A DNA stretch of 48,317 nt from a virus, in IMG/VR virus record IMGVR_UViG_3300047661_000028, positions 1 through 48,317 of that record; one strand, written 5' to 3'. This document shows, in pieces, positions 1-48,317 of the stretch; within the stretch, counting starts at the first letter, position 1, and each line of letters begins with the position of its first letter. Position numbers and translations under genes: made by a program. The notes beneath the pieces are model-generated. The model was not told where the DNA came from. It saw only the letters and a program-made list of their open reading frames with translations, and did no database searches.

Positions 1-65
1 ATTTAACAATCAGCATACGATAAAGATGGCGACTGCTTAACACAATCGCCATCTCATCACTAATT

Positions 66-143
66 CATTTTTCGGGTGAAACCACAACATTTGACAAACA
101 GCCTCATTTTTCGGGTGAAACCACAACATTTGACAAACAGCCT
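66..143. repeat. Perfect tandem repeat, two 39-base units
   Basis: Bases 66-104 and 105-143 are identical. They lie on the host side of the tRNA fragment. The rest of 1-239 holds no gene that I can support: there is a short hairpin at 25-53 (8-base arms, no T-run) and the tRNA terminator at 207-233. The function of the repeat is unknown. Confidence 0.9.
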
Positions 144-206
144 GAAAATAAAGGACAAACAAAGGACAAAACACCGTTTTTACGCGATGTTCCACACAAA
201 GAGAAA

Positions 207-233
207 AGCCGCAACCCTTGACGGGCTGCGGCT
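207..233 (-). terminator. Rho-independent terminator of the tRNA-Arg fragment
   Basis: The two 11-base arms (207-217 and 223-233) pair around a 5-base loop. On the minus strand the hairpin is followed by a T-rich stretch at 206 downward. It starts 7 bases past the CCA end of the tRNA fragment at 240, which is the expected position for the host tRNA terminator. Confidence 0.75.
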
Positions 234-239
234 TTGTGC

Positions 240-286
240 TGGTGCGCCAGAGAGGATTCGAACCTCCGACCTTTTGATTCGTAGTC
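240..286 (-). tRNA. Displaced 3' fragment of tRNA-Arg(ACG); attachment-site core
   Basis: Read on the minus strand, this is a tRNA from about position 30 to the encoded CCA. It contains an anticodon loop with U33, ACG and A37, a variable region AGGTC, a T arm with GGTTCGAATCC, and the acceptor strand CTGGCGC followed by A and CCA. The matching 5' acceptor, D arm and 5' anticodon stem are absent; unrelated DNA begins right after 286. This is the usual footprint of a tyrosine integrase that recombines at a tRNA 3' end. The intact copy should be at the other end of the element. I did not find a second core inside the window. Confidence 0.85.
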
Positions 287-347
287 GTCGAATCGACACC
301 CTATAAACCCAGACGGTGTGCGGCTTTACGGGATTTTGACCTCTGAT

Positions 348-369
348 TTTGGCACATGTTTGGCACATG
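348..369. repeat. Two direct 11-base repeats beside the core: candidate integrase arm sites
   Basis: TTTGGCACATG occurs at 348-358 and again immediately at 359-369, about 60 bases inside the element from the tRNA core. Short direct repeats in this position are typical of arm-type binding sites of tyrosine integrases. The role is inferred from position. The rest of 287-492 shows no gene. Confidence 0.5.
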
Positions 370-492
370 ACATTTTATTGGGAATTTGTCTGATTTTACA
401 AGTATTTGAATATGGGCTTTGAGTAAAAATTATAGTATTTGGTCAAAGCTGTTTCTTCTCTTAATAATAAATAACATCGATGCGTATTATTA

Positions 493-513
493 TTTTGCAG
501 AAATTCTGCAAAA
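493..513. promoter_or_regulatory. Perfect 21-base palindrome upstream of the RloA-like gene: candidate operator
   Basis: The 10-base arm TTTTGCAGAA (493-502) is mirrored exactly by 504-513 around one central base. A degenerate related dyad with TTTTGCA and TGCAGAA lies at about 567-586, overlapping the ribosome site of the next gene. Together they look like a pair of operator sites for an unidentified repressor. No binding protein can be assigned. Confidence 0.45.
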
Positions 514-534
514 CAAGAATAACATTGTTTACTT

Positions 535-562
535 TTGAGCAGAATAAGCATATAATTATAAT
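535..562 (+). promoter_or_regulatory. Candidate promoter for the RloA/RloB-like pair
   Basis: TTGAGC (535-540), a 16-base spacer and TATAAT (557-562) lie 40 bases before the start at 602. An overlapping alternative -10 TATAAT is at 551-556. The -35 match is only moderate. Confidence 0.45.
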
Positions 563-601
563 ATGATTTTGCAATAAATATGCAGAATGGAGGAGAACGC
601 T

Positions 602-1930
602 ATGCTGCTTGAATTTAAAACGAAGAATTACAAGTCCTTTGTTGAGGAAACGAAGTTTTCTATGATCGCTGCTCCAAAACAATCGGGACTTGATTATAGC
701 TTATTAAAAGAAAAGGTAAAAAGCAAGGTAGTCAAAGGATTATGTTCTTCGGTGATTTATGGTCCGAACGCAGCGGGTAAAACAAATATTATTGGTGCTA
801 TGGATGTGTTTCGTGCCATTGTTCTGCGTGGTAATATTAGAAATTCCGAAGAGAAGACATCGCCTAACCCTGCATCAGCTGCATTAGAGCTCATTCCTAA
901 TAACAAAATGTCCACTCCTCAGCCGGTGGAGTTTTCTGTTGACTTTTTTGAAAATGGACTTCGCATTCAATATGATATTTGCATTGACCTTGGACTGTTC
1001 CTTGACGATGGATATAAAAGAAAAATTATATCCGAAGAGTTGGTTGTTAACGAAGATAGCGTTTTTAGCCGCAAGGGAGATTTAACCTTTGGCGACCTAA
1101 AAGTCATCAAGGATTATCTCTCAGATTCAATGGGGCAGAATATAGAAAGCATAAATGAAATCGCTAAAAATAGTCTAAATCAGGAAGAACTTTTTTTGAC
1201 AAACGGTTTTAAACTAATTTTTTCACAGTCATTTGTCAAAGTGATAACTGATTGGTTTGCCAATAAGTTCATGGTGGTTTGTCGTGCAGATTCCATGCAA
1301 CTCATCAAGAGATTTGCAGACCCACAGAAGAAAGCTGTCTATGTTGAGAAGACGACTGACGAAGCAGCAAAACTATTTGGAATCAATTCAAATGCTGTCG
1401 GATATGTGGTTGGTGACGATGATTCCGAGGCAAAGCTATGTTCTATCTTTAAAAATGTCAAGGATAAAAAGAGTGCGATTATGGCAGCAGATCAATTTGA
1501 GTCATATGGTACAATCCGTTTTATCAATATATTTCCATTAGTTATCCGTGCAATACAAACCGGAGGAACACTGGTGGTTGATGAATTTGATGCGTCAATT
1601 CACCCGATGGCACTAATGAGTATAATCAATGTTTTTCATAATGACGACATTAATATTCACCATGCACAGCTTATCTTTAATACGCATAACCCGATTTTCC
1701 TGAACTCCAATCTTTTTAGAAGAGACGAGATCAAGTTTGTGGAGCGTGATGATGAGAGTCATTGTAGCACACTATATGCATTATCAGATTTTGGAACTAC
1801 GGGAGAAAAGGGTGTCCGGAAGCATGAGGACTATATGAAAAATTATTTCATTAGCCAATACGGAGCAATTAAAGATATTGACTTCACGCCAATCTTTGAG
1901 GAATTACTTGCCAACGAAGGCGAGGCGTGA
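602..1930 (+). CDS. AAA-family ATPase, RloA/AbiLi-like (AAA_21)
   Basis: This is a 442-residue ATP-binding protein of the AAA_21/COG1106 type. Walker A is visible as GPNAAGKTN at about residue 54. The Walker B region GTLVVDEFDASIHP is at about residue 322, followed by a nucleotide-sensing stretch with IFNTHNPIFLN. I start at 602 because GGAGGA at 589-594 is well placed for it; an in-frame ATG at 587 lies within that ribosome site. The next gene, RloB-like, is translationally coupled. ATPase plus RloB pairs are known as RloA/RloB and as the abortive-infection system AbiL. The ATPase is presumably the sensor. Location between the attachment site and the integrase marks it as phage cargo. Confidence 0.85.
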   Translation: MLLEFKTKNYKSFVEETKFSMIAAPKQSGLDYSLLKEKVKSKVVKGLCSSVIYGPNAAGKTNIIGAMDVFRAIVLRGNIRNSEEKTSPNPASAALELIPNNKMSTPQPVEFSVDFFENGLRIQYDICIDLGLFLDDGYKRKIISEELVVNEDSVFSRKGDLTFGDLKVIKDYLSDSMGQNIESINEIAKNSLNQEELFLTNGFKLIFSQSFVKVITDWFANKFMVVCRADSMQLIKRFADPQKKAVYVEKTTDEAAKLFGINSNAVGYVVGDDDSEAKLCSIFKNVKDKKSAIMAADQFESYGTIRFINIFPLVIRAIQTGGTLVVDEFDASIHPMALMSIINVFHNDDINIHHAQLIFNTHNPIFLNSNLFRRDEIKFVERDDESHCSTLYALSDFGTTGEKGVRKHEDYMKNYFISQYGAIKDIDFTPIFEELLANEGEA

Positions 1931-1932
1931 TT

Positions 1933-2586
1933 ATGGCTAATCGTAAATCAACGAAAAAGTATTACTTCAGTGTTGAGGGTGAAACCGAGCAGTGGTATTT
2001 AAAATGGCTACAGGATGTCGTCACTGAGGCATCAGCATATAATGTTTCCTTTGACTGCCCGGTACAAAAGAATCCGCTCAAACGTGCAAAATCCCTAGTG
2101 GTTACCGGAAAGACCGAGGTGTATCATTTTTCTGATTATGAAAGCGATGAGCCGATTCATGTGCAGCAATTCACAGAAACGATGGATAACATGAAGAAAG
2201 CCAAGGAACTGGGAAAGCAAATCAATTACAAGTTTGGATACAGCAATCTGACATTTGATTTATGGATTATATTGCATAAGGCGGATTGCAACGGTTCTGT
2301 TTCTCATAGAGATAATTATATCACTCATTTAAACCGGGCTTATGAAGAGCGTTTTGAAAGCATGAAGGAATATAAGCATGAGGATAATTTCAAGCGGTGC
2401 CTTGGCAAACTGCAGCTTTCCAATGTTATTGACGCCATTAATCGTGCAAAAACTATTATGAAGAGGAATCAAGATAACGGTTATACTCTGCATCAGTATA
2501 AAGGATACAAATATTATAAAGAAAATCCGTCTCTTGATATCTGGGAGGCAATTGAGAAAATACTCAGAGATTGTGAGTTGTATTGA
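1933..2586 (+). CDS. RloB-like (AbiLii-like) predicted nuclease
   Basis: A protein of about 218 residues of the RloB family (PF13707), which has a TOPRIM-like fold. The N-terminal signature SVEGETEQWY (residues 13-22) corresponds to the family's acidic G-x-TE motif. SNLTFDLWIILH near residue 105 matches the conserved N-x-x-F-E/D-x-W segment. A GTG at 1927 overlaps the stop of the ATPase gene, but ATG 1933 is better spaced from GAGG at 1922-1925. As partner of the upstream ATPase it is the likely effector, probably cleaving nucleic acid. The exact target cannot be read from sequence. Assignment to AbiL rather than another RloAB subtype is uncertain. Confidence 0.8.
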   Translation: MANRKSTKKYYFSVEGETEQWYLKWLQDVVTEASAYNVSFDCPVQKNPLKRAKSLVVTGKTEVYHFSDYESDEPIHVQQFTETMDNMKKAKELGKQINYKFGYSNLTFDLWIILHKADCNGSVSHRDNYITHLNRAYEERFESMKEYKHEDNFKRCLGKLQLSNVIDAINRAKTIMKRNQDNGYTLHQYKGYKYYKENPSLDIWEAIEKILRDCELY

Positions 2587-2603
2587 ATATTAGTTATAGG
2601 CAC

Positions 2604-2766
2604 GAGTTGACACCTTTTTTGACGTTAATTTTTATGATTCGTTAACGCGAGCAGAGTCACATTCCGATTTGTTTTAAAATCAACATAAACGCACTCGACG
2701 ATCAAGAAAGGTGTCGGCTCAAAATAGAGCTGACACCTTTTTTGACGATATTTTTTATGCTTCGTT
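2604..2766. repeat. Imperfect direct repeat around the integrase 3' end
   Basis: Bases 2604-2643 and 2727-2766 match at about 36 of 40 positions. The second copy covers the integrase stop codon and the 3' half of its terminator. The first copy carries an equivalent stop (minus-strand codons N-E-S-stop versus N-E-A-stop) but no upstream integrase sequence. It looks like a scar from recombination that brought in the ATPase/RloB cargo. Confidence 0.7.
2707..2743. terminator. Bidirectional terminator between RloB-like gene and integrase
   Basis: The 14-base arms 2707-2720 and 2727-2740 pair with one G-U around loop AAAATA. On the plus strand TTTTTT follows, serving the RloB-like gene. On the minus strand CTTTCTTG follows, a weaker tail that could serve the integrase. 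Confidence 0.8.
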
Positions 2767-3924
2767 TTCGGAGTACGCCCCGTTTGCGGGGAATTTGCCT
2801 CGGATGATGTCGCCCGCCTTGTCAAGGCTGCGCTCCATGAAGTGCGTGTAAACATTTGCGGTTGTCGTGATGTCTGCGTGACCCATCAGATACTGAATGG
2901 TTTTCAGGTCAAGCCCGAGCTCGAACCAGTGGGTGCAGCAGGAGTGCCGCAGGTAATACGGCGTGACTTCCTCGTCAAATGCGTGTTGGATAATCTTGTT
3001 GCGGTACACATCTGCGCCCATTGCAAGATCGACCTCTCGGTGGAAGGAATCCCACATGCGCACCTGGTTGGAGCGGGTGATCATCCCGCTCGATTCGGCA
3101 GGTGTGAAAACGAACAGCCCGCGCCGTTCCGCCGTGCGCAGGCGGACAGCGAGCTCCTGCGGAATCGGGATGGTGCGCTCGGCCTCTTTGCCCTTTTTCT
3201 TTTCCTTCTTCTTCGGCTTTTTCAGTTCCGGCCTGCCGTGAACCCAGTAGGCGGCGCGGCGCACAGTGATGGTTTCTTTACCTTGGGTGAGATTTATGTC
3301 GCTCCACATCAAAGAGACCGTTTCCTCGGGGCGCAAACCGGCAAACAGCATCGTCAGCACCCACAGCCCACAGCGGTGTGTCTGTGCCACACTGATGACC
3401 GCCGCGCGCTCCTCGTCCGTAAGTGGGCGGCGCTCGCCTGTCACCGTTTCCGGCAGCACAAGCCCCTCCGAGATATCCTTGAGAATCATTCCGTTGTAAT
3501 AGGCGCGTTTGAAGATTTGCCGCAGGCACAGTTTCACCTTTCCGGCGTGACTGGTGCTCTGTCCCTTAAAGGAATTAAGAAGTTCCTGCAAAACGTAGGG
3601 CTTTACTTCGGCGAGCTTGTATTGTCCGATGGCGGGCTTGATATGTAGCCGGATGTCGGTTTCATACGAGGTCGCCGTCCCGACGCTGACATGTGGCTGC
3701 TTGTAGACCTCCAGCCATTTATCGGCCCACTCGCCGACGGTTATATTTTTGCTGTCGAATTCAAAGCCGTTGTCATAAAGATTTTGAGCGGCCTTCAGCT
3801 TTTCCTTAAATTCGGTGAGGTTAGTGGAGCGGACCGTTTCACGCTTCGAATGCCCGTCCGGCGTATAGCCGGTAAGAATAGTTGCCCTATAATATCCGTC
3901 AGCGTTTTTCGTATACGCCGCCAT
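2755..3924 (-). CDS. int: Tyrosine-type site-specific integrase
   Basis: This 389-residue tyrosine recombinase catalyses integration and excision of the element at the tRNA-Arg site. It has an N-terminal arm-binding region (1-60), a SAM-like core-binding domain (about 62-160) and a catalytic domain. Catalytic residues visible are R198 (in GLRPEE), R326 (in YLRHSC), H349 (in MGHAD) and the nucleophile Y359 (in NVYTHF). The usual first histidine of the H-x-x-R box is tyrosine here, a known variation. A lysine-rich insertion lies at 235-248. ATG 3924 has an AGGGGGT ribosome site. The gene is read toward the attachment site. Confidence 0.95.
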   Translation of the reverse strand: MAAYTKNADGYYRATILTGYTPDGHSKRETVRSTNLTEFKEKLKAAQNLYDNGFEFDSKNITVGEWADKWLEVYKQPHVSVGTATSYETDIRLHIKPAIGQYKLAEVKPYVLQELLNSFKGQSTSHAGKVKLCLRQIFKRAYYNGMILKDISEGLVLPETVTGERRPLTDEERAAVISVAQTHRCGLWVLTMLFAGLRPEETVSLMWSDINLTQGKETITVRRAAYWVHGRPELKKPKKKEKKKGKEAERTIPIPQELAVRLRTAERRGLFVFTPAESSGMITRSNQVRMWDSFHREVDLAMGADVYRNKIIQHAFDEEVTPYYLRHSCCTHWFELGLDLKTIQYLMGHADITTTANVYTHFMERSLDKAGDIIRGKFPANGAYSENEA

Positions 3925-3948
3925 GATTAGTACCCCCTATTGAATAGC

Positions 3949-3981
3949 ACTATGTCCCGGCAATATTTGTCGGGACATAGT
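3949..3981. other. Perfect 11-base-arm hairpin between repressor and integrase
   Basis: ACTATGTCCCG at 3949-3959 is mirrored at 3971-3981 around an 11-base centre. It lies in the gap between the repressor stop and the integrase start. It lacks a T-run on either strand, so it may be an attenuator, a weak terminator or a protein-binding site. Confidence 0.5.
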
Positions 3982-4027
3982 TTGGTCAGATCGATTATTT
4001 ATTTGTTATGACAAGACTATCTGCCAC

Positions 4028-4468
4028 TTAAAGCCTGTCTAATAAATCACGCTTTTTGCTGATGTATTCCTCGTTGGTGAGTAAGCCTTTAGAATTTAAA
4101 GCCCCCAGCTTTTCAATACAGGAGACTATATCATCAATTTCAGTCAAACGTGAATCGGAATTGCTTGTATTATTGCCAAAAGAGGGTTCCCTGCAAATTT
4201 TATATACTTTTTTGCCATCGTGCTCTCCGACATCGCCTGCGGAAATGTTCTCTTCGCCCCAACCGAGCAACTCTGCGGGCGTAATTTGCAGTGCTGCGGA
4301 AAGCTTGGCAATTTTGTCCTGCCGGATGTTCTTGATTTTTCCGCTTTCATAGCGTTGAACTGTAGCCTCCGAAACCCCAACCTTTTTCGCAATATCATAC
4401 AGGGTCAGGTGCAATTCAGCTCTCCGGTTTCTTATTCTGTCTGAGACCTCCACGTTATCACCACTCAC
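4028..4468 (-). CDS. Phage repressor, HTH_XRE plus SHOCT domain
   Basis: A 146-residue lysogeny-type repressor. Residues 8-65 form a XRE/Cro-CI helix-turn-helix with the recognition stretch VSEATVQRYESGK. The C-terminal 25-30 residues (LGALNSKGLLTNEEYISKK) match the SHOCT short oligomerisation domain. There is no LexA/S24 peptidase domain, so RecA-stimulated self-cleavage is not expected. The start GTG 4468 has a poor ribosome site, so the exact N-terminus is uncertain. It is divergent from the 4629 gene, the classic cI/cro arrangement, and leads into the integrase. Confidence 0.85.
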   Translation of the reverse strand: MSGDNVEVSDRIRNRRAELHLTLYDIAKKVGVSEATVQRYESGKIKNIRQDKIAKLSAALQITPAELLGWGEENISAGDVGEHDGKKVYKICREPSFGNNTSNSDSRLTEIDDIVSCIEKLGALNSKGLLTNEEYISKKRDLLDRL

Positions 4469-4486
4469 TTGTCTTAATTTTCTTTA

Positions 4487-4515
4487 ATGTTACCACATCT
4501 TATGGACATATGCAA
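4487..4515 (-). promoter_or_regulatory. Leftward promoter for repressor and integrase
   Basis: On the minus strand: TTGCAT (4515-4510), a 17-base spacer, then TAACAT (4492-4487). It lies 18 bases upstream of the repressor start. Confidence 0.55.
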
Positions 4516-4557
4516 GTATAATCTTACTCTAAAAGAAATATTGGCTACAATTGTCAA

Positions 4558-4585
4558 TTGACATTGCGTAACGGTTTGGTATATT
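4558..4585 (+). promoter_or_regulatory. Rightward early lytic promoter with operator-like dyad
   Basis: TTGACA (4558-4563), a 16-base spacer and TATATT (4580-4585), 44 bases before the start at 4629. The overlapping stretch at about 4549-4566 contains repeated CAATTG dyads, which would suit repressor binding over the -35. Confidence 0.7.
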
Positions 4586-4628
4586 ATTAGCACAAACGCA
4601 AGTCTCTTAGGAAGGGAGAAATGTTAAA

Positions 4629-4841
4629 TTGCTACAAGTGGATACAGAAAAGCTCGTTGGAATAATCTATGGAAAAAAGTTCAGCAAAAGCAGCTTCGCA
4701 AAGGAAATAGGCTTGGACAGGAAGACATTATCACTATATATGAGTGAACCCAACCGTTTTACTATCAAGATGATAAATCTGATGGCACAGATTCTTGTGC
4801 TGAAGGATGAGGAATTCAAGGGCATATTTTTTTATCACTAA
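4629..4841 (+). CDS. Small Cro-like helix-turn-helix protein
   Basis: A 70-residue protein with one helix-turn-helix. The stretch SKSSFAKEIGLDRKTLSLYM (residues 19-38) reads as the HTH. It is the first gene of the rightward early transcript and so sits in the position of cro. The start is TTG 4629, with GAAGGGAG (4611-4618) as ribosome site at about 10 bases. An ATG at 4621 is out of frame and soon stops. The likely role is an early regulator binding operators shared with the repressor. Confidence 0.65.
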   Translation: MLQVDTEKLVGIIYGKKFSKSSFAKEIGLDRKTLSLYMSEPNRFTIKMINLMAQILVLKDEEFKGIFFYH

Positions 4842-4864
4842 ACTTGCATATGTGCAACAAATAA

Positions 4865-4963
4865 TACGCAATGTGAGTAATATTTTACGCAAAGTGAGGA
4901 ATTATTGATACGTAATGCGGAACTTATTCCGCGAAATGAGTAAATTCTACGCAAAACGAGTAA
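4865..4963. repeat. Five iteron-like imperfect direct repeats
   Basis: Units of about 16 bases start at 4865, 4886, 4909, 4928 and 4948, a period of 19-23 bases. Their consensus is close to TACGCAAWGTGAGTAA. A partial sixth unit follows at 4969. They fill the gap upstream of the 4994 gene (4842-4993). About two helical turns per unit implies binding along one DNA face. The repeats may be operator arrays or replication iterons. Confidence 0.8.
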
Positions 4964-4993
4964 ATAGCTACCCGCAATTAAAGCATCTAAAGA

Positions 4994-5272
4994 TTGGAGG
5001 GAACAAAACTGTCAAAGGTTAATTTTAAATCTTATGATCCGAAATCGTCATCACCGACACAGCTTGACATTATTGTGGCGCAGTACGGACCATACCTCAC
5101 TGCAGATGAGATGTCAGAGTGCCTTAAAATAAAGCGCACGATTGCCTATGGACTATTAAAGGCAAAGCAAATGGCGTACACGCGCACATCCGGAGATAGC
5201 GGTTCATACCGCATTTCGGCAATTGACATAGTAAAATACGTAGAAAAACATGCTGTAAAAGCGGCAGGATGA
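4994..5272 (+). CDS. Small helix-turn-helix protein, excisionase-like
   Basis: A 92-residue protein whose central part (LTADEMSECLKIKRTIAYGL, about 35-54) resembles a MerR/excisionase-type winged helix, followed by basic residues and a TSGDSGSYRISAID wing. It may be the excisionase or a repeat-binding regulator; the iteron array is directly upstream. The start is unsettled: TTG 4994 lacks an upstream ribosome site, while GGAGGG at 4996-5001 is ideally spaced for a CTG at 5009. The stop overlaps the next gene by four bases. Confidence 0.6.
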   Translation: MEGTKLSKVNFKSYDPKSSSPTQLDIIVAQYGPYLTADEMSECLKIKRTIAYGLLKAKQMAYTRTSGDSGSYRISAIDIVKYVEKHAVKAAG

Positions 5273-6552
5273 TTTTAAAAATGAAGTTTACACTTTATGC
5301 ACACCAAACTACCGAAATGGAATACCTCGCATCAAATAATAGCTTTGCACTGTTCGCGGAGCAGGGTACCGGAAAAACGCTCCCTATGCTGTTGCACATT
5401 CTCAACCTTTTAAAGAACGGACAAATATCCGACGCGTTGATTATTTGCCCGAAAGCTGTGATGGAGAGTTGGTATCGAGACATGGACAAGTTTTCACCGA
5501 TGTACAAGGAGCTGCTCCAGCGCAAGATCACCGTGATAAATTATGATTTAGTGTGGCGTCGCGCCGAATACATGCGGTCATGGGGATGCGTTGTGCTCGA
5601 CGAAAGCCACTTCATTAAACACCGCACATCACGCCGTGCTAAGTTCATTTTGAAGCTCGGCACTCTTACGGAGTATCGGTACATACTCACTGGCACCCCA
5701 ATCGGCAATAGCCATTGGGAGGAAATATGGTCGCAATACGCCTTCCTCGACCCGCACATCTTCGGTAAGTATTCAGCATTTGAGAAGCGCTACTGTATTT
5801 TGAACCAGTTTTATAAACCTTTCAAATACATAAATACCGAGGAACTTAAAGAAAAGATATTCAGCCACGCATACCGCGTGACAAAAGCCGAGTGTCTCGA
5901 TTTGCCGGAAAAATTGTCGCCGGAGCGGTACATCATCGACATCGCGGAAAAGAAACTATACAAGGAAATGCTGAAAAACTACATTGAGGAGCTTGACATC
6001 GAAGCGAAAAATCCGCTGGCGCGCATGGCAAAGTTGCGACAGATGTGCAGTGGATTTATTAACGACGCGGACGGTACTCTACACAAGCTCAAATGTGGCA
6101 AGTCGGCTGCACTCGCTGATTTTCTCGACAACTGGAGCAGCAAACTGGTCATATTCGCGGAATATAAACAATCGGCTCGCGACATTGCTGCTGTGCTTGT
6201 CAAACTGAAAATCAAGTATGTGACCCTTGACGGTGACCAAAAGGACAAGGGTATCTGGAAGCAGTTCCAGAACGACCCGACCATTCAAGTTATCGTCTGT
6301 CAGTACAAATCCGCGTCGGCTGGAATTGACCTCTTCGCCGCCGACACAATTATTTATTATGAACCCACTCTGTCAAGTCAGACCTTCGAGCAATCCTGCG
6401 ACCGCGTCCACCGCCTCGGTCAGAAAAACAAATGCAGCTATATTTTGTTCGAAACCAAAGGAACGATTGAAGTAAAAATGTGGAGCGCCCTCGCAGCACA
6501 CCGCGACTTTGATGAGCATGAACTGTGGTCGTTTGTTAAGGATGTGGAATAA
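5269..6552 (+). CDS. SNF2-type superfamily 2 helicase
   Basis: A 427-residue compact SNF2-family DEAD-like helicase/translocase. Visible motifs are the Q-motif-like LYAHQTTEMEYL, motif I EQGTGKT (about 33), motif II LDESHFIK (about 112), motif III LTGTPIGN (about 141), motif V SASAGIDL (about 351) and motif VI QSCDRVHRLGQ (about 380). Such minimal SNF2 proteins are common in the early regions of Clostridia and Bacilli phages and act in replication or recombination. ATG 5269 overlaps the previous stop; ATG 5281 is an alternative. Confidence 0.9.
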   Translation: MILKMKFTLYAHQTTEMEYLASNNSFALFAEQGTGKTLPMLLHILNLLKNGQISDALIICPKAVMESWYRDMDKFSPMYKELLQRKITVINYDLVWRRAEYMRSWGCVVLDESHFIKHRTSRRAKFILKLGTLTEYRYILTGTPIGNSHWEEIWSQYAFLDPHIFGKYSAFEKRYCILNQFYKPFKYINTEELKEKIFSHAYRVTKAECLDLPEKLSPERYIIDIAEKKLYKEMLKNYIEELDIEAKNPLARMAKLRQMCSGFINDADGTLHKLKCGKSAALADFLDNWSSKLVIFAEYKQSARDIAAVLVKLKIKYVTLDGDQKDKGIWKQFQNDPTIQVIVCQYKSASAGIDLFAADTIIYYEPTLSSQTFEQSCDRVHRLGQKNKCSYILFETKGTIEVKMWSALAAHRDFDEHELWSFVKDVE

Positions 6553-6879
6553 ATGAAATCACACATGAACCCAGCGGTACGCATGACAACCAAAGAGAAA
6601 CTCGCAATGGGGAAAGTAATCGACGCGGAGATACAGCGCCGCATGACCGAGGTGGACACCCGGTACCGCGAAATACAAGCGGAAGCATCGCGGCGAGCGC
6701 TGATACTTGCCGTGTTTTCCGTTTGGCAAGCGTATGGAATGGGCAAGAAACGGATTGGCAAATACCTCGCAGAACTCGACAAATGGGGCGAAATGGCTCT
6801 GAAAGATAGCACATGGGAGGACGAAATGTGTGCGGCACTTAAAACAATCGGCGTGAATTTTTATAAGGAAGTGGACTAA
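6553..6879 (+). CDS. Conserved-type phage hypothetical protein
   Basis: A 108-residue mostly helical, charged protein that I do not recognise. It begins directly after the helicase stop, and its own stop overlaps the dcm start, so it belongs to the same operon. No motif, signal peptide or membrane segment is visible. Confidence 0.65.
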   Translation: MKSHMNPAVRMTTKEKLAMGKVIDAEIQRRMTEVDTRYREIQAEASRRALILAVFSVWQAYGMGKKRIGKYLAELDKWGEMALKDSTWEDEMCAALKTIGVNFYKEVD

Positions 6880-8093
6880 TGTTTCTTACTCATTTATCGC
6901 TTTTTTCCGGAATTGGGGGTCTTGACCTCGCCGGCGAATTAGCGGGATTTGAAACCGTAGGACAGTGTGAATGGGCAGATTTCCCTCACCAAGTACTTGA
7001 CAAACATTGGCCGGACGTGCCGAAATGGCGCGATATTAGAACGTTAACAGGAGAAGATTTCTATGAAAGAACAGGACTTAAAACCGTGGACATCATCAGC
7101 GGAGGCTTCCCTTGCCAGCCTTTTAGCGTTGCCGGGAAGCGACGAGGCAAAGCAGATGACCGTTACCTCTGGCCTGAAATGCTTAGAGTCATATCAGAAC
7201 TACAACCCAATTGGGTTATTGGTGAGAACGTTGCTGGAATCGTCTCAATGGGCGAGTCCGCACCGTTTTCTAACTTGGAAAGTGACACCACTGGCAGCAC
7301 AGAGGAAAAAATGGTACTTGAGGAAATCTGCCAAAATATTGAAAACCTCGGTTACGAAGTCCAACCGATTATTATTCCAGCTTGCAGTGTCAAAGCCCCA
7401 CACCAACGATACCGAACCTTCATTGTTGCCCACACCAACCGCAATGGACGCGACTTTACAAGTCAAGGGCAAAGCGGGGGCAAAGGGTCACCATTCAATT
7501 CAGTTGTCGCACTTGGCGAACTCAGGCGCGTTATTGTCGGAGAATCCGATAGCGGAGCAGGACAGGTTGCGGAGTTTGGGGTTACTGAGCAAAGCGGAGA
7601 AAAACGACCTATGGCTCGGAACGCCGACAGCATCAATGACGAAAAGATCAGGCAACTTCAAGGCGGGGAGAGAACCGAATCCGGCGGAATATGTGCAGAT
7701 GTGGCCGACACCGACAACGCAGGAAACCGAGCATCCGAATGCGACACTGACGGAAACCGGGCGGAGAGCGGTCAAAAACGGGCAAAGCAGCCACAGCCTC
7801 GGACTTGCGGATGCGGTGACGATGTACCCAACACCGACAGCGAGGGATTACAAGGACACCGGGGAAAACGCCAACCTTTACCGAAACGAGCGTCAGAGTG
7901 GTCAACTTGGGATAGTAGTAAAGCGCCTGACTTCGGAAATTGGGAGTTTGAACCCGACGTGGGTCGAGTGGCTAATGGGGTTTCCAATAGGGTGGACCGA
8001 CTTAAATGCCTCGGAAATGCAGTAGTACCACAACAGGCATATACCGTTTTCAAGGCAGTATATGACATTGAGAGTGGTGAGCAGGATGCCTAA
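6879..8093 (+). CDS. dcm: DNA (cytosine-5-)-methyltransferase
   Basis: A 404-residue C5 DNA methyltransferase. Motif I is LFSGIGGLDLA (8-18), the catalytic Cys79 lies in GGFPCQPFS (motif IV), ENV is at 116-118 (motif VI), HQRYR is near 173 (motif VIII), and motif X is LGNAVVPQ near 380. Residues about 185-350 are hydrophilic and contain the variable target-recognition region. It probably modifies phage DNA against host restriction. No cognate endonuclease is adjacent. The gene is overprinted by another long ORF (7063-8025). Confidence 0.95.
   Translation: MFLTHLSLFSGIGGLDLAGELAGFETVGQCEWADFPHQVLDKHWPDVPKWRDIRTLTGEDFYERTGLKTVDIISGGFPCQPFSVAGKRRGKADDRYLWPEMLRVISELQPNWVIGENVAGIVSMGESAPFSNLESDTTGSTEEKMVLEEICQNIENLGYEVQPIIIPACSVKAPHQRYRTFIVAHTNRNGRDFTSQGQSGGKGSPFNSVVALGELRRVIVGESDSGAGQVAEFGVTEQSGEKRPMARNADSINDEKIRQLQGGERTESGGICADVADTDNAGNRASECDTDGNRAESGQKRAKQPQPRTCGCGDDVPNTDSEGLQGHRGKRQPLPKRASEWSTWDSSKAPDFGNWEFEPDVGRVANGVSNRVDRLKCLGNAVVPQQAYTVFKAVYDIESGEQDA
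7063..8025 (+). CDS. ORF overprinting dcm in another frame (LPTPTA / WVEWLMGFPIGWTD protein)
   Basis: A 320-codon open frame lies wholly inside dcm. It begins with ATG 7063, preceded by AGGAGA (7049-7054) at 8 bases, which is a good ribosome site. The product has repeated PTPTA-type motifs (LLPTPTAMD, MWPTPTTQE, MYPTPTARD), the segments LTWKV and TKSNRLLFQLA, and ends with WVEWLMGFPIGWTD. In dcm the last stretch is read as the pre-motif-X region ending DRL. I recall such proteins being annotated beside phage C5 methyltransferases. The best evidence that this frame is used is a separate copy of its C-terminal signature in the next gene. Function is unknown, and expression is not proven. Confidence 0.5.
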   Translation: MKEQDLKPWTSSAEASLASLLALPGSDEAKQMTVTSGLKCLESYQNYNPIGLLVRTLLESSQWASPHRFLTWKVTPLAAQRKKWYLRKSAKILKTSVTKSNRLLFQLAVSKPHTNDTEPSLLPTPTAMDATLQVKGKAGAKGHHSIQLSHLANSGALLSENPIAEQDRLRSLGLLSKAEKNDLWLGTPTASMTKRSGNFKAGREPNPAEYVQMWPTPTTQETEHPNATLTETGRRAVKNGQSSHSLGLADAVTMYPTPTARDYKDTGENANLYRNERQSGQLGIVVKRLTSEIGSLNPTWVEWLMGFPIGWTDLNASEMQ

Positions 8094-8328
8094 TAGTACA
8101 TCAATACCGATGTATCCGACACCAACAACCGGGGCGGGTTTATGCGGTGGCACCGGGAGCTTCCAACAGCTTCAGGCTTTGAAAGAAGCGGGAGCGATTA
8201 CAGAGGAAGAACGCCGGAGTATGTCGGCGGGAAACGGTGGGCAGTTAAACCCTTCGTGGGTTGAGTGGCTGATGGGTTTTCCAATAGGATGGACAGATGT
8301 ATATGGGGGCGAACCAGATGCCGAATAA
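8086..8328 (+). CDS. Small stand-alone protein with the WVEWLMGFPIGWTD signature
   Basis: An 80-residue protein (from ATG 8086, with GTGAGCAGG upstream; ATG 8062 is in frame). It contains MYPTPTTGAGLCGG, then LNPSWVEWLMGFPIGWTD, the same signature as the C-terminus of the ORF overprinting dcm. The equivalent methyltransferase frame here is broken by TGA (CGA in dcm), so only this frame is intact. It overlaps both dcm and the polymerase gene by a few bases. Function is unknown; association with the methyltransferase is likely. Confidence 0.65.
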   Translation: MPNSTSIPMYPTPTTGAGLCGGTGSFQQLQALKEAGAITEEERRSMSAGNGGQLNPSWVEWLMGFPIGWTDVYGGEPDAE

Positions 8329-10897
8329 GTGTACATTAACTCCGGAGCAACTCGATGAGCTGAGAAAATACATACCATGCATCGCCGACATATGGATTTA
8401 TGACACCGAGGTGTTCCTTCACGATTGGCTGCTCATCTTTGAGAAGTTGACGACCGGAGAACGACGAATATTTCACAATGATAACTATGCCGCCACCACG
8501 TTTCTCGACGAGGTGGCTCCTGTCCTCGGCGGCTACAACGTAAAGCATTACGACCAGTGGATTTTAAAAGCCATCTATCACAACGCAGACAACGCTACCA
8601 TCAAGGCGCTGAACGATTACATCATAGTCGAGGGTAATAACGACCCGTGGACGTTTGACTTTCTCGAAGGTAAGCGCGACGACCTCCCTCAACAGTTTGA
8701 CCTTATGGACGATATAGCTACGTTTCTGCGGCTGAAAGAAGTCGAAGGAAACCTCGGAATGGATATTGAGGAAACCGAGATAGACTTCAACCTTCCCCGA
8801 CCGCTGAACGATGACGAGTACGCCAAGACGGTGCAGTATTGCGGGCATGATGTGAGCGCGACCGTCAAACTCATGTATGAACGCAAGGATTACCTCGCAT
8901 CCAAGATTGCTGTCGGCAATATGATGAAACTAACCGCGAAATACAGTATGCCGATGACCAATGCCAAGCTGACCGCAAAGTTCCTCAACGCCAGACAGTG
9001 CGCCCGTAACGATGAATTTGAGTACGATTTTCCCACCAATTTAATTATTGACAAATACCTAGACGTGGTGAAATTCTTCGGAAAAATTGACTCGACATAT
9101 AGCACCACGCTCAATATTGACATCGCCGGTGTGCCGCACACAATCGCATGGGGCGGTTTGCATGGAGCGCTTGATACCTATACCGAGGAAAAGACCGAGA
9201 ACCGCAAGATTATGCACATCGACGTTACGAGCTACTACCCATCACTTATGATACAAAACCACTACATGAGCAGAAACGTACCGGACCCGGATGGATACAA
9301 ACGTGTGTATGAAACGCGCATCGCAGCGAAGAAAGCCGGAGATAACGCAACGGCAAATGCCTTGAAACTTGTTCTTAACACCACTTACGGCGCGATGAAG
9401 AACCAGTACAACGGTCTGTATGACCCTCACATGGCAAACGCGGTGTGCATTTCCGGGCAGCTTTACCTCATTGACCTTATCGAAAAATTGGAGAGCATAC
9501 CGACCTTTAAACTGATTCAGTCCAATACTGATGGCTTGATAGTTTCCTATGACTGCGACGTCGAATCAAAAATTAACTATGCTGTCCACGTATGGGAGAC
9601 ACGCACAGGCTTCCACATGGGCTTTGACGGCATCGACAAGATAGTGCAAAAGGATGTCAACAACTACATCATGCGCGGCACTGACGGAGCGGTAGAAGTC
9701 AAGGGTGGCTACGTTTCAAACTACGAGGGCGGCGATTTCAAAAACAAGAGCCTCTCCATTGTGGCGAAAGCAATCGTTGCAAATCTGTTCCAAGGCACAC
9801 CGCCAGAGGAAACCGTCAACGGCTGTGACGACATCGAGCAGTTCCAGATGATAACCAAGGCGGGACACACATATGACAAGGTGGTGTGGGTCAGTGCCGG
9901 ACAGGACATCGAAGTACAGAACGTCAACCGCGCCTATGCTTCTAAAAACATGGAGAGCGGCTCACTGTATAAAATCAAACTCGCCACCGAGGACAAAAAA
10001 GAGCGGCGAGATAAGATAGCCAATGTACCTGCTCATTGCATTATCGATAACCGAAAGCTGTTTCAAATCGGAGCCATCGATAAGCAATTTTATATAAAAT
10101 TTGCTGAGAAGCGCATCAACGACTACCTCGGCGTTAAGCCACCCAAAAAAGAAAGAAGGAAAAAAACAACAATGGTTACACACAAAATAGCAGACGCGAA
10201 AACCGAAGCACCCAAGCAGGAAGCACCCCTCGTCGGCCTTGGCGCAAAGTTAATGAAGCTACGCGCAGTAATGTCAAGTTTTAAGTGGGAAAAGGACGGC
10301 AAGAATCGCTATCAATCATACAGCTACATCACCGATGGCCAGTATAAAAGCAACTTTAATAAGGCGCTCGCCGCAGCAGGACTTGATTTTAAATTTAATA
10401 TTACAAGCTATCAACACGACCTAAGTGCCGACAAAATGAGCATGACACACATCGAAGCCATGTGCGAGATAATTGACCGTGAGAGCGGAGAAAAAGAAGA
10501 ATACACCACTATGGGCGATGGTGCCGATACCGGCGACAAGGGGATTTATAAGGCGTACACCGGCGCAATTAAGTATTTTGTTGCTGACAACTTTCTCGTT
10601 TCTGAGGGTAGCGACCCGGAAAATGACATTGACGAAACTCAACAAGAAAAACCGAAGTACACACCACCGGCAAAGCGCGAAGCAATTAAGGAAAATATCT
10701 CAAATCAAGAAGCACCCGCAACCGACGTGCAGATTGAGTCCATTGCTGACGGCATCGCACAGATGGAGGAATCTGGACTTGACAAAGAGATTATCGTGAC
10801 ATTCACAGAACTGCTGGAAACCGAGTTGACAAAAGACCTCGCGGAGCAGACCATCGATGCGATGAATGAATTGTTGCAGCCAAGTACTGCGGCTTGA
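8318..10897 (+). CDS. Family-B-like DNA polymerase fused in frame to ERF annealing protein
   Basis: Residues 1 to about 610 are a phage DNA polymerase: 3'-5' exonuclease with YDTEV (about 29) and YCGHDVSAT (about 185), polymerase motif A DVTSYYPSLMI (about 308), motif B KLVLNTTYGAM (about 358) and motif C NTDG (about 410, where DTD is usual). Residues 619-859 are an ERF-family single-strand annealing protein. The junction is a lysine-rich linker encoded by an A-rich tract with seven A (10160-10166). ATG 10172 has AAGGA upstream, so ERF may also be made alone from an internal start. A one-base change in the A-run would end the polymerase at a nearby TAG. Start 8318 follows GGGGG at 8305-8309. 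Confidence 0.85.
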   Translation: MPNKCTLTPEQLDELRKYIPCIADIWIYDTEVFLHDWLLIFEKLTTGERRIFHNDNYAATTFLDEVAPVLGGYNVKHYDQWILKAIYHNADNATIKALNDYIIVEGNNDPWTFDFLEGKRDDLPQQFDLMDDIATFLRLKEVEGNLGMDIEETEIDFNLPRPLNDDEYAKTVQYCGHDVSATVKLMYERKDYLASKIAVGNMMKLTAKYSMPMTNAKLTAKFLNARQCARNDEFEYDFPTNLIIDKYLDVVKFFGKIDSTYSTTLNIDIAGVPHTIAWGGLHGALDTYTEEKTENRKIMHIDVTSYYPSLMIQNHYMSRNVPDPDGYKRVYETRIAAKKAGDNATANALKLVLNTTYGAMKNQYNGLYDPHMANAVCISGQLYLIDLIEKLESIPTFKLIQSNTDGLIVSYDCDVESKINYAVHVWETRTGFHMGFDGIDKIVQKDVNNYIMRGTDGAVEVKGGYVSNYEGGDFKNKSLSIVAKAIVANLFQGTPPEETVNGCDDIEQFQMITKAGHTYDKVVWVSAGQDIEVQNVNRAYASKNMESGSLYKIKLATEDKKERRDKIANVPAHCIIDNRKLFQIGAIDKQFYIKFAEKRINDYLGVKPPKKERRKKTTMVTHKIADAKTEAPKQEAPLVGLGAKLMKLRAVMSSFKWEKDGKNRYQSYSYITDGQYKSNFNKALAAAGLDFKFNITSYQHDLSADKMSMTHIEAMCEIIDRESGEKEEYTTMGDGADTGDKGIYKAYTGAIKYFVADNFLVSEGSDPENDIDETQQEKPKYTPPAKREAIKENISNQEAPATDVQIESIADGIAQMEESGLDKEIIVTFTELLETELTKDLAEQTIDAMNELLQPSTAA

Positions 10898-10907
10898 GGA
10901 AATGAAA

Positions 10908-11972
10908 ATGGAAATCAACGTGGAAAACAAGAACATCACACTGCCGACAACACCAAAGAAGATCAAGAAAATCACAGGAACGCGGTTCGCCGCAATCCTT
11001 GGCTTGAACCCCTGGAGTTCGCCGTTTGAAGCGTGGTGCGACATGACTGGCACATACAAAATACCATTCACAGACAGCGTTTATACCATCGCGGGCAAGA
11101 CCATCGAACCAAAGGTTATAGCCTATCTCGATGGGCGCTACCATCACGGAGCGCATCTGCTAAAAGACCCGGATGAATTCTTCGGAAAAACCAAAGAACA
11201 ACTCCACTTTGACCATTTCCCGGAAAACAAGACATTCGGCGGCATGTGGGATTGCCGAACAAAGACAATTGTCTACGAGTTGAAAACCACCAAGCGCGTC
11301 GAGGATTGGAATCATGGCGGCGGAAGCGAACTGGATGCGCCTATTTATTACAAGATGCAAGCCGCGCTTTATGCATACCTTCTCGGTCTTGACCGTTTCC
11401 GCATGGTTCTGACCATGCTCGAAGATAAGGACTATGAACACCCGGAAGATTTCATCCCAAACCCAAAGAATACAACCGTCATTGATTACCGTGTGTCCAC
11501 CGAGTTCCCGCAGTTTGAGCAGTACATCGAAACGTGTACCGAATGGCTTGAAAAATGCATTGCAACGCCGGTTAGTCCGGAGTGGGCCGATGGCAGGAAC
11601 GACAAAGAAATCATCAAGGCGCTGACAACAGCGCATGTCGCACCGAATGAAGAAGAGCCAGACACACTGACCGACATCATGGCAGAAATCGAGCCGCTGC
11701 AAGCGGAAATTGATGCAGCCAAGGAATTAACCACCGACAAGGAAAAGCGCCTAAAAGCGCTCAAGGACAGGCTCAAGCCAATCCTTCAAAAACAGATGAA
11801 AGACAGCGACAAGAAGATTGTTGTCGACGGCTCCGTGTATGACTTCGAAGTTAGCAGAACCGCGAGTTCAGGCGTCGACATTGATAGGCTCAAAAACGAC
11901 GGACTATATGACAATTATAAAAAGTCCGGCTTCACTTATAAATTAATGGTAAACAGGAGGAAAATAGCATGA
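10908..11972 (+). CDS. YqaJ-type viral recombinase / exonuclease
   Basis: A 354-residue PD-(D/E)XK exonuclease of the YqaJ/lambda-Exo type. Seen are GTRFAAILGLNPWSSPFEAW (the family's N-terminal box), GKTIEPKVIAYL, and the metal site D...ELKTT in MWDCRTKTIVYELKTT. The C-terminal part (about 255-300) is a charged helix. It would digest double-stranded ends to provide single strands for the ERF protein encoded just upstream. I place the start at ATG 10908 with GAGG at 10896-10899. Confidence 0.85.
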   Translation: MEINVENKNITLPTTPKKIKKITGTRFAAILGLNPWSSPFEAWCDMTGTYKIPFTDSVYTIAGKTIEPKVIAYLDGRYHHGAHLLKDPDEFFGKTKEQLHFDHFPENKTFGGMWDCRTKTIVYELKTTKRVEDWNHGGGSELDAPIYYKMQAALYAYLLGLDRFRMVLTMLEDKDYEHPEDFIPNPKNTTVIDYRVSTEFPQFEQYIETCTEWLEKCIATPVSPEWADGRNDKEIIKALTTAHVAPNEEEPDTLTDIMAEIEPLQAEIDAAKELTTDKEKRLKALKDRLKPILQKQMKDSDKKIVVDGSVYDFEVSRTASSGVDIDRLKNDGLYDNYKKSGFTYKLMVNRRKIA

Positions 11973-12433
11973 TTAAGAAGTTACAAAACAAGTTCCCGGT
12001 ACTCCCAGAGGGTGAGCAGCTCGTGTGTGTCAAAGAGGTTATAGACAAGGATTATGCGAAATTTGAGAAACTCACTATAGTTGTCGAAAACGCCGAAGGT
12101 GTGTCTTGCTCGATGAATTTTAACTTTGTCAAAGATGACGGTACACCAAATGACGGAGCGGAAGCCGCTTATACTTTCATGGCTCGCGCACTTTTGCATG
12201 ACGCAAACGCAGATGAAATCGACACCGATGACTTAGTCGGCAAGTTCGCAATTGCGGAAGTCACCCACACGACTGGAAGAAAAGGTGGCACGTTTGCCAA
12301 CGTCAAAAAGTGGACTCCTACCGATGGTACGTTTACGACAGCATCAGCACCGACAGAAAACGCCGCGCCTAAAAAGACTGCTGCTGAAATCATCGCGGAA
12401 GCGAGAGCTCGCAAGGCGGCATCAGCAGAATAA
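11969..12433 (+). CDS. Probable phage single-strand DNA-binding-like protein
   Basis: A 154-residue protein with a compact beta-rich N-terminal domain (about 1-115) and an alanine/lysine-rich, disordered tail ending in acidic residues. Its place between exonuclease and VRR-NUC, and its size, fit the SSB-like proteins that accompany ERF/YqaJ modules. I do not see a defining OB-fold motif, so the function is inferred from context. GGAGG at 11956-11960 supports ATG 11969. Confidence 0.6.
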   Translation: MIKKLQNKFPVLPEGEQLVCVKEVIDKDYAKFEKLTIVVENAEGVSCSMNFNFVKDDGTPNDGAEAAYTFMARALLHDANADEIDTDDLVGKFAIAEVTHTTGRKGGTFANVKKWTPTDGTFTTASAPTENAAPKKTAAEIIAEARARKAASAE

Positions 12434-12720
12434 TGCCGCGGGAAAAGGATTTACAAGATGAGTGCCTTGATTATCTTAATAATCGACATATCTACAACGT
12501 GAACACGCATGGTGATGCGTGGGAGCGGCGAGGGCGGCCAGATGTGTACATTTGCTACCGTGGGCAGTTCATCGGCTGTGAGTTAAAGCGTGGGTCGGAC
12601 AACCGACCTACCGCCTTACAGCTCAAACATTTACGCGAAATCAGGGAAAGCGGGGGCATCGGCGTATGGATAACGACGCTGCAAGAATTGACAGACCTTC
12701 TCAGCTCACTGGGCCATTAG
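12433..12720 (+). CDS. VRR-NUC domain nuclease
   Basis: A 95-residue VRR-NUC protein, a minimal PD-(D/E)XK nuclease. The active-site residues are D37 in GRPDVYI and E50-x-K52 in GCELKRG. The length is normal for the phage form, which is usually found next to the primase/helicase and thought to resolve or process replication intermediates. The start overlaps the previous stop by one base. Confidence 0.9.
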   Translation: MPREKDLQDECLDYLNNRHIYNVNTHGDAWERRGRPDVYICYRGQFIGCELKRGSDNRPTALQLKHLREIRESGGIGVWITTLQELTDLLSSLGH

Positions 12721-14642
12721 ACAATCACTATTTATTTCTGCGCGAAGATAAAGCACCTATATCATGGGACACCTATGCCCTCGATGATGTGGAGAATAGC
12801 GACACCGTCGGTATCATGATACCGGAGCCTTATGTGGTTATTGATGTTGATGATGCCGAGCAAGCCGACAAGCTCCTGTGCCTCGTGACCGAGCAGGACA
12901 TAAACTGCCAAATCATGCAGACAACGCGAGGTCGGCACTTTTGGTTTAAAGCACCGACACCACTGAAGAACAGCGTCAAAAGCATGACCGGCTTAGGCAT
13001 TTATGTTGATTATCGTTCATGGGGCAAAAAATCAGAAGTGTGTGTCCGCTTTAAGGGACAGTGGCGCGAATGGCTCACTGATTACGATTGGAACGAACTG
13101 CCCGAATTGCCGCGATGGTTGTACTCACTCAACCAAACAAAGTGGACGTTTTATAACATGGGCGAGGGCGACGGACGCAATCAGGCATTATTTGATTATC
13201 AGATTATGCTGTCAAAGCGCGGATACGCAAAGGCGGAAGCCTTCGATGTTTTACGACTTATCAATGATTATATTTTTACGTCACCAATGCCGGACAGGGA
13301 AATAAATACAATCTGCCGAGACGAGGCTTACCCGGATTTATTAGAACCGGGCGAGGAAGTCGACCCGACGCTCGACGGGTCGTGGCGTGGTCCGAGAGGT
13401 GGGTTTTCACACGACCGCATGGGCAACATGCTCATCGAGGAAATGAAAATTGTGTATTATCAGCGGCAGTATTACACCTATCACAACGGATATTATCAAG
13501 TTTGCGACAACGAGGTAGAGCACGCAATAACGGAATTGTTCCCGGCAGCAACTAAAAAACAAAAAGGAGAAGTGCTGGATTATATACGCATCATGAGCCA
13601 TATAAAACAGCCGCAAATGAATGTGTTTACAATCAACGTAAAAAACGGCAGACTCGACCTCAAAACGGGGAAATTGACACCTCACACGCCCGAAGCGCAC
13701 GACTTTCAACAACTCAACGCGACCTACGACCCAAGCGCTTATTGTGAACCGGTGGAGAAGATGATCCGCAAGGTATTCTGTGACGACCAACAGCTTATCG
13801 ACTTGTTTGAGGAAGTCATGGGATATTGTCTTTTGAAAGATTGCCCTATGCAGACACTCATTATATTTTTTGGTGATGGCAGCAACGGCAAAAGCACAAT
13901 TATGCGAATGATCCGAAATTTTATAGGCGCGGGAAATTACTCGACCCTTTCAATTCAAGATTTAGAGTCTCAATTCAGACCGGCAGACCTTGAAAATAAG
14001 TTAGTGAACATCGGTGATGATATTCCGGCAACGCAAATCAAAGACAGCAGCAAGCTAAAAAGTTTGTCACGCGGCGAAGAAGTCACTGTCGAGCGCAAAA
14101 ACAAGCCGCCATTTAGCCTCAAAAATTACGCGAAGCTGATATTTTCGACCAACAAGATACCACCATCGGCAGACAAGTCGCACGGTTTTTATCGTTCGCT
14201 TACGCTCATACCATTCGACGCGACATTTTCACGCGAGGACGCAGATTTTGACCCGTACATCGAGCAAAAGGTGATATTGCCGGAAGCCATGAGCTATCTG
14301 CTCAATATAGCCGTTCGCGGGTACAAGCGCATGACGGAGCACGGCTTCACAAAGTCCAACAAGGTTGACAAGGCACTCGACAACTACAAGCAATTCAATT
14401 CTCACACGTTAATGTGGATTGCGGATAACGACATCACCGAAGATTACTTATTGCAGAGAAGCACGAGCGAACTGTTTTATGAGTTCAAAAACTGGTGTGC
14501 CGATGAGGGAATAGAAAAACTCCCGATACAGAAAACCTTTACGACCGAGGTTTTAAAAAAGTTCAACTTGACGCTGTCAGACCAACGGCGTGAACCCGGA
14601 ACTTCCAAGAGAGTCAAGTTTTTTATTAAACCGAGCGTTTGA
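12666..14642 (+). CDS. Phage primase/polymerase-helicase (D5-type SF3)
   Basis: A 658-residue replication protein. The N-terminal part (about 1-150) is a bifunctional primase-polymerase domain with the VVIDVDDAEQ acidic motif. A PriCT-type helical region follows (about 165-225). D5_N and the SF3 helicase form the rest, with Walker A FGDGSNGKST at about 400 and FSTNKIPPS as motif C-like sensor near 497. It primes and unwinds phage DNA. The start overlaps VRR-NUC by 55 bases, and the start ATG 12666 lacks a clear ribosome site, so the N-terminus is uncertain. Confidence 0.9.
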   Translation: MDNDAARIDRPSQLTGPLDNHYLFLREDKAPISWDTYALDDVENSDTVGIMIPEPYVVIDVDDAEQADKLLCLVTEQDINCQIMQTTRGRHFWFKAPTPLKNSVKSMTGLGIYVDYRSWGKKSEVCVRFKGQWREWLTDYDWNELPELPRWLYSLNQTKWTFYNMGEGDGRNQALFDYQIMLSKRGYAKAEAFDVLRLINDYIFTSPMPDREINTICRDEAYPDLLEPGEEVDPTLDGSWRGPRGGFSHDRMGNMLIEEMKIVYYQRQYYTYHNGYYQVCDNEVEHAITELFPAATKKQKGEVLDYIRIMSHIKQPQMNVFTINVKNGRLDLKTGKLTPHTPEAHDFQQLNATYDPSAYCEPVEKMIRKVFCDDQQLIDLFEEVMGYCLLKDCPMQTLIIFFGDGSNGKSTIMRMIRNFIGAGNYSTLSIQDLESQFRPADLENKLVNIGDDIPATQIKDSSKLKSLSRGEEVTVERKNKPPFSLKNYAKLIFSTNKIPPSADKSHGFYRSLTLIPFDATFSREDADFDPYIEQKVILPEAMSYLLNIAVRGYKRMTEHGFTKSNKVDKALDNYKQFNSHTLMWIADNDITEDYLLQRSTSELFYEFKNWCADEGIEKLPIQKTFTTEVLKKFNLTLSDQRREPGTSKRVKFFIKPSV

Positions 14643-14715
14643 AAGTGACCAAAGGACGGTTGGGGGCAGCAAGGTGACATCAACAAATGGCTAAGTTATG
14701 CGGTTCTATGGTTGT

Positions 14716-14842
14716 TTGTCACGTTGTCACCTTTCTTTTCTTTAGATTACTCTTATATATACATTATAGTTTCATTATTTATATAAAACTCTCTATTGTA
14801 TAGAACGAGTGAAAAACCTTGAGTGACAAGTGACAGATGACA
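14716..14842. repeat. AT-rich stretch flanked by inverted GTGACA repeats: candidate replication origin
   Basis: Left of the stretch are TTGTCAC and GTTGTCAC (14716-14730). Right of it are GTGACAA, GTGACA and ATGACAG (14823-14842), in inverted orientation. The roughly 90 bases between are very AT-rich, with several TATATA runs. It lies in the gap after the primase/helicase gene (14643-14871), which holds no supported gene. An extra GTGACA is at 14672. The origin assignment is an inference; a promoter for the 14872 operon may also lie here. Confidence 0.45.
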
Positions 14843-14871
14843 GCAAAAATACGAAATCAAGAGGATAAAAA

Positions 14872-15162
14872 ATGTCTGTTTATTATATTGCCGGACCGAT
14901 TACCGGGGTCAAGAGTTATCAACACGATTTTGCAACAGCCGAATGGCGGCTTAACCAAAAAGGACACATCGCGTTCAACCCGGCAGTATTACCTAACGGA
15001 TTACCGCACGACGTATACATGCCAATTTGTTATGCCATGATGGACGCATGTGAAGCGGTTTATTTTCTGAATGGTTGGCGCGACAGTGCCGGAGCGCGAA
15101 TGGAATATGAGTACGCTGTGTCACGGAAAATGAAAATACAATTCGAGGAGATACCCCAATGA
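14872..15162 (+). CDS. DUF4406 family, nucleoside 2-deoxyribosyltransferase-like
   Basis: A 96-residue protein. The N-terminus YYIAGPITGV and the segment YFLNGWRDSAGARMEYEYA match the DUF4406 / nucleoside deoxyribosyltransferase-like fold, with E in the catalytic-type position of GARMEYE. Phage members may act on nucleotides or modified bases, but no reaction can be assigned here. GAGG lies upstream of ATG 14872. The stop overlaps the next start. Confidence 0.8.
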   Translation: MSVYYIAGPITGVKSYQHDFATAEWRLNQKGHIAFNPAVLPNGLPHDVYMPICYAMMDACEAVYFLNGWRDSAGARMEYEYAVSRKMKIQFEEIPQ

Positions 15163-15503
15163 ACGATGAATTTGAAATACGTTTTGTACATACGGAACGC
15201 TGTTCTGTTTGCAAAGGCAAGCACGCGGAGTACCGTAATCGCCCTGGTTGCATAGGTTGTCAGCCATTACACAAGACGTTTATGGAATATGGTTATGCAC
15301 CGATGCTGCAAGTACCAATAAAATATGTGAATGTGCAACCAAGTCTTGTCGACAGGATTTTTGCCTTGGAAGCAGCGGGAATACCATACAAAGAGATTGC
15401 CTCGGTTACTGGCCTTACGGAAAACACGGTGAACTATTACGTTTACAAGGCCAATAAAGAGAGCGGAAACAATCGGTCGTATCATAGAGAGGTAGCTCAA
15501 TGA
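15159..15503 (+). CDS. Zinc-ribbon plus helix-turn-helix phage protein
   Basis: A 114-residue protein. The N-terminal part has CSVCKGKH and CIGC, a four-cysteine zinc-ribbon candidate (residues 15-33). The C-terminal part has a helix-turn-helix of sigma-region-4 type (IPYKEIASVTGLTENTVNYY). The 4-base overlaps with both neighbours show tight coupling. It is a likely transcription factor acting before late expression. Confidence 0.65.
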   Translation: MNDEFEIRFVHTERCSVCKGKHAEYRNRPGCIGCQPLHKTFMEYGYAPMLQVPIKYVNVQPSLVDRIFALEAAGIPYKEIASVTGLTENTVNYYVYKANKESGNNRSYHREVAQ

Positions 15504-15892
15504 CAGCAAGAAAGTTCTTGGAGAGTTACCTCGATGCCAACAGCACGATAAACGCTAAACTCGACCAAATCCGGTGTTTGAAAGAACTCGCAACAAGAAC
15601 GACTCAAATATTTACAGACGAGAAAATGCTGACAACAGCAGCGATTGTTTCAGATATGGTTGATTTAGACAACGATATTAATGCAGATATTGAAGCGGTG
15701 CTTGCACTCAGACATCAGGTCGAGGGTACGATACAAGGACTGCCGAGCCGCAGATGCCGTGATGTTCTGCATTTGAGATACATCGAGGATAAGAAGTGGG
15801 AAGTGATAGCAGATGAACTTCATTACACAGAACGGAATGTGTATTACCTACACAACAAGGGACTCGAACTCATAGAAGAGATGCTTGCATAG
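15500..15892 (+). CDS. DUF1492 sigma-like late transcription activator
   Basis: A 130-residue protein of the DUF1492/ArpU-like group. Its C-terminal half resembles sigma region 4: LPSRRCRDVLHLRYIEDKKW followed by WEVIADELHYTERNVYYLH. It is the last early gene, placed directly before a terminator and the late genes, as expected for the activator of late transcription. Confidence 0.85.
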   Translation: MTARKFLESYLDANSTINAKLDQIRCLKELATRTTQIFTDEKMLTTAAIVSDMVDLDNDINADIEAVLALRHQVEGTIQGLPSRRCRDVLHLRYIEDKKWEVIADELHYTERNVYYLHNKGLELIEEMLA

Positions 15893-15938
15893 CATTTCAC
15901 TCTCACCATGTGTTATATTGTATAAGGAGCAGTAAGAG

Positions 15939-15973
15939 AAAAGGCGCTAACTCGAAAGGGTTAGGGCCTTTTT
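15939..15973 (+). terminator. Terminator between early and late regions
   Basis: Arms 15939-15951 and 15960-15972 pair with one mismatch around an 8-base loop, ending in TTTTT. It closes the early transcript about 45 bases after the sigma-like gene. A TATATTGTATAAGG stretch just upstream (about 15914-15927) could hold a late promoter -10. Confidence 0.75.
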
Positions 15974-16008
15974 CACTGCCCTCAACTGGCTTACAAGCAG
16001 GGAAAAAG

Positions 16009-16476
16009 GTGGTACACATCAGAGAGTTTGCACAATGGTTCTACAAAGGGAAAGCATGGAGGGCATGTCGCAATGGATATTACTTATCACAACACGGTAT
16101 CTGTGAGCGCTGTGGCGGAGCAGGACGCATCGTTCATCACAAGAAGTACATAACAGCGGCAAACATCAATAATTCAAGCGTATCACTCGATTGGAGCAAC
16201 CTCGAATTATTGTGTGACTCTTGCCATCAAAAAGAACATCAGAAATCGCAGAATACCAGTGAAAACACACGTTTTGATGCCAATGGCGACCTCATACAAG
16301 CCCCCCCACCCTTGGAAAAGGTTTGCATTCCCCAAGACCACGTACCCAACATTCGTGTACCTCGATTTTCCCTTTTCAATAAAAAAGGAGTTTATGATGA
16401 CATTCCAAAAACTGAAAACTGCCGATTTGCTGCCGGCGAACTACAATCCGCGCAAAGACCTGCAGCCGACCGATAG
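16009..16476 (+). CDS. HNH endonuclease
   Basis: A phage HNH endonuclease of about 155 residues, located before the terminase genes, where such enzymes assist cohesive-end cutting with the terminase. Seen are CERCG, the metal-binding HHKKYI, SNLELLCDSCH and KEHQK. GTG 16009 follows AGGGA, and the frame is also open upstream to 15910. The C-terminal tail beyond about residue 85 is unusual: it crosses a run of seven C (16301-16307) and overlaps the next gene by 80 bases. Related proteins normally end near residue 100, so the tail may be a frame extension. Confidence 0.8.
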   Translation: MVHIREFAQWFYKGKAWRACRNGYYLSQHGICERCGGAGRIVHHKKYITAANINNSSVSLDWSNLELLCDSCHQKEHQKSQNTSENTRFDANGDLIQAPPPLEKVCIPQDHVPNIRVPRFSLFNKKGVYDDIPKTENCRFAAGELQSAQRPAADR

Positions 16477-17722
16477 CGAATACAAAAAGATAAAGCGCAG
16501 CATTGAAGAGTTTGGATATGTCGACCCAATCATCGTCAACAAAGACAAGACGGTGGTAGGAGGCCACCAACGCCTAAAGGTTTTGAAAGACCTCGGCTTC
16601 GATGAAATCGATTGTGTGGTTGTCGACGTTGACAAAGACCATGAGAAAGCATTGAACATCGCACTCAACAAAATAAGTGGCGAGTGGGATAACACCCGCC
16701 TCGCAGACTTACTCCAAGAGCTCGACACCGGCGCATTTGACGTTGAGTTGACCGGCTTTGACCTTGACGAGATAGCCGCGCTGTTGGCACCAACCGACCA
16801 AGAGGTGGTTGAGGACGACTTCAACGTGGAAACCGCAGCCAAGGACATAAAGGAGCCCATAACACACAAGGGCGACATTTGGCAACTCGGCCGCCACCGC
16901 CTTATATGCGGCGACAGCACCGAACAAAAAGCCATCGCACAACTCATGGACGGCATGCAGGCGCGGTTGATAATCACCGACCCACCATACAACGTTAACT
17001 ACGAGGGCGGCACAGGATTAAAAATCAAAAACGACAATATGGGCGACAGCGCCTTTTATGAATTTTTGGTAAACGCTTACAATCGCATGTTTGAGTCAGC
17101 CGAACCCGGCTGCCCAATTTATGTGTTCCACGCCGACACCGAGGGACTCAATTTCCGCCAAGCATATGCTGACGCAGGCTTCAAACTTTCCGAGTGTCTG
17201 ATATGGGTCAAAAACTCCCTTGTTCTCGGACATCAAGACTATCACTGGAAACACGAACCCATCCTTTACGGGTGGAAAGAGGGCGGGGCTCACCATTGGT
17301 ACGGCAACCGCGACAAGGACACCGTGCAAGAGGACAACATCAACATCGGCAAACTCACCAAAGCGCAAATGGGCGACTTACTCAAGGAACTGCTCAAGGG
17401 CAAAGAGGACACGACCATCATCCGAGAGGATAAGCCATCGAGGAACGACGTTCACCCAACGATGAAACCATTGAAGCTGATTGGTAGCCTTATGAAAAAC
17501 TCAAGTACCCACGGCGACATCGTACTCGACAGTTTTGGCGGGAGCGGCAGCACCCTAATGGCGGCAGAACAACTCGGCCGGACATGCTACACAAGCGAAT
17601 TTGACGAGGTGTACTGCGACGTTATCATCAAGCGATGGGAGGATTTCACCGGAGAAATTGCCGTGAGAATAACCGAGGGTGGTGAGAGCGATGCCAAGAC
17701 AGCCGGTAGCTGTAGAGAATAA
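16397..17722 (+). CDS. ParB-like nuclease domain fused to DNA methyltransferase
   Basis: A 441-residue protein. Residues 1 to about 95 are a ParB/Srx-type domain (NPRKDLQPT, then VVGGHQRLKVLKDLG). The rest is a beta-class amino-methyltransferase: catalytic DPPY at 195-198, and the SAM-binding motif DSFGGSGSTLMAAEQ near 378. It would methylate adenine N6 or cytosine N4 in phage DNA. This fusion is common just upstream of phage terminases. ATG 16397 is 6 bases after AGGAG; ATG 16394 is the alternative. Confidence 0.92.
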   Translation: MTFQKLKTADLLPANYNPRKDLQPTDSEYKKIKRSIEEFGYVDPIIVNKDKTVVGGHQRLKVLKDLGFDEIDCVVVDVDKDHEKALNIALNKISGEWDNTRLADLLQELDTGAFDVELTGFDLDEIAALLAPTDQEVVEDDFNVETAAKDIKEPITHKGDIWQLGRHRLICGDSTEQKAIAQLMDGMQARLIITDPPYNVNYEGGTGLKIKNDNMGDSAFYEFLVNAYNRMFESAEPGCPIYVFHADTEGLNFRQAYADAGFKLSECLIWVKNSLVLGHQDYHWKHEPILYGWKEGGAHHWYGNRDKDTVQEDNINIGKLTKAQMGDLLKELLKGKEDTTIIREDKPSRNDVHPTMKPLKLIGSLMKNSSTHGDIVLDSFGGSGSTLMAAEQLGRTCYTSEFDEVYCDVIIKRWEDFTGEIAVRITEGGESDAKTAGSCRE

Positions 17723-18188
17723 CAAGAAACACCTCACAATTGCCGAGAAGCAGCGACGGGAAAACAATGAGCAAGCCATAAAGCCAAAAAGAAAAGGCAA
17801 GATTGTGTGTCCCGATTATCTCGATGATACGGCAAAGGCGGAATTTGCCCGGGTGGTCAAGGAATTTAAAAACTTCGACATTCTCACGAGCATCGACAGC
17901 ACCTCACTCGCAATTTGTTGCGATGCCTACAGCAAGTGGAAGCAAGCGACCGAATTTGTGAACCGCACCGGACTAATGCGAGTCAAAGAGGGCAGATACG
18001 GTGACAAGACCATAGAAAATAACCCGGCGGTCAAAGATGCGCTCCGATACGGCGAGTTGTATCGCAAAATGAGCGTGGAGTGTGGTTTGACACCAAACGC
18101 AAGACTTCGGCTGGCAGCGAAAGACACGACCGAGAGCGAACCGCAAGACGAGTTATATCAATTTTTGAAGTCGACCACCGCGCCATGA
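17691..18188 (+). CDS. terS: Terminase small subunit, P27 family
   Basis: A 165-residue P27-type small terminase (Terminase_4), which recognises the packaging site and recruits the large subunit. LDDTAKAEFARVVKEFKNFD and TSIDSTSLAICCDAYSKWKQ are typical helices; the C-terminal part includes SVECGLTPNARLRL. ATG 17691 is preceded by GGTGGTGAG and lies inside the end of the methyltransferase gene. The stop overlaps terL by four bases. Confidence 0.9.
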   Translation: MPRQPVAVENNKKHLTIAEKQRRENNEQAIKPKRKGKIVCPDYLDDTAKAEFARVVKEFKNFDILTSIDSTSLAICCDAYSKWKQATEFVNRTGLMRVKEGRYGDKTIENNPAVKDALRYGELYRKMSVECGLTPNARLRLAAKDTTESEPQDELYQFLKSTTAP

Positions 18189-19828
18189 ACTGGGTCATCA
18201 AGTACAACACCGAAATCCAAACGGGCAAGACCGTCACCTCTGCCAGAGTAAAAAAGGTTTACGCCCGATTGGTGGCAGACATCAAGAACAAGAAAAGTCC
18301 GTGGAAATACGATGACGGCAAGGCGAACCGAGCGGTCAATTTCATCGAAGCGTTCTGCCGACAGAGCAAAGGCGAATGGCTGGGTCAAAAGATTGACCTC
18401 GGTATGTTTCAAAAGGCGTTCATCTCGGCACTGTTTGGCATTGTCAGTAAAAAGACGGGTCTGCGAAGATTTCGAGAAACCCTGTTCCTCATTGCCCGTA
18501 AAAACGGCAAAAGCACCATGCTATCGGCAATCGCACTTTACATGTTGGTGGCCGATGGCGAGGGCGGCGCGGAGATTTACAGCGTCGCTACAAAGAAAGA
18601 CCAAGCGAAGATCGTGTTTAATGAAGCGGTCAACATGGTGCGACAATCGCCATCACTCAGTAAGCACCTACGCAAGCGCAAGAGCGACATATACTTCCCT
18701 CTTACGTTTTCCAAGATGGAAGCTCTGGCTTCTGACAGTAACAGCCTTGATGGATTAAACAGCCACTGCGTCATCATCGATGAACTTCACGCCATCAAGG
18801 ACAGAAATCTGTACGAGGTTATGAAGCAGAGCATGAGCGCCAGACGGCAGCCATTGCTCGTTATGATTACGACGAGCGGAACGGTTCGAGAGTGTATCTA
18901 TGATGACATGTATGATTACGCCGTAAAAATTGCTGACGGCCTCATTCAAGATGACAAGTTTCTTCCCATATTATATGAACTCGACGAGCGAAGCGAGTGG
19001 ACGGACTGGAAAATGTGGTCGAAAGCGAACCCGGCGCTCGGCACGATTAAAAAAATCGAAGATTTGTCTGCCAAGGTGGAACGCGCCAAGAACAATCCGT
19101 CCGACCTTTCAGGCATTCTGTGTAAGGACTTCAACATTCGCGATACGGTCGCCGGAATGTGGCTCAACTTTGATGATGTGAACAATGAAAGTACGTTCGA
19201 CATTGATGAAGTGCGCGATTGTTACGCCGTGAGCGGCAACGATTTGTCAGCCACAACCGACCTTACATGCGCCACCCTACTAATCATGAAATCAGACAGC
19301 GACCGCAAGTATGTTCTGCAAATGTATTTCTTACCGGAGGAACTGCTCGCACGGCGCATACAAGAAGATAAGATACCATACGACAAGTGGCACGAGCGTG
19401 GGCTACTGCGGCTGTGCTGCGGAAGCAAGGTAAACTACAGCGACGTTACCGCATGGTATGTCGAGATGTACACGAAATACGGCATACGGCCACTTTGGAA
19501 TTATTACGACCCGTGGAACTCGCGGTATTGGGTACAGGAAATGGTCGATACCGGCTTTGAAATGTGTGAATGCAGGCAGGGCAGCAGAACGCTGTCACAG
19601 CCGATGAAAGAACTCGAAGCCGACCTTAAAGACCACCTGATTAATTACAACAATAACCCAATTTTAAAATGGTGTCTCACAAACACCAGCGTCGAGCGCG
19701 ACAAGAACGACAACATCCGACCCATCAAGGGCAGAAGCAACCGCCTCCGCATTGACGGCGCAGTCAGTTTGCTAATTGCTTACTGTGCTTTGTTTGAGCG
19801 CATGGCAGATTACAAAGCGATGATTTAA
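18185..19828 (+). CDS. terL: Terminase large subunit
   Basis: A 547-residue large terminase of the Terminase_1 (PF03354) group. The ATPase has Walker A ARKNGKST (about 104) and Walker B CVIIDELHAI (about 197), followed by the coupling motif TTSGT. The C-terminal RNase-H-like nuclease half contains SGNDLSATTDLT (first acidic cluster) and a final RIDGAVSLLIA. It powers packaging and cuts the genome. ATG 18185 overlaps the terS stop. Confidence 0.95.
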   Translation: MNWVIKYNTEIQTGKTVTSARVKKVYARLVADIKNKKSPWKYDDGKANRAVNFIEAFCRQSKGEWLGQKIDLGMFQKAFISALFGIVSKKTGLRRFRETLFLIARKNGKSTMLSAIALYMLVADGEGGAEIYSVATKKDQAKIVFNEAVNMVRQSPSLSKHLRKRKSDIYFPLTFSKMEALASDSNSLDGLNSHCVIIDELHAIKDRNLYEVMKQSMSARRQPLLVMITTSGTVRECIYDDMYDYAVKIADGLIQDDKFLPILYELDERSEWTDWKMWSKANPALGTIKKIEDLSAKVERAKNNPSDLSGILCKDFNIRDTVAGMWLNFDDVNNESTFDIDEVRDCYAVSGNDLSATTDLTCATLLIMKSDSDRKYVLQMYFLPEELLARRIQEDKIPYDKWHERGLLRLCCGSKVNYSDVTAWYVEMYTKYGIRPLWNYYDPWNSRYWVQEMVDTGFEMCECRQGSRTLSQPMKELEADLKDHLINYNNNPILKWCLTNTSVERDKNDNIRPIKGRSNRLRIDGAVSLLIAYCALFERMADYKAMI

Positions 19829-19845
19829 GAAGGTGAAAGTACAGC

Positions 19846-21144
19846 ATGGCGAAACAGGAAAAGCGTGGTCTTTTTGAAACCTTGTTCAGCAAGAAACCAT
19901 CGACACCTGCGCAAACAACGCAACTAAAAATGTTAAACGCCTACACGCCATATTTTATGTCGTATAGTGGCGAACCTTACGACAACGACATTGTGCGCTC
20001 GGCGGTTCACGCCATCGCAAGCAATGCAGCCAAGCTAAAGCCGAACCACATAAGGCGCAGCGGCGGCACAATTTCAAAGACGGACTCACAGCTTGAATGG
20101 CTGCTCCAGTACAGACCGAACCCTTACATGAATACCTATGATTTTCTCTATAAAACCATCACGCAGTTACTTCTGACAAACAACGCATTCGTGTATGTCA
20201 TGCCCGACGAGATAACCGGAAAGCCGGTCGGCTTTTATCCAATTAACAGCATTGGTGTGGATTTACTCGAAGCGGTCGGTGACGATGGCACAGTATATGC
20301 GAAGTTTTATTTTATGAACGGCAAAACGGTTGTGGTTCCTTACGACGACATCATCCATTTGCGGCGCTTTTACTACAAGAACGACATGTATGGCGAAACA
20401 CACAACACGGCGCTGACACCAGTCCTGCAGGTGATAACGACAATCAACTCAGGCATCATCAATGCGGTCAAAAGTTCCGCAAATCTGCGTGGCCTTTTAA
20501 AATTCACGCAGAACATGATGAAGCCGGAGGACATAAAGAAGCAGCGCGATGACTTCATCACGGATTACATGGATATCACGAACAACGGCGGCATCGCGGC
20601 GCTTGACGCCAAGGCGGATTATACCGAACTAAAAGGCGATCCGAAAATCATCGACGACAAGACAATGAGCCTTGTGCGCGATGAGGTGTATCGCTATTTC
20701 AATATTTCAGAGTCAATCGTTACAAGCAATTACAACGAGGACCAGTGGAACGCTTTTTATGAATCGGTCATCGAACCGCTGACCCTTCAAATGAGCCTCG
20801 AATTCACGACCAAAGTGTTCAGCGAAAAGGAACTCGGCTACGGCAACGAAATAGTCTTTGAAGCCAACCGACTCCAGTATTCCAGCGCCAAGACAAAGAT
20901 ATCGCTGGCACAGAACCTCGGTCCACTTGGCATGTTCACCATTGACGAGTTGCGTGAAATCTTCGACTTAGCACCCCTGCCAAACGGTGAAGGTAACAAG
21001 CGAATGCAGACCTTGAATGTGGTGGACGCCACAAAAGCAAACAAATATCAGGTAGGAGAGGATGAACCCAATGTCCAAGAAGGAAATGAAAATCCAGCGC
21101 CGGGAGATGGAAGTCAGAGCGGTGATGGAGCCGGAGCAGACTGA
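19846..21144 (+). CDS. Portal protein, HK97 type
   Basis: A 432-residue portal protein that forms the dodecameric ring at the capsid vertex. Seen are YDNDIVRSAVHAIASNAAKLK near the N-terminus, LLTNNAFVYVMPD and HLRRFYYKNDMYG in the core, and PLPNGEGNKRMQTLN near the C-terminus, typical of Phage_portal PF04860. AGAAGGTG lies upstream of ATG 19846. Its last 83 bases overlap the protease gene. Confidence 0.95.
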   Translation: MAKQEKRGLFETLFSKKPSTPAQTTQLKMLNAYTPYFMSYSGEPYDNDIVRSAVHAIASNAAKLKPNHIRRSGGTISKTDSQLEWLLQYRPNPYMNTYDFLYKTITQLLLTNNAFVYVMPDEITGKPVGFYPINSIGVDLLEAVGDDGTVYAKFYFMNGKTVVVPYDDIIHLRRFYYKNDMYGETHNTALTPVLQVITTINSGIINAVKSSANLRGLLKFTQNMMKPEDIKKQRDDFITDYMDITNNGGIAALDAKADYTELKGDPKIIDDKTMSLVRDEVYRYFNISESIVTSNYNEDQWNAFYESVIEPLTLQMSLEFTTKVFSEKELGYGNEIVFEANRLQYSSAKTKISLAQNLGPLGMFTIDELREIFDLAPLPNGEGNKRMQTLNVVDATKANKYQVGEDEPNVQEGNENPAPGDGSQSGDGAGAD

Positions 21145-21685
21145 TTCCCGCATCGTCGAAGGTTACGCCGTTCGCTTCAATGAACCGGCCAATTTTACCG
21201 TAGGCGACACCGAGTACCGGGAAATCATCGACAGGATGGCGCTTGACAAGACAGATATGTCGGACGTACCCATGAAATATAACCATTCTGACAGTTTCAT
21301 GATTATGGCACGAACCCGCAACAAAACTCTGCAACTTTTGACGGATGATAACGGCTTGAAAATTAGAGCACAACTCGCTGACACCACAGATGGCCGCGAC
21401 CTTTACGAGTTGATTAAGCGTGGCGATGTTGACAAAATGTCGTTTGCCTTCACTGTGCGCAAGGACGATTATAACAACAAGACGCACACCCGGACGATTC
21501 GCGACATCGACAAATTATATGACGTGAGCGCGGTGGATTTCCCCGCTTATGATACAACCTCCATCAGTGCGCGGAGCTTTTTCGAACTGGAGAGCGAGAA
21601 TGAGCGCAAGGAACTGGACAGGACCGAAGCGCGCCGGAGAAAACAGCAGCAGATAAAATCACTACTTGAATTATGGAGGAAATAA
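21062..21685 (+). CDS. HK97-type prohead protease
   Basis: A 207-residue prohead protease (Peptidase U35 type) that cleaves scaffold segments during head maturation. Catalytic candidates are H75 in KYNHSD and S127 in DKMSFAF. EGYAVRFNEPA and YDVSAVDFPAYDTTSISAR are family signatures. The large overlap with portal and close link to capsid are standard. Start ATG 21062 follows TAGGAGAGG. Confidence 0.95.
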   Translation: MNPMSKKEMKIQRREMEVRAVMEPEQTDSRIVEGYAVRFNEPANFTVGDTEYREIIDRMALDKTDMSDVPMKYNHSDSFMIMARTRNKTLQLLTDDNGLKIRAQLADTTDGRDLYELIKRGDVDKMSFAFTVRKDDYNNKTHTRTIRDIDKLYDVSAVDFPAYDTTSISARSFFELESENERKELDRTEARRRKQQQIKSLLELWRK

Positions 21686-21687
21686 GC

Positions 21688-22842
21688 ATGAACAAAAGAT
21701 TACAGGAAATCGAACTTCGCCTCAAGACCATTGAGGGCGAAATTGAAACAGACGATGCCGACCTTGATGCGCTTGATACCGAGGTTAGAAATCTCAAGAC
21801 TGAGAAAGACAAAATCGAAAAGCGGCAGCAGATTGCTGCAGGCATTGCGAGTGGCACCATCGAAAACCGCACCATCCAAAAGCCTTCTATTGCTGCCATG
21901 TTTGATTTTGACCGCGAATCTGTGGCAAGCGCGCCAGAGTATCGCAGTGCCTACCTCAAAAGATTGCAGGGCAAAGTACTCACCGAAATCGAGCAGAGGG
22001 CGCTGACTACCGGCACAGGCTCCGCAGGCGCAGCCGTACCGACTACCACGCTTGACCTCGTTATCCAAAAGCTCCGTCAGTTTTCCGTGCTTTTCCCGCT
22101 CATCAAGGTTTCGTATGTTCCAAGCAATCTGTCGCTCGTTGTTGCGAACGCCTTGAATTCGGCAACATGGAAAGCCGAAGGAGTGGCAGGCACAGCGGCA
22201 GATGATACCGTCAACAGCATTAATTTGACTGGTTTCGAACTGATTAAACTCGTGCAAATTTCAGCGGCAGCCGATGCAATGACCATTGATGCCTTCGAGG
22301 AATACATAGCTGACCAACTCGGTCGCCAGATGTCCATCGCCATAGAAAACGCTATTTTAAATGGTACCGGGGCTGGACAAGCGACAGGAATCCTCACCGG
22401 TGTGACTTGGGATGCTACCAACAGCGGCACATACCCAAAGACCAATGGTATCGGATACAATGACTTTGTAAATGCGCGAGCGTTGCTCGGCACCATGTAC
22501 CGCAACAACGGCGTGTGGGTGTTCAACGGGCAATCCGAAGCAGCCGTTATGCTCATTAAAGATGGCTATGGTCGCCCGTTATTTAACGCCGACCCGGCAG
22601 GAAGTTTCCCCGGCAAAATTCTTGGCAATCCGTATATTGTCGATGATTATGTGCCAATTGACACTTTCCTGTTTGGCTGCTTCGATTACTACTATATGAA
22701 CTTTACCAAAGCTCCTCAGATTGACGTTTCAAGAGAAGCGGCATTCACCAGTGGTATGCTCACTTACAGAGGCCTTGCTGTGGCAGATGGCAAACCGGCG
22801 CTTTCCGAAGCTTTTGTAAAGCTGACTCGCAGCGCGACATAA
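21688..22842 (+). CDS. Major capsid protein, HK97 fold
   Basis: A 384-residue major capsid protein. The N-terminal coiled-coil delta domain (about 1-60) would act as internal scaffold and be removed by the protease. From about 85 the HK97 gp5 fold follows, with AVPTTTLDLVIQKLRQFSVL, ADQLGRQMSIAIENAILNGTG and YRGLAVADGKPALSEAFVKL. ATG 21688 has GGAGG at 21675-21679. Confidence 0.95.
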   Translation: MNKRLQEIELRLKTIEGEIETDDADLDALDTEVRNLKTEKDKIEKRQQIAAGIASGTIENRTIQKPSIAAMFDFDRESVASAPEYRSAYLKRLQGKVLTEIEQRALTTGTGSAGAAVPTTTLDLVIQKLRQFSVLFPLIKVSYVPSNLSLVVANALNSATWKAEGVAGTAADDTVNSINLTGFELIKLVQISAAADAMTIDAFEEYIADQLGRQMSIAIENAILNGTGAGQATGILTGVTWDATNSGTYPKTNGIGYNDFVNARALLGTMYRNNGVWVFNGQSEAAVMLIKDGYGRPLFNADPAGSFPGKILGNPYIVDDYVPIDTFLFGCFDYYYMNFTKAPQIDVSREAAFTSGMLTYRGLAVADGKPALSEAFVKLTRSAT

Positions 22843-22860
22843 GTGAAAGGACGATAGAAA

Positions 22861-23148
22861 ATGGCAATGCTTGATGATGTGAAAGATGCCCTCCGTGTGA
22901 GCGCCAGCGATAAAGACACCGAAATAAGTGACCTTATAGCGGCGGCGCAGGCTGACCTCACCCTCGCGGGTGTGCTTTTGACCAAGGCGGAGGATGATAC
23001 CGACGCGCTCATCAAGCGGGCCATCGTTCTCTATGCCAAGGCGAACTACGGATGGGATAATCAAGAAGCCGAGCGCTTCCAAGAGTGCTATGAACACCTC
23101 AAAGGTTCGCTGACGCTTGCGAGCGATTACACGACAGCGGAGGGATAA
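22861..23148 (+). CDS. Head-tail connector, gp6-like
   Basis: A 95-residue helical adaptor (Phage_gp6-like). MLDDVKDALRVS, LIAAAQADLTLAGV and a C-terminal helical segment with AIVLYAKANYGW are characteristic. It docks under the portal. Its place directly after the capsid gene agrees. Confidence 0.85.
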   Translation: MAMLDDVKDALRVSASDKDTEISDLIAAAQADLTLAGVLLTKAEDDTDALIKRAIVLYAKANYGWDNQEAERFQECYEHLKGSLTLASDYTTAEG

Positions 23149-23151
23149 CCA

Positions 23152-23484
23152 ATGAGAGCCGACCGCGACAAGAAAATCACCATCAAGGGCAAGGGCATCG
23201 ACGCAGACGGACAGAATGAGTACGGAGAACCGAACCCGGCGGATTATAAGGACGTTGCCACAAATGTGTGGGCGTCCATCTCACCTGTCTTTGGCAAGGA
23301 ATATTGGCAAGCGGAGCAGGTGCAGTCGAAAACCACCACCCGGATAGAACTCGACTTCATAGCGGGCATCGACCGGAGCATGATGGTATTTTACGGCGAG
23401 CGCACCTTTGAAATCTTGTCGGTCATTGACATCAAGGAAATGCACCGGACGCTCCAATTAATGTGTAAGGAGCTGGGCCCATGA
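23152..23484 (+). CDS. Head-tail joining / head closure protein
   Basis: A 110-residue protein of the SPP1 gp16-like head-tail adaptor group: VWASISPVFGKEYWQAEQVQ and the closing FEILSVIDIKEMHRTLQLMC are typical. GGAGGG precedes ATG 23152. The stop overlaps the next start by four bases. Confidence 0.85.
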   Translation: MRADRDKKITIKGKGIDADGQNEYGEPNPADYKDVATNVWASISPVFGKEYWQAEQVQSKTTTRIELDFIAGIDRSMMVFYGERTFEILSVIDIKEMHRTLQLMCKELGP

Positions 23485-23918
23485 GTGAGCGAGCCAGAGG
23501 ACTAAAAGTTGATATTCTCGGCACTGACGAGGTGGAGCTTCTGTTTAAAAACATCGACCTTATAAGCGAACAAGTACTTGATGAAGCCGCCTATGCGGGA
23601 GCGGAAATTGTCAAGGCAGACGCTAAAAGCCGAGCGCCCGTTGATACCGGCGACCTTAAGAGCGCAATCGATATCCTCAAAAAAGAGAAGTCAAAGAACC
23701 CAATAAAAAAGGCAGCCTACCAGATAGGACCACGATACAAGTCCAAAAAGAATCCGGACGGCGTCAACTATGGACTTCTTGTCGAGTTCGGTCATAAGAC
23801 TGCATCCGGGAATACCGTCCCGGCGCACCCTTACCTTCGCCCAGCGGTTGACAACAATCGCGGCAAGGTAATGAGTGTGGTTTTAAGGAAATTCTATGAC
23901 GCGATAGGACGGCTATAA
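23481..23918 (+). CDS. HK97 gp10-like tail completion protein
   Basis: A 145-residue protein of the HK97-gp10_like family. The N-terminal helix is followed by KSRAPVDTGDLKSAI, and then by NYGLLVEFGHKTASGNTVPA and HPYLRPAVDNN, all family landmarks. It joins tail tube and head connector. Confidence 0.92.
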   Translation: MSERARGLKVDILGTDEVELLFKNIDLISEQVLDEAAYAGAEIVKADAKSRAPVDTGDLKSAIDILKKEKSKNPIKKAAYQIGPRYKSKKNPDGVNYGLLVEFGHKTASGNTVPAHPYLRPAVDNNRGKVMSVVLRKFYDAIGRL

Positions 23919-23919
23919 C

Positions 23920-24291
23920 ATGATTGAGAAGTATTTAAAAGACAAGGTATGCGACCTTGTACCGACCCTCGTGGGGCGGATATTCCCGACAGCGGCTCCC
24001 ACGAAAACCGCCCTGCCATACAGCGTTTACAGTTGCACCGGCAGCGAGGAACAAACCACGCTGATGGGCGACAACCCACTATTCACCGAGAACATACAGC
24101 TTGACATTTACACGGAAACGTACAAAGAAGCCAAAGGATACTTTGATACGCTGCGCATGGCGCTCCTCGATTATCGCGGAGATTTAGCCGGGTACCCAGT
24201 CAAGCGAGTAAAAGTGGTAAGCGCGATGGATGGCTACGAGCCCGATGTATTGGAGCAAAAATCAACCCTCGAATTTGAAATTTATTATTAG
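23920..24291 (+). CDS. Tail terminator-like protein (DUF3168-like)
   Basis: A 123-residue protein in the position of the tail terminator. The pattern PYSVYSCTGSEEQTT, then QLDIYTETYKEAKGY and DTLRMALLD, resembles the DUF3168/gpU-like fold. It would cap the tail tube during assembly. The family assignment rests partly on gene order. Confidence 0.75.
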   Translation: MIEKYLKDKVCDLVPTLVGRIFPTAAPTKTALPYSVYSCTGSEEQTTLMGDNPLFTENIQLDIYTETYKEAKGYFDTLRMALLDYRGDLAGYPVKRVKVVSAMDGYEPDVLEQKSTLEFEIYY

Positions 24292-24304
24292 GAGCGTGTA
24301 ATTT

Positions 24305-24982
24305 ATGCCTAATCTCGCTTATGGAACGTACCTACAAATCGCGGGTGCAAACACCATCGCAGGATTGCAGGATATACAAGGACTTGACGTAAAGTCAAAC
24401 ACCATCGACACCACAAACCTCGGCAGTGCGTCGATGTTCAAAGAATTCATGGCGGGCTTCAAGGAAGTCTCAGACCTTACGGTTACCGGCTTTTTTCAAC
24501 CCGATGACAGCAACGGTCAGATGCAAATGTGGTCACTTTTAAACAGCGGCGTGAAAACGGCGTTTTCCATTGTGTTTCCTTTCGGCGCGAGTTGGACTTT
24601 TACAGCAATCGTGACTGGATTTAAGACCGGAGCCAAGACAGAGGAGAGTGTGCCTTTCGACTCAACTCTGAAAATAACCGGCGCACCGACACTCAGCGTG
24701 ACAGCATCATCCGGATTGTCCGCTCTGACAACAACGGCGACCGCACTTTCTCCGAGTTTCTCAAGCTCAATTTATGAGTATTCGGCAACAGCTACAATCT
24801 CAACCATCACCGTAACACCTACCGCAACCGGAACCATTACGGTCAACGGCGCGGGCGTCACTTCCGGCTCGGCATCGGCGGCAATAGCCATTACCAGCGG
24901 CGCAATTACGAATGTGACCATCACCGAGCAGGATAGCGGCAAGGTCGCGAAAAGCTATCTCATTCACGTTTATCACGCTTAA
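24305..24982 (+). CDS. Major tail tube protein with C-terminal Ig-like domain
   Basis: A 225-residue tail tube protein. Residues 1 to about 130 form the tube domain (QDIQGLDVKSNTIDTTNLGS, then SVPFDSTLKITGAPTL). Residues about 131-225 are a Thr/Ser-rich beta-sandwich of the cadherin-like type (LSPSFSSSIYEYSATA, and TNVTITEQDSGKVAKSY), which would decorate the tail surface and may bind glycans. AGGAGCG lies upstream of ATG 24305. Confidence 0.85.
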   Translation: MPNLAYGTYLQIAGANTIAGLQDIQGLDVKSNTIDTTNLGSASMFKEFMAGFKEVSDLTVTGFFQPDDSNGQMQMWSLLNSGVKTAFSIVFPFGASWTFTAIVTGFKTGAKTEESVPFDSTLKITGAPTLSVTASSGLSALTTTATALSPSFSSSIYEYSATATISTITVTPTATGTITVNGAGVTSGSASAAIAITSGAITNVTITEQDSGKVAKSYLIHVYHA

Positions 24983-25003
24983 TTTTGAGAATGGAGAATT
25001 AGC

Positions 25004-25318
25004 ATGACGCAAGTAAAACTTGATAAAACCCGCCACTTGAAGCTCGGTTTCAAGGCAATGATGGTTATCGAAAAGCAGCTCCACCAGCCACTCGGCAAGG
25101 TTGACTTTGCAAATATCACTTTTGAGCAAATCGCCGCCATCGCATACGGAGCACTTATCCACGAGGACGGCGAACTCACCTTTGAAAAATTGGTGGATAT
25201 CCTCGACGGCATGAAACAGACACAAATTGAGGAACTCATGACCAAAATCGGTGAGGAAATGGAGGACTCCTTCGGAAAAAACCCACAGCGGGCAGAACTG
25301 GCAAAAGTCGCGAAATAA
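25004..25318 (+). CDS. Tail assembly chaperone, first frame (gpG-like)
   Basis: A 104-residue helical acidic protein between tail tube and tape measure, the position of gpG in lambda-like tails. The heptamer A_AAA_AAC at 25276-25282, in the correct phase, allows a fraction of ribosomes to move to the -1 frame and make a fusion with the next frame. GGAG lies upstream of ATG 25004. Confidence 0.85.
   Translation: MTQVKLDKTRHLKLGFKAMMVIEKQLHQPLGKVDFANITFEQIAAIAYGALIHEDGELTFEKLVDILDGMKQTQIEELMTKIGEEMEDSFGKNPQRAELAKVAK
25276..25282 (+). other. Canonical -1 ribosomal frameshift site
   Basis: In the zero frame the site reads GGA AAA AAC CCA, so the slippery heptamer A AAA AAC is in phase. After a -1 slip the frame is open from 25282 through the GTG at 25324 to 25647. 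The product would be about 93 + 121 = 214 residues, the gpGT-like chaperone. I did not identify a clear downstream pseudoknot. Confidence 0.85.
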
Positions 25319-25323
25319 CCACC

Positions 25324-25647
25324 GTGCAGGAAAAGCTGCACGAGTATATGATGATTTCTGCCCGCATCGGCATCACTCCAAATCAGTTCTACGACATGAC
25401 ACCACTCGAATTTTCGGCTTATGTGGCCGCGCAAAATGTTAAGCAGGACGAGGTGCGGCAGCAGATTATACTTCAATCGTACATGACAGCGGCGCTGACA
25501 CGCACAGAGAAAATGCCGTCACTCCAAAGTCTGCTGGACGCGAAGACCGCAGGCCCGGAAAAACAGGAACTGACCGATACGGAACTGTTAGAGGAAATAC
25601 GCAAAATGAACGCAGCGATAGGAGGTGTGGAAGTTGGCGCTGATTAG
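25324..25647 (+). CDS. Tail assembly chaperone, second frame (T domain of gpGT)
   Basis: This 107-codon frame begins at GTG 25324, just five bases after the stop of the first chaperone frame, and no ribosome site precedes it. It is best read as the -1 extension of the first frame, although a start at 25324 cannot be excluded. HEYMMISARIGITPNQFYDM and TPLEFSAYVAA are typical of the T part, which binds tail tube and tape measure. The end overlaps the tape-measure start. Confidence 0.8.
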   Translation: MQEKLHEYMMISARIGITPNQFYDMTPLEFSAYVAAQNVKQDEVRQQIILQSYMTAALTRTEKMPSLQSLLDAKTAGPEKQELTDTELLEEIRKMNAAIGGVEVGAD

Positions 25648-28111
25648 AAATATTGTTGTCAAAGTTGGCGCGGATGTTTCCGGTCTTTCAAGCGGCATGA
25701 CAAAAGCCAAAGCCAGCATGGAAGAAAACGTCAACAAGATGGTTGACGCGGGTAAAACTCTTGTGCTTGCCACAGCCGCAGCCTTTACCGCTGTGGCCGT
25801 AAAAGGCGTAGAAGCGGCGAGCAACCTCACCGAAATACAGAATGTTGTTGATACGGCGTTCGGCAACAGCGCCGCTAGTGTTGACGTGTGGGCAAAAAAG
25901 GCGCTCGACGCTTACGGCTTAAATGAAGAATCGGCGCTTAAATATTCAAGCACAATGCGGGCCATGCTCGGCAGCATGGGCGTGACAAGCACGGCAGCAG
26001 ACACAATGTCAACAAGTATGGCGGGTCTCGCAGGCGACATCGCATCCTTTTACAATTTGGATACCGACACGGCATTTGAAAAAATACAGGCAGGCATCGC
26101 AGGCGAGACAAAACCGCTGAAAGACCTCGGTATCAACATGGACGTCGCAAATTTGCAGGCGTATGCGCTTTCACAGGGTATCACGAAATCGTATGCCTCC
26201 ATGTCGCAAGGCGAGCAGACCCTTCTGCGTTACAATTATCTGCTAAATGCGACCAAAATGTCGCAGGGTGACTTTGCCAAAACGAGCGGCACATACGCGA
26301 ACCAAATGCGTGTGTTTCAAGCGAGAATTTCGGAACTCACTGTGAGCCTCGGCCAAGCGGTCATCCCGATTATTCAGGCTGTGCTGCCATGGATTAATAT
26401 GTTCTGTCAGTACCTTATAAACGCGGCGACCATATTCACCAAATGGATAGACGGTATGCTCGGCATAAAGCCATTGACGGCGGCAGCTACGGCATCAACA
26501 AGCGCCCTCGCAAGTGCGGCGAGCAGCACCGACGCAGCAACCACAGCATCAACCAAGTTGGCAAGTGCCTCGACCAAAGCAGCCAAAGGAATAACCTCGG
26601 CGGCGGCAGCGGCAAAGGCGGCGAAGTCCTCAATGAGTGGACTCGACCAGTTGAACATTCTGCAAAGCAACACGACGTCCGCAGGCACAACCGGCACTGC
26701 CGGAACCGGCGGAATATCGGGTGGCGGTGTATCTATTCCCAACGTAGCAATACCGACCGTCAGTATTCCCAAGGTAGCGACCATCAACGTCGGCATCATC
26801 GGCGCGGATAAAATCGCAGCCTTCAAAAAGATAATAGCAGACGCATGGCAATGGCTGTGCAAATACGGCGACGGAATCAAGGCTGTAGCGAGCGTAATTA
26901 CAATATTTTTCTTGCCTGCGATCGCACGGTCGATTATTCAACTTGGCATCAGCAGCGCGCAAGGTTTCGCTAAAGGCGCACAGGCTGTGCTTGAATACGG
27001 CGCTGCGGGATGGCAAGCGCTTGCGAGTACGCTCGCAAACATCGAAGCGTGGGTGGTTGAAAAGGCAAGCCTTATCGAGGATATCTCGTTTAAGGCGGAG
27101 GATAAACTCGCCACACTCGCACACGCAGCGGCGACAAAGATAGCGACAGCGGCGCAATACGTTATGAGTGGAGCGCTGTGGAGAACCATTGCGGCATGGA
27201 TAGCTGGGAAAGTTCAAATCGTCCTCTCGACAGCAGCAATGGTCATTCATAAAGGCACAACGTTGGCGATGGCGGCCGCATCAAAAGTGGCGGCGGCAGG
27301 ACAATGGTTGCTCAATGCGGCGATGGAAGCGAACCCAATCGGACTGATAATAGCGGCGGTAGTCGCTTTGATTGCCATCTTTGTGCTTTTGTGGGTCAAC
27401 AACAAAGGTTTCCGTGATTTCTTCATTGGCTGTTGGGCAGGCATTCAAAAGGCATTTAACAGCTTTGTCGACGGTGTGAAATCGTTATGGAAAACCGTTC
27501 TTGTGCCGTTCGGAGCGTTTGTGTGGGATTTATTCTGCACAAGGTTCAAAAGCATTTTCGACTTTCTAAAGGGCATCATCGGAAACATCAAGCAGATTTT
27601 CAGCGGTCTTATAACCTTTTTCTCCGGCGTGTTCACCGGAAACTGGTCAAAGGCGTTCAAGGGATTAAAAGAGATTGCCGGCGGTGTGTTCGGCGGGCTT
27701 GTAAACATCGTCAAACTTCCGGTCAACTTCTTGATTGACGGCATAAACACCGTTCTAAAAGGGGTAAAAGGACTCGCCGGTGCGGTCTCCAATATTCCCG
27801 GAATGGGATGGCTTAAAGGCGTGAGCATTCCCCAGATTCCACGACTCGCCCAAGGCGGAATTGTTGACAAGCCGACCATCGCAATGTTTGGTGAAGCAGG
27901 ACCCGAAGCCGTTGTGCCACTTAAAAACACTGCGTTTGTGGATACCTTGGCGGCGGCGGTGGCAAGCGCTGTGGGCGGCAGCGGCCATAGCGGCAAGAGC
28001 GGAGACATCAACGTCACTTTGCAAATCGACGGTAACACATTCGGAAAACTGTGCGTCAAGGGAATCAATGCCCAGACGCGGAAACTCGGCGTCAACCCTC
28101 TGTACATTTAA
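25634..28111 (+). CDS. Tape measure protein
   Basis: An 825-residue tape measure that sets tail length. The N-terminal part has VVKVGADVSGLSSGMTKA and an extended helical region; the alanine/threonine-rich stretch at about 285-335 is low complexity; strongly hydrophobic segments lie near 420-440 and 570-590 (IAAVVALIAIFVLLWV). The C-terminal end has LAQGGIVDKPTIAMFGEAGP, common to Clostridia and Bacilli tape measures. I prefer TTG 25634, seven bases after GGAGGT; GTG 25625 overlaps that ribosome site. Confidence 0.92.
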   Translation: MALIRNIVVKVGADVSGLSSGMTKAKASMEENVNKMVDAGKTLVLATAAAFTAVAVKGVEAASNLTEIQNVVDTAFGNSAASVDVWAKKALDAYGLNEESALKYSSTMRAMLGSMGVTSTAADTMSTSMAGLAGDIASFYNLDTDTAFEKIQAGIAGETKPLKDLGINMDVANLQAYALSQGITKSYASMSQGEQTLLRYNYLLNATKMSQGDFAKTSGTYANQMRVFQARISELTVSLGQAVIPIIQAVLPWINMFCQYLINAATIFTKWIDGMLGIKPLTAAATASTSALASAASSTDAATTASTKLASASTKAAKGITSAAAAAKAAKSSMSGLDQLNILQSNTTSAGTTGTAGTGGISGGGVSIPNVAIPTVSIPKVATINVGIIGADKIAAFKKIIADAWQWLCKYGDGIKAVASVITIFFLPAIARSIIQLGISSAQGFAKGAQAVLEYGAAGWQALASTLANIEAWVVEKASLIEDISFKAEDKLATLAHAAATKIATAAQYVMSGALWRTIAAWIAGKVQIVLSTAAMVIHKGTTLAMAAASKVAAAGQWLLNAAMEANPIGLIIAAVVALIAIFVLLWVNNKGFRDFFIGCWAGIQKAFNSFVDGVKSLWKTVLVPFGAFVWDLFCTRFKSIFDFLKGIIGNIKQIFSGLITFFSGVFTGNWSKAFKGLKEIAGGVFGGLVNIVKLPVNFLIDGINTVLKGVKGLAGAVSNIPGMGWLKGVSIPQIPRLAQGGIVDKPTIAMFGEAGPEAVVPLKNTAFVDTLAAAVASAVGGSGHSGKSGDINVTLQIDGNTFGKLCVKGINAQTRKLGVNPLYI

Positions 28112-28125
28112 GGCGGTGAACGGAA

Positions 28126-28485
28126 ATGGCAATCTTACAGATTGGCGGCTCAAGCGTACCAGACCCATCGGAGTTCACATGGACGCTGACCGACTTATCC
28201 TCGGACAACAGCGGGCGGAATGCCGCAGGCAGCATGATGAAAGACCGCATCGCTCAAAAAGTGAAACTTGCCTGCAAATGGCCCTTTTTAACGCAAGCGC
28301 AAGCGGCATCACTGCTGCAAGCGGTGAACGCCACAATCTTCTTCACTGCCACTTACCCCGACCCAATGGCAGGGGTGACCGCAACCAACACGTTCTATGT
28401 TGGCGACCGGACGACTCCGTTGTTCTCCTACCAAGGCGGAGCGGCCGGATGGGAGAACATTGCGTTTGATTTAATCCAAAAGTGA
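28126..28485 (+). CDS. Tail tip component (DUF6711-like)
   Basis: A 119-residue protein between tape measure and the large tail protein. ILQIGGSSVPDPSEFTWTL, DRIAQKVKLACKW and a closing WENIAFDLIQK resemble small beta-rich tail components in Clostridia phages. It takes the place of the distal tail protein, but it is far shorter than a classic Dit. Confidence 0.7.
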   Translation: MAILQIGGSSVPDPSEFTWTLTDLSSDNSGRNAAGSMMKDRIAQKVKLACKWPFLTQAQAASLLQAVNATIFFTATYPDPMAGVTATNTFYVGDRTTPLFSYQGGAAGWENIAFDLIQK

Positions 28486-28495
28486 GGCGACCGAG

Positions 28496-30916
28496 TTGTA
28501 CAGTGTATCAAGTAACTTTTTAACAGCAATTCACGGTAGCGGCAGAATGCTCAAATCAAAGGCCACCGTGGTCAAGACCGGGTATACGACATTAAACCTC
28601 GACGACACGCTGATAATGTCCATTGCACATTCGGTGGCGACCATCAGCGGTGAGGATTTCGACATAGGGAGCGCCTGTGCCGCCGAACTCGACATGGAAA
28701 TCACGAACATCGATGGAAGCCTTACCACGGCGGCATTTCAAGGGGCGACGGTGACGGCTTCAATCGGCGTGCTTCTCGCGGATGGTGTGACTTATGAATA
28801 CTGTCCACTTGGCGCATTTTATGTTGACAGCGTCACCAAGACCGAAACCAGTATCCAAATTAAGTGCTACGACGCTATGGTTCTGTTGGAAACGCCGTAC
28901 AAGTCCACCCTTGTCTACCCGGCAACGCTGCTCCAAATTGCGCAGGATATCGCCGCGAAAGCCGGACTGACGCTTGCAAATACCACATTCCCGAATGCGG
29001 CATTCAGTGTGGTCACCGCACCCAACCTCACGGACGTGACAATCCGGGCGGCAATTTCATGGGTAGCGGAAGCCGCCGCCTGTTTTGTGCGGGTGGATAG
29101 GTACGGATGCCTCGACATCAACTTTTATGCGAGCACGACCGAGAGCATCACCGCCAACAATTACTTCACGATGCAACACGACGATTTAAGCCGCGCCACC
29201 ATCACGCAAGTAATCATCAAGCAGAGCGACGCCGACACCGGCACCAGTGTGGGCAGCGCGGGAAACACCTACACCATTACCGGCAACCCACTGCTCGTGA
29301 CCAACCTTGGCGTGGCGGCTACGGCGATTTATAACCAGCTAAAGAACTTCGTCTGCATGCCGTTTCAAGCCGATTGGCAAGGCAACCCGGCGCTTATGGC
29401 AGGCGACATCATCACCCTTACAGACCGCAACAGTAGTAGCTACCAAACCATTCTGACCGAGAGTGACCTCACATACGAGGGCGGTCTAAAGGGAACGGCA
29501 TCGGCAAAGAGTCTGACAACGCAGGCGCAGACCTACCCAACCGCAACGGCTGTGGCCGGCGCAGTAGCGGCGACAAAGAAAGCGGCTGTGGATGCGAGTA
29601 ATTCAGCGGCGGCAGCCCAAGCGGCGGCCAACGGCAAGAACACCGTGTACTATAACGCGACAGCGCCGACCGGCACCTTCACCGTCAACGACCTTTGGCT
29701 TAATACTGCAAAGGGCTACCAAATAAGCTATTGGAACGGAACGGTGTGGACAGTGAGCCAGTTCGGAGCCTTAGCGGTGACGGCTTTAGACGCGGGAGCG
29801 ATAACAACCGGATACTTAGGCGCGGCACGGATAGCCGCAGGGTCAATCACAGCTACCGCAATCGATGCCACAAACCTCGTTGTGTACAAGATAGCGTCAC
29901 AATCCGACCTAACGGTTTATGCGACCATGACCAGCGCCGGACTTAGCCTTTATAAAGGTTCGGCCTTGAGTCTGACAATCACAGCCGACAGCGGGAGCAA
30001 TTATGCGAGTATAGTCCCTCAAGGCGCGTATAACGGTCTTTGGTTAGGAACGGCGGCGGGCAGCAACAGCAGCGCAATCGGCATGTGGATAACGGCATCA
30101 GGCGTATTTTTGACATCGCCCGGCGTTGGCGGCATTACGATAGGCTACACCGGGAACGTTACCATCACGACAGGCACAACCGACTATGCGGTCGGCGGGG
30201 GCAGCGGAGCGCGATGGAATACCGTCCCAGTTGTATCCTCTACAGGAGTAATGGAAGTTGGTCAGTTCTTAGACTTTCACGAATCCGCCGCCGACACCAA
30301 CGATTATTCATCCCGGCTTTATTCAAGTGGCGGAACGCTCATCACGATGGGCGGCTTTAACTGCAAAGGACAGCTTGTCGCCAGCGGCTCGACTTACCCC
30401 CAAATCTACGGCAACGGCACTATTCTACAGCTTGCCAATTCAAGTACCAGTTCGGCGGGCGTGATAATAGAGGGCGGTGATTTTAGACCCGCCACAGACA
30501 ACCAGCTCAACCTTGGCATATCAACCAAGCGATGGGCGACGGTTTACGCCGTTACTTCGACCATTAGCACCTCGGACAGAACAGAGAAGAACACCATCGA
30601 ACCCTTAGATACGGCAAAGACGCTCGCATTTATAACGGCGCTCAACCCGGTCAGCTACAAATACAACAACGGCACGAGCGGCAGACTCCACTACGGCATG
30701 ATATCGCAGGATGTTGAAGATGAGATGGCCGCGCTCGGCATGACATCGCTTGACTTTGCCGGATTTATCAAATCACCCAAGACCGACGACGCGGGCAACG
30801 ACATATCGGCGGAAAGCGGCTACCTTTACGGACTACGCTACGAGGAATTCATAGCGCCACTGATAAAGGCAGTGCAGTACCTCAACAGCAAGATAAACGC
30901 CCTCGTGGGCAGTTAA
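28496..30916 (+). CDS. Tail spike/fibre with C-terminal S74 chaperone
   Basis: An 806-residue structural protein. Residues 1 to about 340 form a baseplate-type domain that includes LDDTLIMSIAHSVATISGED. A Thr/Ala/Gly-rich beta-structured stalk follows. The last 110 residues are a Peptidase_S74 intramolecular chaperone: STSDRTEKNTIEPLD and LHYGMISQDVEDE. S74 domains cut themselves off after assisting trimer folding; the catalytic Ser is in SDRTEK. It probably carries host-receptor binding. TTG 28496 follows GAGGCG. Confidence 0.9.
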   Translation: MYSVSSNFLTAIHGSGRMLKSKATVVKTGYTTLNLDDTLIMSIAHSVATISGEDFDIGSACAAELDMEITNIDGSLTTAAFQGATVTASIGVLLADGVTYEYCPLGAFYVDSVTKTETSIQIKCYDAMVLLETPYKSTLVYPATLLQIAQDIAAKAGLTLANTTFPNAAFSVVTAPNLTDVTIRAAISWVAEAAACFVRVDRYGCLDINFYASTTESITANNYFTMQHDDLSRATITQVIIKQSDADTGTSVGSAGNTYTITGNPLLVTNLGVAATAIYNQLKNFVCMPFQADWQGNPALMAGDIITLTDRNSSSYQTILTESDLTYEGGLKGTASAKSLTTQAQTYPTATAVAGAVAATKKAAVDASNSAAAAQAAANGKNTVYYNATAPTGTFTVNDLWLNTAKGYQISYWNGTVWTVSQFGALAVTALDAGAITTGYLGAARIAAGSITATAIDATNLVVYKIASQSDLTVYATMTSAGLSLYKGSALSLTITADSGSNYASIVPQGAYNGLWLGTAAGSNSSAIGMWITASGVFLTSPGVGGITIGYTGNVTITTGTTDYAVGGGSGARWNTVPVVSSTGVMEVGQFLDFHESAADTNDYSSRLYSSGGTLITMGGFNCKGQLVASGSTYPQIYGNGTILQLANSSTSSAGVIIEGGDFRPATDNQLNLGISTKRWATVYAVTSTISTSDRTEKNTIEPLDTAKTLAFITALNPVSYKYNNGTSGRLHYGMISQDVEDEMAALGMTSLDFAGFIKSPKTDDAGNDISAESGYLYGLRYEEFIAPLIKAVQYLNSKINALVGS

Positions 30917-30939
30917 AAACGATGAAAGTGTGTGTTACC

Positions 30940-31140
30940 ATGTTTGATTTACTTGTCGCAGAATTCAGAGATAAGATTGTCGCGGAGTGCAACGCGAGCG
31001 GTCTGCCGCCGACGGTTATCACTTATGTGTTGCAGGACGTACAAAAAGACGTTCTGATAATCGCCCAACAGCAAGTGCAAGCGCAGAAGCAAGAACGCGA
31101 CCGACAGACCCAAAAATCCGAAAAAAATAAGGAGGAATAA
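30940..31140 (+). CDS. Small coiled-coil protein before the endolysin
   Basis: A 66-residue protein (an in-frame ATG at 30922 adds six residues) with a Gln/Lys/Glu-rich C-terminal coil. No known family can be named. It is cotranscribed with the fibre and endolysin genes, with a 4-base gap to the latter. Confidence 0.55.
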   Translation: MFDLLVAEFRDKIVAECNASGLPPTVITYVLQDVQKDVLIIAQQQVQAQKQERDRQTQKSEKNKEE

Positions 31141-31143
31141 TTT

Positions 31144-31800
31144 ATGTCGACACAAACAGATTTCATTAACAAGATTAAGAGTGGAGCGCAGGCGGCGCAG
31201 AAAAAGTACGGAGTGTTAGCGAGCCTTACCATCGCGCAGGCAATCCTCGAAAGCGGATGGGGGCAGCACGCAATCGCCAATAACCTATTTGGCATTAAGA
31301 CCAACGGCTCCACCGGGCCAACTGTAACTGTGAGCACAAAGGAATTTGTCAACGGCGAGTACATCAATACGAGCGCATCATTCAGAGCATATGACACCCT
31401 CGCCTCCAGCGTCGAGGACCACGGAAAGTTTATATCGGAGAACGCAAGATACAAGAACCTCATCGGCTGCACCGATTACATCAAAACATGCCAATTCATC
31501 CAACAGGACGGATATGCGACCGAACCCGATTATTCTGTGCAACTTCAAGGTATAATCCATCAGTACAACTTGGTATCGTTTGATACAATAGCCCCTCAAG
31601 CTGCGTCTGTGACAGTCAAACATACCGAAGCCATAAAGAGCGGGTCGTTCTTCATTCACAGCGCTGCAAAGACCGTAAGCGGTGTGGTTGGCATCGCAAA
31701 GGGAGGTCAGACTTTCATCACTACTGTTGTTGCAGGTGGGTGGCGTAAAGTTACTTATAGCGGCAGAACCGCCTACATCGGGCCTGCTGCATTTAAATAA
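31144..31800 (+). CDS. Endolysin: glucosaminidase plus SH3-like domain
   Basis: A 218-residue lysin. Residues 1 to about 145 are a glucosaminidase domain (PF01832) with QAILESGWGQHAIANNLFGI; E36 is the catalytic acid. The C-terminal 65 residues (KTVSGVVGIAKGGQTF to YSGRTAYIGPAAF) form an SH3b-like wall-binding domain. There is no signal peptide, so export would need the holin. It cleaves peptidoglycan glycan strands to release phage. GGAGG is directly upstream. Confidence 0.93.
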   Translation: MSTQTDFINKIKSGAQAAQKKYGVLASLTIAQAILESGWGQHAIANNLFGIKTNGSTGPTVTVSTKEFVNGEYINTSASFRAYDTLASSVEDHGKFISENARYKNLIGCTDYIKTCQFIQQDGYATEPDYSVQLQGIIHQYNLVSFDTIAPQAASVTVKHTEAIKSGSFFIHSAAKTVSGVVGIAKGGQTFITTVVAGGWRKVTYSGRTAYIGPAAFK

Positions 31801-31821
31801 GTATGTGAGGTGACGACGGTG

Positions 31822-32061
31822 ATGGAACAGGAAATGAGTTCTTTGTGCAAAGAGCACTTCGACAAAATCGAACAGAGGCTCGACCGGGGCGACGACGAAT
31901 TCAAAGAGCATGGAGAGAAAATCATCGAGTTGAAGTCTGACCTCGCGTATTTGACAAAATCCCTCGACGGGGTCACCAAAGCGCTGTGGGCAGTTGCCTT
32001 TTCAATCGCCATGACGCTGCTCGGCTTTTTCTTTTGGTACATTCAGAATTTGAAAAATTAA
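31822..32061 (+). CDS. XhlA-like holin-associated membrane protein
   Basis: A 79-residue protein with an N-terminal coiled coil (EHFDKIEQRLDRGDDEFKEH) and one C-terminal transmembrane helix (ALWAVAFSIAMTLLGFFFWY). This is the layout of the XhlA/hemolysin XhlA family (PF10779), which works with a holin in lysis. GTG 31810 is in frame; ATG 31822 is preferred, but both are possible. Confidence 0.85.
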   Translation: MEQEMSSLCKEHFDKIEQRLDRGDDEFKEHGEKIIELKSDLAYLTKSLDGVTKALWAVAFSIAMTLLGFFFWYIQNLKN

Positions 32062-32076
32062 AAGGAGAGAATTTTA

Positions 32077-32437
32077 ATGAACCAGATTTATATCAATCTC
32101 TTATGTGCGGCAATCACAGCAGGTGGTTCCCTGCCTTATCGGCGGCTTGTTCGCCGGATTAAAGCATTTTATCGGCGCGCAAAATGCGGCTAAGATTACA
32201 AGTACCCTCCAAACCAAAAGCCACCTTGCCAGCGAAGCGGTGAAGTTTGTGGAAGATGCGTTCACCAAGCTGGGCGGCGAACAGAAACTGGAAAACGCTA
32301 TAACAAACCTTATCGGCAGACTTAATGGGTGCGGTGTTCCGGTTACGGCAGATGAAGCCGAGTCGCTGATCAGGGCGGCTTATCAGACGGTGAAAAGTGA
32401 CTTTGTGGCTCAGGTGACTGAAACAGTCACTGAATAA
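32077..32437 (+). pseudogene. LLH-type holin with a frame disruption
   Basis: ATG 32077 has an excellent AGGAGAG and opens a typical holin N-terminus (MNQIYINLLCAAITA), but that frame stops at about 32193. The rest of the holin (VVPCLIGGLFAGLKHFIGAQ to VKSDFVAQVTETVTE) is in the +1 frame, open from 32105 to 32437. Together they make one LLH/Phage_holin_6 protein of about 118 residues. A one-base gain (or two-base loss) near 32118-32135 explains it; a sequencing error or programmed +1 shift are alternatives. A shorter protein from GTG 32105 would lack the N-terminal membrane part. Confidence 0.7.
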
Positions 32438-32456
32438 AAAAATATAAATGTACGAA

Positions 32457-32491
32457 GCTCGCTGCTGATTTGAATTAGCAGCGGGCTTTTT
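32457..32491 (+). terminator. Terminator of the late operon
   Basis: Arms 32457-32466 and 32477-32486 pair with a G-U around a 10-base loop, followed by TTTTT. It ends the phage late transcript about 20 bases after the holin stop. Its 3' arm AGCAGCGG is shared with the hairpin at 42251-42296. Confidence 0.85.
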
Positions 32492-32514
32492 CTCATATAT
32501 TTTGACAAATAAAT

Positions 32515-32543
32515 TTGAAATGCGTGTCAGAAAAGAATATAAT
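32515..32543 (+). promoter_or_regulatory. Promoter of the DUF499-DUF1156 operon
   Basis: TTGAAA (32515-32520), a 17-base spacer and TATAAT (32538-32543). The stretch TGxxTGTC and the AAAGAATATAAT end are shared with the promoter at 42325-42352. The leader from 32544 to 32662 has no ORF that I can support; another TATAAT is at 32618. Confidence 0.65.
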
Positions 32544-32662
32544 TTAGCATATATAATATTGACGAGCCCTTAAAAGTACTAACAGAAATATGGAAATAGC
32601 AAAGCTTGATTTGTCAGTATAATCATTGAGATAAAAGACAATTAATATATGGGGGCATTATT

Positions 32663-35600
32663 GTGAAAACTTTATTTGAACTATGCAAGCCACGTCAAAG
32701 CGTTTTTGATGAAAAGGAACGCGAGGATGTACTAAACTTATCTGATCTGATAGATGGTAAAATTGACTCAAACTCATTTTTCGACGAAAACTATCTTACC
32801 AACGGTATGGCAGTATTATTTGATGCAGCCTTTAAACGTTTCGTAGGAGAAGGTGCGGCTGGGGTTATTAAGTTAACTCAGGCTATGGGTGGAGGCAAGA
32901 CCCATAATATGCTAGCACTCGGGTTAATTGCCGCAAACCCTGATTATCGTGAGAAAATCATGCCTGATGGTGAAAAATATAGAAAGTTAGGCAAAGTTAA
33001 AGTAGTTGCATTTACAGGACGTGAAAGTGATGCTCCACTGGGAATTTGGGGTGCAATAGCTGAACAACTTGGGAAAAAAGAGATGCTCAGTCAGTATTAC
33101 AGCCCACTTGCTGCGCCAGGTGAAACTGCATGGATGAAACTACTATCAGGCGAACCTTTATTAATTTTGATAGACGAGCTTCCACCATATTTAGAAAATG
33201 CCAAATCAAAAACAATAGGAAACTCAGATTTGTGCAATGTTACATCAACTGCACTTGCCAATTTATTTTCAGCTCTTGGTAAAGGGCAACTTTCTAATGT
33301 CTGCCTAGTAATATCGGATTTGAAAGCAACTTACGAAAGTGGTAGTGAACTGATTCGCTCATCATTCAAAAATCTTGAGAATGAGGTCAACCGTAGTGCT
33401 TTAAATATAGAGCCTGTCGGCAGTACATCTGATGAGGTTTATTACATATTACGTAAGAGATTGTTTGAAAATATGCCGGCGGCAAGTGAAATTAATCAAG
33501 TCGCGCTTGGTTATCAAGAGGCAGTTTCTAATGCAAAGAAGATGGGCTTCACAAATGTAGCACCTGAGCATTTATACACAGGAATTAAAGATAGCTATCC
33601 ATTCCACCCTTCAATTAGAGATTTGTACGCAAGATTTAAAGAAAATCCTGGCTTTCAACAAACAAGAGGGCTTATTAGGCTTATGCGTCAAATTGTAGCA
33701 GGATTATATACGGATAGCGGCAAGAAAGCAAAAGACAAATATCTTATCAATGTGTTTGACTTTGATTTGAATGATCGCGGTATGCTAACAACAGTAACGC
33801 AAATCAAACCTGAACTTTCAAATGCAATTGCTCATGATATTGCATCAAATGGAAGATCAATAGCGGAGGAAATTGATACACAGTATCAACAAAATCTTGT
33901 AAGTGATGTTAGCAAGCTTATATTAGTGGCTTCCCTCGCAAATGTTCCCAATGCATTGCTCGGTCTTACACTTAGCGAAGTTATTGGAGATCTTTGTGAA
34001 CCAAACAGAGATATTGCCGGGCTCAAAATGGCACTTGATGAGTTCCAAATGAGGGCTTGGTATTTAGAACATGACAAGGAAGGTAAACTATTCTTTAAAA
34101 ACACAAAAAACATGATAGCTGAACTGTATTCATATGTTGAAGGCTATGACAATGATGGCGTGAAAGCTACTACATTAAAGGTATTCTTAACAGATAAATT
34201 TAAGCCAACTGCAGGCGATTGCTATCAAGAGCTATTGATATTCCCTGCAGTTGACGAAATAAATTTAACGGCGGATAAGGTATCACTTGTACTATTTGAA
34301 CCATATACAGGCATAGGTCTGCACCCGGAACTTCAGAAATTTTACGAGAATACTTTATATAAAAATCGTGTGATGTTTCTTTCAGGTAGCAGAGATACAA
34401 TGAATAGGTTGTATGGCGCTGCTAAAGAATTAAAGGCAATCGAAAGAATAATTTCTAATATGCGAGATGAGAAAGTACCGGAGGACAACCAGCAGTATCA
34501 GCTGGCTCAGGATACTCGAATTAAAAAAATAGCAGCTGTTCTTAGTGCTGCTCAGCAGACATTTGGGGTGCTTTATTACCCTAATAAAAATGGAATTCAG
34601 AATGCTGGATTTTCGATGGAGTTTAAGGGGAATAATTATAATGGTGAAGACCAAATACGCAAGCTCCTTCTTGAAAAGCAAAAGCTGACTGATAAGACGA
34701 TTGATGATACAATGCGACGCAAGTGTGAGGACAGGCTCTTTACCCGTAAAGAAATGCGGCTTTCAGAGATTAAAGATAGAGCTGCTACAGAAACATCTTG
34801 GCAATGGTGTCATCCAAGGACCGTCGACGCCTTGCTTGCAAACTGCGTTGAAAAGGACCTCTGGCGTGTTCACGGTGAGTATGTAGAAAAGGGTCCATTT
34901 GAAAAAGACCCAACAAGCGTAACGATATCGCAAAAAGCTGAAAATGAGGAAACAGGTAAAGTCACACTTCGCTTAATGCCAAAGTTTGGCGATAAGATTT
35001 ATTACGAGGTTGGAGCAGAAGCTACTACGAGCTCATTGGCAGTTGAAGACCCGAATAACTTTGAAACTGCAGAGTTAAAGGTTTCCTTTCTGTGCGTTGA
35101 TAGTGTCGGTGAGCATCCAACAGGCGCGCCGACACTTTGGAGACGTGATATAACAATTAGATATAAAATTGTTGACACTGGAACTGGACAACAATTACGC
35201 TTGGAAACACAACCCGGAGTAAAAATAAAATACACAACTGATGGCTCGGATCCTAAGGAAAATGGCGGAATCTATGACGGCGAGTTTGTTATTCCTGCAA
35301 ATACTACATTCGTGCAGGCTGTGGCCGAATATGATGGTGGATATTTTGCACCACAATCTATACGAATCGATAGCAAAAAGAAAAAGGAACTGATAATAGA
35401 TAAAACAAGACCCCTTATTGTAAGGCGTTCCTTTAAGGCTAAGGATACGAAGGAAAGTTATGACAATATAGAAGCGTTCAAAAAATACTCAGATACTCTT
35501 CGCGATGTTAGAATTGTATTGTTCAAATTAGATGATAAAGGGAATGATAGTGGCTATATAGAACTGAACATTGATACAAAGATTGCTACAAAGCCTGAAA

Positions 35601-35776
35601 TGGTTGAAATAGCTATTGACAATCTTAAAGATTCATTCATTACTAATGGTAGGGCAAATATTGAATTTGAATGTGGTAGTGCGTCATTTAAGACTGGGCA
35701 AGATTTTTATGACTTTGCAAATGAAAAACAAATTAGTTTGTCTGAATTTAGGCAAGAGGAGTTTATAGTTAAATGA
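32663..35776 (+). CDS. DUF499 family defence-associated ATPase
   Basis: A 1037-residue DUF499 ATPase. Walker A is AMGGGKTH (74-81), and Walker B is LLILIDELPPYL (around 166-177, D171 E172). The large middle region is helical. Residues about 850-905 (GVKIKYTTDGSDPKENGGIY) form a chitobiase-C-like beta domain; the last 120 residues are an acidic C-terminal domain. It is the first gene of a four-gene operon with DUF3780, DUF1156 and an SNF2 helicase, a set recurrent in defence islands. The ATPase probably acts as a motor or sensor. GTG 32663 follows GGGGGC. Confidence 0.88.
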   Translation: MKTLFELCKPRQSVFDEKEREDVLNLSDLIDGKIDSNSFFDENYLTNGMAVLFDAAFKRFVGEGAAGVIKLTQAMGGGKTHNMLALGLIAANPDYREKIMPDGEKYRKLGKVKVVAFTGRESDAPLGIWGAIAEQLGKKEMLSQYYSPLAAPGETAWMKLLSGEPLLILIDELPPYLENAKSKTIGNSDLCNVTSTALANLFSALGKGQLSNVCLVISDLKATYESGSELIRSSFKNLENEVNRSALNIEPVGSTSDEVYYILRKRLFENMPAASEINQVALGYQEAVSNAKKMGFTNVAPEHLYTGIKDSYPFHPSIRDLYARFKENPGFQQTRGLIRLMRQIVAGLYTDSGKKAKDKYLINVFDFDLNDRGMLTTVTQIKPELSNAIAHDIASNGRSIAEEIDTQYQQNLVSDVSKLILVASLANVPNALLGLTLSEVIGDLCEPNRDIAGLKMALDEFQMRAWYLEHDKEGKLFFKNTKNMIAELYSYVEGYDNDGVKATTLKVFLTDKFKPTAGDCYQELLIFPAVDEINLTADKVSLVLFEPYTGIGLHPELQKFYENTLYKNRVMFLSGSRDTMNRLYGAAKELKAIERIISNMRDEKVPEDNQQYQLAQDTRIKKIAAVLSAAQQTFGVLYYPNKNGIQNAGFSMEFKGNNYNGEDQIRKLLLEKQKLTDKTIDDTMRRKCEDRLFTRKEMRLSEIKDRAATETSWQWCHPRTVDALLANCVEKDLWRVHGEYVEKGPFEKDPTSVTISQKAENEETGKVTLRLMPKFGDKIYYEVGAEATTSSLAVEDPNNFETAELKVSFLCVDSVGEHPTGAPTLWRRDITIRYKIVDTGTGQQLRLETQPGVKIKYTTDGSDPKENGGIYDGEFVIPANTTFVQAVAEYDGGYFAPQSIRIDSKKKKELIIDKTRPLIVRRSFKAKDTKESYDNIEAFKKYSDTLRDVRIVLFKLDDKGNDSGYIELNIDTKIATKPEMVEIAIDNLKDSFITNGRANIEFECGSASFKTGQDFYDFANEKQISLSEFRQEEFIVK

Positions 35777-36342
35777 GTGAGAAGCAAATAACCTTGGGAT
35801 TTGGGTTTCGTCCCGAGGAGAGCTTACACCACTTTTTAGTTTGCGTGCCTGCAAAAACCGATGCAACTGTTACAATATATGAGCGGTTTTCTTGGCAAAG
35901 CGATGTGCGTGAGCAAAAAATAAATATGTATGATGTGGATAAAGCCAAGGCTGAACTTTCAAAACATAAGTGGAAGCTTTTGACGGAGGTATTACAAACA
36001 GAGTTTAACAGCAGATTAAAAAAAGAAAAGAAGCCGCAAGGTAAGTTTATCGTAGGGCAAACACCAGTTGAGCGATTGTTTGGAAAAGAGTTATTACTCT
36101 TAGTATGGGCAATTGAGGACTGCGACCCTGCCGTTATACCAACTGCTACCCGTAACTGGTTAGGGCTTGCTCCTGAGGAACGTTGGTGGTTGTTTACAAT
36201 GACAAATGCAGCTACAGGAGGACTACATGACCGCAGTGGTTGGCGAAAAGCTCTTAGATACGCCTTGACAGAAAATCCAATAGAGGAGCAAAGACAGTAT
36301 TCGCTTTTTGACATCATGATTAAAAAAGGTGAAGAAGAATAA
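35773..36342 (+). CDS. DUF3780 family defence-associated protein
   Basis: A 189-residue DUF3780 protein: LGFGFRPEESLHHFLVCVPA at the N-terminus, then ERWWLFTMTNAATGG and GWRKALRYALTENP. It has no recognised catalytic motif and is known mainly as partner of DUF499/DUF1156 proteins. It overlaps the DUF499 stop by four bases, which implies coupled translation, and is likely a specificity or scaffold subunit. Confidence 0.85.
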   Translation: MSEKQITLGFGFRPEESLHHFLVCVPAKTDATVTIYERFSWQSDVREQKINMYDVDKAKAELSKHKWKLLTEVLQTEFNSRLKKEKKPQGKFIVGQTPVERLFGKELLLLVWAIEDCDPAVIPTATRNWLGLAPEERWWLFTMTNAATGGLHDRSGWRKALRYALTENPIEEQRQYSLFDIMIKKGEEE

Positions 36343-36360
36343 TTCTAGGAGTGTGAATAC

Positions 36361-39255
36361 ATGGCACAAGATAGATCGTTTATAGAAGTGCAATTTCCTG
36401 TTTCAAAGGTGTCTAAGGAGAGTTATAAAGAACGAAAAGCTGTGCAAAGTCAAACATTAACAGGTTTGGGAAAGTGGTGGGGCAGAAAACCGCTTGTATT
36501 AGTACGTGCTGCTATACTAGGGCTACTTATGCCTGCATCAGATGATGCTAAAAAGGATATGGATATATTCCTTAAAATAATGACTATGGATAAAAAGGGC
36601 TTGCTTCATCGCAAGTCTAAAGCAGTATCTGCGGCTGATGTGTTCAATGTTCTCACCAGTCGGGAAAAGGAAATATACTTTGTAGGTACTACTACTCCAA
36701 AATGGAAAGATGAAATTACAGCTGATGAAAAGATGGAGGCAACAAATAAAGCGTGGAATCGCTTAACCTATGATAAAAAGTTAGCCTACTGTGTTCGTCC
36801 AGAAGAAGCAGAAAATATAGATATATCCCAATGGAAAGAGATCAATACACATCTTAGCACAAGCGCTGATGATTTGCAGGAACTTATCGAACAGCTTGGT
36901 ATCAAGAAATTTGGGCATAGAGCCGTGGTAGGAGACTGCTTTTGCGGGGGTGGCTCTATTCCATTTGAAGCAGCAAGAATGGGTAATGACGTCTTTGGAT
37001 CAGACTTAAACCCTATCGCAGGATTGCTTACTTGGGCTGACCTTAACATTGCAGATACAAGTGATGAGGAAATAGAAAATCTGCGAGTATTTCAACAAAA
37101 AGTATATGATGAAGTTGATAAGAAAGTTTTAGAGTGGGGTATCGAATCCAATGAAGATGGTGACAGAGCAAATGTATATCTGTACTGTACTGAAACTATA
37201 TGCCCTGAATGTCATTATAAACTGCCATTAGTCTCGTCATGGGTGGTTGGGGTCGGGAGTATGACGATTGCCACTCCTAAGGATAATGGTCTAGATGGTT
37301 TTGATATAGAAATAGAAAGTGGAGTTACAAGTGAACAATTAAAATCTGCCAATGAACTGGTAACTGTTAAAAACGGGAGCATATTTTGCCCTCATTGTAA
37401 AAAAACCGTGCCTATTTCAGCGCTTCGTAAAGACACGAGTGAAGGTTATGGATTAAGGCAGTGGAATAAGGATGAATTCACTCCTCGTAATGATGATACA
37501 TTTAAAGAAAGACTATATTGTGTAAGATACACTCATCAATATGTAGACAAAAATGGAAAGATTAAATCTGAACGTTATTATACTGCACCAACAGAAAAAG
37601 ATTTTGAAAGAGAACAAAAAGTAAAAGAGTTACTATCAGACAGATTCAAAGAGTGGCAGAAAAAGGGTTATATTCCATCAAATGAAGTTGAAGATGGTAA
37701 TAAAACAAATGAAATTATGCGTACCCGTGGATGGACACATTGGCATCAGCTTTTTAACGCAAGGCAATTATTAATGCTTGGATTAATACAGAGAAACATT
37801 GATGCTATTGCGGGAAATACTTTGGAACGCGTAATCGGACTATTACTAATCCATAGATGTTGTGATTGGAATAGCAAACTATGCAGATGGGGTGTAGGAC
37901 AGGCAAGAGAGTCAATGGCTCAAACTTTTTATAATCAAGCATTCAATACAATGTGGGAATACGGCTCAAGAGCATTGCCATTACTGCAAGGGGTTTATGA
38001 ATTGAACTTTGAAGCAGTAAGTAAGTCAAAAATAAAGGAAAAAGTAATTAAGATTGACGATGCTAGAATAATTAGTAATCAATGCGACCTATGGATTACT
38101 GATCCACCTTATGCTGACGCGGTTAATTACCATGAACTTTCGGAGTTTTTTCTCGCGTGGGATAAAAAACTACTTAAAAAAGCATTTCCAGAGTGGTATA
38201 CAGATAGCAAACGAGTGCTTGCTGTAAAAGGGCGAGAGCAATCTTTTAAACAAAGCATGGTCGAAATATATACTAATTCAGCTAACAATATGCCAGACAA
38301 TGGATTACAGATTATTATGTTCACTCATCAAGACGTTAGCGTATGGGCAGACTTAGCATTTATCGTTTGGTCGGCAGGCTTGCAGGTTACAGCGGCATGG
38401 AATATTGCAACTGAAACAGAGGCAAGTGGTTTAAAAGATGGTAACTATGTTAAGGGTACTGTGCTTCTCGTTTTGCGCAAACAAACCTCAACAAAATCAG
38501 CATATTTAGATGAAATTTACCCTGACATAGAGGAAGAAGTAAAAAAGCAGATAGACAGCATGCGCTCTCTAGATGATAAAGAGGAGCCTAATTTTTCAGA
38601 TGCCGATTATATTTTAGCAGCGTATGCCGCTGCATTAAAAGTGCTAACCTCTGTAAAACGCATTGAGGATATAGATGTTGAATATGAACTTTCACGAGAT
38701 AGGAAAAATGGAGAATTATCACCTGTTGCAAAACTCATTGAGTCGGCAACTAAAATAGCGTATGACCAGCTTATACCAGCAGATTTTGATAGTTTTATTT
38801 GGCGTTCACTTTCCCCTGACGAAAGGCTTTACATTAAAGGCTTGGAACTTGAAAAAAATAATATATATCAGGTATCAGGCTATCAAGAATTAGCCCGTGG
38901 TTTCGGTGTGAATGAATATAAAGATTTTATGGAAAGCTCAAAGGCAAATGCTGCGAGATTAAAAACACCAAAAGAATGGGCGAACCGTAATATTGGTGGA
39001 GAGGTCGGATTTGGGGTCACACTACTTCGTAATGTGTTAATGGCCATATATCTGGCAGAAAAAGAAGACAACGTACAGTCAGGCAAAAACTGGCTTAAAA
39101 ACGAGGTTAGTGACTACTGGAACAAGAGGGAGCAAATTTGCGAGTTCTTAAATTATATATCAACTTTTGAACCTATAAATAATATGGAACATTGGCAAGG
39201 TGCCGCAAAGGTAGCAGGCATACTTAAAGAGCTTGTTAAAAATGATGGCGTGTAA
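36361..39255 (+). CDS. DUF1156 DNA methyltransferase with zinc ribbons
   Basis: A 964-residue DUF1156 protein, an adenine- (or cytosine-) specific DNA methyltransferase. The N-terminal GKWWGRKPL box and the SAM motif GDCFCGGGSIPFEAARMGND (191-210) are followed by catalytic DPPY at 581-584. Between them are cysteine pairs CPECHYKLP (about 281) and CPHCKKTVP (about 344), a zinc-ribbon domain inserted in the methyltransferase. It should mark self DNA, while the ATPase and helicase subunits act on unmodified DNA. AGGAGTG precedes ATG 36361. Confidence 0.9.
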   Translation: MAQDRSFIEVQFPVSKVSKESYKERKAVQSQTLTGLGKWWGRKPLVLVRAAILGLLMPASDDAKKDMDIFLKIMTMDKKGLLHRKSKAVSAADVFNVLTSREKEIYFVGTTTPKWKDEITADEKMEATNKAWNRLTYDKKLAYCVRPEEAENIDISQWKEINTHLSTSADDLQELIEQLGIKKFGHRAVVGDCFCGGGSIPFEAARMGNDVFGSDLNPIAGLLTWADLNIADTSDEEIENLRVFQQKVYDEVDKKVLEWGIESNEDGDRANVYLYCTETICPECHYKLPLVSSWVVGVGSMTIATPKDNGLDGFDIEIESGVTSEQLKSANELVTVKNGSIFCPHCKKTVPISALRKDTSEGYGLRQWNKDEFTPRNDDTFKERLYCVRYTHQYVDKNGKIKSERYYTAPTEKDFEREQKVKELLSDRFKEWQKKGYIPSNEVEDGNKTNEIMRTRGWTHWHQLFNARQLLMLGLIQRNIDAIAGNTLERVIGLLLIHRCCDWNSKLCRWGVGQARESMAQTFYNQAFNTMWEYGSRALPLLQGVYELNFEAVSKSKIKEKVIKIDDARIISNQCDLWITDPPYADAVNYHELSEFFLAWDKKLLKKAFPEWYTDSKRVLAVKGREQSFKQSMVEIYTNSANNMPDNGLQIIMFTHQDVSVWADLAFIVWSAGLQVTAAWNIATETEASGLKDGNYVKGTVLLVLRKQTSTKSAYLDEIYPDIEEEVKKQIDSMRSLDDKEEPNFSDADYILAAYAAALKVLTSVKRIEDIDVEYELSRDRKNGELSPVAKLIESATKIAYDQLIPADFDSFIWRSLSPDERLYIKGLELEKNNIYQVSGYQELARGFGVNEYKDFMESSKANAARLKTPKEWANRNIGGEVGFGVTLLRNVLMAIYLAEKEDNVQSGKNWLKNEVSDYWNKREQICEFLNYISTFEPINNMEHWQGAAKVAGILKELVKNDGV

Positions 39256-39267
39256 TACAAGACATAG

Positions 39268-42054
39268 ATGACAGGTGGTGAGGTTTTGATAAATAGATTT
39301 TCGTCACGAGTTAAAAGGCTTGATCGCGCTTTTTTAAATGACAGGTTAAAAAGTGCGAAGAGTTATGACCGTATTGCTGGATTTTTCAGCTCCTCGATTC
39401 TTGAGGTTGCAGGGGAAGAAATCGAGAGCATTACAGGTACTGTGCGCCTTATTTGCAATGCCTGTCTTGAAAAAGACGATGTTACCACTGCAACCGCAGC
39501 GGCAAACGCTCTACGCAAAGAATGGTGTGCAGGTGAACCGGAGCAGAAATTTGAAAATGCCCGCCCAAGACTAAAAAAACTATATGAATTATTAAAAAGC
39601 AAAAAGTTGATAGTGCGTGTGCTACCAAATGATGTGTTTGGTTTAATTCATGGAAAAGCAGGCGTCATTACATTTTCAAGCAACAGCAAAACTTCATTTA
39701 TTGGTAGTGTAAATGAAACTTACTCCGGTTGGCGATTAAATTATGAAATGCTATGGGAAGACGATAGTGATGAAGCAGTAAAATGGGTGCAGGATGAATT
39801 TGATTTTTTCTGGCAGCATCCATCAGCAATACCACTTTCGGATTTTGTTGTTGAAGATATTGGTCGTATATCTGGGCGCTTTGTTATTGACGAAATAGAA
39901 GAGTGGAAAGCCTCACCAGATCCGGCGCAAGTAGTTGTTGAGTCCCCAGTCTATCGTAGAGAATTAGGCCTTTGGGAACATCAAAAGTATTTTGTTGATA
40001 CTGCTTTTCGTGATCACCAAACAAGCTATGGAGCAAGATATGTACTTGCTGACCAAGTAGGTCTTGGTAAAACAGTTCAGCTCGCACTAGCTGCACAACT
40101 TATGGCTTTGTGCGGTGGCAAGCCGGTTTTGATTATTGTCCCGAAGACATTGGTTTGGCAGTGGCAGGATGAAATGAAAAACCTGCTTGGTATGCCATCA
40201 GCAGTTTGGACTGGTAAAGAGTGGCAAGATGAAAATGACATAAAGTATCCTCCAACAGACGACATAAGAAAATGTCCTCGTAAGGTCGGAATCATTTCGC
40301 AAGGGCTTGTTGTAAATGGACGTGAGGAATACATAGAGCAACTTTTGTCTATGCAGTATGAATGCGTTATCGTTGATGAGGCACATCGTTCAAGACGTAA
40401 AAATTTAGGTGAAGGCAAAGAAAACGAAAAGCCACAGCCTAATAATTTGATGGACTTCCTTTTGAAAATATCAAAGGATACACACAGCATGCTGCTTGCA
40501 ACTGCAACACCTGTTCAAATGTACCCTATTGAAGCTTGGGACTTGCTTTATATTTTATCACAGAAAAATGATAGTGTACTTGGTAGCGAATTGTCCAAAT
40601 GGCGTACAAATCCTCAAAAAGCATTAAACCTAATAATGGACAAAGAACGTATTAGTTCAAAAATTGACGGGCTATTGGAACAATGCGAATGGTTAAGAAA
40701 TCCCCTGCCACCTGCATCTGAAGACCCTATGAACTTTGGCGTGTTAAGGCGTAATTTAGGATTGTCAGATGATACTTTTGTAATAAAGCCTGATGCCATT
40801 AGAGAACTAATATCGGGTAACAGTCCCGACAGCAGGCGCATTGGAAGAATACTAGAAAACGGATTTATGCAAAACCATAATCCGTTTATTCGTCATATAA
40901 TCAGGCGTACGCGAGAGTCTTTAGAGACGAACAAAAACCCCGAAACAGGCGAGCCATATTTAAAGCGTATAGAAGTTGTTTTAATGGGCGAAAAGGATAG
41001 TGAAGCAATTAAACTTACACCTTATTTAAAGGAAGCATATGAGTGTGCTGAGCAGTTTTGCGAATTGCTTGGTAAACGTGTGCGTGGTGGTGGATTTATC
41101 AAAACACTACTATTAAAAAGAGTTGGAAGCACTATGATAGCAGGCCTTTCCACTGCTGAAAAAATGTTAAATTGGGGTATTCAATCTGAAACAGTCTTTG
41201 ATGAAGATGATGATGAATACGAAGATGATGAATCAAAACGTGGAAAGAAAAAGATAAATTCGGAAGATGAAAAATACAGTGAAGTAAAAGATTTAACAGA
41301 TGATGAACGTGAATGCTTACGGGGTTTTATTAAAAAACTCGATGCAAACAAGGATAAAGATCCTAAGTATGAGCTTGTTCTTTCGCTACTTAATAATAAA
41401 GGCTTTGCTGAAAAAGGTTGCATTATTTTTTCGCAGTATTATGACTCAGCATTTTGGGTTGCGACTGAATTGTCTAATGATTTTAAAGGCAAGGTTATTG
41501 GACTCTATGCTGGTGGCGATAAATCCGGGACAATATGTGATGGAATTTTTAAGAAATGCACAAAAGAGGAAATCAAACGCAGAGTAAAGATCCGGGAGAT
41601 AAAAATTCTTATAGGAACGGATGCGGCGTCTGAGGGTTTGAATTTGCAAACACTTGGTACGCTTATAAATCTTGACTTGCCATGGAACCCGACAAGGCTT
41701 GAACAGAGAAAAGGTCGTATACAGCGTATTGGGCAGGAAAACGATAAGGTATACATTTACAATATGCGATACAAGGATTCTGTTGAAGATAGAGTGCATG
41801 ATATGCTCTCTCAAAGGCTACAAAACATTAGCAGTATATTTGGACAGTTACCCGATGTACTTGAAGATGTATGGGTGCAAGTAGCGCTTAATAATAAGGC
41901 TGAAGCAGAAAAAATTATTGATGCTGTTCCAAAACAACATCCTTTTGAACTTCGATATGAGCGACAGGCAATCGGAAATGTCGACTGGGAAAGCTGCACC
42001 ACCGTATTAAGTGAAAAAGAAAAATATAAAAGTTTGCTGGATGGCTGGAAATAA
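39268..42054 (+). CDS. SNF2 helicase with N-terminal PLD nuclease-like domain
   Basis: A 928-residue protein. Residues about 1-200 are phospholipase-D-like: HGKAGVITF (H128) and SFIGSVNETYSGW form one HKD-type motif. The SNF2 helicase follows, with LADQVGLGKT (about 257-266), VDEAHRSRR (about 368), LLATATPVQ (about 408), SQYYDSAFW (about 722), GTDAASEGLNLQ (about 787) and QRKGRIQRIGQ (about 813). It is the presumed effector/translocase of the four-gene operon. ATG 39268 lacks a clear ribosome site; TTG 39286 is too near GAGG. Confidence 0.9.
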   Translation: MTGGEVLINRFSSRVKRLDRAFLNDRLKSAKSYDRIAGFFSSSILEVAGEEIESITGTVRLICNACLEKDDVTTATAAANALRKEWCAGEPEQKFENARPRLKKLYELLKSKKLIVRVLPNDVFGLIHGKAGVITFSSNSKTSFIGSVNETYSGWRLNYEMLWEDDSDEAVKWVQDEFDFFWQHPSAIPLSDFVVEDIGRISGRFVIDEIEEWKASPDPAQVVVESPVYRRELGLWEHQKYFVDTAFRDHQTSYGARYVLADQVGLGKTVQLALAAQLMALCGGKPVLIIVPKTLVWQWQDEMKNLLGMPSAVWTGKEWQDENDIKYPPTDDIRKCPRKVGIISQGLVVNGREEYIEQLLSMQYECVIVDEAHRSRRKNLGEGKENEKPQPNNLMDFLLKISKDTHSMLLATATPVQMYPIEAWDLLYILSQKNDSVLGSELSKWRTNPQKALNLIMDKERISSKIDGLLEQCEWLRNPLPPASEDPMNFGVLRRNLGLSDDTFVIKPDAIRELISGNSPDSRRIGRILENGFMQNHNPFIRHIIRRTRESLETNKNPETGEPYLKRIEVVLMGEKDSEAIKLTPYLKEAYECAEQFCELLGKRVRGGGFIKTLLLKRVGSTMIAGLSTAEKMLNWGIQSETVFDEDDDEYEDDESKRGKKKINSEDEKYSEVKDLTDDERECLRGFIKKLDANKDKDPKYELVLSLLNNKGFAEKGCIIFSQYYDSAFWVATELSNDFKGKVIGLYAGGDKSGTICDGIFKKCTKEEIKRRVKIREIKILIGTDAASEGLNLQTLGTLINLDLPWNPTRLEQRKGRIQRIGQENDKVYIYNMRYKDSVEDRVHDMLSQRLQNISSIFGQLPDVLEDVWVQVALNNKAEAEKIIDAVPKQHPFELRYERQAIGNVDWESCTTVLSEKEKYKSLLDGWK

Positions 42055-42324
42055 AACAGTATGCCCGGTAGTCGACTATACAAGTGACCCAAATTTCTAT
42101 TTCCAAAATCAATGACTATTAATTACGGATAATTAGCCATTTATAATAAGCCTAAACGCCCTTGAGAATATAAGATCACTGATAAACGGATAACATATGC
42201 ATACGCTTTTTTAGCCTAGATGGCTATTTTCGTTGTGCAATGCAAACAAATGGAGACCGTTGCTAATTAACGAAGCATTAGCAGCGGAGCTCTCCATATA
42301 TTTTGCAAATGTGTTTAAAATTAA
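42055..42324. other. Intergenic spacer with a long hairpin between two defence operons
   Basis: No gene is supported in 42055-42485. The hairpin at 42251-42296 has TGGAGA plus an 11-base stem, a 9-base loop, and the mirrored arms ATTAGCAGCGG and TCTCCA with a small bulge; it is not followed by a clear T-run. Bases about 42058-42095 resemble 46371-46410, the flank of the decayed gene. Confidence 0.6.
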
Positions 42325-42352
42325 TTGACCTGTATGTCGCAAAGAATATAAT
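42325..42352 (+). promoter_or_regulatory. Promoter of the ABC-three-component operon
   Basis: TTGACC (42325-42330), a 16-base spacer and TATAAT (42347-42352), followed by a 133-base leader. The sequence from TTGA to TATAAT aligns closely with the promoter at 32515-32543. The leader 42353-42485 is AT-rich and has no ORF. Confidence 0.7.
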
Positions 42353-42485
42353 CTATGATGATAATGTGATACGAATTTAAGAGTATTGAAATAACTGTCT
42401 ATAATGACTATATTACAAAATTCAAAATAACTTTATGTACACACAAACATTTGAAAATAAATTGTATTCTAGGGGATGTTAATGT

Positions 42486-43580
42486 ATGAATACTATTCCA
42501 ATACCAGTGCCTGAAATTCCTAAAGATGAAAGTCGAATTTTTGATATCACTATTGATCCGCTAGTCCGTTTAAGGACCATTGAAGCTGGAGAATTCGAAG
42601 ATATTGCTTGTCAATGGGCATCTGGATATTTGACTCAATATGATAATTACAAAAGTGTAGCGCAAATTGGTGGCTCTAAGGATTCAGGACGTGATATAGT
42701 TGCTTATCTTGATGATACTATGCAAACGTTTGATATATTTCAATGTAAAAGATATAAAGAACCACTTTCACCATCTGTATATTTGTCAGAGTTTGGAAAG
42801 CTTTGCTACTATACAATGATTGGAAAATATAATATACCTCGAAAATATTTTATTGTAGCAAGTAATGGCATTGGGCAAGATTTGAGATATTTGGTCGAGC
42901 ATACCTCGAAAATCAGCAAAGAGTTGGTTGATAATTGGAAAAAATACTGCGAGCCCAAAAACAAAATATTATCTGAAGGGTTACCGCTATCGTTGGAACT
43001 TAAGGATTATATAGAACATTTTGACTTTTCAACTGTTGCAGAGGTTGCACCAGTGACTTTAATTGAACAGTTTTCTAAAACAGGCTGGTACAAATATCAC
43101 TTCGGTGGGGGGCTAAAGCAACGGCCAAAGGTTGAGAAGCCACAGGAAACCCTCGGCGAGGACGAAGTAAAGATGAATTATGTTCGTCAATTATTACAAG
43201 TATATTCTAATCATGAAAACACTTCAATTAATGATGTTAAAGATCTTAAACCAAAGAAAAGGTTGCATAAACACTTTAAGCGACAAAGGGAATGCTTTCA
43301 CAGTGCACAAGCTTTAAAAAGGTTTTCAAGAGATGAGTTAATTAATGACGACGTCTATGATGATGCAAAAAATCAAGTGTATCATGGAGTTATTTCGACT
43401 TGTGAAGCTGATTATGATGATGACTTAAAGCGAGTAGATGAAACGGTTGATAGATCGCAGCTTCTTCCCATTAAAACTTCTGAACTAGGAGATATTAGTG
43501 TATTAGAAAAAAGTGGAATGTGTCATGAATTAGTCAACGATGGGGAGATGAGTTGGATATATGATGACGACGAAGATTAA
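42486..43580 (+). CDS. ABC-three-component effector with Mrr-like nuclease domain
   Basis: A 364-residue protein. Residues about 25-135 form a PD-(D/E)XK nuclease domain of Mrr type: E at AGEFEDIA, D in GGSKDSGRDIVAY (about 62-74), and Q-x-K in FQCKRYK (about 87-93). The C-terminal half, with QRECFHSAQALKRFSRDEL, matches the C-terminal domain typical of ABC-3C effectors. The acidic tail ends in DDDED. It would cut DNA once triggered by the ATPase partner. AGGGG lies before ATG 42486. The end overlaps the next gene by 20 bases. Confidence 0.8.
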   Translation: MNTIPIPVPEIPKDESRIFDITIDPLVRLRTIEAGEFEDIACQWASGYLTQYDNYKSVAQIGGSKDSGRDIVAYLDDTMQTFDIFQCKRYKEPLSPSVYLSEFGKLCYYTMIGKYNIPRKYFIVASNGIGQDLRYLVEHTSKISKELVDNWKKYCEPKNKILSEGLPLSLELKDYIEHFDFSTVAEVAPVTLIEQFSKTGWYKYHFGGGLKQRPKVEKPQETLGEDEVKMNYVRQLLQVYSNHENTSINDVKDLKPKKRLHKHFKRQRECFHSAQALKRFSRDELINDDVYDDAKNQVYHGVISTCEADYDDDLKRVDETVDRSQLLPIKTSELGDISVLEKSGMCHELVNDGEMSWIYDDDED

Positions 43581-44055
43581 AATTTTCAACTCACCAGAAG
43601 AAGTGGGCGTGAGAATCCTATTTATTTTAGCTCTTTGTGATAAAAGAATGAGTTCACAAAGGATTATGTATTATGATTACTTTATTTTACATTTAAATGA
43701 TATTGACAATATGTATGTTAGTTTACATCCGAATAATCCAAATCATTCTTCTGAAATAGCTGTTAGACGGGATACTATAAATCAAGGATTAAAGCTTACA
43801 ATTTCCAAGGGGTTGTTAGATGTAAAATATTCGAAAACAGGAATTTATTATCAAAAGACCAATATAACAGAGCCTTTTTTGCAATTCTTTTCAAATGGAT
43901 ATGTAGAACAATTAAAGAATAATATTATTATAGTTAATGATAAATTTTCAAATTACTCCGATGAACAAATCTATAAATACATTAACAAAAATATAGGTTC
44001 TTGGACAGGAGAATTCGAAAAAGAAAATTTTCCGGGAGGTGAGCTAAATGATTAA
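43561..44055 (+). CDS. ABC-three-component middle component
   Basis: A 164-residue protein. VGVRILFILALCDKRMSSQR and the later KLTISKGLLDVKYSKTGIYY resemble a winged helix of the middle components of ABC-3C systems (MC2-like). It probably bridges the nuclease and the ATPase. It overlaps both neighbours (20 and 8 bases), so the three proteins are produced together. Confidence 0.7.
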   Translation: MMTTKIKIFNSPEEVGVRILFILALCDKRMSSQRIMYYDYFILHLNDIDNMYVSLHPNNPNHSSEIAVRRDTINQGLKLTISKGLLDVKYSKTGIYYQKTNITEPFLQFFSNGYVEQLKNNIIIVNDKFSNYSDEQIYKYINKNIGSWTGEFEKENFPGGELND

Positions 44056-45904
44056 GTGTGGAATAGAAATAAAGAAAATGATCTTACGAGGAATTGGAAA
44101 AGAAAGTGCCATATTAACATTTAGTGCTGGCTTAAATGTTGTTGCCGGGGCCTCGGACACTGGGAAATCTTTTGCCTATGAATGTATCAATTATGCTTTG
44201 GGTGCTACCAACGTTCCAGAAATGCCCAACGAAGCTGTTGGGTATGATACCGTTCTTTTGGAGTTTGTTGAAAAAATATCTGCTCAAACAATCACGTTGA
44301 AACGAAGTTTGAAAGAGCCGGAAAAAACCAATATATATTATGCTTTTTCCGATATTGATCATATAATTGATGCAAATTTTGAGACACTTTCATTTGATTC
44401 CAAAGCGAAAAATAGTTTATCCTCTAAACTCTTGAATTTATGTAATTGCACATATGAGAACGTATTAAAATCAACATCACAAGGTAATACTGAAGCATTT
44501 ACTTTTAGAAAATTTGTTTATTTGACAATGCTAAGCGAAGAAAGAATTGTTCAACGTAATTCACCAATATTTTTGGGGAGTACGCATCGTGATGCAAATT
44601 CCCCGAAAGAAATATCAACTTTTTTCACAGTGCTATCTGGCTCGGATTATAAAAAATATGTCAAAATTGAAAGTGCCGAAATTAAGAAAGCTCAGCTTAA
44701 GGGAAGAATAGAAGAATTATCTCTTATGTGCAATGAGTTGCGGCTTGAAGTCGTTGATTTGGAAAAATCTATTGACGAAAGCAAAGTGGCAAATGTTAAA
44801 GAAAAAATCGCTGAATTAGGAATTGTTATTGAGCAACACAAAGCAATTGTAGAACAGGAGGAAGAGAAACATAAATATTGGGTTGTACAACTTAGGGCTA
44901 TAACAAGTGAAAAATCAAGGATAGCGGATAATCTATCAAAATTTCGTTTGTTGAAGAAGAACTATGAATCTGACATTGAAAGACTAGATTTTATTGAACA
45001 ATCTCATAATTTTACTGATCAATTGGTTAGTGTAAAATGTCCAATATGTAACTCCCTAATGGAGAAAGAAATAAGCAATCATCCCAAAGAAATCTATTTT
45101 GTAGCTATTGATAAGGAAAAGCAGAAACTGATGGTTCATCTATCTGATTTAGAAGATACGATATTAGATTTTGAAAATGATTTATCTGAATGCACTAATG
45201 AGATAAGCGATAAGCAAACTAGTATTCAAGGAATAGAAGATTTTTTGCAAGCACAATCATTATCTATTTCTAAAACTTTATCCGATTACGAGAGCTATCT
45301 GAAAATACGAGATAAGTTTGTCGAAATTCAAGGCGGTAGGAAGAAACTATTCGATATGAATAGCCGTATTAGCGAACTGTCTGATAGAATTGATAATACT
45401 AAATCTAATGCAAACAAAGTCGAAATTAAAAAGTTGTCTGATGAGTTAATGTCTGAATTTTGCAATATTGTAAGGGTGTTTCTTGAGAACTGGGATTTTA
45501 TTGATAAAGATGAAGTTTTGTTTGACAAAAAATCTAGTGATGTTATTGTTTCCAATAAATTAAAAGCTTCGTATGGTAAAGGTGCTAGAGCAATTATAAA
45601 CTCAGCTTTTATTTTATCTATAATGAAATTTTGTATTGAACGTGGACTCCCCCATCCTGGATTTGTCATTTTAGACTCTCCGTTGACAACATATAAAGAA
45701 AAAGATAAAAGGCAAAAGGCAAAGAATGAAGAAGTGAATAAGAGTGTAAAAGACTCGTTTTTTTACGATTTGGCATCAATATCAAATGAGTACCAAATTA
45801 TCGTTTTTGACAATGAAGTACCGCCAAATGACTTGAAAAACATCACATACCATCATTTTACAGGAAATATTGAAATAGAACGCACCGGATTTATTCCCAA
45901 CTAA
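44048..45904 (+). CDS. Rad50/SMC-like ATPase of the ABC-three-component system (DUF3732-like)
   Basis: A 618-residue SMC-type ATPase. Walker A GASDTGKS is at about 34-41, a long coiled coil follows (about 205-470) with the hook-like CPICN at about 331, then the signature-like region SYGKGARAIINSAFILSIM near 513-531 and Walker B FVILDSPL at about 539. Its shape is that of a Rad50-like clamp that senses DNA ends or structures. The protein is the last gene of the operon. Lamassu-type SMC proteins are a related alternative. Confidence 0.85.
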   Translation: MIKCGIEIKKMILRGIGKESAILTFSAGLNVVAGASDTGKSFAYECINYALGATNVPEMPNEAVGYDTVLLEFVEKISAQTITLKRSLKEPEKTNIYYAFSDIDHIIDANFETLSFDSKAKNSLSSKLLNLCNCTYENVLKSTSQGNTEAFTFRKFVYLTMLSEERIVQRNSPIFLGSTHRDANSPKEISTFFTVLSGSDYKKYVKIESAEIKKAQLKGRIEELSLMCNELRLEVVDLEKSIDESKVANVKEKIAELGIVIEQHKAIVEQEEEKHKYWVVQLRAITSEKSRIADNLSKFRLLKKNYESDIERLDFIEQSHNFTDQLVSVKCPICNSLMEKEISNHPKEIYFVAIDKEKQKLMVHLSDLEDTILDFENDLSECTNEISDKQTSIQGIEDFLQAQSLSISKTLSDYESYLKIRDKFVEIQGGRKKLFDMNSRISELSDRIDNTKSNANKVEIKKLSDELMSEFCNIVRVFLENWDFIDKDEVLFDKKSSDVIVSNKLKASYGKGARAIINSAFILSIMKFCIERGLPHPGFVILDSPLTTYKEKDKRQKAKNEEVNKSVKDSFFYDLASISNEYQIIVFDNEVPPNDLKNITYHHFTGNIEIERTGFIPN

Positions 45905-45983
45905 GCATTACACAAGAAGGCTTATAAATTAGGGGATAACTGCAAGCTTCCCTAGTAGCATTATTCTTTGTGCAAACAAGATT

Positions 45984-46012
45984 GGATTCTGCTCTTCTTA
46001 AGAGCAGAATCC
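45984..46012. repeat. Perfect 13-base inverted repeat with 3-base loop
   Basis: GGATTCTGCTCTT (45984-45996) and its exact reverse complement (46000-46012) are separated by CTT. No T-run follows on either strand, so a standard terminator is unlikely. It lies 80 bases after the ABC-3C operon and may stabilise the mRNA end or be the trace of a mobile element. Confidence 0.7.
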
Positions 46013-46046
46013 TTGAAGAGCTTCCCAGTTTAATTCTTTCTCTCAT

Positions 46047-46359
46047 TTGGAGTATACACCTAATCTGTCACAGCAAGGAAGACACCAAGTATTACAAAAC
46101 ATCACTGCTGACAAAATTGACAGCATCTTTGAGAAAAACACAGGAGAGGAAATAGCCGAACAGGATGTCAGAAATATTGTTAAGTTGGCAGATGCTTATC
46201 AGTTCTCTGATAGTGAACTGAATTTTGTAAAGCGAAAGGTACTCTGATTCTTCATATCCTGAAGAAACAAAGGATCAGAAGGAATACGCCTTTTACGAGG
46301 CTAATGAATTTAGAAAAGTAGGCGACAGCCGCCTGCTGTATAAATATGTTGGACGATAG
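46047..46359 (+). pseudogene. Decayed gene remnant of unknown family
   Basis: The frame from 46047 reads YTPNLSQQGRHQ to ELNFVKRKVL and stops at 46247. From 46255 another frame (+1) continues with YPEETKDQKEYAFYEANEF and ends RLLYKYVGR at 46359. The two parts look like one protein interrupted by an indel and a stop. I do not recognise the family. The start is also missing: only TTG 46047 is available. It looks like the C-terminal remnant of an earlier cargo gene. Of 46360-46529, only the flank similarity at 46371-46410 is notable. Confidence 0.5.
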
Positions 46360-46529
46360 TGATTTAAATAAGTAATGCCCGCAGTCTGAGCAATTACCGT
46401 GACTCAACTCAGGACTCAATATGCGCGATAACACTGATAAACACGCGTAAACGAATGGCCCAGGTGTGCGGTTTATGGCGTATGTTAACCATTCTTGTTA
46501 CGAATGGGGTTCAAGAGGACATTTATTAT

Positions 46530-46955
46530 TCACTGCTCAAGTACCACCGCAGCATTTAAAACAGCCGTATCAAATCCAGCCAATATATATCCTTGCAAAA
46601 TTGTATCTAAATATGCCCGACTCGGTGTCCCGAGCGGTATGCCGCCGTTCATGATATAAGCCATGGCTTCAACCTGCTTGCCATTCACGCTGACAGACAA
46701 TACCCCCTTGCGGTAGAAATTCGGCCAGCCCTCGTAGCGATCGAGCGCCCGCTCGTCGGCAGGCTGAATGTCCCATACCAGTACCGGTACTGTGCCGCCT
46801 TTTTTCTTTTCAATTGTAGCAACCGCGTGAGCGGCATAACCACGGAACAAAAGCTGAAAATCATGAAGCACGGCGTTGCCGACAACCTTGGCGGTCTGGC
46901 ACCGATACGCCATCTGCTCCCGATTGAGATTGCTGCCATAAGCGATATAATACAT
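46530..46955 (-). CDS. Gamma-glutamylcyclotransferase (AIG2/GGCT-like)
   Basis: A 141-residue GGCT/AIG2-like protein. The N-terminal signature YIAYGSNLN (substrate loop) and ERALDRYEGWPNFY, with the catalytic Glu in DRYEG, are clear. It would form 5-oxoproline from gamma-glutamyl compounds. Genes of this family occur beside amidoligases in mobile elements, where they may remove or adjust gamma-glutamyl tags. The amidoligase here is encoded 131 bases upstream on the same strand. Confidence 0.9.
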   Translation of the reverse strand: MYYIAYGSNLNREQMAYRCQTAKVVGNAVLHDFQLLFRGYAAHAVATIEKKKGGTVPVLVWDIQPADERALDRYEGWPNFYRKGVLSVSVNGKQVEAMAYIMNGGIPLGTPSRAYLDTILQGYILAGFDTAVLNAAVVLEQ

Positions 46956-46974
46956 ATAATTTCAACCCTTCGTG

Positions 46975-47001
46975 TGGCCGACAGGTTTGCCTGTGCGGCC
47001 A
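46975..47001. other. Hairpin in the leader of the GGCT-like gene
   Basis: TGGCCG plus ACAGG (46975-46985) pair with CCTGT and CGGCCA (46990-47001), with one bulged G. On the plus strand TTTTTATTT follows, but no plus-strand gene leads into it. On the minus strand it lies about 20 bases before the GGCT start, just upstream of its GAAGGG ribosome site, so it may act as a leader attenuator or as a barrier to antisense reading. Confidence 0.5.
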
Positions 47002-47086
47002 TTTTTATTTATTCAAGAAAACATACCAGTGAAGAAGGAACAAGCACCAGCGAGCCGCGTGTGACCCGCTGATGCTGGAGTATTTA

Positions 47087-47986
47087 TCAAGCTGCGTGAC
47101 GCCATGCCGAATTGCCGGTGAGCGGAGCCATAAGATGCCCGCGGCAGTTTTTGAACTCGTCACCGATAAGCCCTAAGCGAAGCAGCCAGCAGCGGAAAGT
47201 GTACTTCTCATTGTCGGTATTGGCGCGTTTTGCACTTGCTGTTTTTTGCGTGAGCGCCTGATGACTGACCGCAAGGCAGAAAACTATGTAACTGCGGAGC
47301 TTCCCAGCATGCATAGTGCCGTTAAAAAGGCGAAACTCAATTGTGCCTTTTGTGAAGACGCTGTGCAGGTTAAGGCCGTGATAGCGGCTGGAGTGGTAAT
47401 GGCGGGAGCGGAGTTCCGAATAACCTGTGTACCATATATCGGCCAGTGCTGAAAGGGTTTTGGGCTTTTTCTTGTTGATGGTTTCAATCAGCTGCTCGTT
47501 GACCTTTTGGCAAAAAGTCATTCTTGCCGGGTCAATTTCAAGGCTCTTGTAAATCAAATCTTCTTTGGCGGCCATAAGGTTGACAAGATTTTTTAAGGTA
47601 TTCGGTGTATGCTTGTCCGCCCCAATGTGTATGTGAATTCCGCATTTCAGGCCACTGTCGCTGATCGCTCCGGCCTTGCGCAGCTGCCGAATAATTTCCT
47701 GTAAGGTTTCGATATCTGCGTCATAGTTGAGAATCGGCGTGACAAGTTCGACGCTGTAAGTCTTGTCGGCATTTACAAGTGCGCCGCTCACTTTGCGCTT
47801 TGTGTAGATGCTGGCGTCACTCATCACTTTCCAAACCCGCCAGTCGGGTGCTGTGATTTTGTATGTATCGTATCCATCGTAGGTTCTTTCGATTGAGCCA
47901 TTCAGATATGCGGCGATGATATCCGCAGCGGCGGCTCTTGTGATTCCAGTCATCTCGATTTCAACGCCGATGGTTTGGCTTTTCAT
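47087..47986 (-). CDS. Amidoligase family protein (PF12224)
   Basis: A 299-residue ATP-grasp-independent, glutamine-synthetase-like amidoligase. GVEIEMTGI (residues 7-15, acidic metal ligands), KCGIHIHIGADKHT (about 117-130), RYHGLNLHSVF and GTIEFRLFNGTMHAGKL are the family's landmarks. It probably links an amino acid to a peptide or other amine. Together with the GGCT protein it suggests a peptide-tagging pair carried by the element. A weak stem lies after its stop. Confidence 0.9.
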   Translation of the reverse strand: MKSQTIGVEIEMTGITRAAAADIIAAYLNGSIERTYDGYDTYKITAPDWRVWKVMSDASIYTKRKVSGALVNADKTYSVELVTPILNYDADIETLQEIIRQLRKAGAISDSGLKCGIHIHIGADKHTPNTLKNLVNLMAAKEDLIYKSLEIDPARMTFCQKVNEQLIETINKKKPKTLSALADIWYTGYSELRSRHYHSSRYHGLNLHSVFTKGTIEFRLFNGTMHAGKLRSYIVFCLAVSHQALTQKTASAKRANTDNEKYTFRCWLLRLGLIGDEFKNCRGHLMAPLTGNSAWRHAA

Positions 47987-48097
47987 AGAATAATCATTCC
48001 TTCATTTTACCAGTGTGTTTTTCGGTGTGTGTATATTAACTCTGGTGAAGCGACTATTCAAGTTGATTCCGAAATGTTTTTGTACCTAAATTATGGC

Positions 48098-48132
48098 AAA
48101 AAAGATGAGCCGCCTCGTTTGAGACAGCTCAT
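48098..48132 (-). terminator. Rho-independent terminator of the 43-residue gene
   Basis: Arms 48105-48117 and 48121-48132 pair (outer stem ATGAGC/GCTCAT is perfect), and on the minus strand a run of T follows (48103 downward). It lies 14 bases after the stop of the small minus-strand gene. Nothing else is visible in 47987-48145. Confidence 0.75.
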
Positions 48133-48145
48133 TCAATATAAATAT

Positions 48146-48277
48146 TTATTGCGGATCTTTCTTTTCTAATACCGCCTTGTTGTTTTTTGCTCTAAGTTCA
48201 TTCTTAACTTCTTTATTTTTGGATTTCAACTTCTTTCTATCATGGATGACAGATATATTTTTATTTTCAGTACCCAT
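48146..48277 (-). CDS. Small basic protein, 43 residues
   Basis: ATG 48277 is preceded by AGAAAGGAG and opens a 43-codon frame. The product is highly charged and Lys/Asn-rich (KKLKSKNKEVKNELRAKNNK), with no hydrophobic segment. The good ribosome site and the terminator just after the stop support a real gene. It resembles small nucleic-acid-binding or regulatory proteins, but no family can be named. Confidence 0.6.
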   Translation of the reverse strand: MGTENKNISVIHDRKKLKSKNKEVKNELRAKNNKAVLEKKDPQ

Positions 48278-48317
48278 TATGAAAGACTCCTTTCTGTTTT
48301 TTATTAACGCATTTAGT

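Follow-up and report, generated by a model that had tools for sequence, protein, structure and literature searches.

A phage dcm gene with a selected second reading frame that carries motif IX: a very probable two-subunit C5-cytosine methyltransferase encoded by one stretch of DNA

For the C5 methyltransferase M.EcoHK31I, which consists of two polypeptides, Lee, Kam and Shaw are reported to have described in 1995 a small chain translated from a different frame within the gene for the large chain. M.EaeI, also a two-polypeptide enzyme, has a small chain encoded in the same way. The predicted target-recognition domain (TRD) of M.EcoHK31I lies in the larger subunit (PMC3404938). In M.AquI, a split C5 methyltransferase, two polypeptides likewise complete one enzyme. 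Here we describe the dcm gene of a virus record, analysed as a single stretch of 48.3 kb that we call the window, and we consider it very probable that the locus specifies a two-subunit C5-cytosine methyltransferase from one DNA read in two frames, association and activity being inferred in the absence of expression, complex or methylation data. The features on which this proposal rests are as follows:

6879..8093, + strand: dcm, the proposed alpha subunit, a C5-cytosine DNA methyltransferase large (catalytic) domain of 404 aa
7049..7054, + strand: Shine-Dalgarno-like AGGAGA of the overprinted gene, seen in the sequence 8 nt ahead of the ATG at 7063
7063..8025, + strand: overprinted gene, the proposed beta subunit, in the +1 frame relative to dcm (320 aa; PHROG phrog_1008)
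7132..7416, + strand: conserved N-terminal block of beta (LASL..LPGS..AK.MT.TSG...LTWK....RLLFQLA), which overprints dcm motifs IV-VIII
7423..7947, + strand: beta recognition region, with modules of ~40 aa that each open with a PTPT-type motif; an inferred target-recognition domain
7948..8001, + strand: motif IX, LNPTWVEWLMGFPIGWTD, in the beta frame, from sequence comparison and constraint
8010..8030, + strand: motif X (LGNAVVP), read by dcm, one frame off from motif IX and 62 nt from where the latter starts
8086..8328, + strand: stand-alone 80-aa copy of the beta C-terminus, with one PTPT module and motif IX, without an alpha frame or motif X
8245..8298, + strand: motif IX of the stand-alone copy, from the sequence and a motif-site scan

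The chain read from the dcm frame contains motifs I-VIII and motif X, and motif IX is absent from its sequence. The Pfam DNA_methylase profile matches it at 5.6e-39 over residues 5-189 only, and M.HhaI matches the profile of the dcm-frame family at 1.8e-34, with an alignment that runs across motifs I-VIII and resumes at motif X. Its invariant residues are G11-G14, P78-C79-Q80, E116-N117-V118, R177/R179 and G379-N380. Thus, of the hallmarks of a C5-cytosine DNA methyltransferase, alpha has motifs I, IV (PCQ), VI (ENV), VIII and X, but it fails to combine motif IX and a folded target-recognition domain in one chain, the Pfam match stopping at residue 189. In the AlphaFold model, most of the large domain and the motif X helix are predicted with confidence, and residues about 223-379, between motifs VIII and X, have a pLDDT below 50 and are predicted to be disordered. 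With this model, Foldseek matched M.HaeIII and M.HhaI, which corresponds to the C5 large-domain fold.

The preliminary description of this DNA, made from the sequence alone, had placed inside dcm an open frame of 320 codons with its own AGGAGA and ATG, and its coordinates and readings all hold. It had also pointed to repeated PTPTA motifs and to a C-terminal signature whose DNA dcm reads ahead of motif X, and we could confirm both in the sequence: the beta frame contains LLPTPTA, GTPTA, MWPTPTT and MYPTPTA and ends with LNPTWVEWLMGFPIGWTDLNASEMQ, and the same DNA gives EPDVGRVANGVSNRVDRLK in the dcm frame, directly ahead of motif X. Among relatives, SD-preceded starts occur most commonly at position -38 from motif IV, and SD-like sites are found at 22% of +1 ORF starts, compared with 11% in other frames. 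The PTPT-type motifs of beta proteins lie a median of 40 aa apart and their number follows protein length (r 0.73), there being usually one to six modules between the N-terminal block and motif IX. We read the region 7423..7947 as target recognition because motif VIII precedes it and motif IX follows it; DNA recognition by the modules is an inference from the analogous position of the recognition domain of M.HhaI.

The phrog_1008 profile scored 4.7e-32 for P0001 and 1.1e-8 for P0003; there was no match above cut-off for beta in the Pfam and NCBIfam scans, no known domain was matched by its N-terminal part, and no match to PDB sequences was obtained with a beta profile. The model of beta alone is poor (pLDDT 55.8, pTM 0.23), and with it Foldseek gave no PDB match above chance. 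Such a model would fit half of an enzyme but proves nothing.

The evidence that the second frame is a gene comes from the way in which the shared DNA varies. Loci were fetched with the +1 protein and, separately, with the dcm-frame protein only, which avoids the bias of the first approach. For a 430-nt stretch beginning just before motif IV, we shuffled synonymous codons within each gene and counted stops. In the 79 relatives fetched with the dcm frame, there were no +1 stops where 368 were expected, and 611 +2 stops where 619 were expected; the +1 frame was open in all 79 genes, against an expectation of 0.3 of the 79 after shuffling. For the window's own dcm, none of 300 synonymous shuffles left the +1 frame open. 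In a non-redundant set of 130 genes, third-base identity at fourfold sites was 0.290 before the overlap (0.276 when shuffled), 0.431 over motifs IV-VIII (0.278), 0.757 in the motif IX block (0.277) and 0.283 after the overlap (0.276). Since a +1-frame motif IX pattern had partly guided the choice of this set, we ran the test again on the dcm-frame-fetched set, in which the same four regions gave 0.329, 0.613, 0.580 and 0.323 against about 0.28 in shuffled genes; the slight excess outside the overlap is as expected from the relatedness of the sequences. For the N-terminal block of beta, the synonymous constraint corresponds to a z of 48, and to a z of 98.8 in the dcm-frame-fetched set.

The positions at which substitutions fall agree with this pattern. 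Outside the overlap, 60-69% of pairwise substitutions are at dcm third positions, compared with 18% in the motif IX block, where 59% are at dcm first positions, which are the third positions of beta. Variability per codon in that block is lowest at the dcm third position (0.07, versus 0.48-0.56 outside the overlap) and highest at the third position of beta. Given the open +1 frame, the synonymous constraint confined to the overlap and this substitution pattern, the +1 frame is therefore a real gene under its own purifying selection. The proposal that this frame is maintained in its own right is thus supported: in the checks that had been suggested for it, synonymous variation is reduced in the overlap and orthologues show no stop codons, and the frame is conserved in many phyla.

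The C-terminal signature of beta, LNPxWVEWLMGFPxGWTD, can be identified as motif IX of C5 methyltransferases by alignment through a single-chain relative, L252 (Megaera plasmid CP113869, L252:2029-3051), in which motif IX is in the dcm chain and motif X follows directly. Pfam DNA_methylase covers residues 3-333 of the 340 of this protein, with the signature aligned to the end of the profile, and phmmer aligned its motif IX stretch with M.HhaI 270-314, a match that is weak alone (domain conditional E 7e-4). Furthermore, hhalign placed the beta profile on exactly this stretch with a probability of 97.6. The PTPT modules of L252 stay in the +1 frame despite its having IX and X in the catalytic frame.

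In three further relatives, L125, L275 and L248 (Mycobacterium phage Phlei), IX and X are both in the +1 chain, and L125 and L248 also show a catalytic chain that stops after motif VIII. The motif pieces are thus interchangeable between the two chains, and the same parts are spread over two chains in three different ways, as a divided enzyme would predict and a separate regulator would not. In another phage, Mycobacterium phage Llama (L005, gp74/gp75), the catalytic frame is split into two overlapping genes, and the shortened third frame still ends with RANPVWIEWLMGFPPNWTDV.

The arrangement is widespread. Matches in tblastn came from phages of Paenibacillus, Bacteroides, Lacticaseibacillus, Mycobacterium and others; more than 590 stretches with the overprinted frame were found in IMG/VR contigs and 275 stretches were matched in bacterial genomes, some of which are presumably prophages. 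The best 80 of these 275 bear names from Bacillota, Bacteroidetes, Proteobacteria, Planctomycetes, Treponema, Acidobacteria and more. Of the 232 repeat-free loci in which the motif was scored, 231 have motif IX in +1 relative to the catalytic frame, as have nearly all of the best 80 genome loci, which come from many phyla; the frame is constant despite a widely varying distance between motifs IV and IX, so that indels keep to multiples of three. The overprinted protein itself is not new to databases, as that of Paenibacillus phage Shelly is already annotated as "g55 internal gene" (SHELLY_56) and PHROGs already holds it as phrog_1008, "DNA methyltransferase". Nevertheless, a search by term of papers on Paenibacillus phages found no explanation of the Shelly internal gene, our literature searches found no description of the two-frame arrangement in phages, and a tblastn search of plasmids for enterobacterial relatives, such as the EcoHK31I system, gave nine matches, none of them enterobacterial.

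At the junction to motifs IX/X, one clade of relatives carries a run of G (7-11), AG (12-31 nt) or CA/AC (13-21 nt), which in most cases lies about 500-530 nt downstream of motif IV (loci L094, L100, L108, L112, L115-L117, L127, L133, L135, L140, L142, L147-L149, L152, L154-L161, L163, L165 and L168-L170). Among the repeat-bearing loci, 16 have motif IX in the catalytic frame itself (frame 0), 9 in +1 and 6 in +2, some loci being the same contig fetched twice. The repeats suggest slipped-strand phase variation that connects and disconnects the two frames, although errors in repeat assembly are not excluded, and no near-identical contig pairs with different repeat lengths were found. In L127, L135, L140, L142, L148 and their relatives, an extra, degenerate motif IX-like stretch, TNPxLLEWLMGYExxFT, precedes the repeat in the +1 frame.

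Next to dcm, the small gene at 8086-8328 had been described as repeating PTPTT and the signature over similar DNA, with TGA for CGA in the methyltransferase frame, and this is correct: it carries PTPTT and LNPSWVEWLMGFPIGWTD, its DNA is 79% identical to 7941-8008 over 68 nt, and TGA stands in place of dcm's CGA in the equivalent frame. An SD-like GGTGAG lies a few nt upstream of its start, and there is an alternative ATG at 8062. Among the 295 motif IX sites scanned, this copy is the only one without a catalytic frame, so the suggested search for signature proteins without dcm yielded nothing beyond the neighbour itself. It has no beta N-terminus and is closer to the last module and motif IX of the beta of another phage, L171 (76% identity), than to the beta beside it. 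It is probably a fragment of another phage's beta gene, the remnant of a replaced dcm 3' end, which could in principle act as an alternative recognition piece, although there are no expression data. The preliminary description had also taken the copy as support for selection on the second frame. The copy is real, but we rejected it as proof of selection on beta alone, since an excess of changes at beta third positions is found to much the same degree in overlapped copies (0.54 versus 0.57) and since it is unique. Being unique and looking like a recombination remnant, it says little, and the evidence is the overlap itself.

Elsewhere in the window, genes for DUF499, DUF3780, a DUF1156 methyltransferase and a PLD-helicase stand in a row at 32663-42054, with strong PADLOC matches as a candidate defence system, and this row is adjoined by matches to LmuA and LmuB (Lamassu) at 42486-45904. 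At the left end, 587-2586 matches AbiLi and AbiLii (an AAA ATPase and its partner).

There are other ways to account for an open frame within dcm. Conserved dcm motifs make part of the +1 sequence predictable, and one could suppose that the amino acids of dcm, together with codon bias, force an open and similar-looking +1 frame. We give this almost no credence, as shuffles that keep the dcm protein and its codon usage leave the +1 frame neither open nor conserved and correctly predict the number of +2 stops; the idea is refuted by these tests, unless something else, such as RNA structure, makes the choice of codons position-specific. A ribosomal frameshift from dcm into the +1 frame, which would give a single fusion of alpha, recognition region and motif IX, is only slightly easier to accept. 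Both frames are open over a long stretch, and some relatives have poly-G or dinucleotide repeats at the junction, but none was noticed in the gene of the window, and with motif X in the dcm frame a full enzyme would require two shifts. Moreover, the start region of the +1 ORF is conserved in its own right, its starts are enriched in SD-like sites, and the N-terminal block of beta is itself conserved.

A more serious alternative, if still an improbable one, is that the +1 protein is real and selected but is a separate phage protein, for instance a regulator or an anti-restriction factor, that merely shares the DNA of dcm. No known domain matches its N-terminal part, which occurs as widely as dcm of this type, and the two-subunit reading leaves the conservation of this N-terminus unexplained, which counts against it. 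Nevertheless, a separate protein would not be expected to carry the motif IX that dcm is without, IX and X move between the chains in relatives, and, except for the neighbouring 8086-8328, no copy without a catalytic frame was found. The preliminary description had left the choice between a methyltransferase partner and a regulator; because motif IX is in the +1 frame and absent from the dcm frame, we retain the partner and not the regulator.

The +1 frame, then, is conserved and selected and carries motif IX, and alpha has neither motif IX nor a predicted folded recognition domain. In the two-subunit enzyme that we propose, the dcm frame would supply alpha, the catalytic large domain with motifs I-VIII and motif X, and initiation at 7063 from its own ribosome-binding site would supply beta, a small domain in which PTPT-type recognition modules and then motif IX follow a new N-terminal part. 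The two would form one active enzyme, both binding and methylation activity being inferred, that would probably shield phage DNA or the prophage from host restriction, an anti-restriction role that is also an inference.

Long same-strand overlapping genes have rarely been established in bacteria and phages, and here there is clear selection in both frames and there are hundreds of examples, so that the locus offers a direct model of two protein halves sharing one DNA sequence. Annotation usually shows only one of the two frames; by implication, many genes annotated as "DNA methyltransferase" stand for only half of an enzyme, and dcm cloned alone may give an inactive protein. We hold it to be an even question whether these genes amount to a very large and largely unrecognised class of two-frame C5 methyltransferases with modular, overprinted recognition units and, in one clade, a phase-variable enzyme switched by repeats; the repeat-bearing clade makes frame-switching testable.

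The best explanation is that the window works on a principle of a known kind, the M.EcoHK31I arrangement, a likeness inferred from motif content and gene layout. As far as sequence can tell, the window matches that type in having motif IX in a second polypeptide and motifs I-VIII and X in the first, and its geometry matches in that the second polypeptide is in another frame inside the first gene. It differs from M.EcoHK31I in being a phage gene, with no restriction enzyme gene recognised beside its dcm, and in that its recognition modules appear in the overprinted chain, in contrast to the TRD predicted in the larger subunit of M.EcoHK31I. The kind of split seen in M.AquI (I-VIII / recognition-IX-X) is found in the relatives L125 and L248, whereas in the window motif X stays with the catalytic chain, on which the second chain is overprinted. 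Alpha aligns with M.HhaI over I-VIII and X, and the motif IX of L252 aligns with the M.HhaI motif IX stretch 270-290, but M.HhaI is one chain in one frame. The Shelly "g55 internal gene" (SHELLY_56), or phrog_1008, is the same overprinted protein as the window's beta. The locus departs from the described systems in its phage setting, in how far its family extends, in having a modular recognition part within the overprinted chain, and in its repeat-bearing relatives.
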